Origin: Salinibacter ruber DSM 13855
Lineage (GTDB): Bacteria; Bacteroidota; Rhodothermia; Rhodothermales; Salinibacteraceae
Length of the DNA stretch: 64,000 nucleotides
Assembly: GCF_000013045.1 (NCBI RefSeq)
Contig: NC_007677.1
Span: forward strand, 1,488,001 to 1,552,000
Direction of reading: 5' to 3'
Position 1 is the first letter of the stretch. The number at the start of each line of letters is the position of its first letter. Under the pieces are notes generated by a model. The model saw nothing but the letters and a program-made list of their open reading frames with translations, was not told the DNA's origin and did not search any database. Made by a program: the position numbers and the translations under genes. Shown here in pieces: positions 1 to 64,000 of this stretch.

Positions 1-111
1 CTGCCGCTCTATCCGCAGCTCAAGGCCATGGAGCGTGCCGGCTTTACGGAGGTCGACTGTGCGTGGCGCCAGGACGACTTCTTCGTAGCGGGCGGCCGAA
101 AGAGCCCCTGA
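1..111 (+). CDS. C-terminal end of a class I SAM-dependent methyltransferase (partial)
   Basis: The window opens inside this gene; frame 1 stays open for 36 codons and stops with TGA. The residues seen (…MERAGFTEVDC…DDFFVAGGRK) look like the last strand-turn-strand of class I methyltransferases, where an AGF-x-x-V-D/E motif is followed by a short hydrophobic strand ending in GGRK. Substrate cannot be told from this fragment. It runs convergently with the cryptochrome gene on the other strand. The family assignment rests on the tail alone. Confidence 0.5.
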   Translation: MPLYPQLKAMERAGFTEVDCAWRQDDFFVAGGRKSP

Positions 112-327
112 GTCGGTGAACAGGCCACGGCGGGTGGCGCAGGCGTTTCCTGCAGGTAGCCGTTCGCGGGGCTTGCCGGGCTCGGGGGGCTCCTTCCGTT
201 CGGAAACTGCCGTGCGAAGGAGGGGATGCAGTGAGGGACGATGGGGGCGGCCCCTGTCGGTGTAGAGCCTGTGGCTTCCCGGAACAAGACGAGGAGGCGG
301 AGCGCGCGACGTGCGAAGACTCTGTCC

Positions 328-1779
328 TCAACCGCGCTCGTTCCGAATTCGCTGGTACGTCTTGTCCAGGTCCACGACGGGTTTCGGATAGTCGGCCCCG
401 AGGACGCAGCCGTACTTCTTCTGCTGCTCGTGACTCATGCGGTTGGGCTCGTGCACGTACTTGTCGGGCACGTCCGCCAGCTCGGGGAGCCAGTAGCGGA
501 CGTATTCGCCGTTCTCGTCGTAGCGCTTCGCCTGCTTCACGATGTTGAAGTACCGGGCCCGCGGGTCATTGCCCACCCGGGAGTTGTAGGCCCAGTTGCC
601 CCAGTTGGAGGCCACGTCGTAGTCCACGAGGCGCGACTCGAAGTAGGCCGCCCCCATCCGCCAATCCAGCTTCAGGCTCTGTGAGAGCATGCTGGCGACA
701 TTCTGGCGGCCCCGGTTGGACATGTAGCCGGTTCGGTTGAGCTCCCGCATGTTGGCGTCGACGAACGGAATGCCGGTCGTGCCGGCGGCCCACCGCTCGA
801 AGGACTTGTCGTAGTAGCGCCAGTCGATGTCGTTGCCGTTGATGCCACCGGGGCGGAAGAGGCGCTCGCCGGCCTTCCACGTGACGTAGCTGAAGAAGTC
901 GCGCCAGATCAGCTCAAACTTCATCCAGTACGTCGACTTGTTGTCGACCCGTTGGTCCTCGTAGCGCTCCACCTCCTCGTGGATCTGCCGGGGCGTAATG
1001 CAGCCGTGGGCGAGCCAAGCACTGAACTTCGCGGAGTAGTTGGCCCCGAGCAGGCCGTTGCGTGTGGCCTTGTACTTCTTCAGAAAGTCCCCGCGCCAGA
1101 TGTATTCGTCGATGCGGTCGTGCCCGCGGCTCTCGCCCCCGCGGAAGGGGAGCACGCCCCGCTCGTCGACGGTCCCGTCGTCGTCGAAGCCGAGCTCGTC
1201 GAGGGTCGGGATCGACCCCGGATTGAGGTCTTCAGGCAGGGGGAGCAGCGAGTCCGGCGCGTCCAGGGTGGGCCGGACCGTGCTCTTTTTCTCTACGGCC
1301 TTTCGAAAGTTTGTGTAGACCTTCGGAATGTCATCGGGGCCGTCGAAGGGAACGTCGTCGATGTGGTAGAGCGTCTTTCCCCAGAAGAAGCCGGGCGTGG
1401 CGCCGGTGTCCCGGAGCGCATCCTCTACGGCCGTCTCCACGTCCTCCTCCTCGCCCCCGATCTCCTGGAACTGAAGCACCTCGTTGGCGCCGGTTTGCCG
1501 CACGAGCTCCGGCAGGATGTCCTCGGGACGCCCCCCACGGACCACGAGATCCGCCCCGAGGTCCTGAACCGAGTCCCGCAGATCCTGCACGCTTTCGCGG
1601 AGAAAACGGGCCCGGATGGAGCTCATCTTCGGCAGGTCGAACATCGTCGTGCCGAAGTGACGCGGGTCGAAGCAGTAGACCGGAATGACCTGGTCGTAGT
1701 GGTCGGCCGCGTAGCGGAGAGGGGCGTGGTCGCGCACGCGGAGGTCGTTCCGAATCCAAACGAGGGCGGTTGAAAGCAC
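328..1779 (-). CDS. Cryptochrome DASH / photolyase-family flavoprotein
   Basis: A 483-residue flavoprotein of the photolyase/cryptochrome family. Cry-DASH members bind FAD and usually an antenna chromophore, and repair cyclobutane dimers in single-stranded DNA or loops. The N-terminal Rossmann-like domain starts at once with LVWIRNDLRVRDHAPL. The FAD-binding helical domain is in the C-terminal half. The stretch around residues 385-434 (NWGNWAY, GNDPRARYFN, KQAKRYD, YVRYWLPEL) is the DASH signature rather than that of class I CPD photolyases. The start is GTG with no clear Shine-Dalgarno. The DUF2256 gene just upstream on the same strand is a frequent companion of such genes. Light-dependent repair suits a sun-exposed brine organism (inference). 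Confidence 0.93.
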   Translation of the reverse strand: MLSTALVWIRNDLRVRDHAPLRYAADHYDQVIPVYCFDPRHFGTTMFDLPKMSSIRARFLRESVQDLRDSVQDLGADLVVRGGRPEDILPELVRQTGANEVLQFQEIGGEEEDVETAVEDALRDTGATPGFFWGKTLYHIDDVPFDGPDDIPKVYTNFRKAVEKKSTVRPTLDAPDSLLPLPEDLNPGSIPTLDELGFDDDGTVDERGVLPFRGGESRGHDRIDEYIWRGDFLKKYKATRNGLLGANYSAKFSAWLAHGCITPRQIHEEVERYEDQRVDNKSTYWMKFELIWRDFFSYVTWKAGERLFRPGGINGNDIDWRYYDKSFERWAAGTTGIPFVDANMRELNRTGYMSNRGRQNVASMLSQSLKLDWRMGAAYFESRLVDYDVASNWGNWAYNSRVGNDPRARYFNIVKQAKRYDENGEYVRYWLPELADVPDKYVHEPNRMSHEQQKKYGCVLGADYPKPVVDLDKTYQRIRNERG

Positions 1780-1863
1780 GGTGTCGGTACGGTGGACTGG
1801 TGAGGGTCGGTGTGACGCACGCCGAAAGAAGAACGGGCAGGGACGTCCCGGGACGCCTGCGCG

Positions 1864-2025
1864 CTACTCCTCCTTGGCCCAGGGGATGTGGTCGCGGTCC
1901 TTGTTGCGGCGGCAGCGTTCGCTGCAGTACTTCACGTTTTCCCAGTCGTCCTCCCACTTCTTGCGCCACTCAAACTCGCGATTGCACACGGGACATGTTT
2001 TCGTGGGGAGATTTTGGTGACTCAT
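1864..2025 (-). CDS. DUF2256 zinc-ribbon protein
   Basis: A 53-residue protein with two Cys pairs (CPVC at 11-14, and Cys34/Cys38 in YCSERCRR), forming a compact putative zinc ribbon, plus a Trp-rich centre (WRKKWEDDW). This is the DUF2256 pattern. Biochemical role is unknown; members often sit beside or are fused to photolyase/cryptochrome genes, and here it lies about 85 bp upstream of cry-DASH on the same strand. The frame is open further upstream, but that extension is Arg/Pro-rich shadow sequence; ATG at 2025 gives the family length. Confidence 0.85.
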
Positions 2026-2237
2026 GGCACGCGGACGCTTGTGTCTGAGAATATCGTTCGGGCATACGGTCCCGGCGAAAGGGCGTGCCTGAGCGGTGGG
2101 GCTTCTTACACGCTCGTCAAGACCGGCCGACTTCGCACGGTTCTCACGACATTTCGGCCGACGAGCGGATGCAGGCACGCGCCGCACAGGAACAGACGCA
2201 AAAAAGGGACCGTATTTGCCCGTGTCATACAAAAGAG

Positions 2238-2259
2238 GCCAGCGGCAATTGCCGCTGGC
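2238..2259. repeat. Perfect 22-bp palindrome 5' of the tRNA gene
   Basis: Two 11-nt arms (GCCAGCGGCAA and its complement) meet with no spacer. Read on the minus strand the palindrome is followed by CTCTTTT, so it could terminate leftward transcription; on the plus strand it lies 13 bp before the tRNA and could be an operator or processing element. No evidence decides between these. Confidence 0.5.
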
Positions 2260-2272
2260 TGCCTGTCTGTCT

Positions 2273-2345
2273 GGGGCCATAGCTCAGCTGGTAGAGCGCT
2301 GGAATCGCACTCCAGAGGTCCTGGGTTCGAATCCCAGTGGCTCCA
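2273..2345 (+). tRNA. tRNA-Ala (anticodon CGC)
   Basis: A full cloverleaf folds by eye: acceptor GGGGCCA/TGGCTCC with discriminator A, D arm GCTC…GAGC, anticodon stem CTGGA/TCCAG around the loop ATCGCAC, variable AGGTC, and T arm CTGGG-TTCGAAT-CCCAG. The anticodon CGC reads GCG. The third acceptor pair is G·T, the G3:U70 identity element of alanine tRNAs, which independently supports the call. The 3' CCA is not encoded. Confidence 0.97.
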
Positions 2346-2379
2346 CTTCTTGTTCGCAACCCGGGCGCGTCATGCGAGA

Positions 2380-2411
2380 CCCCCGCTTCTGTCTTCAGGC
2401 AGGAGCGGGGG
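2380..2411. terminator. Possible bidirectional terminator hairpin
   Basis: An 8-bp GC-rich stem (CCCCCGCT/AGCGGGGG) closes a 16-nt loop. It sits between the convergent 3' ends of the plus-strand tRNA and the minus-strand methyltransferase gene. Neither side has a good T tract, so intrinsic termination is uncertain. Confidence 0.4.
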
Positions 2412-2436
2412 ATTGCTATGTATGAGGGAATGGGCG

Positions 2437-3108
2437 CTACTCTTGTAGGTGGGCGGGAATCTCATCGGGAATGGTCCAGAGGTACAACACGTCCCCGTCC
2501 ACGGTGACCGTCGAGTCGGGCTCCCAGCCGTTCATGTCGAAGCTGTGGGAGACCACCCGCGTCCCCGGGTCGAGCTGCTCGAAGAGCATCGGACGAAGCC
2601 TCAGGTTGACCTCCGGGAAGAGGTACATCGTCACGACGGTCGCGTCGCTGAAGTCGGCCTCGAAGAGGTCCTGGTGCCGAAATTCCACCCGGTCGCTCAC
2701 CCCGGCGAGCTTGGCCCGCTTCCGGGCCCGCTGGACGAGGTCGGGCTTGATCTCGATTCCGACGCCGCGGGCGCCGTGTTGCTTGGCAGCCGCGATGGGG
2801 ACGCGCCCGTCGCCACTGCCGAGGTCGTACACCGTGTCGGACTCCGTGACGCCGGCGAGCTCGAGCATGCCCTCGACCGTCTTCTCGGGGCTCACGACGA
2901 AGGGGACGTCGGCATCGACCGTCGAGTCCACGATTGAAGGGGACGTCGCGGGCGCAGGGCCCTGCACGGCCGAGGTGTCCGGCCCACGGGTCGACGATGG
3001 ATCCGGATCCTGCGCACAGCCGGCGAGGGGAAGGAGTCCGGCCCCCACGAGACTGCACACGAGGAGCGGAACGACCAGTGTGCGCGCGAAGGGAGAGGCG
3101 GGACGCAT
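2437..3108 (-). CDS. Class I SAM methyltransferase with lipoprotein signal peptide
   Basis: A 223-residue protein with two parts. Residues 1-31 are a lipoprotein signal: basic start, hydrophobic core, then LAGC with Cys31 as the lipidation site, followed by a Pro/Ser/Asp-rich linker to about residue 65. Residues 70-223 are a Rossmann methyltransferase domain with the SAM motif DLGSGDGR (95-102) and GVGIEI on the next strand. The family includes uncharacterised small-molecule or protein methyltransferases; substrate unknown. An exported methyltransferase is odd, since SAM is cytoplasmic. Tail-to-tail with the tRNA gene; the RND pump gene lies 39 bp upstream on the same strand. Confidence 0.8.
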   Translation of the reverse strand: MRPASPFARTLVVPLLVCSLVGAGLLPLAGCAQDPDPSSTRGPDTSAVQGPAPATSPSIVDSTVDADVPFVVSPEKTVEGMLELAGVTESDTVYDLGSGDGRVPIAAAKQHGARGVGIEIKPDLVQRARKRAKLAGVSDRVEFRHQDLFEADFSDATVVTMYLFPEVNLRLRPMLFEQLDPGTRVVSHSFDMNGWEPDSTVTVDGDVLYLWTIPDEIPAHLQE

Positions 3109-3147
3109 GGTTGAAGGGCAGCCAAGGGAGGGAACGCGAGTAAGATG

Positions 3148-6100
3148 CTACGCCCGCCGCGGCTGCACCGTGGAATCGGGAAGCCAGGACCAGTCCGGAA
3201 GCTTCGACCGCACGGTGCGGGCCGTCAGTTCGAGGCTCACGTAGGCGACCGGAATGAGCAGCAGCGTGATGAGCGTCGACGCCGTGAGTCCCCCGATGAC
3301 GACTCGGGCAAGTGCGGCCTGAATCTCTGCTCCCGCCCCGATGCCCAACGCCAGGGGCACAAGGCCCAGCACGGTCGTGAGCGTGGTCATGAGGATTGGA
3401 CGCAGGCGCAGGCGCCCCGCCTCGGCCACGGCCTCCGTAAGCGGAAGATCCCTATCGCGCCGCATTAGATTGATGTAGTCGACCAGCACGATGGCATTGT
3501 TCACCACGATGCCGATGAGCATGACAAACCCCATCACGCTCTGAATGTTGACGGTGGTGCCGGTGAAGACAAGCGTAGGCAATACGCCTACGAGAACGAG
3601 CGGGACACTGAACATGACGATGAGCGGGTCCAAGAACCTCTCGAACTGACCGGCCATCACCATGTAGATGAGCACGAGCGCCATGAAGATTGCGATGAGG
3701 AAGTCGGTCTGCGCCTTCTGTTGCTCGCGATACTGGCCCCCGAAGGTGACTGAAAACCCCTCGGGAAGGGATAGGGTGGAAACTTTCTGCCGGGCCCGAT
3801 TAACGACCTCTCCGAGGACGGCGTCGCTGGTCAGGTTGGCTGAGATATAAGTAACGCGCTGCCCATTAATGCGCTGAATCTCAGTCGGGCCGCGGCCGCG
3901 CTGAGTGGTCACGAGTGTCGAAAGAGGAACCGAATTTCCGTCTGGCGTCTGAATCGACACATTATCCAAGTCCTGTACGGAGAGGCGATCCTCGGGGCGG
4001 AGGCGGACAGTAATGGGAAATTGCTCGCCGCCGGTGCGGTACGAGGCGGCCCGGCTGCCGCCAAGATTTGTCTGGACCGCTCGCGCCACCTCCTGGGTTG
4101 TGAGGCCAAGAGACGAGATCTTGTCCCGTAGAAATCGGATGTTCTGTTCGGGCTGCCCCTCGCGTCGCCCGCTGCGAGCCCCGGCCACACCCTCTACGGT
4201 CTCGAGTTCCTGTTTCACGCGCTGAGCAAGCTTCTGGGCCTGCTCAAGATCATACCCGCGGAGTTGAACCCGTAGGGCTTCGTTTCCACCCCCCACGCTG
4301 AAGACGCGGCGCAGGATCCAGAGGCCCGACTGGGCGCTCACACGGAGGTCGGCCCCCGGAACCTTTCCGACCACCTCCGACCGGATACTGTCGGCCAGCG
4401 CGAAGGTGTTGATGGAGCGTTCCTCGGCCGATTTTAGCTGCACCTCGACCTCCGCCCCCCAAGGCTGTACCTGCTTGGCAAAGTTCTCAACCTCGTCCTG
4501 CGGGAGCATCGGCTGGACCCGCTGCTCCAGCTCCTCCAGGTACTTCATCACCACGGCGATATTGGTACCCTGTGCCATCTGCATATCGACGTCGATCTGA
4601 TTGGCGTCGGTCTGCGGTGCCAATTCAACGGACACGTAAGGCCAGAGCAACAGGGCCCCCACTAGCAAAGCCCCTGTTGCACCGAAGACCAGCCAGCGGC
4701 GCTGTAGCGCGGCACGGATGGCGTCGGAGTACTGGTTTTCAAGGCTTGCAAAGGCGCGCTGGAACCAGGACTTGGATGTGTCCTCGGCGGCATCCCCTTC
4801 GCCAGCATCGACCGTGAGGAAGCGACTGGCCATCATCGGCACCAATGTAAGCGCCACCAGCAACGAGCAGGCCAGGGCGAAAACCACAACCAGCGCGAGC
4901 GACTGAAAGAGAGAGGCTGTCGTGGTGCGAGCGAAGACGAGCGGAAGAAAAATCACGGAGGTCGTGATCGTCGAGGCCAGAATGGCTCCCGCCACCTCGC
5001 GGGTGCCCATGGAGGCAGCCTCGCGCAAGGATCGGCCGTTTTCCTCTCGCTGTCGAATGATGTTCTCCAGAACCACAATTGCATTGTCGACGATCAGGCC
5101 CACCCCCAGGGCCAGCCCCCCGAATGTCATCTGGTTCAACGTGAGGTCGTTGAAGAACAGCAGGGCGAACGTCGCGATGATCGAGATGGGAATCGACAGC
5201 GCGATGATGAACGTCGTCGATCCGTTCCGGAGGAACAGGTACAGCACCAGAATGGCCAGGAGAGAGCCCCAGATGGCCGAGCTCTGGACGTTGTTGATCG
5301 ACTTCCGGATAAAGTCGCTCTGATCGCTGACGACGGTTAGATTCAAGTCAGAACGCGTTTGATTGACGCGCTTCACTTCTTCTCGAACTCGGTTCGCAAC
5401 GCTTACGGTGTTAGCCCCGCTCCGCTTCTGGATGTCGAGACGGAGCACCGGAATCCCATTTAGTTCCGCGATCCGGCCGAGGTCCTCGTATCCGTCAATG
5501 ACTTCGGCCACGTCCTGCACCCGCACAGGTGTTCCGTTGGCCGTGGTGACGACGGTGTTGCGGATCTCATCCAGCGACTCGTACTCCCCCTGTGTACGGA
5601 CGTAGAGGTCCTTCAGGCCCTCCTTCACGTTGCCCCCCGGAAGCGCCACGTTGGACGAGGAGATGGACTGCTGCACCTGCGCGGCCGACAGGTCGTAGCT
5701 CATGAGCCGCTCCCGATTGAGGTTGACCTGAACTTGCCGGTAGATCCCGCCCTGCACGTTGATCGTACCGACCCCGGGAATCTGCTCGAATTGCTTGCTC
5801 AGGTTGCGCTCCATCAACCGGGTTAAGGAGGGCAGATCGCGGCGCGACTCCACGGAGATGGAGACAATCTCCTGGCTATTGGGGTCAAACTTCCGGATGC
5901 TGGGCGGTTCGGCCTCCACCGGCAAGTCATCCCGAATGCGGTCGAGGGCGGCCCGGACGTCGTTGGCGGCAGCGTTGAGGTCGGTCCCCTGCCCAAACTC
6001 CATGTTCACGCGGCTCGACCCCTCAGAGGACTGAGAGGTGATCCGCTCGACGTTTGACACGCTCGAGACGGCGTTTGCGACCGGGTCGGTGATGATCTGC

Positions 6101-6279
6101 TCCATTTCCTCGGGCCCCACGTTCGGGTAACTGGTCGTGACCGACACTTGGGGATACTCGATCTCGGGAAGCAGGTCTACCGGGAGATAGTAGAAACTCA
6201 CGGCGCCCACAACAATGACGACGAGGAACGACATCGTCGTCGCAACGGGACGCCGGATTGAGGTATCGTAGAGAGCCAT
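3148..6279 (-). CDS. RND efflux transporter, HAE1/AcrB family
   Basis: A 1043-residue inner-membrane pump with the classic duplicated RND layout: one N-terminal transmembrane helix, a large periplasmic porter loop, helices 2-6, then the same pattern again, ending in the FGGQY…[14 protein letters not shown]…[13 protein letters not shown] second half. The TM4 proton-relay region reads [13 protein letters not shown], with VDN as in many HAE1/NolG-type pumps in place of the AcrB double Asp. It exports hydrophobic or amphiphilic compounds by proton antiport through a tripartite complex (family knowledge). The adaptor gene lies immediately upstream, 48 bp away on the same strand, so the two form an operon. 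No TolC-type outer-membrane gene is in the window. Substrate unknown. Confidence 0.93.
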
Positions 6280-6327
6280 GGGAGAAGAAAGGAGAGATAG
6301 AAAGAAACTTGCGGGAGAGGAGAACGA

Positions 6328-7689
6328 TCAGCTCCCGGTAGACGACTGAGCAGAGTCACTGGAGGTCGAGTCCTCGCCCCCAAAGCGCTGCTCCGCGATG
6401 CGCTGCTGGCGCTCGAGCACGTCGTAGAGCAGGTCTGTGTCCTGGAGTCGCTGCAGCGCCATCAGCCGCGACCAAGACATCGGACGCACGCGGGCATCCA
6501 CCCGTCCCTGCCCGGCGGCGCTGATCTGGTTTTTGCCTACGGTCACGACCCAGTCACCAGGCTCGACACCTCGAATTCCAGCGGTCTGCTGGCCTTCCGC
6601 GACCACCTCAACCTTGCGGAAGGTGGTGGGGGTCGGTGGCGTGAGCGGGGGCGGATTGTCGGCGTTGAAGTCCTCGGGCACATCGACAGGGATTTCCGTT
6701 CCCAGTGTTGGGGCCACGAAGACGCCGCGGGCATTCGAGCCGGGGTTCTCGTAGAGGGCGCTGAGGGGGACGATCGTGGCCCGTTCGCTCTCCCCGTAGG
6801 CCACGTCCACTTCCACGAACATGCCGGGGTTTAGAAGGCGAGGGTCGTTTGAGACTTCGATCACGGCCTCGGCGCTGTAGGACTCCTCACTCAGAAACGG
6901 CGACATGCGGGCGACGGGCGCCACAAGAACAGTATCTTGCTGGGGTACGTGAATGCGTGCCGTCTGCCCGGGACGAATGCGCCCAAACATCCGGTCCGTT
7001 ACCTCCACATTCACCTTCACGGAGTCAAGGTCGCCGATGGTGTAGAGGCGGGTGTCGGGGCCCACCCGCTGGCCCACCTGCACGTTGCGCTGCCCCACAT
7101 GTCCACTGATGGGGGCGCGCACGACGGTTCGGCGGAGGGTGGTCTCCCGTTCCTGAAGGGTGGACTCGGCCTGTTCCACCTGGGCCTGGGCCTGCTCGTA
7201 GGTCGCCTCGGCCTGCTCCACTTGGGCCCGCAGCGATTCGAGCTGCTGCTGGCTCTCAAAGTCCTGATCGGCGAGGCGTTCGGTCCGTTTCAGCTGGGAC
7301 CGAAGCCCGCGAAGGTTGGCCTGGGCGCCCTGCGCCTCCGCCTTGGCGGTCCGGAGGGCGGCTTCCGCCTGTCGAACCTGTTGCTCGTAGGTGACGCGCC
7401 GGAGGCGCACGAGGGGCTCGCCCTTCTCCACGTAGTCGCCCGTCTGTGCCTCCACGGCGACGACCGGCTGGCTCAATTCCGAGTAGATGGCCGTTTGGTT
7501 GCGCGCCCGAACCGTGCCGCTCATCCGTTCCTCCAGCGGGAGGGTTCCGTCGCGGGCCTGCACGGCCTCCACGGAGGGGGGAGAGCTGTTGCCCTGTCCC
7601 CGGCGGGAGGCGTCTCCCTCGCCGGAGGACGAGCCACAACCGCTTAGCAAGAGGAAAAACGTGAGACCGACGAAAGCCAACCGGGCCAT
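6328..7689 (-). CDS. RND efflux periplasmic adaptor (membrane fusion protein), lipoprotein
   Basis: A 453-residue HlyD/AcrA-family adaptor. The N-terminus is a lipoprotein signal ending LLLSGC (Cys18). After the first half of the lipoyl domain (VVAVEAQTGDYVEKGEPLVRL) comes a Gln/Glu/Ala-rich hairpin coiled coil from about residue 110 to 190, then VRAPISGHVGQRNVQVGQRV, the beta-barrel and the membrane-proximal domain. An insertion rich in Pro and Thr (DNPPPLTPPTPTT) interrupts the beta-barrel region at about residues 330-350. The C-terminal 50 residues are Gln/Ser-rich. It bridges the pump encoded downstream to an outer-membrane channel located elsewhere. First gene of the two-gene pump operon. 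Confidence 0.92.
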   Translation of the reverse strand: MARLAFVGLTFFLLLSGCGSSSGEGDASRRGQGNSSPPSVEAVQARDGTLPLEERMSGTVRARNQTAIYSELSQPVVAVEAQTGDYVEKGEPLVRLRRVTYEQQVRQAEAALRTAKAEAQGAQANLRGLRSQLKRTERLADQDFESQQQLESLRAQVEQAEATYEQAQAQVEQAESTLQERETTLRRTVVRAPISGHVGQRNVQVGQRVGPDTRLYTIGDLDSVKVNVEVTDRMFGRIRPGQTARIHVPQQDTVLVAPVARMSPFLSEESYSAEAVIEVSNDPRLLNPGMFVEVDVAYGESERATIVPLSALYENPGSNARGVFVAPTLGTEIPVDVPEDFNADNPPPLTPPTPTTFRKVEVVAEGQQTAGIRGVEPGDWVVTVGKNQISAAGQGRVDARVRPMSWSRLMALQRLQDTDLLYDVLERQQRIAEQRFGGEDSTSSDSAQSSTGS

Positions 7690-7975
7690 GAGTGGATGCG
7701 GAGGAACTGGGAAAGGGATGTAAAAATAATACCGAATGGGCGCCGATGATGTGCCCCCCTAGCACCGGGGATGGCAGCATCGTTGCGCTTGTAGGAGGGT
7801 GCCTCTCTGGATCGAGAGGGCATACGCACCCGTCCATTCACTGCAGGTTTCTGGGCCGTCGATCAGTTGCACGACTGACGGTTCCAACTACACCTCGGCG
7901 CCGCGGAAATCAGACGGTTCCGCTTCGGAGAGCCGCCTGGGGGGGTTGCCTTTCATGCACGCTGGCCCATAGGTC

Positions 7976-8587
7976 ATGACGGACACGTATCACACCCTTG
8001 ACGGCTCGGGGCGGGCCGAGCACACCGTCGACGGGTCCCGGTTCCTGGCGGAGGCGGCCGCGGTGGCGAGCCGGGCGGCGGCCGAAGAGACAATTGCTGC
8101 CGTCCGCGCCCGGGAGCACAAGGCCACCCACCATTGTTCGGCGTACCGACTGGGCGTGACCGGCGACACGTTTCGGTACGACGACGATGGGGAGCCGAGC
8201 GGCACTGCGGGCCGGCCCATCCTCCGTCAGATTGACGCGTGCGATCTCACAAACACGCTCGTCGTGGTGACGCGCTACTTTGGCGGGACGGAGTTGGGGA
8301 CGGGAGGCCTGGCACGGGCCTACGGCGACGCCGCGGCCGCGGCGCTGGAGCGAGCGGACAAGGTCGAGCGCGTCGTGCGGACGCCGCTCCGGATTCGGTA
8401 CGACTACGACGACACTGCCCCTGCGGAGCGGGTGCTCCGGCAGTTCGACGCGGACGTGCGGGCCAGCGAGTACACCGACGTGACGACCCTGACCGTTGGC
8501 GTGCGACAATCAGAGGTGGATGCGTTCGTTGACGCCTTTACGAATGCCCTCTCCGATCGCGGCGACGTGTTGCGAGTTGGGCGTTGA
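7976..8587 (+). CDS. IMPACT/YigZ-family protein
   Basis: A 203-residue UPF0029/YigZ protein. The N-terminal domain carries the family signature: SRFLA near the start, then HHCSAYRLG, DDDGEPSGTAGRPIL and VTRYFGGTELGTGGLARAYG. A smaller C-terminal ferredoxin-like domain follows. The eukaryotic homologue IMPACT inhibits Gcn2; bacterial function is poorly known. The last four codons (R-V-G-R-stop) are formed by a dispersed GTTGGGCGTTGA repeat that continues downstream, so the protein end seems to have been set by repeat insertion or expansion. RNase H on the other strand converges on it. Confidence 0.9.
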   Translation: MTDTYHTLDGSGRAEHTVDGSRFLAEAAAVASRAAAEETIAAVRAREHKATHHCSAYRLGVTGDTFRYDDDGEPSGTAGRPILRQIDACDLTNTLVVVTRYFGGTELGTGGLARAYGDAAAAALERADKVERVVRTPLRIRYDYDDTAPAERVLRQFDADVRASEYTDVTTLTVGVRQSEVDAFVDAFTNALSDRGDVLRVGR

Positions 8588-8623
8588 GGGTTGGGCGTTG
8601 AGCGTTGAGGATTGGGCGTTGCG
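8576..8623. repeat. Degenerate GTTGGGCGTTGA repeat tract
   Basis: Several near copies of GTTGGGCGTTGAG follow head to tail (GTTGGGCGTTGA, GGTTGGGCGTTGA, GCGTTGA, GGATTGGGCGTT). The first copy contains the stop codon of the IMPACT-family gene. The same unit recurs at 59521-59562, and related forms occur at 37182-37214 and, inverted, at 37241-37292. Confidence 0.75.
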
Positions 8624-8686
8624 CAAGTGTGCGCATTTTTTCCACCCGTGCCCCCCCTCCCGCACTCAACTCCCGCGCCCCCACGC

Positions 8687-9133
8687 TCACTTATATTGCT
8701 CCATCGCGGCCACGGCCAACTCGTCGGCCATAATGTTCAACTCGTCGTCGGCGTGGCCCTTCACCCAGACCCAGTCGACCTCGTGCCGGTCCGCCTCCTC
8801 GAGGAGCGCCTTCCACAGGTCCTGGTTCTTGACGTCGTCGTTCGAGGAGGTCTGCCAGTTGTTGTCCTGCCAACTGTCGAGCCATCCCTCGTTGAACGCC
8901 TTCGAGAGGTACTCGCTGTCGGTGTGGAGCGCGACCCGACTCCGGTCGTCGAGGGCCCGGAGCGCCTCCAGGGCGGCCGTCAGCTCCATCCGGTTGTTGG
9001 TGGTATGGGGCTCCCCGCCGGTGAGCGGATCGGTGGCGTCCGAGTCGTCGTCGGGGAGGAGGATGGCGGCCCAGCCGCCGGGCCCCGGATTCCCGCTGCA
9101 GGCGCCGTCGGTGTAGATGGTGACCTCGTTCAT
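8687..9133 (-). CDS. rnhA: Ribonuclease HI
   Basis: A 148-residue RNase HI, which cuts the RNA strand of RNA-DNA hybrids using two metal ions. The catalytic carboxylates are all visible: Asp9 (YTDGAC), Glu50 (NNRMEL), Asp72 (HTDSEYL) and Asp137, with the His of KGHADDELN near 127. The length equals the family norm. The frame is open upstream of ATG at 9133, but the extra 46 codons have no family likeness. Like other proteins here it carries additional acidic residues (DDDSDATD near 28-35), fitting a halophile. Confidence 0.95.
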   Translation of the reverse strand: MNEVTIYTDGACSGNPGPGGWAAILLPDDDSDATDPLTGGEPHTTNNRMELTAALEALRALDDRSRVALHTDSEYLSKAFNEGWLDSWQDNNWQTSSNDDVKNQDLWKALLEEADRHEVDWVWVKGHADDELNIMADELAVAAMEQYK

Positions 9134-9135
9134 AA

Positions 9136-11492
<2,357 letters not shown>

Positions 11493-11689
11493 ATTGGTGC
11501 TGTTTCGTCTCCTGTGTTCCGTGTACAGTACCGGACCTGACTCCCTGCGCCGGTCACGCCTCGCGCGTCACAGCGACGAGTGTCATGACGGCGAGTGTCA
11601 CAACGACCAGCAGGCCGAGATGCGGCGAACGCCGGCGGGGGAGAACACGTGGTAGTGTCGCTGCTTCTCGTAAAGGGATCCCGCTCTCC

Positions 11690-12826
11690 ATGACCCCCGA
11701 AGCGCTCCGCGAGCACTTCCCCCACACCGAGCACCAGACGTACCTCAACCACGCGGCGGTGAGCCCCATGAGCCGGCCGGTGCGCGAGGCCATCGACACG
11801 TACGTGGGCGAACGGCACGGGGCCGATCCGGAGGCGCCCGTCGAAAACTTCGAGTCCTTCCTGCCCGTGATTCAGGAAACGAAAGACCGGGTGGCGACGG
11901 TGCTGGGCACCGAATCGAGTCAGGTCGAGTTCGTCCCCAACACCTCGACTGGCCTCAACGTGCTGGCCCGTGGGTTCGATTGGGAGCAAGGGGATCGCGT
12001 CGCGGTTCCTGACGGCTCATTTCCGACCAACGTCTATCCCTTCTTGAATCTGGAGGCGGAAGGTGTGGAGGTCGATTTCGTGCCGACGGAGGAGGGGGCG
12101 TACACCGTCGACGACGTGGAGGACACCCTCCGGCCCGAGACGCGGCTGCTGAGCGTCTCCTGGGTGCACTTCCTCTCGGGTTTTCGGGCCGACCTGGAGG
12201 CGCTCGGCGCGCTGTGCGAAAAGCACGATGTGCTCTTCTGTGTGGACGCCATTCAAGGGCTCGGGGCCCTACAGGTGGACGTGGAGGCGGCGGGAATCGA
12301 CTTCCTGACCGCCGGCGGGCACAAGTGGTTGATGGCCGCGCAGGGGATCGGCGTGCTGTACTGCGACGAGGCGCTTCAGGACGACCTCCGGCCGCCCACC
12401 GGCTGGCTCCACGGGCCGGTCGACTGGGCGAACCTCGACGACTATGAGCTCACGTTCCACGAGGACGCCCGCCGGTTCCAGACCGGCACCCTGAACAGTG
12501 TGGGCGTGGCGGCCCTGCACGCGGCCCTCGGCCTCTATCTGGACGCCGGCCCGGAGTGGTGTGAGGAGCGCGTGCTTCGGCTTTCCACAATCCTTGCGGA
12601 CGAACTGAGCGACCGCGGACTGCCCCGCTACGGCACCGATGCCCCGGCCCACGCAAGCGGCATCGTGACGGTCGCGCCGGACGCCCCGGAGGCCCTGCTC
12701 GAACACCTGAAGACACACGGCATTACCGGGGCGGTGCGCAACCAAAAGCTCCGGCTCGCGCCGACGTATTACAACGATGAATCTGACCTCGGCGCCATTC
12801 TCGACGCTGTTGACTCGTTCCGGTGA
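11690..12826 (+). CDS. Class V aminotransferase (cysteine desulfurase-like fold)
   Basis: A 378-residue PLP enzyme of the class V aminotransferase family. Recognisable features are the N-terminal YLNHAAVSPMS, NTSTGLN near 85-90 for phosphate binding, the PLP-ring Asp186 in VDAIQG, and the Schiff-base lysine Lys212 in TAGGHKWLM. It lacks the Cys loop of true NifS/SufS enzymes, so it is more likely an aminotransferase or lyase acting on an unknown amino acid. ATG at 11690 was chosen because upstream in-frame codons give Cys/Arg-rich sequence unlike the family. Monocistronic between dprA and rluD. Confidence 0.87.
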   Translation: MTPEALREHFPHTEHQTYLNHAAVSPMSRPVREAIDTYVGERHGADPEAPVENFESFLPVIQETKDRVATVLGTESSQVEFVPNTSTGLNVLARGFDWEQGDRVAVPDGSFPTNVYPFLNLEAEGVEVDFVPTEEGAYTVDDVEDTLRPETRLLSVSWVHFLSGFRADLEALGALCEKHDVLFCVDAIQGLGALQVDVEAAGIDFLTAGGHKWLMAAQGIGVLYCDEALQDDLRPPTGWLHGPVDWANLDDYELTFHEDARRFQTGTLNSVGVAALHAALGLYLDAGPEWCEERVLRLSTILADELSDRGLPRYGTDAPAHASGIVTVAPDAPEALLEHLKTHGITGAVRNQKLRLAPTYYNDESDLGAILDAVDSFR

Positions 12827-12951
12827 GAGGAAGCACGGACGAACGGTCGTTGCTCCGTGGTGCGTGACGCGTGATCGGCGAGCCGCCCCCGTTTTCATGT
12901 TTCACTATTCATGCTTTACGCTTCACGCACAGTAAGGACATAGGGCAGGTC

Positions 12952-14082
12952 ATGACACAGACGCCGGACGCATTTGACCCAGCCGACTACGAGGCCGACG
13001 TCCGTCGGGAGGAGAACGTTGTTGAGGTGGTTGTGCCGGAGACCGAAACCGGTGGGCCGCGGATCGACAAGTACCTCACGCGCTTTTACCCGGAGGCGTC
13101 CCGCACCAAGATCCAGCGCGCGATCAAGAAGGGCCACCTGAAGGTGAACGGGACGGATGTCAAGAAGTCGTACGGGGTGGAGCCGGGCGACGAGATCGTC
13201 TTCCGGCTCATCCGCAAGCCGCCGATGCAGGCCGAGCCGGAGGCGATTCCGCTCGACGTGGTCCACGAGGGCGACGACCTGCTCGTGGTGAACAAGCCGG
13301 CGGGCATGGTGGTGCACCCGGCGCCGGGCCACCGGTCGGGCACGCTCGTGCACGCCCTGCTGCACCATGTAGACGGGGGCGAGGTGGCCGCGGACGACGA
13401 GCGGGATGAGGTGTCGGAGGACGAGGTCGGCCTTTCCCTGGTCAATGCGCTACCGCAGTCGCCGGACCACCCGGTCGTGCGCCCCGGCATTGTGCACCGG
13501 CTCGACAAGGGGACGTCCGGCCTGCTGGTCGTGGCGAAGCGGGGCCGGGCCCACCAGCCGTTGGCCGAGCAGTTCAAAGCCCATACGGTGGACCGGCGGT
13601 ACCGGGCGATCGTCTGGGGACGCTTCGCCCCGTCGGATGGGACGATCGAGGGGGCCATCGGGCGGGATCCGCACCACCGGCAGCGGATGGCCGTGGTGCC
13701 CGAGGACGAGGGCAAGTGGGCCCGGACGCACTACGAGACCGTCGAAACCCACGCGCACACGTCGGTCGTCGAGTTCGAACTGGAAACGGGGCGGACCCAT
13801 CAGATTCGCGTCCACGCCCGCGCCCAGGGGCACCCGCTCCTCGGCGACCCGAAGTACGGCGGGCAGCGGGTCCGGTACGGGACGCAGAGTGGGACCCGTC
13901 GGACCTTTTACGACCAGCTCTTCGAGACCCTGCCTCATCCCGCGCTTCATGCATATCGTTTGGGCTTCGACCATCCCACCACGGAAGAGCGCCTTCGCTT
14001 TGAGGCCGATCCCCCGCCGGCGTGGCGCCGCGTCCTGCGCGAGTTGAGACAGGAGGAGGGAGCAGGGACGACGGACCCGTGA
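12952..14082 (+). CDS. rluD: RluA-family 23S rRNA pseudouridine synthase (RluD-like)
   Basis: A 376-residue pseudouridine synthase. An S4 RNA-binding domain (residues 35-95, RIDKYLTRFYPEASRTKIQRAIKKG) precedes the catalytic domain with PAGMVVHPAPGH, the catalytic Asp185 in HRLDKGTSGL, and GRTHQIRVH. By family, RluD modifies helix 69 of 23S rRNA; RluA/RluC specificity cannot be excluded. An acidic insertion at about residues 141-162 (ADDERDEVSEDEVG) lies between the first two catalytic motifs and fits haloadaptation. ATG at 12952 is preceded by shadow sequence. Confidence 0.93.
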   Translation: MTQTPDAFDPADYEADVRREENVVEVVVPETETGGPRIDKYLTRFYPEASRTKIQRAIKKGHLKVNGTDVKKSYGVEPGDEIVFRLIRKPPMQAEPEAIPLDVVHEGDDLLVVNKPAGMVVHPAPGHRSGTLVHALLHHVDGGEVAADDERDEVSEDEVGLSLVNALPQSPDHPVVRPGIVHRLDKGTSGLLVVAKRGRAHQPLAEQFKAHTVDRRYRAIVWGRFAPSDGTIEGAIGRDPHHRQRMAVVPEDEGKWARTHYETVETHAHTSVVEFELETGRTHQIRVHARAQGHPLLGDPKYGGQRVRYGTQSGTRRTFYDQLFETLPHPALHAYRLGFDHPTTEERLRFEADPPPAWRRVLRELRQEEGAGTTDP

Positions 14083-14348
14083 CCCAGGCTTTACGAAAAG
14101 AGAAACGTTACAGGCCTGCGGACTTACGGGGCATCTCGCGGGGAAACAAAGGGCCCCACCCTTTGATACGGCATCGTGAACTTTTGGCTCTGCTTGCAGC
14201 GTTGACATCCCGAATAATCACCGGGCATGCCGGTGGAGGCTCTCCTCTTCCGAACTGATTCTACACAGGTCGTGCCACAGGTCCGTCCCGTCCCCACCGA
14301 AGTGGGGCGTGAACGACAGTCCTGCACTGCACGGGAGGCTCGTTGCCG

Positions 14349-14849
14349 ATGAACGGGCATGTTCTCGTGCTAAACCAGGACTACAGCGCCCTCACCGTCT
14401 GTAGCGTGCAGCGGGCCGTCGTGCTCATGCACCTGCAGAAGGTACACCTCGTGGAATCGGCGGACGATCGGTACGTGCGTTCGCCGAGCGTGGAGCTGCC
14501 GTGGCCGAGCATCGTGCGCCTGAAGCAGTACGCCAACGTCCCGTACAAGCGCGTCATGCTCTCCCGCAAGAACGTCCTCAAGCGGGACCGCAACACGTGT
14601 CAGTACTGCGGGGCCCAGAGCAACCTGACCATCGACCACGTGGTGCCCAAGTCTCGGGGCGGGCGCGACACGTGGGAGAACCTCGTGGCGGCCTGCGTCA
14701 CCTGCAACAACCAGAAGGGAGACTCGACGCCCGAGGAGGCAGACATGGAACTGGCACGCCAGCCGTTCCGGCCCAGCTACGTGATGTTTCTGCGGGACTT
14801 CGCCGGTGAGATCGAGGACACCTGGAAGCCGTACCTCTTTTTGTCATAG
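14349..14849 (+). CDS. HNH endonuclease family protein
   Basis: A 166-residue protein of a widespread HNH family. The C-terminal half carries the zinc-bound HNH module: CQYC (84-87), the general-base His97 in TIDHVVPKSRGG, NLVAACVTCNNQKG (Cys116/Cys119). The N-terminal half (VLVLNQDYSALTVCSVQRAVVL) is the conserved domain of the chromosomal HNH family seen in many bacteria, whose role is not established. ATG at 14349 is preferred over TTG two codons earlier. A small CCCCAC/GTGGGG hairpin lies at 14292-14307, upstream of the gene, of unknown meaning. Confidence 0.9.
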   Translation: MNGHVLVLNQDYSALTVCSVQRAVVLMHLQKVHLVESADDRYVRSPSVELPWPSIVRLKQYANVPYKRVMLSRKNVLKRDRNTCQYCGAQSNLTIDHVVPKSRGGRDTWENLVAACVTCNNQKGDSTPEEADMELARQPFRPSYVMFLRDFAGEIEDTWKPYLFLS

Positions 14850-14967
14850 AGCGGGCCAGGGGCGACTTTTCATGCACAATCCCCGACGCCCCCCGATCGA
14901 CTGTAGGCCGCCACCGTACAGACCCATTCCTTACTTCATTCCCTCTCGTTAGGTCAACTCGCTTCCG

Positions 14968-15492
14968 ATGATCCGCTGGATTGCCCGTGCTGCCTGGCTT
15001 GTCCCCGTCCTGATGGTGGTCCTGTCGCTGCACCAGGGGAAGGTGGCGTACGACCTGCACAGCACCAAGACCCAGGGCACCACGGCCACCGCAGAGGTCC
15101 AGACGGTCCACGCCTCAAACCGGACGCAAGTGACGTACGACTACGTGAGTCTCCGCGTCCCGATGCCCGACGGCTCCACGCTCACGCGAGAACGGCTCTC
15201 GCTGCCTCACGGCATCGTGCCCGCCCTCAAGGGACGAGAGACCCTGCAGGTGCGGGTGATGTCGGGGGGCAGCCGGTCCATCGTGGTGACGGAGGCCATC
15301 AATTCGACACCGGTCGTGGACACCCAAATCCGGATCGCCGGGATCAACGGCCTCATGAGTTTCGGGGCGGCTCTGCTCTTCGGCATCGTCATTTGGTTCT
15401 GGAACCGAAGCCTGCGCCGGGACGGGGACCCGGCGGAACGCGGACTCACGGAGGCCGACCCCAACCATCCGGCGCGGCAGGTGGTGCGGTAG
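14968..15492 (+). CDS. DUF3592-like membrane protein
   Basis: A 174-residue protein with an N-terminal membrane helix (residues 5-22), an extracytoplasmic beta-rich stretch with ATAEVQTVHASNRTQVTYDYVSL, and a second helix (about 128-147, GLMSFGAALLFGIVIWFW) followed by a charged tail. The two-helix plus beta layout matches DUF3592 proteins, which have no known function. Convergent with the M56 gene and separated from it by a hairpin. Confidence 0.6.
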   Translation: MIRWIARAAWLVPVLMVVLSLHQGKVAYDLHSTKTQGTTATAEVQTVHASNRTQVTYDYVSLRVPMPDGSTLTRERLSLPHGIVPALKGRETLQVRVMSGGSRSIVVTEAINSTPVVDTQIRIAGINGLMSFGAALLFGIVIWFWNRSLRRDGDPAERGLTEADPNHPARQVVR

Positions 15493-15513
15493 AATATGAA
15501 CCACGAGACAGAA

Positions 15514-15543
15514 GCGCCGAGCCCCGCGATAGGGACTCGGCGC
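15514..15543. terminator. Hairpin between convergent genes
   Basis: The arms GCGCCGAG and CTCGGCGC, with extra CCC/GGG pairing inside the 14-nt loop, sit between the stops of two convergent genes at 15492 and 15584. Stability is high but no T tract follows on either strand, so bidirectional termination is likely but not proven. Confidence 0.5.
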
Positions 15544-15583
15544 CTCTGCGCGTGGAGGTCGCGACGGATCCGTGGCGGGCCCC

Positions 15584-17287
15584 TCACGCTGCCGGCTTGA
15601 TGTAGACCATCTGGAGGTCGAGTGCCCTGAGGCTGGCTTCGGCGGCGTCAATGCGGTCGCCGGGCGCCCCGTCGGCATAGATAAGTGCAGCCCGGGCGGC
15701 ATCCGCGGTGATGCGCTGGCGGACCGCGTCGGTCAAGCTGGACATCTCTACCGGTTCGTCGCCGATGAGGAGACGGCCCTCTTCGTTCATAAGGACGCGG
15801 ACACGTTGAATCCCGGCCTTCTCGAAGAGGCGACCGCCGGAATTGGCCTCGGACGCGGCGCTCGACGTAGTGGCATCGTCGCCGGATTCATTCGCTTCCC
15901 CGTCGGAGCCGTCATCGAGCCGAAAGGTGACCGGCAGCGACATCTGGACCTTCCGGGGCTCGCCGTCCTGTCGGCCCGGCGTGAATGTCTGCTCTTCCAC
16001 CGCTTCAATCGCGGCCTCGTCGAGCACCTTGTCGACCCCCTGAGTGACCCTGAGGTTTGTCACAGTCCCCTCTTCGTCGACCACGAACTGCACGATGACC
16101 CGTCCTTCGAGTCCCGCCTCCCTCGCCACCTCAGGGTACTCGACCGACTGCTGGAGGGCCTTCATGCCCCCCTCGAGTTCCGGTGGATCGTCGACGACCA
16201 TGTATACCTCATCGTCGTCCGCCGCCGTGGAGGGGGACGACTCCGTGGCTTCCTCCGGTGAGGAGGACGGCCCGACGCTATCGGAGCAGGCCACCACGCC
16301 CAGCGTAAGCGTGAGGCCGACCGCCACGAGGGCGGTGCCCAGGGCGGCACGAGACGTGAGGAAAGAGGGTATTGAGGAGCGCATGGCGGAAAGTCGGTCG
16401 ATGAGGGAAGAGGGCGATTCGGAAAGGGAAAGGGCACTGCGGCGCGGAGAGGAGGCCCGGTCCGCGAAGGCGGTCAGGAGGCGGGCATACTCGCCGGCGG
16501 GCGTCTCCCCGTCGTCGAGGACGGCCGCGTCGCAGGCCCGCTCCCGCGCCTCGCCAATCTGCCGCCGGAGGCGGCCCACGAGCGGGTGCGCGGCGAACAG
16601 GGCGGCGACGAATCGCTCGAGCAGCTGCGCGCAGTCGTCCCACCGGCGGACGTGGACGAGCTCGTGGCGGAGGGTCATGCGGAGCTTGTCGGGGGCCGCA
16701 GCGAGCCGCTCCGGCACCAGAACCGTAGGGCGGCGGCCGCCGAGCGTCATGGGCACGGTCGCGTCCGGCGAAATGCAGAGTTGGACCGAGCGACGGACGC
16801 CGAGCCGCTCCTGAAGGCGATCCACCTCGGCTTCCAGGGAGGGCGTCACCGCAGTGTCAAGGCGCCGACGAACGCGGCTTGACACCAACACGTCCAGCCC
16901 GAGGCGCCCAAGGCGGAACAGGCCAATCCCCAGCGCGCCGACAGTAAGAAGCCCCACCGCGTGCATCCATGTCCATGAGCCGGCCGGGACCGATACGGGG
17001 CCCGTCTCGATCGCCGGCAACGCGACGACCGACCGGGCAGGACGCAGGGCGGACTCTGAGGCGTCGGGCAGCATCTCGATGACGCCGACCGCCGCAATAC
17101 CGACCGGCAGGGCCGCAAGGAGGAGCTGCGAGAGGCGGTACTCGGCGTTCGGGTGCAGCCGATCCGTCCACCGGAGGAGCGCCCAGAGAGGGAGGGCAAG
17201 GGCAGTCCATGCCAGAACCGGGCGCCACAGTGGATCGATCGTGGCCGTGCCGAGGGCGGAGAGCCCGTCAAGAATCATCTGCATCAT
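15584..17287 (-). CDS. BlaR1-type M56 metallopeptidase with TonB and ExbD-like C-terminal domains
   Basis: A 567-residue membrane protein. Residues 1-135 hold several membrane helices. The cytoplasmic M56 zinc-peptidase domain has HELVH at 208-212 and EARERACDAAV near 246-256. A further helix spans about 311-333. The extracytoplasmic part has a TonB C-terminal domain (about 393-456: GRVIVQFVVDEEGTV, EEQTFTPG) and a last domain (about 495-565: VRVLMNEEGRLLIGDEPV, then YADGAPGDRIDAAEASLRAL) resembling the periplasmic part of ExbD. BlaR1-like proteins cleave BlaI-type repressors when a sensor is triggered. It overlaps the BlaI gene by 20 nt. M56-TonB fusions are common in Bacteroidota; the added ExbD-like piece is less usual. 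Confidence 0.88.
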   Translation of the reverse strand: MMQMILDGLSALGTATIDPLWRPVLAWTALALPLWALLRWTDRLHPNAEYRLSQLLLAALPVGIAAVGVIEMLPDASESALRPARSVVALPAIETGPVSVPAGSWTWMHAVGLLTVGALGIGLFRLGRLGLDVLVSSRVRRRLDTAVTPSLEAEVDRLQERLGVRRSVQLCISPDATVPMTLGGRRPTVLVPERLAAAPDKLRMTLRHELVHVRRWDDCAQLLERFVAALFAAHPLVGRLRRQIGEARERACDAAVLDDGETPAGEYARLLTAFADRASSPRRSALSLSESPSSLIDRLSAMRSSIPSFLTSRAALGTALVAVGLTLTLGVVACSDSVGPSSSPEEATESSPSTAADDDEVYMVVDDPPELEGGMKALQQSVEYPEVAREAGLEGRVIVQFVVDEEGTVTNLRVTQGVDKVLDEAAIEAVEEQTFTPGRQDGEPRKVQMSLPVTFRLDDGSDGEANESGDDATTSSAASEANSGGRLFEKAGIQRVRVLMNEEGRLLIGDEPVEMSSLTDAVRQRITADAARAALIYADGAPGDRIDAAEASLRALDLQMVYIKPAA

Positions 17288-17681
17288 CGGTCTCGGGGTC
17301 CTTCTCGTCGAGGGCGTCGATGAGGGCCTTGATCTCTTCCCGCTCGTCGTCGCTCAGGTCCTCCCGCCGCACGAGCGTCTGCACCAGGGCCGATGGGGAT
17401 CCCTGGAAAACCTTGTCCATGAGGCGTCGCAACAGGCTGTGCTGTACGGCGTCCGGGTCCTCCGCGGGCTGATAGACGTACGAGCGGCCTTCCTTGTGGT
17501 AGTCGAGGTAGTCTTTCTCGGCCAAGGTCTTGAGCACCGTCATGACGGTGGTGTACGCCACGTCGCGGTCCTCCAGGATGCGTTCGCGCACGTCGGCGAC
17601 AGTGGCCTCGCCGAGGTCCCACACGTGATGGAGGACCTCCATTTCCGTTTCGCCAAGATGGGTCAGGGACTTTCGCTGCAT
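17268..17681 (-). CDS. BlaI/MecI-family transcriptional repressor
   Basis: A 137-residue repressor. The N-terminal winged helix (residues 5-75) has LGETEMEVLHHVWDLGEATVADVRERI and AYTTVMTVLKTLAEKDYL, the canonical BlaI recognition-helix region; the C-terminal half forms the dimerisation helices (LLRRLMDKVFQGSPSALVQTL) with an acidic tail. By family it represses its own operon until cleaved by the M56 partner, whose start lies 20 nt inside this gene. Target genes are unknown; no beta-lactamase lies nearby. Confidence 0.92.
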   Translation of the reverse strand: MQRKSLTHLGETEMEVLHHVWDLGEATVADVRERILEDRDVAYTTVMTVLKTLAEKDYLDYHKEGRSYVYQPAEDPDAVQHSLLRRLMDKVFQGSPSALVQTLVRREDLSDDEREEIKALIDALDEKDPETDDADDS

Positions 17682-17713
17682 GGATCAGTGCCTTTTTGTG
17701 TTATTACTATCTT

Positions 17714-17729
17714 CTTAGTACTACGTAAG
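17714..17729. promoter_or_regulatory. Candidate BlaI operator
   Basis: A 16-bp element CTTAGTACTACGTAAG with CTTA/TAAG outer arms lies 33 bp upstream of the BlaI start, inside an AT-rich stretch unlike the surrounding GC-rich DNA. BlaI/MecI operators are short TAC/GTA dyads, which this resembles only partly. Confidence 0.35.
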
Positions 17730-17781
17730 CCGTATTAATTCAAGCGTGTTTGTCGAGTATTCATATTGGGGCGGCCATCCG

Positions 17782-18495
17782 TCAGGAACGGGGCTGCTGG
17801 TCGACGGGGCCGAGTCGGTCGGGGTACAGGGAGGCCAGCAGGTCCGGGTCGGTGCCCCACAGGTAGTGGCCCCACAGGTACAGGTTGAGGAGCTGCTGGC
17901 GGAGCGGGCCGTGGCGCCGAAACCGGCGGGCCGATGTCGTGACGGCCGCGTCCAAAAAACGAAACCTTCCGTGTCCCTGAAGCCGGGCGGCTAGCTCCAG
18001 GTCTTCGAAGAGGGGCCAGTCCGGGAAGCCGCCCACGGCCTCGAACGCCGACCGCTCCACGAACTGGCCCCGGTCGCCGAAGCAGAGACGAATCCACGGC
18101 CATCGGGTGCACCACGCGTAGAAGCGGAGAAGCGGCGTCGGGTCGTCGAAACGCAGACGAAACGTGCCGGCGATGGCATCCGGTGCGGCCAGGGCCCGCC
18201 GAATCCGGGATAGTCCGTTCGGGGGAAGCCGGGTGTCCGCGTGCAGAAAGAGAAGAATGTCTCCGCTGCTGCAGTCGGCCCCGTGGTTCATCTGGGGCGC
18301 CCGGCCCCGTGGGGCCTGCAGGACGGTCGCGCCGCGGGCCTGTGCCACCGACCGAGTGTCGTCGGTAGACCCCCCGTCCGCGACCAGAATCTCAACGGGC
18401 CCCTCTTGGCGACGGGCCTGGCGCAGCGTGGGGGCGATCGCGTCTTCCTCGTTCAGGGTCGGGATGATAATCGAGACGAGCCGTGGGGCAATCAC
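17782..18495 (-). CDS. Family 2 glycosyltransferase (TIGR04283-like)
   Basis: A 237-residue GT-A glycosyltransferase. It starts SIIIPTLNEED, then VADGGSTDDT for nucleotide-sugar binding, and LFLHADTRLP with the DxD-like metal site. FEDLELAARL is the acceptor-side acidic motif. The compact length and the PRGRAPQMNHGA segment match the group often annotated as rSAM/selenodomain-associated transferase 2. Acceptor and sugar are unknown. The start is GTG. Confidence 0.85.
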   Translation of the reverse strand: MIAPRLVSIIIPTLNEEDAIAPTLRQARRQEGPVEILVADGGSTDDTRSVAQARGATVLQAPRGRAPQMNHGADCSSGDILLFLHADTRLPPNGLSRIRRALAAPDAIAGTFRLRFDDPTPLLRFYAWCTRWPWIRLCFGDRGQFVERSAFEAVGGFPDWPLFEDLELAARLQGHGRFRFLDAAVTTSARRFRRHGPLRQQLLNLYLWGHYLWGTDPDLLASLYPDRLGPVDQQPRS

Positions 18496-18649
18496 GCCGA
18501 CGCGGTCGGGCGTTGTGACAAAGGAGCGCTAGGGGCGTCGAGGCACCGAGGACACGTGTTGGTGCTTGGGGGCTGTTCTGGAGGCATCTCCCCACGCGTC
18601 CCACATTGTGCAGCACCCCATGTCTAGGGGCGCGACCCCCTATGTGCCC

Positions 18650-19543
18650 TCACCAGATCATCTGTTTCATGCAGAAGACCGACCCGCCGGACTTCATAAA
18701 CTCGCTGGTGTCGAGTTCCACCGGGACGAAGTCGTGATTCCGCAGTTGGGCGTTGGTTCCCTCACAGCCTTCCTGGATCAGGACGTGCGCCCCGTCGGGG
18801 CAGTGGGCATTGCAGGCAAACTGGTGCCGCGCCTCGTGGTCCGGCACCTCGATGACCGTTTCGAAGAGGGCATCAATGAGGGCACGGCCCGCGTCGTCGA
18901 AGGCCTCCGGGGCCACGAGTGCGTGCCGGGCGTCCAGGGGACACAGGCAGGTATCGAGGTGGTAGTAGTCCGGGTCGACGAGGCGGAGGGCCACAATGGG
19001 CACGTCGAGCAGGTCCCCGAGTGCCTCGTACGCCTCCGGGCTCGTCCGGTAGCCGTACCCGCCCCACAGGAGGTGATGGCCCGGATGCCAGAGGGCATCC
19101 CCCATGCCTTCGAAGTCTGCGTCCAGGTCCTCCGGCAGGGTGTCCACGGCATACCCTTCTTCCTCAAAAAACCGGGCGTAGTACGGCACCTCGTCCGCCC
19201 GCTGTTCGCTGTGCATGCGGCTGAGCACCACGCCCTTCGAGTCGGACGCGGGGTCGTAGAAGGGGAGGGTCTGGTTCGCGCAGAAGACCATGTCGGGCAG
19301 CCCGGACTGGCCGTTGACCAGGACGGGCGTGTGGTCGAGGGCCGTGTAGGCGGCGCGGAGGGCCTTCCACTGCTGCCAGGCGACGTCCGTGTTCACCGCG
19401 CCCACGTTCTCCGACATGTGCGGGTTGATGACGTATTCGACGTCGAAGTGGGTCGGTGTCGTTAGAACGACGCGCCGCGGAGGGGGGAGCGAGGGAATTC
19501 GATCGAGCTGGAGGTCGAGGGCGTCGGGCGTCTGGTAGATCAT
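18650..19543 (-). CDS. Amidinotransferase-superfamily arginine hydrolase, ArgZ-like
   Basis: A 297-residue guanidino-modifying enzyme. Motifs follow the arginine dihydrolase (ArgZ/AgrE) pattern of cyanobacteria: FDVEYVINPHM with Asn40, PDMVFCANQTL with Asn90, GMGDALWHPG, the LRLVDPDYYHLDTCLCPL block with the catalytic His/Asp region, and the nucleophile Cys291 in GGSVFCMKQ. ArgZ converts arginine to ornithine, CO2 and ammonia, while related enzymes are deiminases or dimethylarginine hydrolases. The two Asn residues favour dihydrolase activity, though this rests on remembered family features. The C-terminal ornithine cyclodeaminase domain of AgrE is absent. No arginine-catabolism neighbours. 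Confidence 0.75.
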   Translation of the reverse strand: MIYQTPDALDLQLDRIPSLPPPRRVVLTTPTHFDVEYVINPHMSENVGAVNTDVAWQQWKALRAAYTALDHTPVLVNGQSGLPDMVFCANQTLPFYDPASDSKGVVLSRMHSEQRADEVPYYARFFEEEGYAVDTLPEDLDADFEGMGDALWHPGHHLLWGGYGYRTSPEAYEALGDLLDVPIVALRLVDPDYYHLDTCLCPLDARHALVAPEAFDDAGRALIDALFETVIEVPDHEARHQFACNAHCPDGAHVLIQEGCEGTNAQLRNHDFVPVELDTSEFMKSGGSVFCMKQMIW

Positions 19544-19635
19544 GGGGGGACGGACCGTGGATGGGCGATGGGCCTAAAAATAGGAAATGCGGTGGGGGAA
19601 GTCCACGCCCGGAGCGAAACGGGCCGCCCCCACGG

Positions 19636-20484
19636 TCAGAAGTCCCGCCGCACGAACCAGTAGCCGGTCACCGCGTAGGCGGCGCCGCCGAAGAGCAGCG
19701 ACGAGACGAACGGATACCAGGACGATACCGACTCGCCCTTCGCCAGGGTAGAGACGATCTGCGTGACTTCTGTGAAGTTGGGCAGGCCGTGGTACAGCCC
19801 CCAAAAGACGGGGCGGCCGACGGGGCCGAGGGTGGGGCCGATCTGGTCGGCGGCGGCCAGCACCATCGAGACGAAGATGAGGCCGTACGAGACGATGAGC
19901 CCCAGCGCCGTGCTTTCGGTCCAGACCCCCATCAGCATGACGGCCGCGTACATCACGGCAAACATGCCCACGACCAGGAGCAGCGAGAAGAGGAAGCGCG
20001 GATTCCACACCCCCGTTTTGAGGGACATGATGACCCACACGCCGCCCAGCAGGTAGACCGCGAGGATGCCGATCGCGCTCCAGACCCCCAGCATGTGGCC
20101 GAGCAACACGTTCAGGCGGCCGATGGGCTTCGACAGCAGCAGCTCCACGCGCCCGTCGGATTGGAGGTCGGGAAACAGGGAGGCGGAGGCAAAGAGCGCC
20201 AGCAGGATGCCAATCCAGTACGCCACGCCGGCCACGACGGACTCCACCGCGACAACCACGCGCGAAAGCGTAAGCGGCGGTGCGTCCTCCCCGCCCATGT
20301 CCTCGGGGGCGGCCTCCTGGCCGAACAGGCGGATGCCCGCGAGCGACCCCTCCACCACGTCTAGGTTCAGGGCGAAGGTGACCGCCAGCAGCACCAGGGA
20401 GCTGACGATGAACAGCCCCAGCACGATCTTCCGTGCCCAGAGCTCCCGGAACGTAATCAGAACGAGACCGAATAGGGGGCGCAT
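19636..20484 (-). CDS. ABC-2 type transporter permease
   Basis: A 282-residue membrane protein with about six helices, starting LFGLVLITFRELWARKIVLGLFIVSSLVLLAVTFAL and continuing through a periplasmic loop (residues 40-75), then GVAYWIGILLALFASASLFPDLQSDGRVELLLSKPIGRLNVLLGHM. That last stretch is typical of NosY/ABC-2 exporters. The ATPase gene ends 5 nt upstream, so the two are co-expressed as one exporter. Substrate unknown. Confidence 0.88.
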   Translation of the reverse strand: MRPLFGLVLITFRELWARKIVLGLFIVSSLVLLAVTFALNLDVVEGSLAGIRLFGQEAAPEDMGGEDAPPLTLSRVVVAVESVVAGVAYWIGILLALFASASLFPDLQSDGRVELLLSKPIGRLNVLLGHMLGVWSAIGILAVYLLGGVWVIMSLKTGVWNPRFLFSLLLVVGMFAVMYAAVMLMGVWTESTALGLIVSYGLIFVSMVLAAADQIGPTLGPVGRPVFWGLYHGLPNFTEVTQIVSTLAKGESVSSWYPFVSSLLFGGAAYAVTGYWFVRRDF

Positions 20485-20489
20485 GACGC

Positions 20490-21434
20490 TCAGGTTGGGG
20501 AATCGACCACGTCGATGAAGTAGTCTTCGAGGGACTGCCGGAGGGGGGTAATGGACTCGATTTCCACGTCGGCACTGCGCAACCGGTCCACGACCGCGTT
20601 GAGGGTGGTCCGGTCGTCGGCGTGGACCCGATACTGATCGAGGCCCGACGCTGCGGAAGAGCCGTCGGGCCCGGGGGTCAGGGGAAGCTCGGACGTGTTC
20701 AGGAGCGAGTCGGGGACGGGCGTGGCGACGAGGTCGTACACCCGATCCACGGCGGTCAGCTCCTCGACGCTCCCCCGCCGGACCAGCGTTCCGTTCCGCA
20801 GGATGGCGATCTGCGTACAGACCTTTTCGACCTCGGAGAGAAGGTGGGAGTTGAGAAAGATCGTCTTGCCTTCGTCCCGCAGCTCCAGCACGATGTCCCG
20901 AATGGCGCGGCGCCCCACCGGATCGACGCCGCCGGTTGGCTCGTCGAGGAACAGCAGGTCGGGCTCGTTGAGGAGCGCCTGGGCCAGCCCGAGTCGCTGG
21001 AGCATGCCCTTCGAGAAGGTCTTCACCTTCGTGTCGCCCCGCCCGTCGAGGGCGAGGCGGTCCAGCAGCTGGGGAATGCGGTCATTGCGCTTGGCCCGGG
21101 GCACGTCGGCCAGGCGCCCGTAGGCGTGAAGCGTCTGGGTGGCCGTGAAGAACCCCGGAAAGCGGTGGTTCTCGGGGACGAACCCGATCCGGTGGCGGGC
21201 GGCCGGGGTGCCGGCGGGCCGGCCGAAGAGGCGGGCGGTGCCGCCGGAGGGGCGGACGAGCCCGAGCAGAATCTTGACGAGGGTCGTTTTCCCCGCGCCG
21301 TTGGGGCCGAGGAGGCCAAAAATTGCGCCCTCCTCCACCGCGAGCGAAATGCCGTCGAGTGCCTGCACCGTCGATCGCCGTAGGAGTCCGGTGCGGTAGG
21401 TCTTCGACAGCGACGAGACGGAGAGGGCGGGCAT
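20490..21434 (-). CDS. ABC transporter ATP-binding protein
   Basis: A 314-residue ATPase. Walker A LLGPNGAGKTTLVKIL lies near residue 40, the signature FSKGMLQRLGLAQALL near 140-155, Walker B DLLFLDEPTGGVDP near 160, and the switch His in NSHLL near 195. The C-terminal 80 residues form the extension seen in drug/polysaccharide-type exporters paired with ABC-2 permeases. It sits between the MscS gene (5 nt upstream) and its permease (5 nt downstream). Confidence 0.93.
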   Translation of the reverse strand: MPALSVSSLSKTYRTGLLRRSTVQALDGISLAVEEGAIFGLLGPNGAGKTTLVKILLGLVRPSGGTARLFGRPAGTPAARHRIGFVPENHRFPGFFTATQTLHAYGRLADVPRAKRNDRIPQLLDRLALDGRGDTKVKTFSKGMLQRLGLAQALLNEPDLLFLDEPTGGVDPVGRRAIRDIVLELRDEGKTIFLNSHLLSEVEKVCTQIAILRNGTLVRRGSVEELTAVDRVYDLVATPVPDSLLNTSELPLTPGPDGSSAASGLDQYRVHADDRTTLNAVVDRLRSADVEIESITPLRQSLEDYFIDVVDSPT

Positions 21435-21439
21435 GGGGA

Positions 21440-22381
21440 TTATTGGTTCGCGTCCGGTTCCGGGGACGTGGGAGAATCTGGTGCGTCGCCTGCCCCAGGG
21501 GGGCGGGCCGGCGCCTCACGCCGAGCGACGTGCATGGTGCGCTGCGGGAACGGAATCTCGATGCCCTTTGCGTCGAAGGCGCGCTTCAGGCGCTGCCGCA
21601 GCTCTCGTTCTGCGGCGTACTGCTCGCCCGGCGTTACGCGCACCACGACCCGGGCCGTGACCGACGAGTCGCCGAAGTCCATCAGTCCCTGTACCTGGGG
21701 CGTCTCGTCCAGGACAATTTCCTCGTGTGCAGCCACCCACTCGTTTGCAACGCGTTCCATGACGGGGAGGATGGCGTCCACGTCCTGCTCGTAGCTGAGC
21801 CCCACCGGCACGATGGCGCGGGCCCACTGCACGCTCTTGTTGCCGAAGGTGCGCACCTCCCCGGCGGGGATCATCACGAGCTCGCCGTCGAACTTCCGCA
21901 GCTTGATGAGCCGCACCCCGATCTCCTCGATCGTGCCGGTGTGCCCGTCAATCGTGACGAGGTCGCCGACGTGCAGAATGTCGTCGAAGAGCAGAAAAAT
22001 GCCCCCGATGACGTCCTTCACGAGGGTCTGGGCCCCAAACCCCACGGCGAGACCGGCGATGCCGGCGGTGGCAATCAGCGCCCCGATGTCGAGCCCCACT
22101 TCGCTGAGCACCATGATGCCCGCAACCGCCCATACGACGTAGCCCGCCGTGGACTGGAGCAGGGTGCCGAGCGTGACGGCCCGCTGGCGCTTCGGGTCGG
22201 TTGCCGGACGGTCCGCGACGGTCGCGATCCACCGTTCCGTCCCCCGCCGGACCAGGGCGAGCACGAGCGCCGCCAGGGCGAGAATAATGACGATCCGCAC
22301 CGCCCCCAGCAGAAGGACCTGCAGGCCGGGCGAGTCGAGCCACGCCTGCGGGGCACCGAGCTGGAGGAGGAGATCGATCAA
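21440..22381 (-). CDS. MscS-family mechanosensitive channel
   Basis: A 313-residue small-conductance channel that vents solutes on hypo-osmotic shock, a clear need for a halophile. Three N-terminal helices end in a pore-lining TM3 with GIAGLAVGFGAQTLVKDVIGGIFLLFDD; the beta domain follows (VGDLVTIDGHTGTIEEIGVRLIKLRKFDGELVMIPAGEV) and a mixed C-terminal domain to about residue 285. The tail is Pro/Asp-rich. The start is TTG at 22381. First gene of a tightly spaced set with the ABC exporter, 45 nt after the pgk stop. Confidence 0.92.
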   Translation of the reverse strand: MIDLLLQLGAPQAWLDSPGLQVLLLGAVRIVIILALAALVLALVRRGTERWIATVADRPATDPKRQRAVTLGTLLQSTAGYVVWAVAGIMVLSEVGLDIGALIATAGIAGLAVGFGAQTLVKDVIGGIFLLFDDILHVGDLVTIDGHTGTIEEIGVRLIKLRKFDGELVMIPAGEVRTFGNKSVQWARAIVPVGLSYEQDVDAILPVMERVANEWVAAHEEIVLDETPQVQGLMDFGDSSVTARVVVRVTPGEQYAAERELRQRLKRAFDAKGIEIPFPQRTMHVARREAPARPPGAGDAPDSPTSPEPDANQ

Positions 22382-22426
22382 GGGAAGAAGCGGGCCGTCG
22401 GGAAGATAAAGGAACGCCGGGATGGG

Positions 22427-23623
22427 CTAGGCATCCGTGAGGGCCTCAACGCCGGGAAGGGGGGCGCCCTCGAGAAACGTAAGCAGGGCGCCGCCGCCGG
22501 TCGAGACGTGACTGATGCGGTCGTCGCACCCGGACCGGGTCAGTGCCGACACCGAATCGCCGCCCCCGACCACCGAAAAGGCACCGTCGTCCGTGGCGTC
22601 GGCCATGGCTTCTGCGATCGCGGTCGTGCCGTCCGCGAACGGGTCGACCTCGAACACGCCCATGGGCCCGTTCCAGACCACCGTCGCCGCGCCGAGGATG
22701 CGGTCGCGGTAGGCGTCGATGGTGGCGGGGCCGATGTCGAGGCCCATGAGCTCCGCCGGGATGTCCCCCTCCACGACCGAGGCCGTAGCGTCGGCCTCCG
22801 GCGCCTCGGCCACGACGTGATCCGTGGGGAGGGTGATGGTCCCCTCGGCCTGTTCGTACAGGTCCTCGGCCGTGTCCAGCCGATCGGCCTCCACGCGGGA
22901 GGCGCCCACCTCGTGCCCGAGCACCTTGAGGAAGGTGTAGCTCATGGCGCCCCCAATGAGCAGGTGGTCCGCCGTCTCCGACAGGGCCCGGATCGTCCCC
23001 AGTTTGTCGGAGACCTTGGAGCCGCCGAGGATGGCAACCATGGGATGGGCCGGGTCGTCCCGGACGCGCGTCAGGGCCTCAATCTCGTCCTCCATCAGGC
23101 GCCCCAGGGCCGCCACGTCCATGAACTCGGCCACCCCGGCGGTGGAGGCGTGCGCCCGGTGGGCCGCGCCGAAGGCATCGTTGACGTACACGTCGGCCAG
23201 GTTGGCCAGGGCCGTCGCGAAGGCCTCGTCGTTCGCCTTCTCGCCGGCGTCGAAGCGCGTGTTCTCCAGCAAGATCACGCTCCCCTCGCTCATGCCGTTG
23301 ATCACCTCCTCGACGGTATCCCCCACCGTGTTGCTGGAGAACCGGACCCGTTCTTCGATGAGGGTGCCGAGGTGATCCGCCACGCAGGCGAGGCTCAGGT
23401 CCGGGTCGGGCTGACCGCCCGGACGCCCCAGGTGGCTCACGAGGATGGCCTTGCCGCCGTGGTCGAGGACGTGGCGAATGGTGGGAAGGGCCGCACGGAT
23501 GCGGGTGTCGTCCCCCACGCAGGGGCTTCCGTCCTCGGAGGTGTCGAGCGGCACGTTGAAGTCGACCCGGATGAGGACGCGTTGGCCGCGTACGTCGACG
23601 TCGTCGAGGGTTAACTTATGCAT
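22427..23623 (-). CDS. pgk: Phosphoglycerate kinase
   Basis: A 398-residue glycolytic enzyme: 1,3-bisphosphoglycerate plus ADP to 3-phosphoglycerate plus ATP. The N-terminal substrate domain has VLIRVDFNVPLD and HLGRPGG; the C-terminal nucleotide domain has VAILGGSKVSDKLG, TVVWNGPMGVFE and VVGGGDSVSAL. Full length for the family. Lies 91 nt downstream of gap on the same strand, a common glycolytic pair. Confidence 0.97.
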   Translation of the reverse strand: MHKLTLDDVDVRGQRVLIRVDFNVPLDTSEDGSPCVGDDTRIRAALPTIRHVLDHGGKAILVSHLGRPGGQPDPDLSLACVADHLGTLIEERVRFSSNTVGDTVEEVINGMSEGSVILLENTRFDAGEKANDEAFATALANLADVYVNDAFGAAHRAHASTAGVAEFMDVAALGRLMEDEIEALTRVRDDPAHPMVAILGGSKVSDKLGTIRALSETADHLLIGGAMSYTFLKVLGHEVGASRVEADRLDTAEDLYEQAEGTITLPTDHVVAEAPEADATASVVEGDIPAELMGLDIGPATIDAYRDRILGAATVVWNGPMGVFEVDPFADGTTAIAEAMADATDDGAFSVVGGGDSVSALTRSGCDDRISHVSTGGGALLTFLEGAPLPGVEALTDA

Positions 23624-23714
23624 GGAACGGGGAAGTTGGGCGACAGAACGGGCGATGGGTCATGCCGCCCCGCGCGGGCTGCAGCCGGGGCCGCGGGGCG
23701 GCACGAGGGCACAG

Positions 23715-25048
<1,334 letters not shown>

Positions 25049-25765
25049 ATGGCTGCCCTCAAAACGCCCGAAAAGACATCGCGTCGCCAAGAGCTTCGGC
25101 AAAACATTTTTGTCGACCTCTACGCGCGGGCCCTTCTGTTCTACGATGAGTACAAGCAACTCGCGCAGGGGCTCGGGGTGGCGCTTCTGGTGTTGATCCT
25201 GGCCATTCCGGGATACATCTACTACCATCAACAGCAAGAACAGGCGGCCAACCAGCAGCTCGGTCAGATTCTCCCGGTGTACGAGCAGGGCAACTTTCAG
25301 CAGGCCCTCGACGGGACGGGCGACCGGGCGGGGCTTCTCGCGATTGCCGACGACTACGGCGGCACCGACGCGGGCAACCTTGCTACCTTCTACGCCGCAA
25401 ACGCCCTCTACCAGCGGGACGAGTACGACCGGGCGCTCACCTACTATCAGCGGTTCGAGAAAGAGAAGGACTTTATTGGCGCCAGCGCGTACGCGGCCCA
25501 GGCGGCCATTCAGGAAACCCGGGGGTCCTTCGAGCGGGCGGGCGGCCTTTACGAGCAGGCCGCCTCACAGTACCAGAATAAGTTGACGGCCCCCCGATAT
25601 CTGCTCAACGCGGGACAGGCCTACGAAGAGGCCGGCCAGTACGAGGCGGCCATTGGGGTCTACGAGCGGATTCAGGAGGAGTACCCGGACTCCGAGCAGG
25701 CCAGCAACGCCGAACGGTACCTGGCGCGGGCGAAGGTGCACCAGGGTAGCACATCCTCGTCGTAG
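25049..25765 (+). CDS. TPR-repeat membrane-anchored protein (YfgM-like)
   Basis: A 238-residue protein. A short basic cytoplasmic N-terminus is followed by one membrane helix at about residues 42-60 (GLGVALLVLILAIPGYIYY), then at least four tetratricopeptide helices pairs with alternating small and aromatic residues (NLATFYAANALYQRDEYDRALTYY, AYAAQAAIQETRG, RYLLNAGQAYEEAGQYEAAIGVYERI). The layout matches YfgM/DUF2133-like periplasmic TPR proteins that assist envelope protein folding; the assignment is by architecture. Runs ahead of an NtrC-type regulator, 148 bp away. Confidence 0.8.
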   Translation: MAALKTPEKTSRRQELRQNIFVDLYARALLFYDEYKQLAQGLGVALLVLILAIPGYIYYHQQQEQAANQQLGQILPVYEQGNFQQALDGTGDRAGLLAIADDYGGTDAGNLATFYAANALYQRDEYDRALTYYQRFEKEKDFIGASAYAAQAAIQETRGSFERAGGLYEQAASQYQNKLTAPRYLLNAGQAYEEAGQYEAAIGVYERIQEEYPDSEQASNAERYLARAKVHQGSTSSS

Positions 25766-25913
25766 TCGCCTCTTCGGTCCGGGGCCGGGCATTCCGAGAG
25801 TGGGGCGGCAGCATGTGAGGGGGCAGCGTTCGGGGCGCCGAGCGTCCCCGTGCCGCCGGCCGGCCCTCTGACCTCCCGCACGTTTTACCTGTGGACGAGT
25901 CTCCTTTGGCGGC

Positions 25914-27293
25914 ATGCCCACGATTCTGGTCGTAGACGACGAGGCGAGCATCCGGCGGACGCTCCGCGAAATTTTGGAGTACGAGGACTTTGGCGTGGAG
26001 GAGGCGGTCGACGGGGAGGAGGCGCTGGTGGCCCTCCGCGAGAATGCCTACGACCTGGTGATCCTCGACGTGAAGATGCCGAAGATGGACGGCATGGAGG
26101 TTCTCGAAACGATCGCCGACGAGGGCTACGAGGTGCCGGTCCTCATGATCAGCGGCCACGGCACCATCGAGACCGCCGTGGAGTCGACCAAGCTGGGGGC
26201 GTTCGACTTTATCGAAAAGCCGCCGGACCTCAACCGCCTGCTGGTGACCGTCCGCAACGCCCTGGACCACGGGGAGCTGGAGGTCGAGAACCGTCGCATG
26301 CGACAGACGATCACCGAGCAGAACACCGGGGACCTGCCCCCGATCATTGGGGAGAGCGACGAGATCCAAGCGATCAAGGACACGATCGAGCGGGTGGCCC
26401 CCACGGAGGCGCGGGTGCTCGTCTCCGGCGAGAACGGCACCGGCAAGGAGCTCGTGGCCAAGTGGCTGCACCACAAATCGGGCCGGGCCGACGAACCGAT
26501 GGTGGAGGTAAACTGTGCTGCGATCCCGAGTGAGTTGATCGAGAGTGAGCTGTTTGGGCACGAGAAGGGGGCCTTTACCGGGGCCACGGAGCAGCGCATC
26601 GGCAAGTTCGAGCAGGCCCACGAGGGCACGCTGTTTTTGGACGAGATCGGGGACATGAGCCTCTCGGCGCAGGCGAAGGTGCTTCGCGTGCTGGAGGAGC
26701 ATGAAATTGAGCGGGTCGGGGGGGAGCACACCATTTCGGTCGATGTCCGGGTGGTGGCCGCCACCAACAAGGACCTGATGGAAGAGATCGAGGAGGGACG
26801 GTTCCGGGAGGACCTCTATCACCGCATCGGGGTCATCCTCATCGATGTGCCCCCGCTCCGGGACCGGCGGGAAGACATCCCCCCGCTGACCCGACACATT
26901 GCCGAGCGGGTGGCCCAGCGCGACGGCCTTCCGCCGAAGGACTTCGCGGAAGAGGCGATCCAGCGGCTGCAGCGGTACGACTGGCGGGGGAATGTCCGCG
27001 AGCTGCACAACGTCATCGAGCGCCTCCTCATTCTCGTTGAGGGCGATGTGATTGAGGGGGACGACATCGATCAATTTGTGCAGCCGGGCGGAAACGGGGA
27101 CGGCCCGACCCAAGAGCTCATCGAGGCGTACAACGACTTTAGTGACGCCCGCGACCAGTTCGAAAAGCACTTTATCCAGCACAAGCTCCACGAACACGAC
27201 TGGAACGTAAGCCAGACGGCCGAAACGATCGGCATCCAGCGATCCCACCTCTACAACAAGCTCAACAAGTTCGGGCTTGAGCGGGGGGACTAG
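25914..27293 (+). CDS. Sigma-54-type response regulator (NtrC family)
   Basis: A 459-residue activator. The receiver domain (1-120) has the phosphoacceptor Asp52 in [13 protein letters not shown], Ser80 and Lys102. The AAA+ domain has Walker A GENGTGKE (172-179), an intact GAFTGA loop (219-224) for sigma-54 contact, and Walker B GTLFLDEI (238-245). The last 40 residues form a Fis-type helix-turn-helix ([21 protein letters not shown]). It activates sigma-54 promoters when phosphorylated (family knowledge); no partner kinase is adjacent, although a kinase-like H-box fragment lies 2.7 kb downstream. Targets unknown. Confidence 0.94.
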
Positions 27294-27400
27294 CGAGGGG
27301 CCCGGCTCCCGATGTGCCGAAACAGGGCGTGCATCGGGGGGCTGCAACCCAAGGGCTTGTGTTCACCACTCCATTGTCGCCGTTTATTCTGCCTTTCGCC

Positions 27401-28144
27401 GTGGACACGCCGCTGCTTCAGGTCGACGCCCTCCTCAAGCAATACGACACTGGGGGGGACGAGCCCCTCACTGTGCTTCGGGACCTCGATCTGGCCGTAC
27501 AGGAGGGAGAAATTCTCGCCATCGTGGGGGAGAGTGGAACCGGAAAGTCCACGCTCCTTCACCTGCTGGGGGCGCTGGACCGGCCGACCGACGGCACGGT
27601 CCGGTTTGCCGGGACGGACCTCTTCGCGAAGAGCGACGAGGAGCTCGCGGCCTTCCGCAATCGGTCGATCGGGTTCGTCTTTCAGTTCCACCACCTGCTC
27701 CCGGAGTTTACGGCCCTTGAAAACGTGGCCATGCCGGCCCTCATCCAACACCGCTCCCTGGCGGACGTCACGCCGCGGGCCCACGAACTGCTCGCCCTGT
27801 TGGGCCTGGACGACCGTGCCGACCACCGGCCCCGGACCCTCTCGGGCGGAGAAAAGCAACGAGTGGCCATTGCCCGGGCCCTCATGAACGAGCCGGCGCT
27901 GGTGCTCATGGACGAACCGACCGGCAACCTGGACGCCCGCACGGCCGAGCCCCTGCACCGCGAGATTGAGCGGCTAAGCCGAGAGATGGACCACACCTTC
28001 GTGCTGGCCTCGCACGATCCGTCCCTGGCCGAGGTGGCCGGGCGCGTTCTACGACTCGAACACGGCACGTTGCACCCGCTGGCCGCAGCCGACGAGATGG
28101 CCCCCGAGGCCGGCCCGTCCGATGACGGGCACGCGGGGGGCTGA
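27401..28144 (+). CDS. ABC transporter ATPase, LolD/MacB type
   Basis: A 247-residue ATPase. Walker A GESGTGKS is at 43-50; the LolD/MacB-type Q-loop region [24 protein letters not shown], the signature [16 protein letters not shown], Walker [13 protein letters not shown] and switch His in LASHDPSLA are all present. LolD powers release of lipoproteins from the inner membrane, but its LolC/E partner is not in the window, so MacB- or FtsE-like roles remain possible. GTG at 27401 gives the family N-terminus; the frame is open 29 codons further upstream. Confidence 0.88.
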
Positions 28145-28390
28145 TCTTGGGATGAAACGAAAATGATCCTTTAGCCGCGGGTGTCGAACTCCGGGTTCGG
28201 GGGCTCGTTGAGCCCAATCGAATGATGAGGCCGGCACACACTCGCACACCGGGCCCGGTGCGAGACGAATCCCTTCAGGAGAGGCCTTCCGGGTGCAGTA
28301 CGAGGAACGATTGTCGGCCTGTCCCCGAGATGACCCTGTCCAACCGGTCCGCTCGGGTGCTATCTCTACGACATTAGGTGTTGTATTTCC

Positions 28391-29032
28391 ATGGACTCGA
28401 TTGACTCCCTTCCCCTGTTTCCGCTGAGCCTCGTCCTGTACCCGGGTGAGCAGCTGACCCTCCACATCTTTGAGGACCGGTACAGGGCCCTCACCGCGTA
28501 CTGCCTGGAGCATGAGGTGCCCTTCGGCATCGTCCGGACCGACGGGGAGTCGTGGGCGGACGTGGGCACGACGGCCCGCATCGAGGAGGTCGTGAAGCAG
28601 TACGACGATGGGCGTTCGGACATCGTGGTGCGCGGCGAAGAGCGATTCCAGATTGACACCGTCCGCGACGACCAGGCGAGCTACTACACCGCCGATGTCG
28701 CGCTGATCGAGGACGAGGACACGACCGTCGACCTCGACCTGAAAGAGCGGGCCATCACGCAACACATGAAGCTGCTGGAACTGGCCGGCCGCACCGTTCG
28801 CCCGGACCTGTACGAGGATGTGGACCGCTTGTCGTTCGTCCTGGCCCAAAACGGGGCCCTGGACGGGGAGCAGAAGCAAGAGGTGCTCGAAGGAAGAACC
28901 GAGAACGAACGAATCCGCTACCTCATTCACCACTTCGAGTCGATCATCCCCCGCATCGAAGAGCAGGAAGGAGTGCGGCGGCGCATTCGTTCTAACGGGC
29001 ACTTCAAAGACTTTCCGCCCGAAGAGGTCTAG
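28391..29032 (+). CDS. LON peptidase N-terminal (substrate-binding) domain protein
   Basis: A 213-residue protein consisting only of the Lon N-terminal substrate-binding domain: LPLFPLSLVLYPGEQLTLHIFEDRYRALTAYCLEHEVPFGIV at the start, then VGTTARIEEVVKQYDDGRSDIVVRGEERFQI, and a helical bundle to the end. No ATPase or protease domain. Such stand-alone proteins may bind unfolded clients or act as adaptors; function is unproven. Confidence 0.9.
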   Translation: MDSIDSLPLFPLSLVLYPGEQLTLHIFEDRYRALTAYCLEHEVPFGIVRTDGESWADVGTTARIEEVVKQYDDGRSDIVVRGEERFQIDTVRDDQASYYTADVALIEDEDTTVDLDLKERAITQHMKLLELAGRTVRPDLYEDVDRLSFVLAQNGALDGEQKQEVLEGRTENERIRYLIHHFESIIPRIEEQEGVRRRIRSNGHFKDFPPEEV

Positions 29033-29107
29033 CCCCCATGGACATTGGGGCCTGTGTTCGAGAGGTTACCTGTTCCCCTCTCTCGTCACGAACGCGCTGG
29101 TCCCCCG

Positions 29108-29965
29108 ATGCCCGAAATTGGTCCCTACACGCTTCACACCGTCGACACCGGTCGCTTTGGACTGGACGGCGGTGCCATGTTCGGAATCGTGCCGAAGCCC
29201 CTCTGGTCGCAGCGCATCGAGCCGGACGAGCAGAACCGCATCCCGCTGAGCATGCGGTGCCTCCTGCTGATTGGGGACGGTCGCGTCGTGTTGATCGACA
29301 CCGGCATCGGCGATACGTTTGAGGATACGAAGTTTCAGGACATCTTCGCGGTGGACCACAGCGGGGCCACCCTCGAGGGCTCGCTCGCAGCACACGGGGT
29401 GGCGCCGGTGGACGTGACCGACGTCGTCCTCACGCATCTCCACTTCGATCACGCGGGCGGAAGCACACGGCGGATCGATGGCGAGCCCGCGGTTGCCTTT
29501 CCCAACGCGACCTATCACGTCCAGCGACGACACTGGAACTGGGCCGCCGACCCGAACCCGAAAGAGGAACAGTCCTTTCGTTCCGATACGTTCGCCCCCA
29601 TCGAAGAGGCCGGTCAGCTCAACCTCGTGGAGGGGGAGACGACGCTCCTTCCGCACGTTGACGTGTCACTCGTACACGGCCACACCGAGGCGCAACAAAC
29701 CGTAACGGTGCGGGACGACGAGACGACCCTCGTCTACGTGGCGGACCTCCTGCCGACCACGCACCACCTTTCTCCGGCCTGGACGATGGCCTACGATGTC
29801 CGCCCGCTCCGGACGATCGAAGAGAAAGGCGAGTTTTTGGAGCAGGCGGCGGATTCGGAATGGAAATTGTTCTTCGAACACGATCCGGAGGTTGCGGTTG
29901 CCGACGTGGAACGCACCGACCGCGGCGTGCAGGTTGTCAATGAACGGTCCCTCGACGCTTTGTGA
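29108..29965 (+). CDS. Metallo-beta-lactamase fold hydrolase
   Basis: A 285-residue MBL-fold enzyme. The metal motif HLHFDHAGG follows VVLTHL at about residue 112; further ligands are the His in LVHGHTEAQQ and the Asp in VYVADLLPTTHHL. N-terminal LLLIGDGRVVLIDTGIGDTF is a usual first strand pair. It belongs to the broad lactonase-like/quorum-quenching-like branch; substrate unknown. ATG at 29108 is chosen; upstream codons differ from family. It follows the LON-domain gene after 75 bp and may be co-transcribed. Confidence 0.87.
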   Translation: MPEIGPYTLHTVDTGRFGLDGGAMFGIVPKPLWSQRIEPDEQNRIPLSMRCLLLIGDGRVVLIDTGIGDTFEDTKFQDIFAVDHSGATLEGSLAAHGVAPVDVTDVVLTHLHFDHAGGSTRRIDGEPAVAFPNATYHVQRRHWNWAADPNPKEEQSFRSDTFAPIEEAGQLNLVEGETTLLPHVDVSLVHGHTEAQQTVTVRDDETTLVYVADLLPTTHHLSPAWTMAYDVRPLRTIEEKGEFLEQAADSEWKLFFEHDPEVAVADVERTDRGVQVVNERSLDAL

Positions 29966-30041
29966 GGTTCTGCGACGGCTTCGGACAGACCCCCCACCTC
30001 ACATCATCCCCTCTCCATTCCGCCAGTAGCGACCCGATAAA

Positions 30042-30299
30042 ATGAGCGACTTCGAAGAGCCCGAAACGACGGACGAGCTCCACGAGGCCCTGTCCACCGT
30101 CTACCACGATCTCAACAACCCCCTCTCTATCATTTCGGGAAACGCGCAGTTTTTACTTGAACTGAGCCGAGAGGAGGAGCTCGACGACCAGTTCGCCTCG
30201 TCGGCCCAGGACATCCAGGAAGCCAGCCAGCGCATGGCGGAATCCCTCCAGCGGCTGACCCGCCTCCGGGACGCGCTCGAAGATCAGGAGGAAGCATGA
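30042..30299 (+). CDS. Small protein with histidine-kinase H-box only
   Basis: An 85-residue acidic protein that matches the dimerisation/phosphoacceptor helices of histidine kinases: HEALSTVYHDLNNPLSIISGNAQFLLEL with the candidate phospho-His22 in the H-box, then a second helix rich in Gln, Ser and Arg. No ATPase domain follows and the reading frame ends cleanly at a TGA, so it is not an obvious truncation. It could act as a phosphotransfer protein or kinase partner (inference). Confidence 0.75.
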   Translation: MSDFEEPETTDELHEALSTVYHDLNNPLSIISGNAQFLLELSREEELDDQFASSAQDIQEASQRMAESLQRLTRLRDALEDQEEA

Positions 30300-30685
30300 G
30301 GAGAACCAGGAAAGAAACTCGCGGGCGCCGTTCGGCTACCAAGTAGCCGTGGCATCTTTTGTGTTTGGAATATGTCCAGAATGGCTGTTACATTCATACC
30401 GGGTGGTGAAATACTTCCCGATATGATCGATCCCTCCGTCGGTTTTTCCTGCAAACCCGCCACGGCCTGTTGATCCACGAACGCTACAGACGACGCCGCA
30501 CAAACTGAGCTGCACGAGAGGCATCTCGAGCTAATCCGGGCCCATGCGCCGACGAATCCCGGGGCGGCACGGTGCGCTGGTCCAGGGGGAGTATCCCGCC
30601 CGCCCGCGAGTGCCCGGAAGGCCGATGTGCTCTCGTCGCATCCGGCGTTGACGTTCACTCTGTACGCGATCAATCCTCCTCTCCT
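30300..30685. other. Intergenic region upstream of porV
   Basis: A 386-bp stretch with no protein-like frame. It begins with the putative terminator at 30333-30349 and contains an AT-rich part (30353-30425) that may hold the porV promoter. No dyad or RNA feature beyond the terminator was seen. Confidence 0.45.
30333..30349 (+). terminator. Probable rho-independent terminator
   Basis: A 7-bp stem CGGCTAC/GTAGCCG with a CAA loop lies 34 bp after the stop of the H-box gene, with TTTT 7 nt further on. The T tract is displaced, so it is a moderate candidate. Confidence 0.45.
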
Positions 30686-31843
30686 ATGGCTGATCAGGTT
30701 CTTTCTCGCGCGCCCCGCTGGTTCGTTGTCGCCTTTGGACTGTTCCTCGTAGGGGGGCTGACGGTGCCGGCCCACGGACAGGTCGCCCAGTCCTCGGCCC
30801 TCTTCCTCCGCATTGAGCCCGACAGCCGAGCGGCCGGGATGGGCAACGCCGGGGTGGCCACCGCCGACAACGCCAATACGATTTTCTGGAACCCGTCCGG
30901 CCTTGCGTTCCAGCAAGACACGCAGGTCGGAATCACGCACGCGAACTGGCTTCCGGAATTCAACGCCAACCTGTTCTACGAATACCTCGTCGGGTCGTAC
31001 CACGTCGATGGCGTCGGGACGTTTGGGGGCAACGTCCAGTACCTCAATCTCGGCGAGACCGAGATCCGCGACCCGTCAGGGAACCGGCTCGGTGTGACGA
31101 ACTCCTACCAGCTCGCCATCTCCACGTCCTACGGCGTGAAGGTGTCCGAGCGGTTGGGGGTGGGGACCTCGCTCCGATACATCCACTCGAAACTCACCTC
31201 TGGTCTACGAGAGGGAACTGGAGAAGGAAACGCAGCTACGCTCGCCACGGACATCTCGGCGCTGTACCGGTCGGCCCCTTTTGCGCTGGGCGGGGCGGAC
31301 GCGACGTTCTCCGCCGGCCTTAATATCGCAAACTTAGGAGGAACACTCGACTTCAACGAAAACAGCCCGGACGAAGACCCCATTCCCGCGAATCTGCGAT
31401 TTGGTCCGGCCCTGACCATCGACTTTGACGAATACAATTCGTTGACCTTCGCTACGGACTTCAACAAGTCGCTGGTGAGCACGGAGCGAAGGGTCGTGGA
31501 TGGCGACACGGCTCGGGTTGGGAAAACAGGATTCGAGGCACTCTTCGATTCGTGGGGGGCGGCTCGCGGGCAGGTCGGGCCGAATGGGGAGGCCTCCAGT
31601 TTGTCTCTCGTGGAGCAGTTCACGGTCGGGACGGGTGTTGAGTACTGGTACAGCGACCTGTTCGCGCTTCGGACGGGGTACTACTACGAAAATCCGGACA
31701 ACGGGGACCGCCAGTTCCTTACGTTCGGGGCCGGGCTCCGGTACAACATCGTCGGCGTGGACATCTCCTACCTCTACACCGCGGAGGACGAAAGTCCCCT
31801 GGCCAACACCCTCCGGTTCTCGCTCCTGTTCAACTTCCAGTAG
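30686..31843 (+). CDS. porV: PorV/PorQ-family outer-membrane protein
   Basis: A 385-residue outer-membrane barrel protein. A signal peptide (residues 1-32, ending AHG-Q) precedes the family start FLRIEPDSRAAGMGNAGVATADNANTIFWNPSGLAF. The rest alternates polar/apolar strands with aromatic girdles and ends in RFSLLFNFQ, with a C-terminal aromatic as in barrels. PorV is the shuttle/outer-membrane component of the Bacteroidota type IX secretion system, carrying cargo to the sortase; other PorV-like proteins act outside T9SS. No other secretion gene is nearby. Confidence 0.85.
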   Translation: MADQVLSRAPRWFVVAFGLFLVGGLTVPAHGQVAQSSALFLRIEPDSRAAGMGNAGVATADNANTIFWNPSGLAFQQDTQVGITHANWLPEFNANLFYEYLVGSYHVDGVGTFGGNVQYLNLGETEIRDPSGNRLGVTNSYQLAISTSYGVKVSERLGVGTSLRYIHSKLTSGLREGTGEGNAATLATDISALYRSAPFALGGADATFSAGLNIANLGGTLDFNENSPDEDPIPANLRFGPALTIDFDEYNSLTFATDFNKSLVSTERRVVDGDTARVGKTGFEALFDSWGAARGQVGPNGEASSLSLVEQFTVGTGVEYWYSDLFALRTGYYYENPDNGDRQFLTFGAGLRYNIVGVDISYLYTAEDESPLANTLRFSLLFNFQ

Positions 31844-32059
31844 GTCCTGCGGAGGCGGCCCGGGAGGGCGGAGCCGGAGGCTGTGCCCCGCTGTACAAGA
31901 CCGGAGCCTGAGCCTGGAAGCGACCGGGGGAGAAGCTGCGGGCGTGCTCAACGTGGGGTTGGATCAGTGCCGATCGTGTAGTACATTGCCTCGTAGAAAT
32001 GGGGACCGTCGTGTGCTCGCGGCCCCATCGCATCATCCAGTCACGAGGTGCGTCCCCGC

Positions 32060-32683
32060 ATGACTACGGCGACCGACGGGTCGGAGGAAGCCGAACTCCG
32101 CCGCCACATTTTGGATACGGCGCGTCACCTGCTCGTGCAGGAGGGCTATAAGGCGCTGTCGATGCGCACGATTGCCGACGCCATTGGCTACAGCGCCACC
32201 AGCATCTACCTTCACTTCGACGGCAAGGACGCGCTGCTCCACGCCCTCATCCACGAGGGCATGATGGCGTTGCGGGATCGTCTCCGAGACGCGGCGGCGC
32301 AACACCCTGAGTCCCCGGTTCAGCGTCTCCACGCCCTCTGCGAATGCTTCGTCGAGTTTGGGCTCGAAAACCCGGAGTACTACGAGATTATGTTCCAGTT
32401 GCGGCCGGAGCGGATGGAACGCTATCCGCCCGAAAAGTACCGAGCGGCCCGTGAGAATCTGGACTTCTTTGCCCGGGCCCTTGACGAAGGCGTCGACCAG
32501 GGCATTTTCGAGGTGGACGACAGCCGGGTGTCCGCGAGCGCCGTCTGGGCGTCGCTGCACGGCACCGTGTCGCTGCTCCTGGCCGACCGCGTGGACGTGC
32601 ACATCGACCCGGACGCGTTCATCGAGACCGCCATCCGCCAGGTCCTCCGTGGATTCCAAGCGCCTGCCGCGTCCACGTCCTGA
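32060..32683 (+). CDS. TetR/AcrR-family regulator, likely of fatty-acid degradation
   Basis: A 207-residue repressor. The N-terminal helix-turn-helix is standard: LRRHILDTARHLLVQEGYKALSMRTIADAIGYSATSIYLHFDGKDALL. The C-terminal part is an all-helical ligand domain. It stands first in a run of beta-oxidation genes on the same strand (acyl-CoA ligase starts 63 bp downstream), so an acyl-CoA-responsive FadR role is a strong contextual guess. Sites sharing CCGTTAA and GTTAAC before two genes of the block are its best operator candidates. ATG at 32060 is preferred over GTG four codons upstream. Confidence 0.88.
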   Translation: MTTATDGSEEAELRRHILDTARHLLVQEGYKALSMRTIADAIGYSATSIYLHFDGKDALLHALIHEGMMALRDRLRDAAAQHPESPVQRLHALCECFVEFGLENPEYYEIMFQLRPERMERYPPEKYRAARENLDFFARALDEGVDQGIFEVDDSRVSASAVWASLHGTVSLLLADRVDVHIDPDAFIETAIRQVLRGFQAPAASTS

Positions 32684-32746
32684 TGCGCCCTGAGACGCCC
32701 TCGGCGTGGTGCCGGGTTTCCTTTCACCGATGCTGACCCGCAGCTC

Positions 32747-34645
32747 ATGTCCGGTCCCATTTACACGGCGCCCCCAGATGCTGGTCCCTGCGTGCGGGGG
32801 CGGACCATCCCTGATCTGCTGTACGAGGCCACCGACGCGTACGACAACCCCCAGGCCCTGAACCAGCCGACCGACGAGGGCTGGGTGCCCATGTCGCTCG
32901 ATCAATTTCGGCGGCGGGCGGAAGCGACGGCCCTGGGCCTGCGTGCCCTCGGCCTGGAGCAGGGGGCGAAGGTGGCCCTCCTCCTGGAGAGCGACGTGCA
33001 CTACTGTGTCGTCGACATGGGGTGCCTGATCGGGGGCCTCATCGACGTGCCGCTGTACCTGTCGAGCGCGGCGGAGCAGATGCAGTACGTCGTCGACCAC
33101 GCCGAGGCAGAGGCGCTCGTCGTCTCCAACCCGAAGCGCCTCGGGCAGGCCGCGGCCCTGCTCCCGGACCTGCCCCGCATCGAGACGGTCATCGTCTGCG
33201 ACCCCGGCGACGAGGACGCCCGCCCGGACCTGCCGGACCGGGTGACGCTAAAGACGCTGGAGGCCGTTCAGGCCCTCGGCCGCGCCGAGGTTGAGGACCC
33301 GTCCGCGGCCGTCGACGACCTGCGGGCGGAAATCGACCCCCAGGACCTCGCGACCATCATCTACACGAGTGGCACCACGGGGCGGCCCAAGGGCGTGATG
33401 CTGTCCCACGAGAACATCTCGTCGAACGCCATTACGTCGATCGCGGAGATCGACGACTTCGAGACCGGTCCGGAAGGGGAAGTGGTGATCTCGTTCCTGC
33501 CCCTCACGCATGTGTTCGCCCGCATGCTGCAGTACGCCTACATGATGCGGGGCATCAGCATCTACTTCGCCCACCCCGACGACCTCGTGGACGCCCTGCC
33601 GAAGGTGCGACCGACGGTCTTCGCGTCGGTCCCGCGCGTCCTCGAAAAGGTGTACGCCGGCATCAAGAAGAAGGTGATGGGCATGCAGGGGCTTCAGAAG
33701 CGCATCGGGGAGTGGGGGCTCCAGGTGGCGCAGGACTACGACATGACCCGGTCGCAGCCGCCCCTCTACGCCCTCAAGCGCGCAGCGGCGGACCGGCTCG
33801 TGTTTCGAAAGTGGCGAGCTGCCTTTGGGGGCCGGGTGAAATACGTGGTCGTAGGAGGGGCGGCCCTCCAGCCGGACCTCGCCAACATCCTGGCGGCGGC
33901 GGACATCACGACGCTTCAGGGATACGGCCTGACCGAGACGAGCCCGGTGATCTCCTACACCCGCCCCCAGCGCAACAAGCCCGGCACGGTGGGCGAGCCC
34001 CTGCCCGGCGTGGAGGTCAAAATTGCGGAGGACGGAGAAATCCTAACGCGGGGCCCCCACGTAATGCAGGGCTACTACAAGGCCCCCGACGAGACGGACG
34101 CCGTCATGGAAGAGAACGGATGGCTCCACACCGGGGACATCGGCGAGTTCGACGAAGACGGCTTTCTCAAAATCACCGACCGCAAGAAGGCCCTCTTCAA
34201 ACTCTCAACCGGAAAGTACGTGATGCCCCAGCCCATCGAGAACCGAATGGGAAGTGACCCGCTGGTGGACAACGCCGTCGTCGTAGGCCGGGACCGCAAG
34301 TTCTGTGCGGCCCTGCTGTTTCCGGCCCCGGACCAGGCGCAGGCGCTGGCGTCCGAACGGGGCCTGGGCGCCGAGCGAGACATTGAAGATCTCCTGACTG
34401 AGCCCGACATTGTGAATGCGTACCGGTCGATCGTGCAGAGCGCGAACGAAGGGATGGAGCCCTGGTCGACCGTCAAGCGCCTGGCCCTCGTCCCCGACGA
34501 ACTGACCGTGGACTCGGACCTAATGACCCCGACCATGAAGATCCGCCGGCCGGAGGTGCGGACGGCCTACGCCGACGAGATTGAGGCCCTGTACGACGAA
34601 GACGGAGCGGGGGGCGGACGGGGGGTGGTTCTGGTGGAGGTGTGA
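32747..34645 (+). CDS. fadD: Long-chain acyl-CoA synthetase (AMP-forming)
   Basis: A 632-residue adenylate-forming enzyme that activates fatty acids to acyl-CoA with ATP. The P-loop-like motif IIYTSGTTGRPKGVMLSHEN lies at about residues 203-222; GYGLTETSPVISY, WLHTGDIGEFDEDGFLKITDRKK and a C-terminal Lys-bearing subdomain (LMTPTMKIRRPEV) complete the set. Length and motifs match the eukaryote-like long-chain ligases (FAA1/FadD15 group). It supplies substrate for the beta-oxidation genes that follow. Confidence 0.93.
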   Translation: MSGPIYTAPPDAGPCVRGRTIPDLLYEATDAYDNPQALNQPTDEGWVPMSLDQFRRRAEATALGLRALGLEQGAKVALLLESDVHYCVVDMGCLIGGLIDVPLYLSSAAEQMQYVVDHAEAEALVVSNPKRLGQAAALLPDLPRIETVIVCDPGDEDARPDLPDRVTLKTLEAVQALGRAEVEDPSAAVDDLRAEIDPQDLATIIYTSGTTGRPKGVMLSHENISSNAITSIAEIDDFETGPEGEVVISFLPLTHVFARMLQYAYMMRGISIYFAHPDDLVDALPKVRPTVFASVPRVLEKVYAGIKKKVMGMQGLQKRIGEWGLQVAQDYDMTRSQPPLYALKRAAADRLVFRKWRAAFGGRVKYVVVGGAALQPDLANILAAADITTLQGYGLTETSPVISYTRPQRNKPGTVGEPLPGVEVKIAEDGEILTRGPHVMQGYYKAPDETDAVMEENGWLHTGDIGEFDEDGFLKITDRKKALFKLSTGKYVMPQPIENRMGSDPLVDNAVVVGRDRKFCAALLFPAPDQAQALASERGLGAERDIEDLLTEPDIVNAYRSIVQSANEGMEPWSTVKRLALVPDELTVDSDLMTPTMKIRRPEVRTAYADEIEALYDEDGAGGGRGVVLVEV

Positions 34646-34716
34646 TGCACGCAGAGAGGCGGGGCTGTCTAGGCGCCTCCCTCGGGCTGGAAGCGATTCC
34701 GGATCTTGATGCCCGC

Positions 34717-34733
34717 GGTTAACGCCGTTAACG
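34717..34733. promoter_or_regulatory. Candidate fatty-acid operator upstream of the fadN-like gene
   Basis: The element GGTTAACGCCGTTAACG contains two GTTAACG-type half sites 9 nt apart, 40 bp before the start codon. GTTAAC is rare in this GC-rich DNA. The same CCGTTAA core forms the long inverted repeat before the fadE-like gene. Confidence 0.5.
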
Positions 34734-34772
34734 TCGACAAATCTGTTCTCATTCACGTCCCGAACTGACGCC

Positions 34773-37181
34773 ATGGACACCACATCCCTTGACACGCGCG
34801 CTCTCGACCTGGAGCCCCCCCCCACGCACCCCCCGTTCCGGACTGCGGCCGTGCTGGGGGCCGGCACCATGGGCGCGCAGATCGCGGCACACCTCGCCAA
34901 CGCCGGCCTGGAGGTGCACCTGCTCGACATTGCGCCGGACGACGACGATCCGAACGCCGTCGTGCGGGAGGGCTTTGAGCAGGCCCGTGAGGCGAGCCCC
35001 GACCCCTTCTTCGCCGACGAGGCGGCCGACCGGGTCCACCTCGGCAACTTCGAGGAGCATTTCGATCGAATCGGGGCCGTTGACTGGATTGTGGAGGCGG
35101 TCGTGGAGCGGATGGACGTGAAGCGCGACGTGCACGCCCGCATCGAGGCGCACGCCGCGGACGACGCGGTCATCTCCACGAACACCAGCGGGCTGCCCAT
35201 TCACGCCATCACCGAGGGGCGGTCCGCAGACTTCAAGCGCCGCTTTCTGGGCACCCACTTCTACAACCCGCCGCGCTACCTGAAGCTTTTGGAGTTGGTG
35301 CCCACCGACGCCACCGATCCGGACGTCACGGAGCGGGTGGCGCAGTTTGGGCGGCTGCGGCTGGGCAAGGGCATCGTCGTGGCGAACGACGTCCCCTACT
35401 TCATCGGCAACCGGATCGGCGTCTTCGCCCAGCTGCAGGCGATCCGCTACTTCACCGACGGCGACTACACGATCGAAGAGATCGATACGCTGACGGGAAC
35501 GATCTCGGGCCGGCCCAAGTCCGCGACCTTCCGCACCGCCGACCTCGTGGGGCTCGACGTACTGATGGACGTGGCTACCAACCTGCGGGAGCTGGTCGAC
35601 GACGAGGCGCAGCGCGAGGCGTTCGCCGTGCCGGACGTGCTGGAGCGCCTCGTGGATGACGGCCGGCTGGGGGAGAAGACGAAGGCCGGATTCTACAAGA
35701 AAGAAGATGGAGAGATCAAGTCGGTGGACCCGGACACCCTCGGCTACACGAGCGCGGCGGACGAGGAGCTTGGCGATCTCGGGGCAGTCTGGAACGCGGG
35801 GGGGCTGTCGGCCCGCCTCCAGGCCCTCTACGAGGACGACGGCCGAGCGGGGCGGTTCTTCCGGGAGACGACGCTGGAGCTGCTGGCCTACAGTGCGAAC
35901 CGCCTCGGAGAGGTCTCCGACAACCCGGCGGACGTGGACCGGGCCATCCGCTGGGGATTCGGGTGGACGATGGGGCCGTTCGAGATGTGGGACGCCCTCG
36001 GGATGGAGACCGTCCTCGACGGCCTGGAGGCGCAGGCCTTCGACGTGCCGGGCTGGGTCCACGCCATGCACGAGCGGGGCGAAACCTTCTACGACACGCG
36101 AGACGGCGAGCAGGCGGTCTTCATGCCCCACGCCGACCGGCACGAGCCCGATCCGCGGCCGGCAGACGAACTTCGCCTCGCCCCGATCAAGCAGGACGCC
36201 GCGAACGAGCTCTGGAGCACCGACGACGCGGCCCTGCTCGACGTGGGCGATGGGGTGGCCCTCTTCGAGTTTCGGTCGAAGGCCAATACCCTGGGGCGCG
36301 ACGTGATGATGGGGCTCCGGGAGTGCGTCGGGCGGGTGGAGCAGGACGCCAACCTGCGCGGAATGATCGTGGGCAACGAGGGCAAAAACTTCTCCGTCGG
36401 GGCCAACCTGGGGGAGATGGCAATGGCGGCCTCGGAGGGCGCGTTCGACGTGATCGACCAGTACATCGACGAATTTCAGCGGACGATCCAGCAGGTGCGG
36501 TACGCGTCGTCGCCGGTGGTGGTGGCCCCGCACCAGCGCGTGCTGGGGGGCGGCTGCGAGATGGCGATGGCCTGCCCGCACCCGGTGGCCGCCGCCGAGA
36601 CGTACATCGGCCTCGTGGAGCTGGGCGTGGGGCTCATTCCCGCCGGGACCGGCACCATGCGCCTCGCCGCCAGGGCCGCGCAGGACGCCCCGAACGACAA
36701 CCACAACGCGATCCAGGATCACCTGCGCCCCTACTTCGAGACGGTGGCGATGGCCGAGGTGGCCGAGAGTGCCGCGCAGGGCATCGAGATGGGCTTCCTG
36801 CCCGAGAACACGCGCGTCGTGATGCACGAGGACCGACGCCTCTACGCCGCGAAGCAGGAGGTGCTGCGCCTCAGCGAGCAGGGCTACGCCCCGCCGCCTG
36901 TGATGAACAAGATCAAAGTGCTCGGGGCGAAAACGCTCTCCACCTTCAAGGTGGCCCTGATGCAGTACCGCGAGGGGAAGTACATCACCGAGTACGACGA
37001 GCACCTCGCCACGCAGCTCGGGAAAGTGATGTGCGGCGGGAAGCTGAGCAGCCCGCAGGAGGTGCACGAGGACTACCTGATCGAGTTGGAGCGGGAGGTC
37101 TTCCTAAGCCTTCTGGGCGAGGAGAAGACCCAGGCCCGCATCCAGCACATGCTGGAGCACAACAAGCCCCTCCGGAATTAG
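34773..37181 (+). CDS. fadN: 3-hydroxyacyl-CoA dehydrogenase / enoyl-CoA hydratase (FadN type)
   Basis: An 802-residue bifunctional enzyme performing hydration of 2-enoyl-CoA and NAD-dependent oxidation of 3-hydroxyacyl-CoA. The dehydrogenase half comes first (AAVLGAGTMGAQIAAHLANAG, SNTSGLPI-type ISTNTSGLPI, HFYNPPRYLKLLELVPT, GRPKSATFRTADLVGLD), then the crotonase half (LFEFRSKANTLGRDVM, VGNEGKNFSVGANLGEM, RVLGGGCEMAMACPH). This order is as in Bacillus FadN and opposite to E. coli FadB. Followed by thiolase after 116 bp, completing the cycle. Confidence 0.93.
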   Translation: MDTTSLDTRALDLEPPPTHPPFRTAAVLGAGTMGAQIAAHLANAGLEVHLLDIAPDDDDPNAVVREGFEQAREASPDPFFADEAADRVHLGNFEEHFDRIGAVDWIVEAVVERMDVKRDVHARIEAHAADDAVISTNTSGLPIHAITEGRSADFKRRFLGTHFYNPPRYLKLLELVPTDATDPDVTERVAQFGRLRLGKGIVVANDVPYFIGNRIGVFAQLQAIRYFTDGDYTIEEIDTLTGTISGRPKSATFRTADLVGLDVLMDVATNLRELVDDEAQREAFAVPDVLERLVDDGRLGEKTKAGFYKKEDGEIKSVDPDTLGYTSAADEELGDLGAVWNAGGLSARLQALYEDDGRAGRFFRETTLELLAYSANRLGEVSDNPADVDRAIRWGFGWTMGPFEMWDALGMETVLDGLEAQAFDVPGWVHAMHERGETFYDTRDGEQAVFMPHADRHEPDPRPADELRLAPIKQDAANELWSTDDAALLDVGDGVALFEFRSKANTLGRDVMMGLRECVGRVEQDANLRGMIVGNEGKNFSVGANLGEMAMAASEGAFDVIDQYIDEFQRTIQQVRYASSPVVVAPHQRVLGGGCEMAMACPHPVAAAETYIGLVELGVGLIPAGTGTMRLAARAAQDAPNDNHNAIQDHLRPYFETVAMAEVAESAAQGIEMGFLPENTRVVMHEDRRLYAAKQEVLRLSEQGYAPPPVMNKIKVLGAKTLSTFKVALMQYREGKYITEYDEHLATQLGKVMCGGKLSSPQEVHEDYLIELEREVFLSLLGEEKTQARIQHMLEHNKPLRN

Positions 37182-37292
37182 GTGTTTGGCGTTGGTGGGT
37201 TGTGCGCTAAGTGTTTTCGTCTACGGTTCCTGTCCCACCGCTCACCCCCAACCCAAAACACTCAACGCCCAAACTCTCCAACCTTCAACCCA
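37182..37292. repeat. Inverted pair of TTGGGCGTTGAG-type repeats between fadN and fadA
   Basis: Just after the fadN stop comes a copy (GTTTGGCGTTGGTGGGTTG); before the thiolase start a copy lies in the opposite sense (CAACCC…CACTCAACGCCCAAAC). They are the same degenerate family as the tracts at 8576 and 59521 and may form a weak hairpin in the fadN-fadA message. Confidence 0.55.
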
Positions 37293-37297
37293 GACCC

Positions 37298-38503
37298 ATG
37301 AAAGCAACAAACGACGCCTACATTGTCAGTAGCGTCCGCACGCCCGTCGGCAAGGCCGAGAAGGGCACCCTCGCACACTACCGGCCGGAGGACCTCGGCG
37401 CCGAGGCCGTGACAGGGGCGCTGGGCCGCGTCGACGGCCTGGAGCCCGAGATGGTGGACGACGTGCTGATGGGCTGCGCCTTTCCGGAGGGCCCGCAGGG
37501 AATGAACGTGGGCCGCCTGATCGCGCAGAAGGCCGGATTGCCGGACCACGTGCCGGGCGCGACGGTCAACCGCTTCTGCTCGTCGGGCCTGCAGACGATC
37601 GCCCAGGCCTCGCAGCGAATCGCCACGGGAACGGCCGACGTGATCGTGGCGGGCGGGGCGGAGTCGATGAGCCAGGTGCCGATGAGTGGCTTCTTCTTTC
37701 AGCCGGACCCGGAGCTGACGGAGGAAAAAGTGGGCACGTATGTCTCCATGGGCATTACCGCCGAAAACGTGGCCGACGAGTACGGGGTGTCGCGGGAGGA
37801 CCAGGACCGCTTCGCGCTGCGCTCCCACGAGCGAGCGGTGGACGCCATCGACCAGGGGCGGTTCGAGGACGAGCTGGTGCCGCTGACCCTGGAGGAGACG
37901 CACTACCAGTCGGCAAACGGGCACGCAGGGGAGGCCACGACCGAAACCGTGACGTTGGAGGTCGACGAGGGGCCGCGTCGCGACACGAACCTGGACGTGC
38001 TCGCCAAGCTGCCCGCCGCGTTTCGGGAGGGCGGCAGCGTCACGCCGGGCAACTCCTCCCAGCGGTCCGACGGGGGGGCCGCGACCGTCGTGATGAGCGG
38101 CGACCGGGTCGCAGACCTCGGCGTGGATCCGCTCGGGGCGCTGAGGGGGTTCGCCGTGGCGGGCGTCGACCCGGAGCTCATGGGCATCGGGCCGGCGGAG
38201 GCGATCCCGCAGGCGCTGGCGCAAACCGGGCTCTCGGTCGACGACATTGGGCTCGTGGAGCTGAACGAGGCCTTTGCCTCGCAGTCGCTGGCCGTGATTC
38301 GAGAGGTAGGGCTCGATCCGAACATCGTCAACGTGAATGGTGGGGCGATTGCGCTGGGACACCCGCTCGGTTGCACCGGGGCGAAGCTCACCGCCACGCT
38401 GCTGCACGAAATGATCCGCCGCGAGGTGCGATACGGCCTCTGCACGATGTGCGTGGGGGGCGGGATGGGCGCCGCGGGCGTGATCGAAAACCTTCGGCTT
38501 TGA
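37298..38503 (+). CDS. fadA: Acetyl-CoA C-acyltransferase (thiolase)
   Basis: A 401-residue thiolase that cleaves 3-ketoacyl-CoA with CoA, the last step of beta-oxidation. The nucleophile Cys is in NRFCSSGLQTIA (about residue 92), the His in GGAIALGHPLGCTGAKL, and the second Cys in CTMCVGGGMGAAG. ATG at 37298 is chosen; the open frame upstream is repeat sequence. Pairs with the FadN-type enzyme upstream as a trifunctional system. Confidence 0.95.
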   Translation: MKATNDAYIVSSVRTPVGKAEKGTLAHYRPEDLGAEAVTGALGRVDGLEPEMVDDVLMGCAFPEGPQGMNVGRLIAQKAGLPDHVPGATVNRFCSSGLQTIAQASQRIATGTADVIVAGGAESMSQVPMSGFFFQPDPELTEEKVGTYVSMGITAENVADEYGVSREDQDRFALRSHERAVDAIDQGRFEDELVPLTLEETHYQSANGHAGEATTETVTLEVDEGPRRDTNLDVLAKLPAAFREGGSVTPGNSSQRSDGGAATVVMSGDRVADLGVDPLGALRGFAVAGVDPELMGIGPAEAIPQALAQTGLSVDDIGLVELNEAFASQSLAVIREVGLDPNIVNVNGGAIALGHPLGCTGAKLTATLLHEMIRREVRYGLCTMCVGGGMGAAGVIENLRL

Positions 38504-38563
38504 CGGGCCGGGCGCGCCTCTGTATCAGACACGGCAGGTCTTTTTGTACGACCCGTTTTGTAT

Positions 38564-39310
38564 ATGAGCGCAAGAATTGAAGGGAAGGTCGTCGTGATTA
38601 CGGGGGCCAGCAGCGGGCTCGGCGAGGCGGCCGCGCGGCATCTGTCCGACCATGGCGCCCGTGTCGTGCTGGGGGCGCGGCGTACCCAGCGCCTCAACAC
38701 GATCGCCGACGAAATCGTCGAGGGCGGCGGGGAGGCACGTGCCGTCTCCACCGACGTCACCGAGCGCCAGCAGGTCCAGGCCCTGGTCGACGCCGCGGTC
38801 GACGCGTTCGGCCGCATCGACGTGATGCTCAACAACGCCGGCGTCATGCCGCTCTCCCCGCTCGATCGGCTCAACGTCGACGAGTGGGACCAGATGATCG
38901 ACGTCAACGTGAAGGGCGTCCTGTACGGCATTGCGGCGGCCCTGCCCTACATGAAAGAGCAGGCGTCCGGCCACATCATCAACGTCGCCTCCGACGCGGG
39001 CCACGAGGTACACGAGGGCAGTGCCGTGTACGCGGCCACGAAGCACGCCGTGCGGGCCCTCTCCGACGGGCTGCGCCAGGAGGCAACACCCTACGGCCTC
39101 CGCACGACCATCATCTCCCCCGGGGCCGTCGAATCGGAACTGCCGGATACGATCTCCGAAGGGGACGTGGCCGAGGAGACTGAGTCGCTCTACGACGAGC
39201 ATGCCGTGTCGGCCGATTCGTTTGCGCGGGCCGTCGCGTTTGCGATCGAGCAGCCGGAGGACGTTGACGTGAACGAGATCCTCTACCGGCCCACCACTCA
39301 GAATCTCTAA
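38564..39310 (+). CDS. Short-chain dehydrogenase/reductase
   Basis: A 248-residue classical SDR. NAD(P)-binding [11 protein letters not shown] near residues 13-23, the structural NNAG motif ([10 protein letters not shown]), catalytic Ser in NVASDAGHE and YAATKHAV with the catalytic Tyr/Lys are all present; [10 protein letters not shown] follows. Family includes 3-ketoacyl and alcohol reductases; the exact substrate is unknown, but placement inside the fatty-acid block suggests an acyl-chain role. The two Arg after the first strand (GARRTQRL) favour NADPH. Confidence 0.88.
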
Positions 39311-39676
39311 CGTCGATCAGCTTCGGCGCCCGGGGATTCGCCGGCATATGCTTTGGAGACGAGGAGCGTTGCTTCGGTCTGCGCCCATGCGCACCGCGGA
39401 GCGCGCCGAGCAGAACGCTTCTGAGAGCCGTGGTTCATTTCTGGGGCCGCACGGACGTTCCGCTACAGCAGTAGGCGATGAGGAGGGCCGTGGGACGCCA
39501 TAAGTATTCGGGTGGGACCCGAACAGGGCCTGTCGGTGAACTTGCAGAGGATAACACCGTTAATTATAATGATGACGTAAATTAACGGTGTTAACCAGCG
39601 CTCCACAGCGGTTTGCACCCGGTTCGACGATCGGGCCGGGACGCACGAATCTGTTCACCAGTTCAGAGGGCCCGCC
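39311..39676. other. Intergenic region upstream of fadE
   Basis: A 366-bp stretch without a gene. Its only clear structure is the inverted repeat at 39552-39593, 83 bp before the fadE start, in a local AT-rich island. No RNA gene or small reading frame of protein-like character was seen. Confidence 0.6.
39552..39593. promoter_or_regulatory. Long inverted repeat, candidate operator of fadE
   Basis: Two perfect 14-nt arms (TAACACCGTTAATT and its complement) are separated by the 14-nt spacer ATAATGATGACGTA. The AT-rich dyad, in a GC-rich genome and before an acyl-CoA dehydrogenase gene, looks like a site for a dimeric regulator, most plausibly the TetR protein encoded at the head of the block. 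Confidence 0.7.
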
Positions 39677-42307
39677 ATGACTCTTCCGTTGTTTGACTTC
39701 TTTGCCGGCATGCCGACGGCCGGTATTGTCGGGGGAATGCTCCTCGTGCTCGCTGTACTCGGCTACACCGGGGCGCCGCTCTGGGCGTGGGCCCTGGCCG
39801 GAGCCGTCGGGCTCTACGGGGGCGGCGCGCCGCTCTGGGTCTGGATCCCGTACGGGGGACTCGTGGCCGTCTTCAACATTGGGCCGATCCGGCGCCAGGT
39901 GTCCGCGGGCGTGATGGGATTGATGGAAGCGCTTCAGTTCCTGCCGACCATCTCGGAGACCGAGCAGACGGCCATCGACGCGGGAACCGTGTGGATGGAG
40001 GGGGAGCTGTTCTCCGGAAAGCCCGACTTTGAGAAGACCCTCGATCAGCTCTACCCGGAGCTCTCCGACGACGAGCAGGCGTTCCTAGACGGGCCGTGCG
40101 AGGAGGTGTGTGCGATGGTCGACGACTGGCAGGTCCACCAGCGCGGCGACCTGTCGGCCGAGACGTGGGACTACCTGAAGGAGAAGGGATTCTTCGGGCT
40201 CATCATTCCGGAGGCGTACGGCGGGAAAGGCTTTTCCGTTGCCGCCCGGAGTGCGGTGGTGCAGAAGCTGGGCGGGCACTCGGTGCCCCTGTCCATCACG
40301 GTGATGGTGCCCAACTCCCTCGGCCCCGGCGAGTTGCTGCTCCACTACGGCACCGACGAGCAGCAGGACCACTACCTGCCGCAACTGGCGAGTGGCGAGA
40401 TCCTGCCCTCGTTTGCGCTCACGGAGCCGAACGCGGGGTCGGACGCGGGGGCGATGGAGTCCACCGGCGAGGTGTTTGAAGACGAGGATGGAGAGCTGAA
40501 GCTGCGCCTCAACTGGGAGAAGCGCTACATTTCGCTGGCCGCCATTTCCGGGGTGCTCGGCCTGGCGTTCAAGCTGCACGACCCCGAAAATCACCTGGGC
40601 AAAGGCGAAGACCTGGGCATTACCTGTGCGCTTGTGCCGACCGACACGCCGGGCGTCAAGCTGGGGCGTCGCCACGACCCCCTCGGCGTGGCGTTCTTCA
40701 ACTGCCCCACGGAGGGGGAGGACGTGGTGCTGCCCCTGGACGCCATCATCGGCGGGAGAGACGGGGCGGGCGAAGGCTGGGCCATGCTGATGGACGCGCT
40801 CTCGGCGGGGCGGGGCATCATGCTGCCGGCACAGGCGGTGGGGGGCGGCAAGATGGTGACGCGTGTGGCGGGTGGGCACGCCGCCATCCGCGAGCAGTTT
40901 GGCCTTTCGATTGGGAAGTTCGAGGGCATCGAGGAGCCGCTGGCGCGCATTGCCGGGTACACGTACATCATGGATGCCGCACGGACGTACACGAACGGCG
41001 CGGTGGACCAGGGGGAGAAGCCGGGCGTGGTGTCGGCCATCATGAAGTACAACACCACCGAGCTGCAGCGCGACCTGGTGAACGACGGGATGGACGTGCT
41101 GGCGGGCAACGGGATCTCGCAGGGGCCGAACAACCTGATGGGACTGGCCTACCAGGCGCAGCCGATCAGCATTACGGTGGAGGGGGCGAACATCCTAACG
41201 CGGACGATGATGATCTTCGGTCAGGGCGCGATCCGGTGCCACCCGTACGCCCTCGACGAAATTGAGGCCTTGATGGAGGGGGACGTGGACGCCTTCGACG
41301 ACGCCTTCTGGAGTCACATCGGGCACGTGGTGCGCAACGGCTTTCGCGCTCTTGGCCTCAGCCTCACCCGGGGCCGCCTGGCGAGCAGCCCGGTACGCGG
41401 CCCCGCCGCGCCTTACTACCGCAAGATGGCGTGGGCGTCGGCCAGCTTCGCCTTTTTTGCCGACCTGGCGATGGGCAGCCTGGGGGGCATGCTGAAGCGG
41501 AAGGAGAAGATCACAGGGCGTTTTGCGGACATCCTGTCGTGGATGTACCTGGGCACGGCGGTGCTCACGCGGTTCGAAAAAGAGGGCCGGCCGGAGGAAC
41601 AGGAGGCCTTCCTGCATTGGAGCATGCAGCACGCCTTCGCGCAGATGCAGGAGGCGTTCGACGGCCTATTCGAGAACCTGAAGGTGCCGGGGGGGACCTG
41701 GCTCCTGCGGGGCCTGGTGGCGCCGTGGTCCCGCCTCAACACGATCGGTGAGAGGCCGGGGGACGACCTGGGGAGCACGCTCGCACGGGCGATTCAGGAG
41801 AAGGCGGGCGCCCGCGAGTGGCTCACGGAGGACCTGTACGTGCCCGACGATCCCGATCAGCCGCTGGGGGAGCTGGAGCGGGCGTTCCGACTCAGCCGCG
41901 AGGCCTACCACGTCGGCCAGAAAATCAAGGCGGCGATTCGTGCCGGCGACCTACCGAAGCGGCGTCCTCATCAGCTCCTCGAAGAGGCGGTGGAGCACGG
42001 TGTGATTACCGAGGAGGACCGAGCCCTCGTCCGCCGCGCCGACGCGGCGCGGGAGCGCTACATCCAGGTGGACGCCTTTGACCTAGAGGAGTATCGACAG
42101 GGCCGCATGCTTCCGGGGCAGCCCGCCGACCGGGGCGCCCTCGATTCCTCGATCGTAGAGGGACTAGAGCGGGACGTGACGGACGTGGAGGTCACGCCGG
42201 AGGATGTGGACGGCGGGGCGCCGCATCCGCGGGGGGATGGCGCCCCCGACGCGACGGACGAGGACGAGCCGGAGGCTGACCGATCGGGGACCCGCGAACC
42301 GGCGTAG
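39677..42307 (+). CDS. fadE: Acyl-CoA dehydrogenase, FadE type
   Basis: An 876-residue FAD enzyme for the first beta-oxidation step. Two N-terminal membrane helices (about residues 12-60) are followed by the FadE-specific block TISETEQTAIDAGTVWMEGELFSGKPDFEK, which parallels E. coli FadE. The ACAD core has LKEKGFFGLIIPEAYGGKG, LTEPNAGSDAGA and the long C-terminal FadE domain (DUF1974-like, with RKMAWASASFAFFADLAMG). The last 60 residues are a strongly acidic tail rich in Asp, Glu and Pro. Preceded by a long inverted repeat. Together with the ligase, FadN and FadA genes it makes the pathway complete. Confidence 0.93.
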   Translation: MTLPLFDFFAGMPTAGIVGGMLLVLAVLGYTGAPLWAWALAGAVGLYGGGAPLWVWIPYGGLVAVFNIGPIRRQVSAGVMGLMEALQFLPTISETEQTAIDAGTVWMEGELFSGKPDFEKTLDQLYPELSDDEQAFLDGPCEEVCAMVDDWQVHQRGDLSAETWDYLKEKGFFGLIIPEAYGGKGFSVAARSAVVQKLGGHSVPLSITVMVPNSLGPGELLLHYGTDEQQDHYLPQLASGEILPSFALTEPNAGSDAGAMESTGEVFEDEDGELKLRLNWEKRYISLAAISGVLGLAFKLHDPENHLGKGEDLGITCALVPTDTPGVKLGRRHDPLGVAFFNCPTEGEDVVLPLDAIIGGRDGAGEGWAMLMDALSAGRGIMLPAQAVGGGKMVTRVAGGHAAIREQFGLSIGKFEGIEEPLARIAGYTYIMDAARTYTNGAVDQGEKPGVVSAIMKYNTTELQRDLVNDGMDVLAGNGISQGPNNLMGLAYQAQPISITVEGANILTRTMMIFGQGAIRCHPYALDEIEALMEGDVDAFDDAFWSHIGHVVRNGFRALGLSLTRGRLASSPVRGPAAPYYRKMAWASASFAFFADLAMGSLGGMLKRKEKITGRFADILSWMYLGTAVLTRFEKEGRPEEQEAFLHWSMQHAFAQMQEAFDGLFENLKVPGGTWLLRGLVAPWSRLNTIGERPGDDLGSTLARAIQEKAGAREWLTEDLYVPDDPDQPLGELERAFRLSREAYHVGQKIKAAIRAGDLPKRRPHQLLEEAVEHGVITEEDRALVRRADAARERYIQVDAFDLEEYRQGRMLPGQPADRGALDSSIVEGLERDVTDVEVTPEDVDGGAPHPRGDGAPDATDEDEPEADRSGTREPA

Positions 42308-42364
42308 GGGCCCCGGCATACAGACTGTGCCTATCGGTTTCCACGTGAACGTGCTTTCCCTGCT

Positions 42365-43219
42365 ATGTCCGATTCCTTTGCGCCCGACCTCCTCGCCGAT
42401 CAGCACATTGTCGTCACCGGCGGCGGGACCGGGCTGGGCCGCGCAATGGCCCTCCGGTTTGCCGACCTGGGCGCGGCTGTGACGATCAACGGGCGTCGCC
42501 CCGATCCGCTGGCCGAGACGGTGAGGGACATCGAGGCGGCGGGGGGCGCCGCGGAGGGCATCCAGTGCAACGTCCGCGATTACGAGGCCGTGCAGGCCTT
42601 CTTCGAGGAGGCGGAGGATCGCCAGGGGCCCGTGACGCGGCTCGTCAACAACGCCGCGGCCAACTTCCTGGCGCCGACGGAGGACATTTCGCCGAACGGC
42701 TTCGACGCCATTGTCCAGACGAACCTGTACGGGTCCTTCTACTGCACGCAGGCCTGCGGGCAGCGGTGGCTGGAGCGGGACGCGGAGGGCGTCGTGCTCT
42801 CCATCGCCACCACCTACGCGGAGACGGGCAGCGCCTACGTGGTGCCCAGCGCTATGTCGAAGGCTGGCATCGTCGCCATGACGCGCTCGCTGGCGGCGGA
42901 ATGGGGAAGCGAAGGAATCCGCCTCAACGCCGTGGCCCCCGGCCCCTTCCCGACCGAGGGCGCGTGGGACCGGCTCGTGCCCGACGACGACCTGGAGCAA
43001 AAAATGCGGGAGCGCGTCCCGGTGCGTCGGTTTGGGGAGCCCGAGGAGCTGGCCACCCTGGCCAGCTTCCTTCTCAGTGACCTGTCCGCGTTCATGAACG
43101 GCGAGGTCGTCACGTTCGACGGCGGAGAAGCCCTGGCGGCGGGCGGCCAGTTCAACACGTTCACCCGCATGCCGCGTCGCCAGGTGAAGGCCCTCATGGA
43201 ACAGATGCGTCCGGAATGA
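42365..43219 (+). CDS. 2,4-dienoyl-CoA reductase-like SDR
   Basis: A 284-residue SDR that resembles mitochondrial 2,4-dienoyl-CoA reductase (DECR1) rather than the FadH flavoprotein. Evidence is VVTGGGTGLGRAMA, LVNNAAANFLAPTEDISPNGF, YAETGSAYVVPSAMSKAG (where the usual YxxxK is replaced by the DECR pattern), SLAAEWGSEGIRLNAVAPGPF and the C-terminal VVTFDGGE. By family it uses NADPH to reduce dienoyl-CoA made from unsaturated fatty acids. Lies 57 bp after fadE on the same strand. Confidence 0.88.
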   Translation: MSDSFAPDLLADQHIVVTGGGTGLGRAMALRFADLGAAVTINGRRPDPLAETVRDIEAAGGAAEGIQCNVRDYEAVQAFFEEAEDRQGPVTRLVNNAAANFLAPTEDISPNGFDAIVQTNLYGSFYCTQACGQRWLERDAEGVVLSIATTYAETGSAYVVPSAMSKAGIVAMTRSLAAEWGSEGIRLNAVAPGPFPTEGAWDRLVPDDDLEQKMRERVPVRRFGEPEELATLASFLLSDLSAFMNGEVVTFDGGEALAAGGQFNTFTRMPRRQVKALMEQMRPE

Positions 43220-43330
43220 CCGGAGACGGCGCCGAGCCGGAATGGTTTTTGGGCGGTTGACGACCCCGTGCATGATTTCTATGCACAACGTTGTCCGCCG
43301 CTTCACATTCACGCGTTCCGCCCCAGTCCC

Positions 43331-44074
43331 ATGGACCCCCTCAGCCTGAATCTGTTTACCAGTGCCGTCGAGGACATTGAGCGCACTCAGTACGAGGTGC
43401 TTGCGGGCCTGGAAACGGCCCGCTCCGCGTTCGAGGAGCAACGCGTCTACCCCCACCTTGGCCGGCTCGCGAAGCTCCACGGCGCGCTTTCCACCATCCT
43501 GGACCGGACGGAAAATTTTCGCACCCCCGACACCGGCCGCATCGCGGGCATCAATTGGGAGGACAAAACCCTCACCTACGAGTGGCCGGACCTCGACGGG
43601 GGCGAGATGGCCGAGGTGGAGGACCTGATCCGGTGGGCGCTGCCCCACATCCGAGAAGTCATCGACGAAGGGACGGCCGTCTACGAGGAGGTGGAAGACA
43701 ACCTGGAGCTTGAGACGGTAGGCATCGTGCCGTCCTACGTGCAGGAAGGCTATCTCATGGTGCCCCACCGGGACGACGAGGAGCTTCACGTCCTGCGCTA
43801 TACACTGTCGCTCATCGAGGGGGACGGAGAGACCCACCGCGCCCTGAAAACGGTCCACTGCAAGACCGTCCCGGAAGAAGAGGTGGACGCGAATCCGTCG
43901 TCCGTCAAGCTCCAGCTCATCGAAGAACGCCGCGACCTGCCCACCCCGGCCACGTACTTCTCAAAAACCGACCTTGACGTCCCGTACCAGGAAACGCTCC
44001 TGCCGGTCGTGAAGCGCCGGCTGGTGCGGCAACTGGCCGCCGAGACGGGGACGGCCGATGCGCGGCGTCAGTGA
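43331..44074 (+). CDS. Hypothetical protein, acidic, about 247 residues
   Basis: I do not recognise a family. The N-terminal 60 residues are predicted helical (LNLFTSAVEDIERTQYEVLAGLETARSAFEEQRVYPHLGRLAKLHGAL) and the rest is mixed, with VPSYVQEGYLMVPHRDDEELHVLRYTLSLI near the middle. There is no signal peptide, membrane helix, zinc motif or catalytic motif that I can name. ATG at 43331 is preferred over the upstream GTG. It ends 7 nt into the convergent protoporphyrinogen oxidase gene. Good codon use and a long open frame support a real gene. Confidence 0.75.
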   Translation: MDPLSLNLFTSAVEDIERTQYEVLAGLETARSAFEEQRVYPHLGRLAKLHGALSTILDRTENFRTPDTGRIAGINWEDKTLTYEWPDLDGGEMAEVEDLIRWALPHIREVIDEGTAVYEEVEDNLELETVGIVPSYVQEGYLMVPHRDDEELHVLRYTLSLIEGDGETHRALKTVHCKTVPEEEVDANPSSVKLQLIEERRDLPTPATYFSKTDLDVPYQETLLPVVKRRLVRQLAAETGTADARRQ

Positions 44075-45453
44075 GGCTGCGCGGCCCGCTCGTCCGTCTC
44101 GAGCAGGCGGTCGGCCGCCTCCAGGCCGGAGGTAAGCGCATCGCCCACCGATACGCCCGCCCGGTAGTTGCCGGCAAAGGCAAGGTGAGGGTGGGCCGCC
44201 TCCAGGGCGTCAAATGTGTCTTTGACCGTTCCGTACCCGAGCTCGTACTGCGGAATGGCATGGGGCCAGTGGACGAGGCGCCGAAACACCGGCGACGCAT
44301 CCACACCGAGGAGTGAATCCAGGTCGCGGGCCACGCGGGCCTGAAGGGCCGCCGCGTCGGACGTGGCGTGGTGGGGGGCGCGTGCGCCACCGACGAAGGT
44401 GGTGAGAAGCACGTGCCCCTCCGGGGCGCGGCCGGGGAAGAGCGTGGAGGAAAAGATGGTCCCGAGGACGTCCAACGTGTCCTCCACCGGCGGCACGAGC
44501 ATCCCGAATCCATCGAGGGCGTGGTCGATGGCGTCTCGCCCGTAGCCGAGGGCAAGCACACTCAGCGGGGGATAGGTCACCTCCCCAAGGGGCGCAAGAT
44601 CGACGGGGGTGTCGATCTCCATCGCGGCGAGCCGATGGAGCGGCACGGTGCAGACGAGGGCGTCGAAGGAGCGGGTGTGTGCGGGGGCATCCGGGGGCGA
44701 GACCGTCACCCGCCACGCGGTGCCGTCGTGCGCGAGGGCGTGGACGGGGGCGTTCAGGCGGATGCGGTCGCCGAGCGTGTCGGCCAGTGCGTTGGGGAGC
44801 GTCTGCAGGCCGTTGCGGAAGGAGAAGAGGCCCGACGGAGTGTCCGGGGGGGCACCGTCGTCGCTGGTCAAGGCCCGTCGGATTGCGCCGAGGAGGAGGG
44901 AGCCGGACTCTTCTTCGAGCGCGGCGAGGCGACGGAAGGCATGCTGGACCGACAGGTCGTCGGGCCTCCCCGCGAACACGCCCCCCACGAAGGGGGCGAC
45001 GGCATAGTTGAGCACCTCGGGGCCCAGGCGCCGCTCCGTGAACCGGGCCACGCTCTCCTCCTCCGCCGCGGCCCGTCCGATGAAGGGCTCCGCCAGGAGG
45101 CGCAACTTCGCCCGGGTCGAGAACAAATCGGTCGTGAGGAAAGAGCCGACGGAGCGAGGCAGGGGTGTAGGTCGGCCGTCGCGCACCACGTACCGGGTAT
45201 CGGCCGCGTCGTTGGCCCAGACGCGGTCCTCGTGGAGGTCGAGGGCGTCGATCAGCGTCTCCAGACCGGCGGCCCCGGCCCGGATCGAGTTGGGGCCGTG
45301 CTCCACCAGGAAGCCCTCCGACGACTCCGAGCGGATCACGCCCCCCGTGTGCCCGGAGGCTTCCAGAAGGCGAACCGAATGGCCGTGCTCTTGAAGTCGG
45401 TACGCGGCCGCGAGGCCGCTGATGCCGGCTCCGATGATCCCGACGTTGGGCAT
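44068..45453 (-). CDS. hemY: Protoporphyrinogen oxidase (HemY/HemG-type flavoprotein)
   Basis: A 461-residue FAD enzyme of the HemY family, oxidising (copro)protoporphyrinogen in heme synthesis. The N-terminal dinucleotide motif is VGIIGAGISGLAAAYRL with LLEASGHTGGVIRS; the characteristic GFLVEHGPNSIRAG and PFVGGVFAGRPDDLSVQHAF follow; the C-terminal FAD loop reads LAFAGNYRAGVSVGDALTSGLEAAD. Substrate choice between coproporphyrinogen and protoporphyrinogen cannot be read from sequence. No other heme gene is adjacent. Confidence 0.93.
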   Translation of the reverse strand: MPNVGIIGAGISGLAAAYRLQEHGHSVRLLEASGHTGGVIRSESSEGFLVEHGPNSIRAGAAGLETLIDALDLHEDRVWANDAADTRYVVRDGRPTPLPRSVGSFLTTDLFSTRAKLRLLAEPFIGRAAAEEESVARFTERRLGPEVLNYAVAPFVGGVFAGRPDDLSVQHAFRRLAALEEESGSLLLGAIRRALTSDDGAPPDTPSGLFSFRNGLQTLPNALADTLGDRIRLNAPVHALAHDGTAWRVTVSPPDAPAHTRSFDALVCTVPLHRLAAMEIDTPVDLAPLGEVTYPPLSVLALGYGRDAIDHALDGFGMLVPPVEDTLDVLGTIFSSTLFPGRAPEGHVLLTTFVGGARAPHHATSDAAALQARVARDLDSLLGVDASPVFRRLVHWPHAIPQYELGYGTVKDTFDALEAAHPHLAFAGNYRAGVSVGDALTSGLEAADRLLETDERAAQPH

Positions 45454-45691
45454 GTGGAGGGGGCCGCTTCTCTACAATCAAGTGCGTGTTTGATACTCAA
45501 TGGCAGGCCTGCCGTTCGGGGCGGGAGGGGGAAGCGATCTGTGATTGCGTTCAATTTCCCGAGGCCTGGGCGAGCCGTGAAGGAGGCCCACCCTGTACGC
45601 CTCCTCGAAACTGAGGAAACCCCGATGCTGGGAATGCGGTATTACTTGTCTTGCAGGCCGCAATTCTGTTCACGAACCAACAAAATTGGTC

Positions 45692-45886
45692 ATGGCGACG
45701 GAAAAAATGAATGAGGACTGGCGTCGGATTCGGGATCAGATTAAAGACATCTGGGACGATGCCGACTTCGACAACAAACAAATGAAGCGGGCGCGGGGCA
45801 ACTTCACGAAAATTGTTGGTCTGATCCACGACAAAACAGAGGAGCCCATCGAGGAGATTCGCCGCAAAATGAGCGCCATCCTGTAG
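45692..45886 (+). CDS. CsbD-like stress protein
   Basis: A 64-residue charged, helical protein resembling the CsbD family: MNEDWRRIRDQIKDIWDDADF, then RARGNFTKIVGLIHDKTEEPIEEIRRKM, where the spaced Trp and the VG-I motif are typical. CsbD proteins are small general-stress proteins of unknown biochemistry. ATG at 45692 is used (TTG two codons upstream is possible). Followed by a strong terminator, so monocistronic. Confidence 0.75.
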   Translation: MATEKMNEDWRRIRDQIKDIWDDADFDNKQMKRARGNFTKIVGLIHDKTEEPIEEIRRKMSAIL

Positions 45887-45966
45887 CTTGTTTAGGGCTG
45901 GGGGCCCAGCGACGCGCACGTCAATTGGGCGCCTTGGTCAACATGCCCTCCAAGTCCCATCCACAA

Positions 45967-45999
45967 GGGCTCGTCCCCAAACCGGGGACGGGCTTTTTG
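45967..45999 (+). terminator. Rho-independent terminator after the CsbD-like gene
   Basis: A GC-rich stem pairs GGGCTCGTCCCC with GGGGACGGGCTTT around an AAACC loop and is followed by TTTTTGTATTTTTT. It is the best intrinsic terminator in the window, 80 bp after the stop. Confidence 0.9.
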
Positions 46000-46024
46000 T
46001 ATTTTTTGAGCGGGCGAGGGGGGA

Positions 46025-46204
46025 TCAATCGGCGGTGTTCTGCCAAATCCGCTTGAGCTCAGCCTCGGACCACACGGGCGCCTTCGCGTCCGTGTCTCGG
46101 CGCGCTCGGCGGGCCCTCCGGAGCTGCTCCAGTGGGTCCGTTGGGGGGAGAGACGACGATCTGCCGTCCGGCGGCGGCGAAGATCTCTGGGGATTGGGGG
46201 GCAT
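46025..46204 (-). CDS. Small hypothetical protein (59 residues)
   Basis: A candidate gene on the minus strand with an AGGAGAGG Shine-Dalgarno about 9 nt before ATG at 46204. The product begins Pro/Ser-rich and ends basic then acidic (LEQLRRARRARRDTDAKAPVWSEAELKRIWQNTAD). No family is recognised. The ribosome site and the protein-like C-terminus argue for a real gene; the low-complexity start argues against. It converges on the CsbD-like gene. Confidence 0.5.
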   Translation of the reverse strand: MPPNPQRSSPPPDGRSSSLPPTDPLEQLRRARRARRDTDAKAPVWSEAELKRIWQNTAD

Positions 46205-46317
46205 GTCGGTCGTCCTCTCCTGCGCGAGGCAGGCGTTCAAGGGAGGGCGGTTTGGGGACAACGATAAAACTGCTCGTCGCGTGTGCCCGGTTGTGCGCGT
46301 CCGGCGACAAAGCGGAG

Positions 46318-46470
46318 TCACTTCTCGGGGCGCCCGGCCCGCTGGAGGGCCTTTCGGATCTGCTTTACCCGTCGCTTTTTCCGGGTCCGGAGTCCATCCA
46401 GCCGGGTCCGCCGGCGGGACCGATGCACGCGACGAAATGGGCTAGAAAAGAGCGTCTTCTGTTTGTTCAT
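46318..46470 (-). CDS. Small Arg/Lys-rich hypothetical protein (50 residues)
   Basis: An open frame from ATG at 46470 to TGA at 46318 encodes 50 residues of which about 20 are Arg or Lys (VHRSRRRTRLDGLRTRKKRR, then QIRKALQRAGRPEK). Such a basic product is unusual in this acidic proteome and suggests nucleic-acid binding, or else that the frame is chance. No clear Shine-Dalgarno. It is directly upstream of the 59-residue frame on the same strand, 113 bp apart. Confidence 0.4.
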   Translation of the reverse strand: MNKQKTLFSSPFRRVHRSRRRTRLDGLRTRKKRRVKQIRKALQRAGRPEK

Positions 46471-46696
46471 GCGTCTTCGTCTCTTTGTCACCAATAAGTG
46501 TAGATCGAGGCCCCCCTTGGACGCTTTGCTCCCGATAGGTTCCCGGTCGGAGTCATTTTTTAGTCGCCCCGGGCCGCGCGACGCCGTGAGGCGGACAGCA
46601 TCCCGGGGGCGGCGACGCGTTTTGGATTGGGGACCGCGTCGGTTAGTTTGGGAGCAGCATCACACTCATTTTGTCGTCCGCAAAGTTTCTTGCTGC

Positions 46697-48379
46697 ATGT
46701 CTGACTCCGGTACACTCGGCACCGAATCCCCCGTTGAAAGCGCTTCGTTTCAGGAGCAGGCGGCCCACTACCAGGCCCTCGTCGAAACGATGAAGGACCG
46801 CGCCGCGGAGGTGCGGATGGGGGGCGGGGCGGAAAAGATTGAACGCGAGCACGAGCGGGGCAAGCTCACGGCCCGCGAGCGGATCGAGTACCTGGTCGAC
46901 GACCCGGCGGCGTTTGGGGAGCTGGGCCTGTTTGCCGGGTACGAGATGTACGAGGACGAAGGGGGATGCCCGGCAGGGGGGACGGTCATGGGGCTGGGGC
47001 CCGTTAGCGGCCAGGAGTGCATGATCGTGGCGAACGACGCCACCGTGAAGGCGGGGGCCTGGTTTCCGATTACGGCTAAGAAAAACCTCCGCGCACAAAA
47101 AATTGCGCTGGAGAACCATGTGCCCATCATCTACCTCGTCGACTCGGCGGGCGTGTACCTGCCGATGCAGGACGAAATTTTCCCTGATGAGGACGACTTC
47201 GGCCGCATCTTCCGCAACAACGCGAAGCTGTCGAGCAAGGGCATTCCGCAGATTGCGGCCATCATGGGGAGCTGCGTGGCCGGCGGGGCCTATCTGCCCA
47301 TTATGAGCGACGAGGCCATCATCGTAGAGGACACCGGCTCTGTGTTTTTGGCGGGGCCGTACCTCGTGAAGGCGGCCATCGGGGAGGACGTGGAGAAGGA
47401 GGAGCTCGGGGGCGCCACCACCCACTCCGAAATCTCCGGCGTGGTGGACTACAAGGTGGAGGACGACGAGGCGGCGCTCGACAAGATCCGGTCGATCGTG
47501 GACCACTCCGGCCCGGTGGAGCGCTTCGGGTACGCCCGAAAGGAGCCGGCCGAGCCCGCCTACCCGGCGGACGAACTATACGGCCTTTTCCCGGCGGAGG
47601 GGAACGGCCAGTACGACATGCGCGAGATCCTGGCCCGGATCGTCGACGCGGAGTCCTGGACCGAGTACAAGGAGGGCTACGGGCGCACCCTCCTCACCGG
47701 CTACGCCCGCATCGACGGGTGGAACGTGGGGGTCGTGGCGAACCAGCGGGCCGTGGTGCGCAACCGGACGGACCTCGACTCGAAGGGGGAAATTCAGGTG
47801 GGGGGCGTCGTGTACGCCGACGCCGCGGACAAGGCGGCCCGCTTTATCATGAACTGCAACCAGAAGGAGATCCCGATCGTCTTTTTTCAGGACGTGACGG
47901 GCTTCATGGTGGGGAAGCGGGCCGAACAGGGGGGCATCATCAAGGACGGGGCGAAGATGGTCAACGCGGTGTCCAACTCGACCGTGCCTAAGCTCACCGT
48001 CGTGGTGGGCAACTCGTACGGCGCCGGCAACTACGCGATGTGCGGGCGGGCCTACGACCCGCGCCTCGTCCTGGCCTGGCCCACCGCCAAGATCGCGGTG
48101 ATGGGCGGGCAGCAGGCCTCCAAGGTACTCAAGCAAATCAAGGTGCGCCAGCTCGAGAAACAGGGCAAGGAGTTGTCGGAGGAGGACGAGCAGGCGCTGC
48201 TGTCCAAAATCCAGGACCGCTACGAGGAGCAGACGACGCCGTACTACGCGGCGGCCCGTCTGTGGGTAGACGCCCTCATCGACCCGCACAACACGCGCGA
48301 GTGGCTCGCCCGCGGCCTGGACATGGTGGACCACAACCCCACGCTGGAGCGCTTCAATCCCGGCGTGATGCAGACGTAG
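46697..48379 (+). CDS. Acyl-CoA carboxylase, carboxyltransferase (beta) subunit
   Basis: A 560-residue biotin-dependent carboxyltransferase. Both crotonase-like halves are seen: KLTARERIEYLVDD, GPVSGQECMIVANDATVKAGAWFP, then NQKEIPIVFFQDVTGFMVGKRAEQGGIIKDGAKMV, VVGNSYGAGNYAMCGRAYDPRLVLAWPTAKIAVMGGQQA and TTPYYAAARLWVDALIDP. The AYDPR…WP and MGGQQA forms are typical of methylcrotonyl-CoA carboxylase, with propionyl- or geranyl-CoA carboxylase as alternatives. The alpha/biotin subunit is not in the window. ATG at 46697 is used; the frame extends upstream without likeness. Confidence 0.88.
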   Translation: MSDSGTLGTESPVESASFQEQAAHYQALVETMKDRAAEVRMGGGAEKIEREHERGKLTARERIEYLVDDPAAFGELGLFAGYEMYEDEGGCPAGGTVMGLGPVSGQECMIVANDATVKAGAWFPITAKKNLRAQKIALENHVPIIYLVDSAGVYLPMQDEIFPDEDDFGRIFRNNAKLSSKGIPQIAAIMGSCVAGGAYLPIMSDEAIIVEDTGSVFLAGPYLVKAAIGEDVEKEELGGATTHSEISGVVDYKVEDDEAALDKIRSIVDHSGPVERFGYARKEPAEPAYPADELYGLFPAEGNGQYDMREILARIVDAESWTEYKEGYGRTLLTGYARIDGWNVGVVANQRAVVRNRTDLDSKGEIQVGGVVYADAADKAARFIMNCNQKEIPIVFFQDVTGFMVGKRAEQGGIIKDGAKMVNAVSNSTVPKLTVVVGNSYGAGNYAMCGRAYDPRLVLAWPTAKIAVMGGQQASKVLKQIKVRQLEKQGKELSEEDEQALLSKIQDRYEEQTTPYYAAARLWVDALIDPHNTREWLARGLDMVDHNPTLERFNPGVMQT

Positions 48380-48400
48380 GCCGAAGGGGATGAGGGGGCA

Positions 48401-48838
48401 TCAATCACCGACCGGCGACTGCTCGTCCTGCTCGTACTGCTCGCCGTTGACGGTGAAGGCGAACGTGATGGTGGCGGTCTGGTCGACCATGTTCGACACC
48501 GAGCAGTACTTGTCAAGGCTCAGGTTGATGGCCCGGCGCACCTTGTCCGGGGCCACGTCGCCGTCGAGCCGGTAGTGCAAGTGCAGGTCGGTGAAGACGC
48601 GGGGCGGCTCCTCGGCCCGCGTCCCGTCAATCTCGGCGTGGAAGTCGTCGACGGTCTGTTTCTGCTTCTCCAGAATCGTCAGGAGGTCGATGCTGCTGCA
48701 GCCGACGACACTCAGGGCGGCCATTTCCATTGGGCTCAGGCCCTCCTGGTCGCCCGTCGAGGCAATCGTCACGTCGTGGTCGCCGTTCGTGCCGCGAAAC
48801 TGGACGGCATCGTTGATCTGCTCTATGCTCAGGTGCAT
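48401..48838 (-). CDS. OsmC/Ohr-family protein
   Basis: A 145-residue OsmC-like protein. The first active-site Cys lies in ALSVVGCSSIDLLTILEKQKQ and the second in KYCSVSNMV; HLHYRLDGDVAPDKVRRAINLSLDKY is the usual central helix. OsmC/Ohr proteins reduce organic hydroperoxides; this branch (YhfA-like) is less studied. ATG at 48838 is preferred to GTG two codons upstream. Convergent with the carboxylase gene, 21 bp apart. Confidence 0.85.
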   Translation of the reverse strand: MHLSIEQINDAVQFRGTNGDHDVTIASTGDQEGLSPMEMAALSVVGCSSIDLLTILEKQKQTVDDFHAEIDGTRAEEPPRVFTDLHLHYRLDGDVAPDKVRRAINLSLDKYCSVSNMVDQTATITFAFTVNGEQYEQDEQSPVGD

Positions 48839-49035
48839 GCGCACGGAAAGGGGGTGGTGAAAAGACCTCGGGGCTCAGTATAAAAAACGGAAGGGAAAGA
48901 GTCAGTGGGCGTAAGCTGCCGTTATTGCAAACTGGGTTTGGCGTTGATCGGAAAAACGATCGGGAAGCAGGGAGGGAGCATTCGTTCACGCATCCCGTAA
49001 ACTCTCCCCGTGTTTCTCACATCGCTCCGCCCGAC

Positions 49036-49602
49036 ATGGCCGACGGTCAGCCCACTCCTTCGCCTGCCCCGCAGGGCGATCCGTCGGAGAATTCCCCTTC
49101 CGCGTCCGTCTTTGCCCGACTCCGAGAGCGAATTCAGGGCGTCCGGGACACGCGTCTCGCCGACCGGCTGGCCCAAATCGATGCCGAGTTCGTCCGGGAG
49201 AATGCGCGGCGAATTACCGAGGCGGACCTCGACACGGTGGTCGATCGCGCCGAAGCGATCGAGGCACGTTTTCGGAACGACGGCGGAATCCGACGGCTGC
49301 TGGACGAGGGCCGTTTGCTTCTAGGGCTGGTTCGGGATGTCCGGGCGGGGCGGTACCGTTGCCTTCCGGTCTGGACGCTCAGTGCGGTGGGCTTCGCGCT
49401 TCTCTACGTCCTCAACCCGTTCGATCTGGTGCCGGACGCCCTTCCCGTCGTGGGGCTTCTCGACGACGCCGCCGTCGTCTCGGTCTGCCTTTCCCTGGTG
49501 GAGCAAGATTTGCAGGACTACCAAGCATGGCGACGCGCCAGCCGAAACGAGGAAGATCCCACCGATCGGGGCGCGTCCGGTCCGGACCTAATTTCCTCGT
49601 AA
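49036..49602 (+). CDS. YkvA-family (DUF1232) membrane protein
   Basis: A 188-residue protein. A helical N-terminal half precedes the DUF1232 motif WTLSAVGFALLYVLNPFDLVPDALPVVGLLDDAAVVSVCLSLV, which includes a membrane helix and the conserved NP-x-D-x-x-P-D sequence. Function unknown. ATG at 49036 follows an extra open stretch that is not family-like. Confidence 0.82.
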   Translation: MADGQPTPSPAPQGDPSENSPSASVFARLRERIQGVRDTRLADRLAQIDAEFVRENARRITEADLDTVVDRAEAIEARFRNDGGIRRLLDEGRLLLGLVRDVRAGRYRCLPVWTLSAVGFALLYVLNPFDLVPDALPVVGLLDDAAVVSVCLSLVEQDLQDYQAWRRASRNEEDPTDRGASGPDLISS

Positions 49603-49676
49603 CAGTAGGCTCCGTGACGCGTCGTATCTTGCGCGTGAGATGCTTCCGTTTCCTTCTGACTGGTCGCCAGTAGGCG

Positions 49677-50378
49677 ATGCCCGCCATGCTTCCATGGAAC
49701 TTTGAGGGCGAGGCCTCCGAGCCCGCACAGGACCCGACAATGGCGCCGCACAAGCGGCAGTCCTACGAAGAGGAACTGGCAAACGCCATCACGCACGGGG
49801 TTGGGCTCGTGCTAAGTCTGATTGGCTGGGTCGGGCTGCTCGTCCTGTCGGGGCTGGCGGGCGGCGGGTGGGACCTGGCCGCCTCGGCGGTGTTCGGGGG
49901 CACGCTGGTCTTCCTCTACGCCACCTCCACCCTCTACCACAGTGTCGGCACCGCCCGCCTGAAGCGGACGCTCCGCATCCTCGACCACGTCGCCATCTTC
50001 CTGCTCATCGCGGGCACCTACACGCCCTTTGCCGGGGTGCTCATGCGGGAGGGTTGGGGCTGGTCCGTGCTTGCGCTGGTGTGGGGGATTGCCCTCGCGG
50101 GACTCCTGTTCAAGCTGTTCTCGACGCACCGCTTCCACCCGGCGGCCACGACGCTGTACCTGCTCATGGGCTGGCTGGGGGTGCTCTTCGCGGACCCGAT
50201 GAGCGCCGCCCTGCCGCTGGGGGGGCTGCTCCTCATCGTGGCCGGCGGGCTGGCCTACACGATCGGGGTGCTCTTCTACGGGTGGCACTCCCTGCGCTAC
50301 AGCCATGCGATCTGGCACGTCTTCGTGCTGGTGGGGAGCGCGTGCCACTACGCCGCGGTCGTGCTGTACGTCCTGTAG
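49677..50378 (+). CDS. Hemolysin III family membrane protein (PAQR/YqfA)
   Basis: A 233-residue seven-helix membrane protein of the hemolysin III/YqfA branch of PAQR proteins. Family residues are SYEEELANAITHGVGLVLSLIG near the start, the ATSTLYHSVG motif with a metal-site Ser/His, FLLIAGTYTPFAGVL, and the C-terminal HAIWHVFVLVGSACHYAAVV with the remaining His ligands. The haemolytic name is historical; bacterial members are putative hydrolases or membrane regulators. The start could also be the second ATG at 49686. Confidence 0.9.
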   Translation: MPAMLPWNFEGEASEPAQDPTMAPHKRQSYEEELANAITHGVGLVLSLIGWVGLLVLSGLAGGGWDLAASAVFGGTLVFLYATSTLYHSVGTARLKRTLRILDHVAIFLLIAGTYTPFAGVLMREGWGWSVLALVWGIALAGLLFKLFSTHRFHPAATTLYLLMGWLGVLFADPMSAALPLGGLLLIVAGGLAYTIGVLFYGWHSLRYSHAIWHVFVLVGSACHYAAVVLYVL

Positions 50379-50385
50379 CCCCGCG

Positions 50386-51150
50386 CTACCACGCGTACGT
50401 TCCGAGTTCCGCGCCGAGATCGGTGTGGGGAAAGACCTGTCGCGCCTCCCGGAGGGCGTCGCGCTTGTCTCCGGGAGGGAGGTGGACCAGGAGGAGCCGG
50501 TCCACCCCGGCCTCGGCGGCCACCTCCGCCGCTCCCGCCGCGGTCGAGTGCCCGTCCCCGACGCCGTTGGCCTCGTGCACCAGCACGTCGGCCCCCTGTG
50601 CCAGGTCCACGACGCTGGAGGTGGGGGCCGTGTCGCAGGAGTACGCCAGCACGCCGTCGCCGCCGGCGTGCTCGAAGCGGAGCCCCACGTTCGCCGTATC
50701 GCCGTGATCCACGGGCGCCGCGGTCACGGCCCACGGGGCCTGGGTCCAGACGGGCGCGCCGTGCTCGTGCGGCACCGTGCGCCAGTCGATGGGCGGGATG
50801 CCGTCCCAGCCCTCGTGCACCGGCGCAAACGCATCCCACAGGCGCTGGGCCTGGGCCCGGGCGGGCTCGATGCCGCAGACGGGGATGGGGCGGTCGCGCC
50901 CGTCCAGCCAGATCTTCTCCATGAAGAGCGGAAAGCCGCTCGCGTGGTCCATGTGGGCGTGGGTCACGATGAGGCCGTCGACCTCGTCGATGGACCGGCC
51001 GCAGGCCTGTAGGCGCTGAAGCACGTCGCCGCCGCAGTCTACCACGAGCGTATTTGCGGGGGAGGCGTCGTCCGACACCGCGAGCATGGTGGTGGTGCGG
51101 TGCGGGTCGCTGAGGGCGGCGCCGGTGCCAAGGAGGTGAAGGGCAGGCAT
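50386..51150 (-). CDS. MBL-fold hydrolase, ribonuclease Z-like
   Basis: A 254-residue metallo-beta-lactamase-fold protein closest in layout to RNase Z/ElaC. It opens LHLLGTGAALSDPHRTTTM; the metal motif THAHMDHASGFPLF is near 77-90; further ligands are in AAPVDHGDTANVG, SCDTAPTSSVVDLA and a last His in LLLVHLPP. The ElaC exosite arm is not evident, so a small-molecule role is as likely as tRNA processing. ATG at 51150; the frame extends upstream without likeness. Confidence 0.83.
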   Translation of the reverse strand: MPALHLLGTGAALSDPHRTTTMLAVSDDASPANTLVVDCGGDVLQRLQACGRSIDEVDGLIVTHAHMDHASGFPLFMEKIWLDGRDRPIPVCGIEPARAQAQRLWDAFAPVHEGWDGIPPIDWRTVPHEHGAPVWTQAPWAVTAAPVDHGDTANVGLRFEHAGGDGVLAYSCDTAPTSSVVDLAQGADVLVHEANGVGDGHSTAAGAAEVAAEAGVDRLLLVHLPPGDKRDALREARQVFPHTDLGAELGTYAW

Positions 51151-51243
51151 GGCGGGCAGGGTTGAATGGCGAGTGTCGAGTGGCAACGTGCAGGGGCCGC
51201 AACCAGACCTGCTCGCCCTCCGCCCCCCCAATCCGCCGCGGCC

Positions 51244-52311
51244 CTACCGGGAGCGCTGGATGGCAAACTCCGTGAGGCCGGCGAGCGAGGCGCGGGCCTC
51301 GGACGGCGGAAGGGCGCTTAGCAGCGAGCGGGCGTCCGCGGCCAGGGATTCCATCTTCCGGCGGGCGTGCTCGATCCCGCCGTACTCGTCCACGAAGTCC
51401 GCGATGGTGCGGAGGTCGTCGCGGTCCTTCTCGTCCTGGTCGACGATGGCGAGAATGCGCTTCTTCTCGCGTCGCCCCGCCTCGCGCAGGGCCACGATGA
51501 GGGGCAGCGTCATCTTCTTTTCCTGCAGGTCGATGCCGATCGGCTTCCCGGCGTCCTCCGCGCTGAAGTCAAAGAGGTCGTCCCGAATCTGGAAGGCCAG
51601 GCCCAGGGTTTCGCCAAACTCGTCCATGCGTTCGATGAGCGCCTCGTCGTCGGTGACGCTGACGGCACCGCTCTTGGTGCAGGCGGAGATGAGAGAGGCG
51701 GTCTTGTCGGAGATGATGCGGAAGTAGGTCTCCTCGTCGATGTCGAGCAGGCGGGACTTCTCGATTTGGAGCAGCTCGCCCTCGCTCATCCGGCGCACCG
51801 CGTCGGAGAGGGTGTGGAGCACCGAGTAGTCGTCGTGGTCGAGCGAGAGGAGAAGCCCGCGGCTCAGCAGAAAGTCGCCGAGCAGGACCGCGATCTTGTT
51901 TTTCCAAAGGGCGTTGATCGAAAACACGCCCCGCCGCTCCTCCGCGTCGTCCACCACGTCGTCGTGCACGAGCGTCGCGGTGTGCAGGAGTTCGACGAGG
52001 GCGGCGGCACGATGGGTCTGGTCCGTCGCGGCCCCCCCGCACGCCTGGGCCGACAGGAGCACGAGGATCGGGCGGATGCGCTTTCCCTTCTGCCACAGGA
52101 CGTACTGCGTGACCTTGTCCAGCAGCATGTGGTCCGAGCGCATCGCCTCCCGAAAGTACGAGCGGAAGGCGTCGAGGTCGTCCTCCACCGGCACGCGGAT
52201 GTCGTCGAGCGTGGTGGGGACGGGGCGGTCCAGGGGGAACGACTCTCCGTCGGCGCTGGAGGCATCGGCGGAGGCGCGGCCGTTCGTGGCGGCGGACGAG
52301 GCGTCGGGCAT
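51244..52311 (-). CDS. Polyprenyl diphosphate synthase
   Basis: A 355-residue trans-isoprenyl synthase building quinone side chains or related prenyl chains from isopentenyl diphosphate. The first Asp-rich motif lies in LVHDDVVDDAEERRG and the second in LAFQIRDDLFDFSAED with the Lys of GKPIGIDLQEKKMTLP; LLSAQACGGAATDQTHRAAALVELLHTATL is the typical helix. An extended acidic N-terminus (residues 1-45, Ser/Ala/Asp-rich) goes before the core. Chain length is not predictable here. Confidence 0.93.
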   Translation of the reverse strand: MPDASSAATNGRASADASSADGESFPLDRPVPTTLDDIRVPVEDDLDAFRSYFREAMRSDHMLLDKVTQYVLWQKGKRIRPILVLLSAQACGGAATDQTHRAAALVELLHTATLVHDDVVDDAEERRGVFSINALWKNKIAVLLGDFLLSRGLLLSLDHDDYSVLHTLSDAVRRMSEGELLQIEKSRLLDIDEETYFRIISDKTASLISACTKSGAVSVTDDEALIERMDEFGETLGLAFQIRDDLFDFSAEDAGKPIGIDLQEKKMTLPLIVALREAGRREKKRILAIVDQDEKDRDDLRTIADFVDEYGGIEHARRKMESLAADARSLLSALPPSEARASLAGLTEFAIQRSR

Positions 52312-52435
52312 TTGGGGTTTCAGTTTGGATTGAAACTTCTACCTGCGGTACGTCCGGGCCCGGGAAAAGGTTTGCTGGAGGGCTGCGGGGCCCGTGAGGG
52401 GACGAGCGCGGCCCGGCCCACGCTGGACGGTCCGA

Positions 52436-53461
52436 TTACCCAAAGTGGTAGGCGCGGCGGCGGAGCAGCACCAGGAAAAAGGGCACCCCACAGAGGGCGG
52501 TGAGGATGCCTACGGGCAACTCCTGTCCCGGCAGGACCGTGCGGGCGGCGAGGTCGGCCCAGCAGAGGAAGATGGCCCCGGCGACGAAGCTCAGGGGGAC
52601 CAGGCGCCGATGCGGCACGCCCACGAGCAGGCGGACGGCATGCGGCACGATGAGGCCGACGAATCCGATGGCCCCGGAGACGGCCACCAGCGTGCCCGTC
52701 ACCAGCGTCGCCAGCACGATGAGGCCCCGCTTGAGGGCCTCGACCGGCATCCCGAGGCTCCGTGCCGGCTCCTCGCCGACGAGCATGGCGTCGAGCGGGC
52801 GGGCGAGGACCAGCAGGGCCCCGAGGCCGAGGGCCGTCGTGACGGCCGGGATGGGCAGCAACCCCCACCGCGCCCCGCTCAGCGAGCCGAGCAGCCAGAA
52901 GAGCACCGCCCGCAGCTTGTCCGGCTCCGGGGAGGAAAAGGTGACGAACGAGGTGAGGGAGGCCATGAGGGCGGACATCGCCACCCCGGCCAGCAGCAGC
53001 CGGGCCACCGACACGCGGACGCCGTCGCGGGCCACGAGATACACGATCGTGATGGAGGCCAGTCCCCCGACGAAGGCGGCCAGGGGCATCGTCAGGGCTT
53101 TGCTAAGCAGGGGCGGCAGGAAGCCGAGGTAGAAGAACGACGCCCCGGCCGAGGCGCCGCTGGAGATGCCCAAGATGTAGGGCTCCGCGAGCGGGTTGCG
53201 CACGAGCGTCTGCATCGCCACCCCGATGATGGAGAGCCCGCCGCCCACCACACAGGCCAGAGCGGCCCGCGGGAGGCGCAGGCGCCACACGATGCGGTCA
53301 ACCGTCGGGTCCGGGGCCGGGCCGAGGCCGAAGAGGCGGTGGGCGAGGACCCGGTACACGTCGGCCCAGGCCGTCGTCGTACTGCCCACGGCCACGGCCG
53401 CCCCGATCGTGCCGATGAGGACCGCCAACAGTCCCAAACCGACGAGCCAGGGGCGCTTCAT
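52436..53461 (-). CDS. btuC: FecCD/BtuC-family ABC permease
   Basis: A 341-residue membrane permease with about ten helices for vitamin B12 or iron-siderophore uptake. Motifs are WRLRLPRAALACVVGGGLSIIGVAMQTLVRNPLAEPYILGISSGASAGA, FWLLGSLSGARW, and the C-terminal GAIGFVGLIVPHAVRLLVGVPHRRLVPLSFVAGAIFLCWADLAAR that contacts the ATPase. ATG at 53461 overlaps the substrate-binding gene by 4 nt (ATGA), a coupled pair. The frame is open far upstream but that is shadow sequence. Confidence 0.9.
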   Translation of the reverse strand: MKRPWLVGLGLLAVLIGTIGAAVAVGSTTTAWADVYRVLAHRLFGLGPAPDPTVDRIVWRLRLPRAALACVVGGGLSIIGVAMQTLVRNPLAEPYILGISSGASAGASFFYLGFLPPLLSKALTMPLAAFVGGLASITIVYLVARDGVRVSVARLLLAGVAMSALMASLTSFVTFSSPEPDKLRAVLFWLLGSLSGARWGLLPIPAVTTALGLGALLVLARPLDAMLVGEEPARSLGMPVEALKRGLIVLATLVTGTLVAVSGAIGFVGLIVPHAVRLLVGVPHRRLVPLSFVAGAIFLCWADLAARTVLPGQELPVGILTALCGVPFFLVLLRRRAYHFG

Positions 53462-54420
53462 GGGGCCGCGGGGGACGACATCGAAGAAGAGAGGCGGCCG
53501 GTGGAGTCCGACGGGGCCGAAACCCGATCGGGGTGGAGGTACCGGGCCAGTCGTCGGGCGCCCTGCAGGACGCGGGGGCCGGGGCGGGCGATGAGGGACG
53601 TGGGGAGGCTCAGGACCCGATCGTTCTGAACGGCCGGCACCACGTCCCACGTCGGGTGCAGGTCGAGCAGACGATCCGGGTCGTAGTCGCGGCCCCACAG
53701 CCCAAGAATCACGTCCGGTTTTTCCTGGAGGACATACTCGTCGCTGAGGGTGGGGGCCTGGTTCTCGATGTCGGCCGTAATGCTCGTTCCGCCGGCTGCG
53801 CGGACGAGGGTGTGCACGTAGCTTCCGCGTCCAAAGCTGTAGAGCGTATCGTCCCCGACCAGCACCAGCACGCGGGGCCGCTCGGCGTCCGGGAGGGAGC
53901 CGGTCCGGGCACGAAGGGCATCGAGAGAGGATTGCAGGGCGGCGGCGCTGTCCGCGGCGGCGGCCTCGGTTCCCAACAGCTGGCCCATGGTCTCGATGCT
54001 GGTCAGAATGTCGCCGACCGACCCGAACGAGAAGAAGTAGATCGGCACGTTGAGGGCCTCGAAGGTGTCCGTGTCCCCGGGTGCGTTGATCTGGTCGGTG
54101 GCCAGCACGAGGTCTGGCTCTTGCGCCGCCACGGCCTCGAAGTCGACGGGCAGGGCGCTCACGTGGGGCAGCGTGTCGACCGACGGCGGGTGGTCGCCCG
54201 ACGACGTGATCGCCACCAGGCGGTCCCCGGCGCCGGCGGCGTGGGCAATCTCGGTAAGGTTGGGGGCGAGGGACACCACCCGCTGGACGGGGGGATCGAG
54301 GGCGACCGTCCGATCAAGGGCGTCGGTGACGGTTCGAGGCCCATCGTCGGGGGCGGGGTCCCCACACCCGCCCGTCAGCACGACGAGGAACAGCAGAAGG
54401 CCGAGAGAACGGGACGTCAT
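53458..54420 (-). CDS. btuF: BtuF-like periplasmic substrate-binding lipoprotein
   Basis: A 320-residue class III binding protein. A lipoprotein signal ends LVVLTGGC (Cys17) followed by an Asp/Pro linker. RVVSLAPNLTEIAHAAGAGDRLVAITSSGDHP is the BtuF-type N-lobe; DLVLATDQINAPGDTDTFEAL and VLVLVGDDTLYSFGRGSYVHTLVRAAGG follow. Cobalamin or corrinoid is the best guess; siderophores are possible. No B12 riboswitch was seen upstream. No BtuD-type ATPase is adjacent, unlike most systems. Confidence 0.87.
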   Translation of the reverse strand: MTSRSLGLLLFLVVLTGGCGDPAPDDGPRTVTDALDRTVALDPPVQRVVSLAPNLTEIAHAAGAGDRLVAITSSGDHPPSVDTLPHVSALPVDFEAVAAQEPDLVLATDQINAPGDTDTFEALNVPIYFFSFGSVGDILTSIETMGQLLGTEAAAADSAAALQSSLDALRARTGSLPDAERPRVLVLVGDDTLYSFGRGSYVHTLVRAAGGTSITADIENQAPTLSDEYVLQEKPDVILGLWGRDYDPDRLLDLHPTWDVVPAVQNDRVLSLPTSLIARPGPRVLQGARRLARYLHPDRVSAPSDSTGRLSSSMSSPAAP

Positions 54421-54686
54421 GAAGAGGGCTGGAAAGGGAAAAGCAGCGACCGGACCGCTTGTACTGCGGGGTGGGAAGGGTGTTGGCAGGGTGCGGGCCG
54501 CGGGGCACAATGTCTACATCTTTACGGGCCGGTCGACGCAAAATGGAAGAATCTTCTAGGGCGTTGGACAGGAAGGAGAACGCTCTTTACATTGGTCATC
54601 TCTTCTTTGGGCACAGTCAGCCGCTGCGGGCGGAAACGGGCACGGCCGTCACGGTCCATCATCGGTGCAAAGACCCCAGGATTGTT

Positions 54687-56081
54687 ATGAGCAAGCGGAT
54701 CTTCGTTGTCGACGACGAGCCGAAAATTGGAAACTTGTTCAGCAATGTGCTGGAGCGGGACGGCTATGACGTTGACGCCTTCGTCAATCCGAACTCGCTG
54801 CTTGAGGCGCTCGACGAAGACAGTGGGGAGCCCGACGTGGTCGTGACGGACATGATCATGCCGCAGATGGACGGGGTGGAGCTCATGGAACACCTCGACG
54901 AGCGGGACCTCGACGTGCCGATCATCATCATGACGGCCCACTCGTCGGTGCAGACGGCCGTGGAGGCCATGCGACAGGGGGCGTTTCACTACCTGGAAAA
55001 GCCCGTCAACCTGGAGGAGATGCGGGCCCTTTTGGAGAAGGCCATTGAGCTGTACGGGGCGCAGCAGGAGCTCAAGCAGATCAAAACCGAAAAGCAGAAG
55101 CAGTATCCCATCGAGGGCATCCTCGGCGAGAGCGATCCGGTCGTGGAGGTGCGGGAAACCCTCGAGACGCTCTGCAATGCGTCCAACACGACGGTGCTCT
55201 TTACCGGCGAGACGGGGACCGGAAAAAACCTGGCGGCCCAAACCCTCCACTACAACTCCCCACGGGCCGAGGAGGCGTTTACCGACATCGACTGCGCGTC
55301 CCTTCCCGACAACTTGCTGGAGGCCGAGCTGTTTGGCTACGAAGAGGGGGCCTTTACCGACGCCCGGGACTCGAAGGAGGGGCTAATCGAGGTGGCCGAC
55401 GGGGGGACCCTGTTCCTTGACGAGATCGACTCGATGAGCCTCGCCCTGCAGGCGAAGCTGCTCTCCTTCCTGGAAAGCCGCGAGTTTCGGCGCCTCGGCG
55501 GGGTGGAGGACAAGAGTGCGGACGTGCGGATTCTGTGCGCCACCAATTCGGACCTCGAAAAGAGCGTGCAGGAAGATGAATTCCGCAAGGACCTGTTCTT
55601 CCGCATCAACGTCGTGAACGTCAAGATGCCGCCGCTGCGGTCCATGGGCGACGACGTGTTGCTGATCGGGAGGCACATCGTCTCCGAGTTTAACCGGGAG
55701 TTCGGCAGCGACGTGAGCGGCTTCACGAACGCCGCCCGGGAAAAGCTTTTGAACCACACCTGGCCCGGCAACGTCCGCGAACTGCGGAACGTGATCGAGC
55801 GGGCCATGATTTTCGTGGAGGGCGATCAGATTGAGGCCGAGGACCTGACGCTCGCCCCGCCCAGCCGGCTCGACGAGCGGGAGCAGCCGGTGGGCAACAA
55901 CGGGTTTCAGTTTGCCCTGGGCCAGACGCTCAAGGACGTGGAGAAGGCCTACATTCGCCGCACGCTCGAGACGCGGGCGGACGACAGCTACGCCGACATT
56001 GCGGACGACCTCGGCATCTCCAAGAAGACGCTGTGGGACAAGCGCAAACGCTACGACCTCGACGAAGTGGTGGACCGGTAG
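54687..56081 (+). CDS. NtrC-family response regulator with GAFTDA instead of GAFTGA
   Basis: A 464-residue protein. The receiver has Asp55 in VVVTDMIMPQMDG. The AAA+ domain has Walker A GETGTGK (174-180) and Walker B TLFLDEID (241-248), but the sigma-54 contact loop reads GAFTDA (221-226), a charge change at the key Gly. The C-terminal helix-turn-helix (DDSYADIADDLGISKKTLWDKRKRYDLDE) is intact. Loss of the normal loop often means it does not drive sigma-54, as in sigma-70-type NtrC proteins; this is inference. deoC starts 104 bp downstream on the same strand. Confidence 0.9.
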   Translation: MSKRIFVVDDEPKIGNLFSNVLERDGYDVDAFVNPNSLLEALDEDSGEPDVVVTDMIMPQMDGVELMEHLDERDLDVPIIIMTAHSSVQTAVEAMRQGAFHYLEKPVNLEEMRALLEKAIELYGAQQELKQIKTEKQKQYPIEGILGESDPVVEVRETLETLCNASNTTVLFTGETGTGKNLAAQTLHYNSPRAEEAFTDIDCASLPDNLLEAELFGYEEGAFTDARDSKEGLIEVADGGTLFLDEIDSMSLALQAKLLSFLESREFRRLGGVEDKSADVRILCATNSDLEKSVQEDEFRKDLFFRINVVNVKMPPLRSMGDDVLLIGRHIVSEFNREFGSDVSGFTNAAREKLLNHTWPGNVRELRNVIERAMIFVEGDQIEAEDLTLAPPSRLDEREQPVGNNGFQFALGQTLKDVEKAYIRRTLETRADDSYADIADDLGISKKTLWDKRKRYDLDEVVDR

Positions 56082-56184
56082 CCCCGGTTCCGCCGCGTCG
56101 GGATCGGTCTGTGATCCCACTCGTTTTGGGCAGTCCCTCGATGTCCGTTCGCCAGCACCACTTTGGCCCAACCCGGCCCGCTCC

Positions 56185-57102
56185 ATGCCACAGTCCCCCC
56201 CCGCCACGTACCGCCCCCCGCAGGTGCCCACCGTCGACGAGGTGGCCGCCCGGGAGCGCGCCTCCCGCCTCGCCAGTCGCAGCATCAAAACAGAGGCGAA
56301 GGTAGAGGGCCTAAAGCGCCTCATCGCCATGCTCGACCTCACGACGCTGGAGGGGGCGGACACGCCGGGCAAGGTGAAATCCCTCTGCCAGAAGGCCCGC
56401 ACGCCGGACCCCGGCAGCGACCAGGACCATCCGTCCGTCGGGGCCGTCTGCGTCTACCCGCCCATGGTGCCCGCGGCCCGCGAGCAGGTGGCGGATGCCG
56501 ACATCAACGTGGCGTCGGTGGCGAGCTACTTCCCGAGCGGGCAGGCGGCCCTTGAGGAGCGCGTGGCCGAGGTGGAGCGGGTTCGGGACGCCGGGGCCGA
56601 CGAAATCGACGTCGTGATCAACCGCAACGCGTTCCTCGCCGGCGAGTACGAGCGGGTGCACCGTGAGATCAGCGCGCTGGCCGACGCGTCCGGCGAGAAG
56701 CACCTGAAAGTGATTCTGGAGACGGGCGAGCTGGAAACCTACGACGCCGTCCGTTTGGCCAGCCGCATTGCGATGGACGCCGGGGCCGACTTCATCAAGA
56801 CCTCCACCGGCAAGGTGAAGCCCGCCGCGACGATGCCGGTGACGCTCGTGATGCTGGAGGCGATCCGCGACTACTACCGGGAGACGGGCCGCCCGGTGGG
56901 CATGAAGCCGGCGGGGGGCATCCGGAAGGCGAAGCCGGCCCTCCGGTATCTCGTCATGGTCAGAGAGGTGCTCGGCGACGCGTGGCTCACGCCCGAGCGG
57001 TTCCGGATCGGGGCCTCGTCGCTCCTCAACGACCTGCTCCTGCAGCTGGAGAAGGAGCGGCACGGGCGCTACCACTCGAAGCGATACTTGTCGCTCGGGT
57101 GA
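56185..57102 (+). CDS. deoC: Deoxyribose-phosphate aldolase
   Basis: A 305-residue DeoC, splitting deoxyribose-5-phosphate into acetaldehyde and glyceraldehyde-3-phosphate. MLDLTTLEGADTPGKVKSLC, VGAVCVYPPMV, DEIDVVINRNAFL, HLKVILETGEL, and the Schiff-base Lys in DFIKTSTGKVKPAATM are clear. A 40-residue N-terminal extension precedes the core, as in larger DeoC forms. The frame is open further upstream only as shadow of the regulator. Two aldehyde dehydrogenase genes follow and could oxidise the acetaldehyde. Confidence 0.94.
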   Translation: MPQSPPATYRPPQVPTVDEVAARERASRLASRSIKTEAKVEGLKRLIAMLDLTTLEGADTPGKVKSLCQKARTPDPGSDQDHPSVGAVCVYPPMVPAAREQVADADINVASVASYFPSGQAALEERVAEVERVRDAGADEIDVVINRNAFLAGEYERVHREISALADASGEKHLKVILETGELETYDAVRLASRIAMDAGADFIKTSTGKVKPAATMPVTLVMLEAIRDYYRETGRPVGMKPAGGIRKAKPALRYLVMVREVLGDAWLTPERFRIGASSLLNDLLLQLEKERHGRYHSKRYLSLG

Positions 57103-57152
57103 TCGCCCGGCGCTGATCGTTCTGCATCTTTGTTGATTAGGTCTTTACCGAC

Positions 57153-58742
57153 ATGGCTGAACTAGAGGCCGCCCCCAACACCGCTCGCGAGCTGCTCTTC
57201 GGCGACGAATGGGAGTACGCCCCCGCCCCGCAGTCCGCCGACCACGTGCGCCTGGACGACCGCTACGGGCCCTTCATCGACGGGGAATTCCGGGAAGTGG
57301 ACGAGTACTTCCCGTCGATCAACCCGGCCACGGAGGAGCCGCTCGCGGAGGTCGGCCTCGCCGACGAGGCCGTCGTCGACGAGGCCGTCGGGGCCGCCCG
57401 GACGGCGTACGAGTCGCACTGGCGCGACCTGCCCGGAAAAGAGCGGGCGAAATACATCTATCGGATCGGGCGGATGATCAAGGAAAAGTCCCGCGAGTTC
57501 GCGGTGCTGGAGTCGATGGACGGGGGCAAGCCGATCCGCGAGTCGCGCGACATGGACATCCCCCTGGTGGCGGCCCACTTCTTCCACTACGCCGGCTGGG
57601 CCGACAAGCTGGAGTACGCCCTGCCGGGCCCGGGCCGGCCCCGCTCGCTGGGCGTGTGCGGCCAGATCATCCCCTGGAACTTTCCGCTCCTGATGGCGGC
57701 GTGGAAGCTGGCCCCGGCCCTCGCTACGGGCAACACCGTCGTGCTGAAGCCCGCCGAGACGACGCCCCTCACGGCCCTCAAGCTCGCCGAGGTGATTCAG
57801 GAGGCGGGCCTGCCGCCCGGCGTCGTCAACATCGTGCAGGGGGCCGGCGAGGTGGGCTCCGCCCTCGTGGAGCACCCGGACGTCGACAAGATTGCGTTTA
57901 CCGGCTCCACCGGGGTCGGCAAGCACATCCAGAAGCAGCTTGCCGGGACGAAGAAGCGCCTCACGCTGGAGCTGGGGGGGAAGGGGGCCAACATCGTCTT
58001 CGAGGACGCGCCCATCGACCAGGCCGTGGAGGGCATCGTGGACGGCATCTACTTCAACCAGGGGCACGTCTGCTGTGCGGGGTCGCGGCTGCTGGTCCAG
58101 GAGAGCGTGGCGGAGGAGGTGACCCGGAAGCTGCGGGACCGCATCGCGACGCTCCGGGTGGGCGACCCGCTCGACAAGAACACCGACATCGGGGCGATCA
58201 ACTCGAAGCCACAGCTGGAGAAAATCCGCCGCCTCGTGGACGTCGGCGAGCGGGAGGGCGCCGACAAGTTCCAGCCGGAGTGCAACCTGCCGGACGACGG
58301 CTTCTGGTTCCCGCCCACGTTCTTCACCAACGTGACGCAGTCCCACCGCATCGCGCAGGAGGAGATTTTTGGTCCCGTCCTGTCGGTCACTACGTTCCGC
58401 ACGCCCGAGGAGGCGGTCGAGCGCGCCAACAACACCGAGTACGGCCTCGCCTCTGGCATCTGGAGCGACAAGGGCTCGAAGCTCTTCTCGATCTCGCAGG
58501 CGCTGAAAAGCGGCGTGGTCTGGGGCAATACCTACAACAAGTTCGACCCCGCCAGCCCCTTCGGCGGCTACAAGGAAAGCGGCTTCGGCCGCGAGGGGGG
58601 CATGCACGGTCTTCTTCCGTACCTTGAACGTCCATCGCAGTCATGGCAGCCACAGACGCCCACGAACGGCTCCCCGTCTACAAAACCCGCAAGCTCTACA
58701 TCGGCGGGGGCTTCCCCCGAACCGAAAGCGGACGATACATAA
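57153..58742 (+). CDS. Aldehyde dehydrogenase (ALDH16-like first domain)
   Basis: A 529-residue NAD(P)-dependent aldehyde dehydrogenase. ALDH core residues run to about 492: VCGQIIPWNFPLLMAAWKLAPALATGNTVVLKPAE, LTLELGGKGANIVFEDAPID with the general-base Glu, and the catalytic Cys in FNQGHVCCAGSRLL, EEIFGPVLSV. The last 35 residues (Ser/Thr/Pro-rich) are not family-like and run in a different frame through the first 100 nt of the next gene. Neighbouring deoC supplies acetaldehyde, so it may act in deoxyribose use. Confidence 0.92.
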   Translation: MAELEAAPNTARELLFGDEWEYAPAPQSADHVRLDDRYGPFIDGEFREVDEYFPSINPATEEPLAEVGLADEAVVDEAVGAARTAYESHWRDLPGKERAKYIYRIGRMIKEKSREFAVLESMDGGKPIRESRDMDIPLVAAHFFHYAGWADKLEYALPGPGRPRSLGVCGQIIPWNFPLLMAAWKLAPALATGNTVVLKPAETTPLTALKLAEVIQEAGLPPGVVNIVQGAGEVGSALVEHPDVDKIAFTGSTGVGKHIQKQLAGTKKRLTLELGGKGANIVFEDAPIDQAVEGIVDGIYFNQGHVCCAGSRLLVQESVAEEVTRKLRDRIATLRVGDPLDKNTDIGAINSKPQLEKIRRLVDVGEREGADKFQPECNLPDDGFWFPPTFFTNVTQSHRIAQEEIFGPVLSVTTFRTPEEAVERANNTEYGLASGIWSDKGSKLFSISQALKSGVVWGNTYNKFDPASPFGGYKESGFGREGGMHGLLPYLERPSQSWQPQTPTNGSPSTKPASSTSAGASPEPKADDT

Positions 58743-59533
58743 CCGCCACCGACCCAACCGGCGAATTCGTGGCCAACATCTGTCGCGCGTCGCGCAAGGA
58801 CTTTCGAGATGCGGTCGTGGAGGCCCGCGAGGCCCAGGACGGCTGGAGTTCGCGGAGCGCCTTCAACCGCGGGCAGATCCTGTACCGGATGGGCGAGATG
58901 CTGGAGTCCCGCCGGCAGGCGTTCGTCGATACCCTGGTCGACACCGCCGGCTACGCCCCCGACGCGGCCGGGGCGGAGGTGGACGCGGCGATTGACCGGC
59001 TCGTCTACTACGCGGGCTGGACCGACAAATTTTCGCAGGTGTTTGGGAGCATCAATCCCGTGGCGAGCTCGCACTTCGACTTCTCCGTCCCCGAGCCGTC
59101 GGGCGTCGTCGCCGCCTTCTGTCCGGAGGCCGCGCCGCTCTTGGGGCTCGTCTCCTGCCTGGCCCCGATCATCGTGCCCGGCAACACGGTCATCCTGGTG
59201 GTGGAGAACGACGCCCCGACGCTGGCCCTCGACCTGGCGGAGGTGCTCGACACGAGTGACCTGCCGGGTGGGGTCGTCAACATTCTCACGGGCCACCGGG
59301 AGGAACTCCGGGAGCACGTGGGGGGGCACCGCGACGTAGACGCCATTCTGAGCGTCGGCGCGTCGACCGAAGAGCGCACCATCCTGGAGCGGGAAGGGGC
59401 CGAGAGCGTCACGCGGATGGAGTTTCGCCCGGGTCGCTCGCCGGCCGAGTGGCGGGCCGATGAGAGCCAGTCGCCCTACTGGATCACGCCGTTTGTCGAG
59501 TTTAAGACCACCTGGCACCCGGTTGGGCGTTGA
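58643..59533 (+). CDS. Truncated aldehyde dehydrogenase-like protein lacking the catalytic domain (ALDH16-like second domain)
   Basis: A 296-residue protein matching the N-terminal, NAD-binding half of ALDHs: KLYIGGGFPRTESGRYITA, ANICRASRKDFRDAVVEAREAQDGW, NRGQILYRMGEMLESR, PSGVVAAFCPEAAPLLGLVSCLAPIIVPGNTVIL and LPGGVVNILTGH. The catalytic Cys region is missing. This pattern is the C-terminal pseudo-domain of ALDH16, usually fused to a complete ALDH. It overlaps the preceding gene by 100 nt in another frame. Its last codons V-G-R-stop lie in a dispersed repeat. Confidence 0.87.
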   Translation: MAATDAHERLPVYKTRKLYIGGGFPRTESGRYITATDPTGEFVANICRASRKDFRDAVVEAREAQDGWSSRSAFNRGQILYRMGEMLESRRQAFVDTLVDTAGYAPDAAGAEVDAAIDRLVYYAGWTDKFSQVFGSINPVASSHFDFSVPEPSGVVAAFCPEAAPLLGLVSCLAPIIVPGNTVILVVENDAPTLALDLAEVLDTSDLPGGVVNILTGHREELREHVGGHRDVDAILSVGASTEERTILEREGAESVTRMEFRPGRSPAEWRADESQSPYWITPFVEFKTTWHPVGR

Positions 59534-59562
59534 GGATTGGGCGTTGAGGGTTGAGGGCTGAG
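59521..59562. repeat. GTTGGGCGTTGA repeat tract after the ALDH pair
   Basis: Copies GTTGGGCGTTGAGGATTGGG, CGTTGAGGGTTGAGGG run on from the last codons of the truncated ALDH gene; the first unit contains its stop. The unit is identical to that at the end of the IMPACT-family gene at 8576. Confidence 0.75.
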
Positions 59563-59619
59563 CTCGTGGGTCGTCTCTTCCTATCTTACTTTGTTTTGGA
59601 GACAAGCATTCCGTTGCGT

Positions 59620-60156
59620 ATGCATCGTCGCTCGCCCTTCGCCATTCTCGCGCTGGCCGTCGTGCTGGGCGCCTGCACCGGGGCGTCACAGACCTCCGGG
59701 CAGGAAGGTCCCGCTGAGCCGGAGCCCGCAGAGGCGGCCCCGTCGGTGGCCGAGTACGAAACGTTCGACCCGTCGGCGTACGACGCCCGCCCGCCGGAGC
59801 GCACTGTAGAGGTGACCCACCAGGTGCCCGATCGCCTGTTGCAGGGGCGGGCGGACGAGGGCGTGCAGCAAACGGTTGAGGGCTTCCGGGTGCAGGTGTT
59901 CTCGGCGCGGGACAAGCAGGCGGCGCAGGACTTTCAGGTGAAGGTCCGGCAGTGGTGGGAGGAGAACAAAGCGGAGGCCCCGACTGCGGTCTTGGGGAAT
60001 GAGCCGCCCATTGTTGTGCAGTACTCGCAGCCCTACTACCGGGTGCGGATGGGGGCCTTTGCCGAGCGCGACGCGGCCGAAGAAGCCCTTGCGTTCGTCC
60101 GGAGTGCGTACCCGAACGCCTTTATTTCTCGGGGTACGGTGACGGTGACGAGGTAG
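59620..60156 (+). CDS. SPOR-domain lipoprotein
   Basis: A 178-residue envelope protein. Signal ending VVLGAC makes Cys20 the lipid site. A Pro/Glu/Ala-rich linker leads to a C-terminal SPOR domain (about 98-178: GFRVQVFSARDKQAAQDFQVKVRQW, then PYYRVRMGAFAERDAAEEALAFVR). SPOR domains bind denuded septal peptidoglycan, so a cell-division or envelope role is likely. ATG at 59620 begins the signal. Confidence 0.88.
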   Translation: MHRRSPFAILALAVVLGACTGASQTSGQEGPAEPEPAEAAPSVAEYETFDPSAYDARPPERTVEVTHQVPDRLLQGRADEGVQQTVEGFRVQVFSARDKQAAQDFQVKVRQWWEENKAEAPTAVLGNEPPIVVQYSQPYYRVRMGAFAERDAAEEALAFVRSAYPNAFISRGTVTVTR

Positions 60157-60172
60157 GAGAGCGGCGGGCGCA

Positions 60173-61585
60173 TCACGGTGCGGCGGAATCGAGCGACTGG
60201 GCCTTGTTCGCGAGTCGGTCCACCAGATCGGGGGCGTACGTCTCGTGCTCCGGCTTCATGAGGACGCTGCGCAGGACGGCGGCCTCGTCCCGATCGGCGT
60301 GGAGCGACGGCCGCAGGGTCGTCAGTGCGTCCGCGGAGAGCCGATACACGCTGGTAAAGATGGGATCGTCCGGGTCGTTCATGGCCGCGTCGAAGAGGGC
60401 CTGGCTTGCCTCGTGGACGGCGGAGAGGGACGATTCCGATGTGGCCGGCACGTACGAGACGATGTCGGTCTCCGGGGGCGCCACGACGTGGAGGGCATCG
60501 GTGTCCGCCACCGCGTCGGTCCAGGTGCGGGCCGCCCGCATGCAGGCGGCCAGGATGGGGCCGAGGCCGTCGTCCGGCTTCAGGGGCAGCGCCTTGAGCG
60601 TGCACCAGAGCGCCCCGGCCGCCGCCCCGGCTCGTGAGCACTCCAGGCTGATCTCGCCGAGGTGCAGGTCGTCGGACGTGAAGTAGGTGTAGGGCGAGTC
60701 GTGCTGGTAGAAGCGCCCCACCGCCGGGTCGCGGAAGAGAATGCACCCGCAGCCGTACGGCTGCAGGCCGTGTTTGTGCGGATCAATGGCGACGGAGTCG
60801 GCGTCTTCGATTGCGCGAAACCGCTCCGCGGGAAAGTTCGGAATGTCGGGCGCGTCCGGCTCCGTCAGCAGCCGGAAAAAGCCGCCGTACGCGCCATCGA
60901 CGTGAACCCGAGCGTCGTGCGCCCTGCACAGCGGGATTGCGTCGTGGATTGGGTCCACCGTGCCGAGTCCGGTCGTCCCGGCCGTCAGCACGACGGTCCC
61001 GATCGCGTGCTGCTCCAGCACGCGGTCGAGGGCGTCCAGGTCGATCCGGCCGTGGGCGTCCGCCGGCACCGGCACCACCTCTACGTCGAGCACGTCGCCC
61101 ATGCGGCCGTGGGTGTAGTGGGCGTTGTCCGCCACCGCGACGGCCTGGTCCGGATGGAGCTCGCGCGCCACCCAGAGCGCCTCCAGGTTCGCCACGGTGC
61201 CGCCGCCGGTGAGGTGGCCGAGGCTGGCGTCGGGCAGCCCGAGCATGCCGGCCAGGTCCGCCACGACCTCCTTTTCCATCTGGCTGGTGGGCGAGCCGCC
61301 GTCGAGCGCGTGGTTGTTGGGGTTGATGCGCTGGGCCGCCGCGTACGCCGCACAGGCGACCGGGTGGGGCGGCTTCAGCATCTGCCCGGCGTAGCGCGGG
61401 TGGTGGAACGGGTAGTTGCCCTCCAGGCGCTCCAGGTACTCGTCGAAGGCGGCGTCGAGGCGGTCCGGATCGACGCCGAGGGCGTCGTGGCGGTCGAACG
61501 CGCCCCAGGACTGTTCCCAGTCCTCGACGTGCTGGAGGGCGCGGTGAAGGAGGGCGTCGGCGGCAGGGGAGGATTGCGGGGACAC
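60173..61585 (-). CDS. PLP-dependent group II decarboxylase family protein
   Basis: A 470-residue PLP enzyme of the glutamate/aromatic amino acid decarboxylase family. HPRYAGQMLKPPHPVACAAYAAAQRINPNNHALDGGSPTSQMEKEV opens the fold; GHLTGGGTVANLEALWVAR is the phosphate region, HVDGAYGGFFRLL holds the PLP-ring Asp, and DPHKHGLQPYGCG contains the Schiff-base Lys. Substrate cannot be told. The start is GTG. Convergent with the SPOR gene, 16 bp apart. Confidence 0.88.
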   Translation of the reverse strand: MSPQSSPAADALLHRALQHVEDWEQSWGAFDRHDALGVDPDRLDAAFDEYLERLEGNYPFHHPRYAGQMLKPPHPVACAAYAAAQRINPNNHALDGGSPTSQMEKEVVADLAGMLGLPDASLGHLTGGGTVANLEALWVARELHPDQAVAVADNAHYTHGRMGDVLDVEVVPVPADAHGRIDLDALDRVLEQHAIGTVVLTAGTTGLGTVDPIHDAIPLCRAHDARVHVDGAYGGFFRLLTEPDAPDIPNFPAERFRAIEDADSVAIDPHKHGLQPYGCGCILFRDPAVGRFYQHDSPYTYFTSDDLHLGEISLECSRAGAAAGALWCTLKALPLKPDDGLGPILAACMRAARTWTDAVADTDALHVVAPPETDIVSYVPATSESSLSAVHEASQALFDAAMNDPDDPIFTSVYRLSADALTTLRPSLHADRDEAAVLRSVLMKPEHETYAPDLVDRLANKAQSLDSAAP

Positions 61586-61631
61586 GTTGAACGGTTTTTA
61601 TTTAGAGAAGCAGAGGGACGCGCCTCGGCGG

Positions 61632-62708
61632 TTACCCCCCTCGCGTGGAGACAGTGTCGGGGATTTTGCCGGGAGAATTGAGGAGGTTGGGGAGGTTGAG
61701 GGCAAGGATAGGGGCGGTGAGCAGGCCCTTCGAGCCGAGGGCGGTGAACGCCCAGAGCCGCTCGCGGCGGGGGAGGGGGCCAAGGAGCGGCCGGTTCGTT
61801 GCCGAGTGCTTCACCCGCACCCCTGCCACCTCGCCCCGCACCTCGGCGTGCTGTACCCCCGGAATCAGGTCACTGGTTTTCTCCTGGATGTAGGCCGTGG
61901 CGTCGGGGGTGGGCGAGAGGTCGTCGAAGTTGTTTTCGTAATTGCTCCCGAGGACCAGCGTGTCGCCCTCGGGCACGATGTAGCCCCGTCCCGACATCGG
62001 CGGGAGGGAGTTCGAGAGGGGCTTCGGGCGGCGGACGCGGACGGTCTGGCCCTTCACGCCGTCCAGTCCCAGTCGCCGTAGTTCCGGAAACGGGGGATAG
62101 CCCTGCCCGAGCGCCAGGAGCACGCGGTCGGCCCGCAGCGCTTCGGTGTCGTCGCCGCGGTCGACCTCCACCACCGCGGCGCCGGGCGTCTCGCGCCAGT
62201 AGAGCACCGGCGCCTGCGTCTCGATTGTCGCCCCGCGGGCCTGTGCCGCCTCCAGCAGCGCGTCGACCATCGCCCCGACGTTCACGGCGCCGCCCCGGGG
62301 AACGAAGAGGGCGCCGCGGTCGGGCTGCACGGCGGGATATCGGTCCCGAACCGTGGCCGGGGAGAGCCAGGTGGCGAGGTCCGGATGCGTCTCGGCGGCG
62401 TCCTGGAAGGGGGCGACCTGATCGGGCTCCACGGCGGGCCGGAGCACGCCGGTGTCGGGAAAAAGCGCCGGGGCACCGGCCTCGTCTAGGAGCGTCGGCA
62501 CGGCGTCCAGGGCCTCGCGCAGGCGCCAGATGGGGCGGGCGCGGCGCCCCATGAACGGGTTGACGAGGCCCGCGGCGGCCCCGGAGGCCCCGGACGCGGG
62601 CTCGTCCGACTCCAGCACGCGGACCCTGTGGTCGCGGCTCAGGGTGAAGGCCGCACAGGCCCCGGCCAGGCCCGCGCCCACGACGATTACGTCGGCGTCG
62701 TAACGCAT
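61632..62708 (-). CDS. FAD-dependent amine/D-amino-acid oxidase (DAO family)
   Basis: A 358-residue FAD oxidoreductase. The N-terminal dinucleotide fold is VIVVGAGLAGACAAFTLSRDHRVRVLESDEPASGASGAAAGLVNP; GRGYIVPEGDTLVLGSNYENNFDD and a C-terminal Gly-rich FAD segment (ALGSKGLLTAPILAL) complete the fold. Substrate is unknown; it resembles MnmC/glycine-oxidase-like proteins. ATG at 62708; the longer upstream frame is not family-like. Divergent from thiO. Confidence 0.83.
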   Translation of the reverse strand: MRYDADVIVVGAGLAGACAAFTLSRDHRVRVLESDEPASGASGAAAGLVNPFMGRRARPIWRLREALDAVPTLLDEAGAPALFPDTGVLRPAVEPDQVAPFQDAAETHPDLATWLSPATVRDRYPAVQPDRGALFVPRGGAVNVGAMVDALLEAAQARGATIETQAPVLYWRETPGAAVVEVDRGDDTEALRADRVLLALGQGYPPFPELRRLGLDGVKGQTVRVRRPKPLSNSLPPMSGRGYIVPEGDTLVLGSNYENNFDDLSPTPDATAYIQEKTSDLIPGVQHAEVRGEVAGVRVKHSATNRPLLGPLPRRERLWAFTALGSKGLLTAPILALNLPNLLNSPGKIPDTVSTRGG

Positions 62709-62824
62709 ACGAAAAACAACAATCATTCGTGCAACGGTCGTCTTCCACACGCGTCCGGTGCCGCAGCGTTCGGGACACTTCTGGAAAATGACGCGTTCGA
62801 CACTGCGTTGCAAACAAGGCCGAC

Positions 62825-62844
62825 ACTCTTCTGCACAGAAGAGT
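62825..62844. promoter_or_regulatory. Palindrome in the thiO/DAO divergent region
   Basis: Perfect 9-nt arms ACTCTTCTG/CAGAAGAGT flank a CA spacer, midway between two divergent oxidase genes (46 bp before thiO). A GCGTTGCA pair at 62805 and 62863 and repeated GACACT units surround it. It looks like an operator or attenuator; no TPP riboswitch elements are present. Confidence 0.5.
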
Positions 62845-62889
62845 CCCGGACACTCCACTGGATGCGTTGCACGAATTGCTCGTTTTGCG

Positions 62890-64000
62890 ATGACCCGAGA
62901 CGTGCTGATTGTTGGGGGCGGCACCGTCGGACTGAGCATCGGCTTTGAGCTCGTCCGTCGCGGCACGCCCGTGACCCTCTTCGAAAAAGAGACGGCGGGG
63001 CGCGGCACCTCGTACCAGGCCGCGGGCATGCTGGCCCCCGACGCCGAGATCGAATTCGAGGAGCGGGAGCTCTACGACTTCAACCGGGAAAGCCTGCGGC
63101 GTTGGCCCGACTTTGCCGACCGGGTGGAGGCCGCATCCGGCCAGTCGGTCGACTACCGCGACGAAGGGACGCTCATCGTGGCCGATGACCGCGACGCCGC
63201 CGAGGCGCTGGAGCGGCTTTACGAGTTCCAGCGAGACCAGGGCCTGGACGTGGAGTGGCTCACCGGGGCGGAAGCGCGCGACGTGGAGCCGTTCGTGGCC
63301 CCGAGCCTCGCCGCCGCCGTGTACGCCCCGTCGGACCACCAGGTCGACAACCGCCGCCTTGTGGGGGCCCTGCGGACGGCGTTCAAGGCGGAGGGGGGCA
63401 CGCTGCACGAGGAAACCCCCGTCGAGGCCGTCGTGCCGGACGAGGACGTGCCGGCGGTCCGGACGGCCGGCGGCGAGCGCATCGAAGGGAATCGGGTCGT
63501 GGTGGCGGCGGGCGTCTGGTCCCGCGAGCTGGACGGCCTCACGCCCGATGCGACGCCCCCGGTGCGTCCCGTGAAGGGACAGTCGCTTCAATTGCGCAGC
63601 AAGCGCCCATTTGACCTTCAGCACGTGATTCGGGGGCCGGAGGCGTACCTGGCCCCCAAAAGCGACGGACGGATCGTCATGGGGGCCACGAGCGAGGAAA
63701 TGGGCTTCGACACGACGGTGACGGCGGGAGGGCTCTACGACCTCCTGGAAGGCGGATGGGAGGTCGTGCCGGGCATCCGCGACCTGCCGGTCGACGAGAC
63801 GTGGGCCGGACTGCGGCCCGCGAGCCGCGATCACGCGCCTCTCCTGGGGCGGTCGGCCGCACCCGGGGTGCTCATGGCGACCGGGCACTACCGGCACGGG
63901 ATTCTGCTGACGCCCATCACGGCCGAGGAGATGGCGCGACTGATTCGCACCGGAGAAACCTCGGACTGGCTCCGGCCGTTTTCTCCCCGTCGTTTTTCTG
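62890..64000 (+). CDS. thiO: Glycine oxidase ThiO-like (partial at 3' end)
   Basis: At least 370 residues; the frame is open to the window edge. A DAO-family FAD enzyme, by family oxidising glycine to iminoacetate for thiazole synthesis in thiamin formation. VLIVGGGTVGLSIGFELVRRGTPVTLFEKE, TSYQAAGMLAPDAEIEFEE, VRPVKGQSLQLR, VPGIRDLPVDETWAGLRPASRDHAPLLG and MATGHYRHGILLTPITAEEMA are ThiO hallmarks. The DAO-like gene and palindrome are upstream. Near the end of the gene (VPGI…TPIT motif seen), so little is missing. Confidence 0.9.
   Translation, partial: MTRDVLIVGGGTVGLSIGFELVRRGTPVTLFEKETAGRGTSYQAAGMLAPDAEIEFEERELYDFNRESLRRWPDFADRVEAASGQSVDYRDEGTLIVADDRDAAEALERLYEFQRDQGLDVEWLTGAEARDVEPFVAPSLAAAVYAPSDHQVDNRRLVGALRTAFKAEGGTLHEETPVEAVVPDEDVPAVRTAGGERIEGNRVVVAAGVWSRELDGLTPDATPPVRPVKGQSLQLRSKRPFDLQHVIRGPEAYLAPKSDGRIVMGATSEEMGFDTTVTAGGLYDLLEGGWEVVPGIRDLPVDETWAGLRPASRDHAPLLGRSAAPGVLMATGHYRHGILLTPITAEEMARLIRTGETSDWLRPFSPRRFS

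Follow-up and report, generated by a model that had tools for sequence, protein, structure and literature searches.

A FadR-like TetR-family regulator and its 15-bp palindromic operator, predicted at beta-oxidation genes of Salinibacter ruber and its relatives

The window analysed here, 64,000 nucleotides at 1,488,001-1,552,000 on contig 1 of the Salinibacter ruber DSM 13855 genome, contains a block of beta-oxidation genes with a TetR-type gene at its head, as an earlier note on this DNA had described. The genes follow in the order tetR, fadD-like, fadN-like, thiolase, short-chain dehydrogenase (SDR), fadE-like and SDR, and the synteny of tetR and fadD is preserved among relatives:

32060..32683, plus strand: tetR, predicted TetR-family repressor; start ATG 32060 (GTG 32048 in the mechanical ORF); TetR_N 2.5e-16, TetR_C_33 2.7e-16
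32747..34645, plus strand: fadD-like acyl-CoA synthetase, 63 bp after tetR; AMP-binding 3.7e-74
34773..37181, plus strand: fadN/fadB-like 3-hydroxyacyl-CoA dehydrogenase / enoyl-CoA hydratase; 3HCDH_N 1.6e-43, ECH_1 2.9e-14
37298..38503, plus strand: fadA-like thiolase; start ATG 37298 (GTG 37211 in the mechanical ORF); Thiolase_N 6.2e-69, NCBIfam TIGR01930 above its cut-off
38564..39310, plus strand: short-chain dehydrogenase; adh_short 3.6e-58
39677..42307, plus strand: fadE-like acyl-CoA dehydrogenase; ACDH_C 1.3e-102, NCBIfam NF007000 at 1051 bits (cut-off 600)
42365..43219, plus strand: SDR resembling 2,4-dienoyl-CoA reductase, 57 bp after fadE; best NCBIfam model NF005811, whose cut-off it misses (264 versus 318 bits)

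Both domain content and fold place the product of the first gene in the TetR family. Its N-terminal helix-turn-helix matches PF00440 (2.5e-16; 59.6 bits against a cut-off of 24), and the AlphaFold model (pLDDT 92.3) has the all-helical TetR fold, with TetR proteins as its best structure matches. Orthologues share an almost invariant recognition helix, (S/T)ATxIYL, and the named close relatives come from Salinibacter altiplanensis (86% identity) and Longimonas halophila. The acyl-CoA-binding TetR proteins AibR, Bacillus FadR and FasR are found among the profile and fold matches, together with others. Foldseek matched acyl-CoA sensors and other TetR proteins alike and, not being discriminating, was dropped for ligand identification. 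PsrA, FasR, FabR, KstR and AibR likewise belong to the TetR family and regulate fatty-acyl, branched-acyl or steroid metabolism, but the protein in the window widely misses the NCBIfam equivalog cut-offs for PsrA (NF053516; 27.6 versus 300 bits), FasR (NF053731; 38.1 versus 330), FabR (NF008402; 37.1 versus 151) and KstR. The Bacillus-type FadR model (NF053878) was rejected on the same grounds, at 35.8 bits against a cut-off of 200. The protein probably works like FadR while standing outside the Bacillus FadR, PsrA, FasR and FabR equivalogs.

Pattern searches of the window and the genome single out one unit, a 15-bp palindrome, GTTAACRSYGTTAAC. The earlier note had reported a double GTTAACG element at 34717-34733 (GGTTAACGCCGTTAACG) before fadN and, at 39552-39593 before fadE, a perfect inverted repeat with arms and spacer of 14 nt each. 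Both are present; the first is better read as a single 15-bp palindrome at 34718-34732, and each arm of the second falls inside a 15-bp operator of its own. The putative control elements are as follows:

34718..34732, no strand: fadN operator, GTTAACGCCGTTAAC; perfect palindrome GTTAACG-C-CGTTAAC, from pattern searches
39542..39547, plus strand: -35-like TTGCAG of fadE; TTGCA columns conserved in 12 promoters, core-promoter role inferred
39550..39564, no strand: fadE operator 1, GATAACACCGTTAAT; fills the 17-bp spacer between TTGCAG and TATAAT; from pattern matches and conservation
39565..39570, plus strand: -10-like TATAAT of fadE; TAnnnT kept in relatives, core-promoter role inferred
39581..39595, no strand: fadE operator 2, ATTAACGGTGTTAAC; 11-25 bp past the -10-like box, spacing conserved

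The shorter cores CCGTTAA and GTTAAC, which the note had offered as the shared unit, occur in the window at chance level (3 against 2.5 expected and 4 against 3.7) and were dropped. The full palindrome with up to three mismatches is found there five times against 0.69 expected, a count reached in none of 100 shuffles. We then counted matches across the genome (3.59 Mb, two contigs), with the reversed pattern as control. With up to two mismatches to GTTAACGCCGTTAAC, the only matches are the fadN copy (no mismatch) and the downstream fadE copy (two, on the minus strand); the upstream fadE copy has three. The looser pattern WTAACRNYGTTAW recovers exactly three sites genome-wide, the fadN copy and both fadE copies, and its reversed control none. 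The genome-wide scan that the note had proposed thus places the motif before fadN and fadE and not at random positions.

At fadE, what had been described as a 14-nt inverted repeat consists of two full operator copies facing each other, with centres at 39557 and 39588. The centres lie 31 bp apart, which is about three turns of B-DNA, so that two bound dimers would share one face of the helix. In 14 genomes of three genera this distance is identical to the base pair, although the intervening sequence is not conserved: in 12 aligned fadE promoters the two operators carry 1.93 and 1.84 bits per column, and the bases between them 0.70. Because operator sites were gathered by pattern, conservation is built in at those matrix positions that the pattern fixes; the informative preferences are the unforced ones, C or G at the centre and G or C at the outer positions. 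The proposal that two dimers bind before fadE gains support from this arrangement, in which each arm is a complete operator at an invariant distance from the other. In a fourth genus (G052), TTGCAAAAC is kept with a degraded ATAACGGTGGTAC after it, at 31 bp upstream from the intact fadE site. The 12 aligned promoters also conserve TTGCA and TAnnnT on either side of operator 1. The TTGCAG/TATAAT pair before fadE is missing from the output of the automatic promoter scan, since TTGCAG matches the E. coli -35 consensus at three of six bases. A phage origin of the fadE promoter was considered and dropped after no match was found. As a separate observation, a Balneolia metagenome-assembled genome (MAG) has two operators 17 bp apart between tetR and fadN (L170:785-815), whereas the fadE operators of the Salinibacter family stand 31 bp apart.

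The pairing of this palindrome with tetR can be followed through most families of the order to which Salinibacter belongs. TetR matches occur in 86 of 114 genomes of the order (E <= 0.001). Among the best 30 loci, the palindrome (up to two mismatches) lies just upstream of 15 of 18 tetR orthologues from outside Salinibacter, about 14 to 64 bp from the gene start; for tetR loci on the minus strand it appears after the match in contig coordinates. Of a further 20, more distant loci, 11 match exactly at 13/13 positions within 100 bp, with protein identities as low as 46%, and the operator is found 14-100 bp upstream of the orthologue across many families. Named Balneolales and other Bacteroidota MAGs carry the same palindrome upstream of tetR. 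Within the Salinibacter family, where tetR is present, WTAACNNNGTTAW gives 122 forward matches against 33 in the control (summed). In families f3 and f15, in which no tetR orthologue was found, there is no excess (75 forward, 365 control).

Whereas tetR has a palindromic operator of its own in most relatives, none lies near the gene at the Salinibacter tetR loci among the best 30. An intact operator at tetR is also missing from Longimonas, its sister G057, family f12 and part of f13, and that of G052 is degraded. On this comparison, the operator at tetR itself is lost in Salinibacter, and the genus would not have kept autoregulation. In three genomes (G019, G035 and G038) a single operator precedes a tetR that heads the order tetR-fadD-fadN-fadE, presumably the older form. 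Two loci are recorded here as observations in their own right. One Salinibacter-type MAG (G073) has two distinct tetR-fad loci, L034 (C9) and L162 (C56), at 74% and 70% identity to the query, and these are either two copies or a mixed assembly. In a Planctomycetota MAG, a TetR relative (L175:9501-10082; 46%) adjoins a fadE (55%). A palindrome that has diverged, TTTACACTGTAAA, lies 38 bp before the tetR match, and the locus may be either horizontally transferred or deeply ancestral.

To describe the regulon in relatives, we inspected 33 sites in six genomes from other genera of the family (G052, G053, G054, G056, G074 and G075). All but one (32 of 33) lie upstream of tetR or lipid genes; the remaining site, in G056 (L098:2726), is within a long ORF. 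Targets include tetR, fadN, fadE, a thiolase/3HCDH-ECH pair (fadI-fadJ-like), acyl-CoA dehydrogenase and enoyl-CoA hydratase, as well as a FadL/TodX porin followed by a GDSL lipase, and an NAD_binding_4 reductase. The fadL site is retained in two other genomes of the genus Salinibacter (L101 and L146); the fadL of the window's genome (L222:2599-4311) has no operator. The operator precedes an NAD_binding_4 (male-sterility type) reductase in three genera (L096:3132, L122:3071 and L125:2903). This enzyme is possibly a fatty acyl reductase and a member of the regulon, and its placement in lipid metabolism is the least certain of the target assignments. The targets as a whole form a regulon of fatty-acid degradation genes, as is expected for a FadR-like regulator. 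The suggestion of a fatty-acid regulon under the neighbouring TetR is thus strongly supported by comparative sequence evidence: operators stand at the tetR and lipid genes of relatives, and there is no excess where tetR is missing.

We conclude that the palindromes very probably serve as operators for the tetR product (gene at 32060-32683), which would act as a FadR-like repressor with acyl-CoA as its most likely ligand. One dimer would bind each 15-bp site. At fadN a single dimer would sit just before the gene; at fadE two would lie side by side on the same face of the DNA, one within the core promoter and the other across the start region, and they may bind cooperatively. Bound TetR would keep RNA polymerase off the beta-oxidation genes. 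On uptake of fatty acids, FadD would make acyl-CoA, which most likely binds and releases the repressor, and fadN, fadA and fadE would be induced. Because tetR and fadD stand outside the operators in Salinibacter, constant production may follow, so that repressor and acyl-CoA synthetase may be constant while fadN and fadE switch. In the relatives, the entire operon would be autorepressed.

The TetR protein could be the right regulator and yet act as an activator or respond to another signal, such as a free fatty acid, a branched or short acyl-CoA or a 3-hydroxyacyl-CoA. The close profile and fold matches include AibR, a sensor of isovaleryl-CoA, and free long-chain fatty acids are what PsrA-type relatives respond to. 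The position of the fadE operators, the first between the -35-like and -10-like boxes and the second over the start region, is nonetheless that of repression, and a regulon with fadL, lipase, fadD-linked and fadE genes points to long-chain acyl-CoA; we regard this alternative as unlikely. It is still less probable that the operators belong to another regulator, for example a TetR paralogue, with the neighbouring tetR incidental. Five TetR-family matches to the query exist in the window's genome, and tetR in Salinibacter is without its own operator, but in relatives the operator lies upstream of the tetR orthologue itself, and sites are not in excess where that orthologue is missing.

The repeat at 39552-39593 might instead act as an RNA hairpin, for example one that terminates the upstream SDR gene or attenuates fadE. 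It lies between two genes and can be folded as a 14-bp stem of -19.9 kcal/mol. However, no U-tract follows it and the terminator scan did not return it; across 14 genomes, pairing between the arms falls to as few as 11 of 14 pairs without compensation while the palindrome within each arm is kept, and the single operators at fadN and at tetR in relatives have no second arm. The hairpin was rejected as highly improbable on the lack of a U-tract, the terminator scan and the uncompensated loss of pairing. That the matches merely reflect AT-rich words arising by chance in a GC-rich sequence, as the unremarkable frequency of CCGTTAA and GTTAAC might suggest, has a negligible probability given their genome-wide uniqueness, invariant spacing and cross-genus conservation.

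The predicted FadR-like repressor resembles known regulators in part. Like the FadR proteins of B. subtilis and B. halodurans (3whb, 1vi0 and 5gpa), which are beta-oxidation repressors released by acyl-CoA, it has the TetR fold (profile E 1.8e-11 to 3whb; TM about 0.7 to Bacillus FadR). Its operator differs from the Bacillus FadR motif, TGAATGA/TCATTCA, and its score against the FadR model is below the cut-off. The TetR-family FadR of Thermus thermophilus represses fatty-acid degradation from a 15-bp pseudopalindromic operator, TTRNACYNRGTNYAA (PMC5597230). The two operators share their length and AC...GT at inner positions, but the match is partial, with GTTAACRSYGTTAAC breaking TTRNACYNRGTNYAA at positions 3, 7, 9 and 13. 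In Sulfolobus acidocaldarius, an acyl-CoA-responsive FadR of the TetR family represses a lipid gene cluster, with two dimers per operator possible (PMC6449355); there the second dimer lies beside the first on one inverted-repeat region, whereas fadE here has two separate full operators at 31 bp. We found no TetR lipid regulon for Salinibacter or Rhodothermus in the literature searched, most subscription journals lying outside it. Rhodothermus marinus has reportedly been modified genetically (PMC5822342). The regulon is of a classic type of gene control and is well supported, and for lipid breakdown in Salinibacter, Longimonas and their relatives it names a regulator, an operator and a set of targets that can be tested. 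It also suggests that this control was rewired inside a single order: one autoregulated operon would have given way to dispersed operators, and these to the loss of autoregulation.

A second type of palindrome accompanies the TetR operator at many of these promoters:

34689..34700, no strand: LacI-type box, GGAAGCGATTCC, upstream of the fadN operator

The LacI-type palindrome, GGAASCGNTTCC, is present at most fadN promoters of the family and at several fadL, fadI and reductase promoters. A match of at least 11/12 occurs at 23 of 58 sites, compared with 3% of random 230-bp windows, and the genome is enriched in it (15 forward matches, 3 in the reversed control). It may be a second, carbon-source input to beta-oxidation. 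The fuller picture, which we hold to be evenly balanced between true and false, is that a TetR lipid regulon spans the order and has an operator code of its own, that Salinibacter has dropped self-control and carries a helically phased double operator at fadE, and that a LacI-type carbon-source regulator shares many promoters, giving two inputs. Four LacI proteins are encoded in the genome; one (L221:5036-6130) adjoins two of the boxes (L221:6263 and L221:12806) and lies near genes for a sodium:solute symporter (SSF) and a BadF-type kinase.
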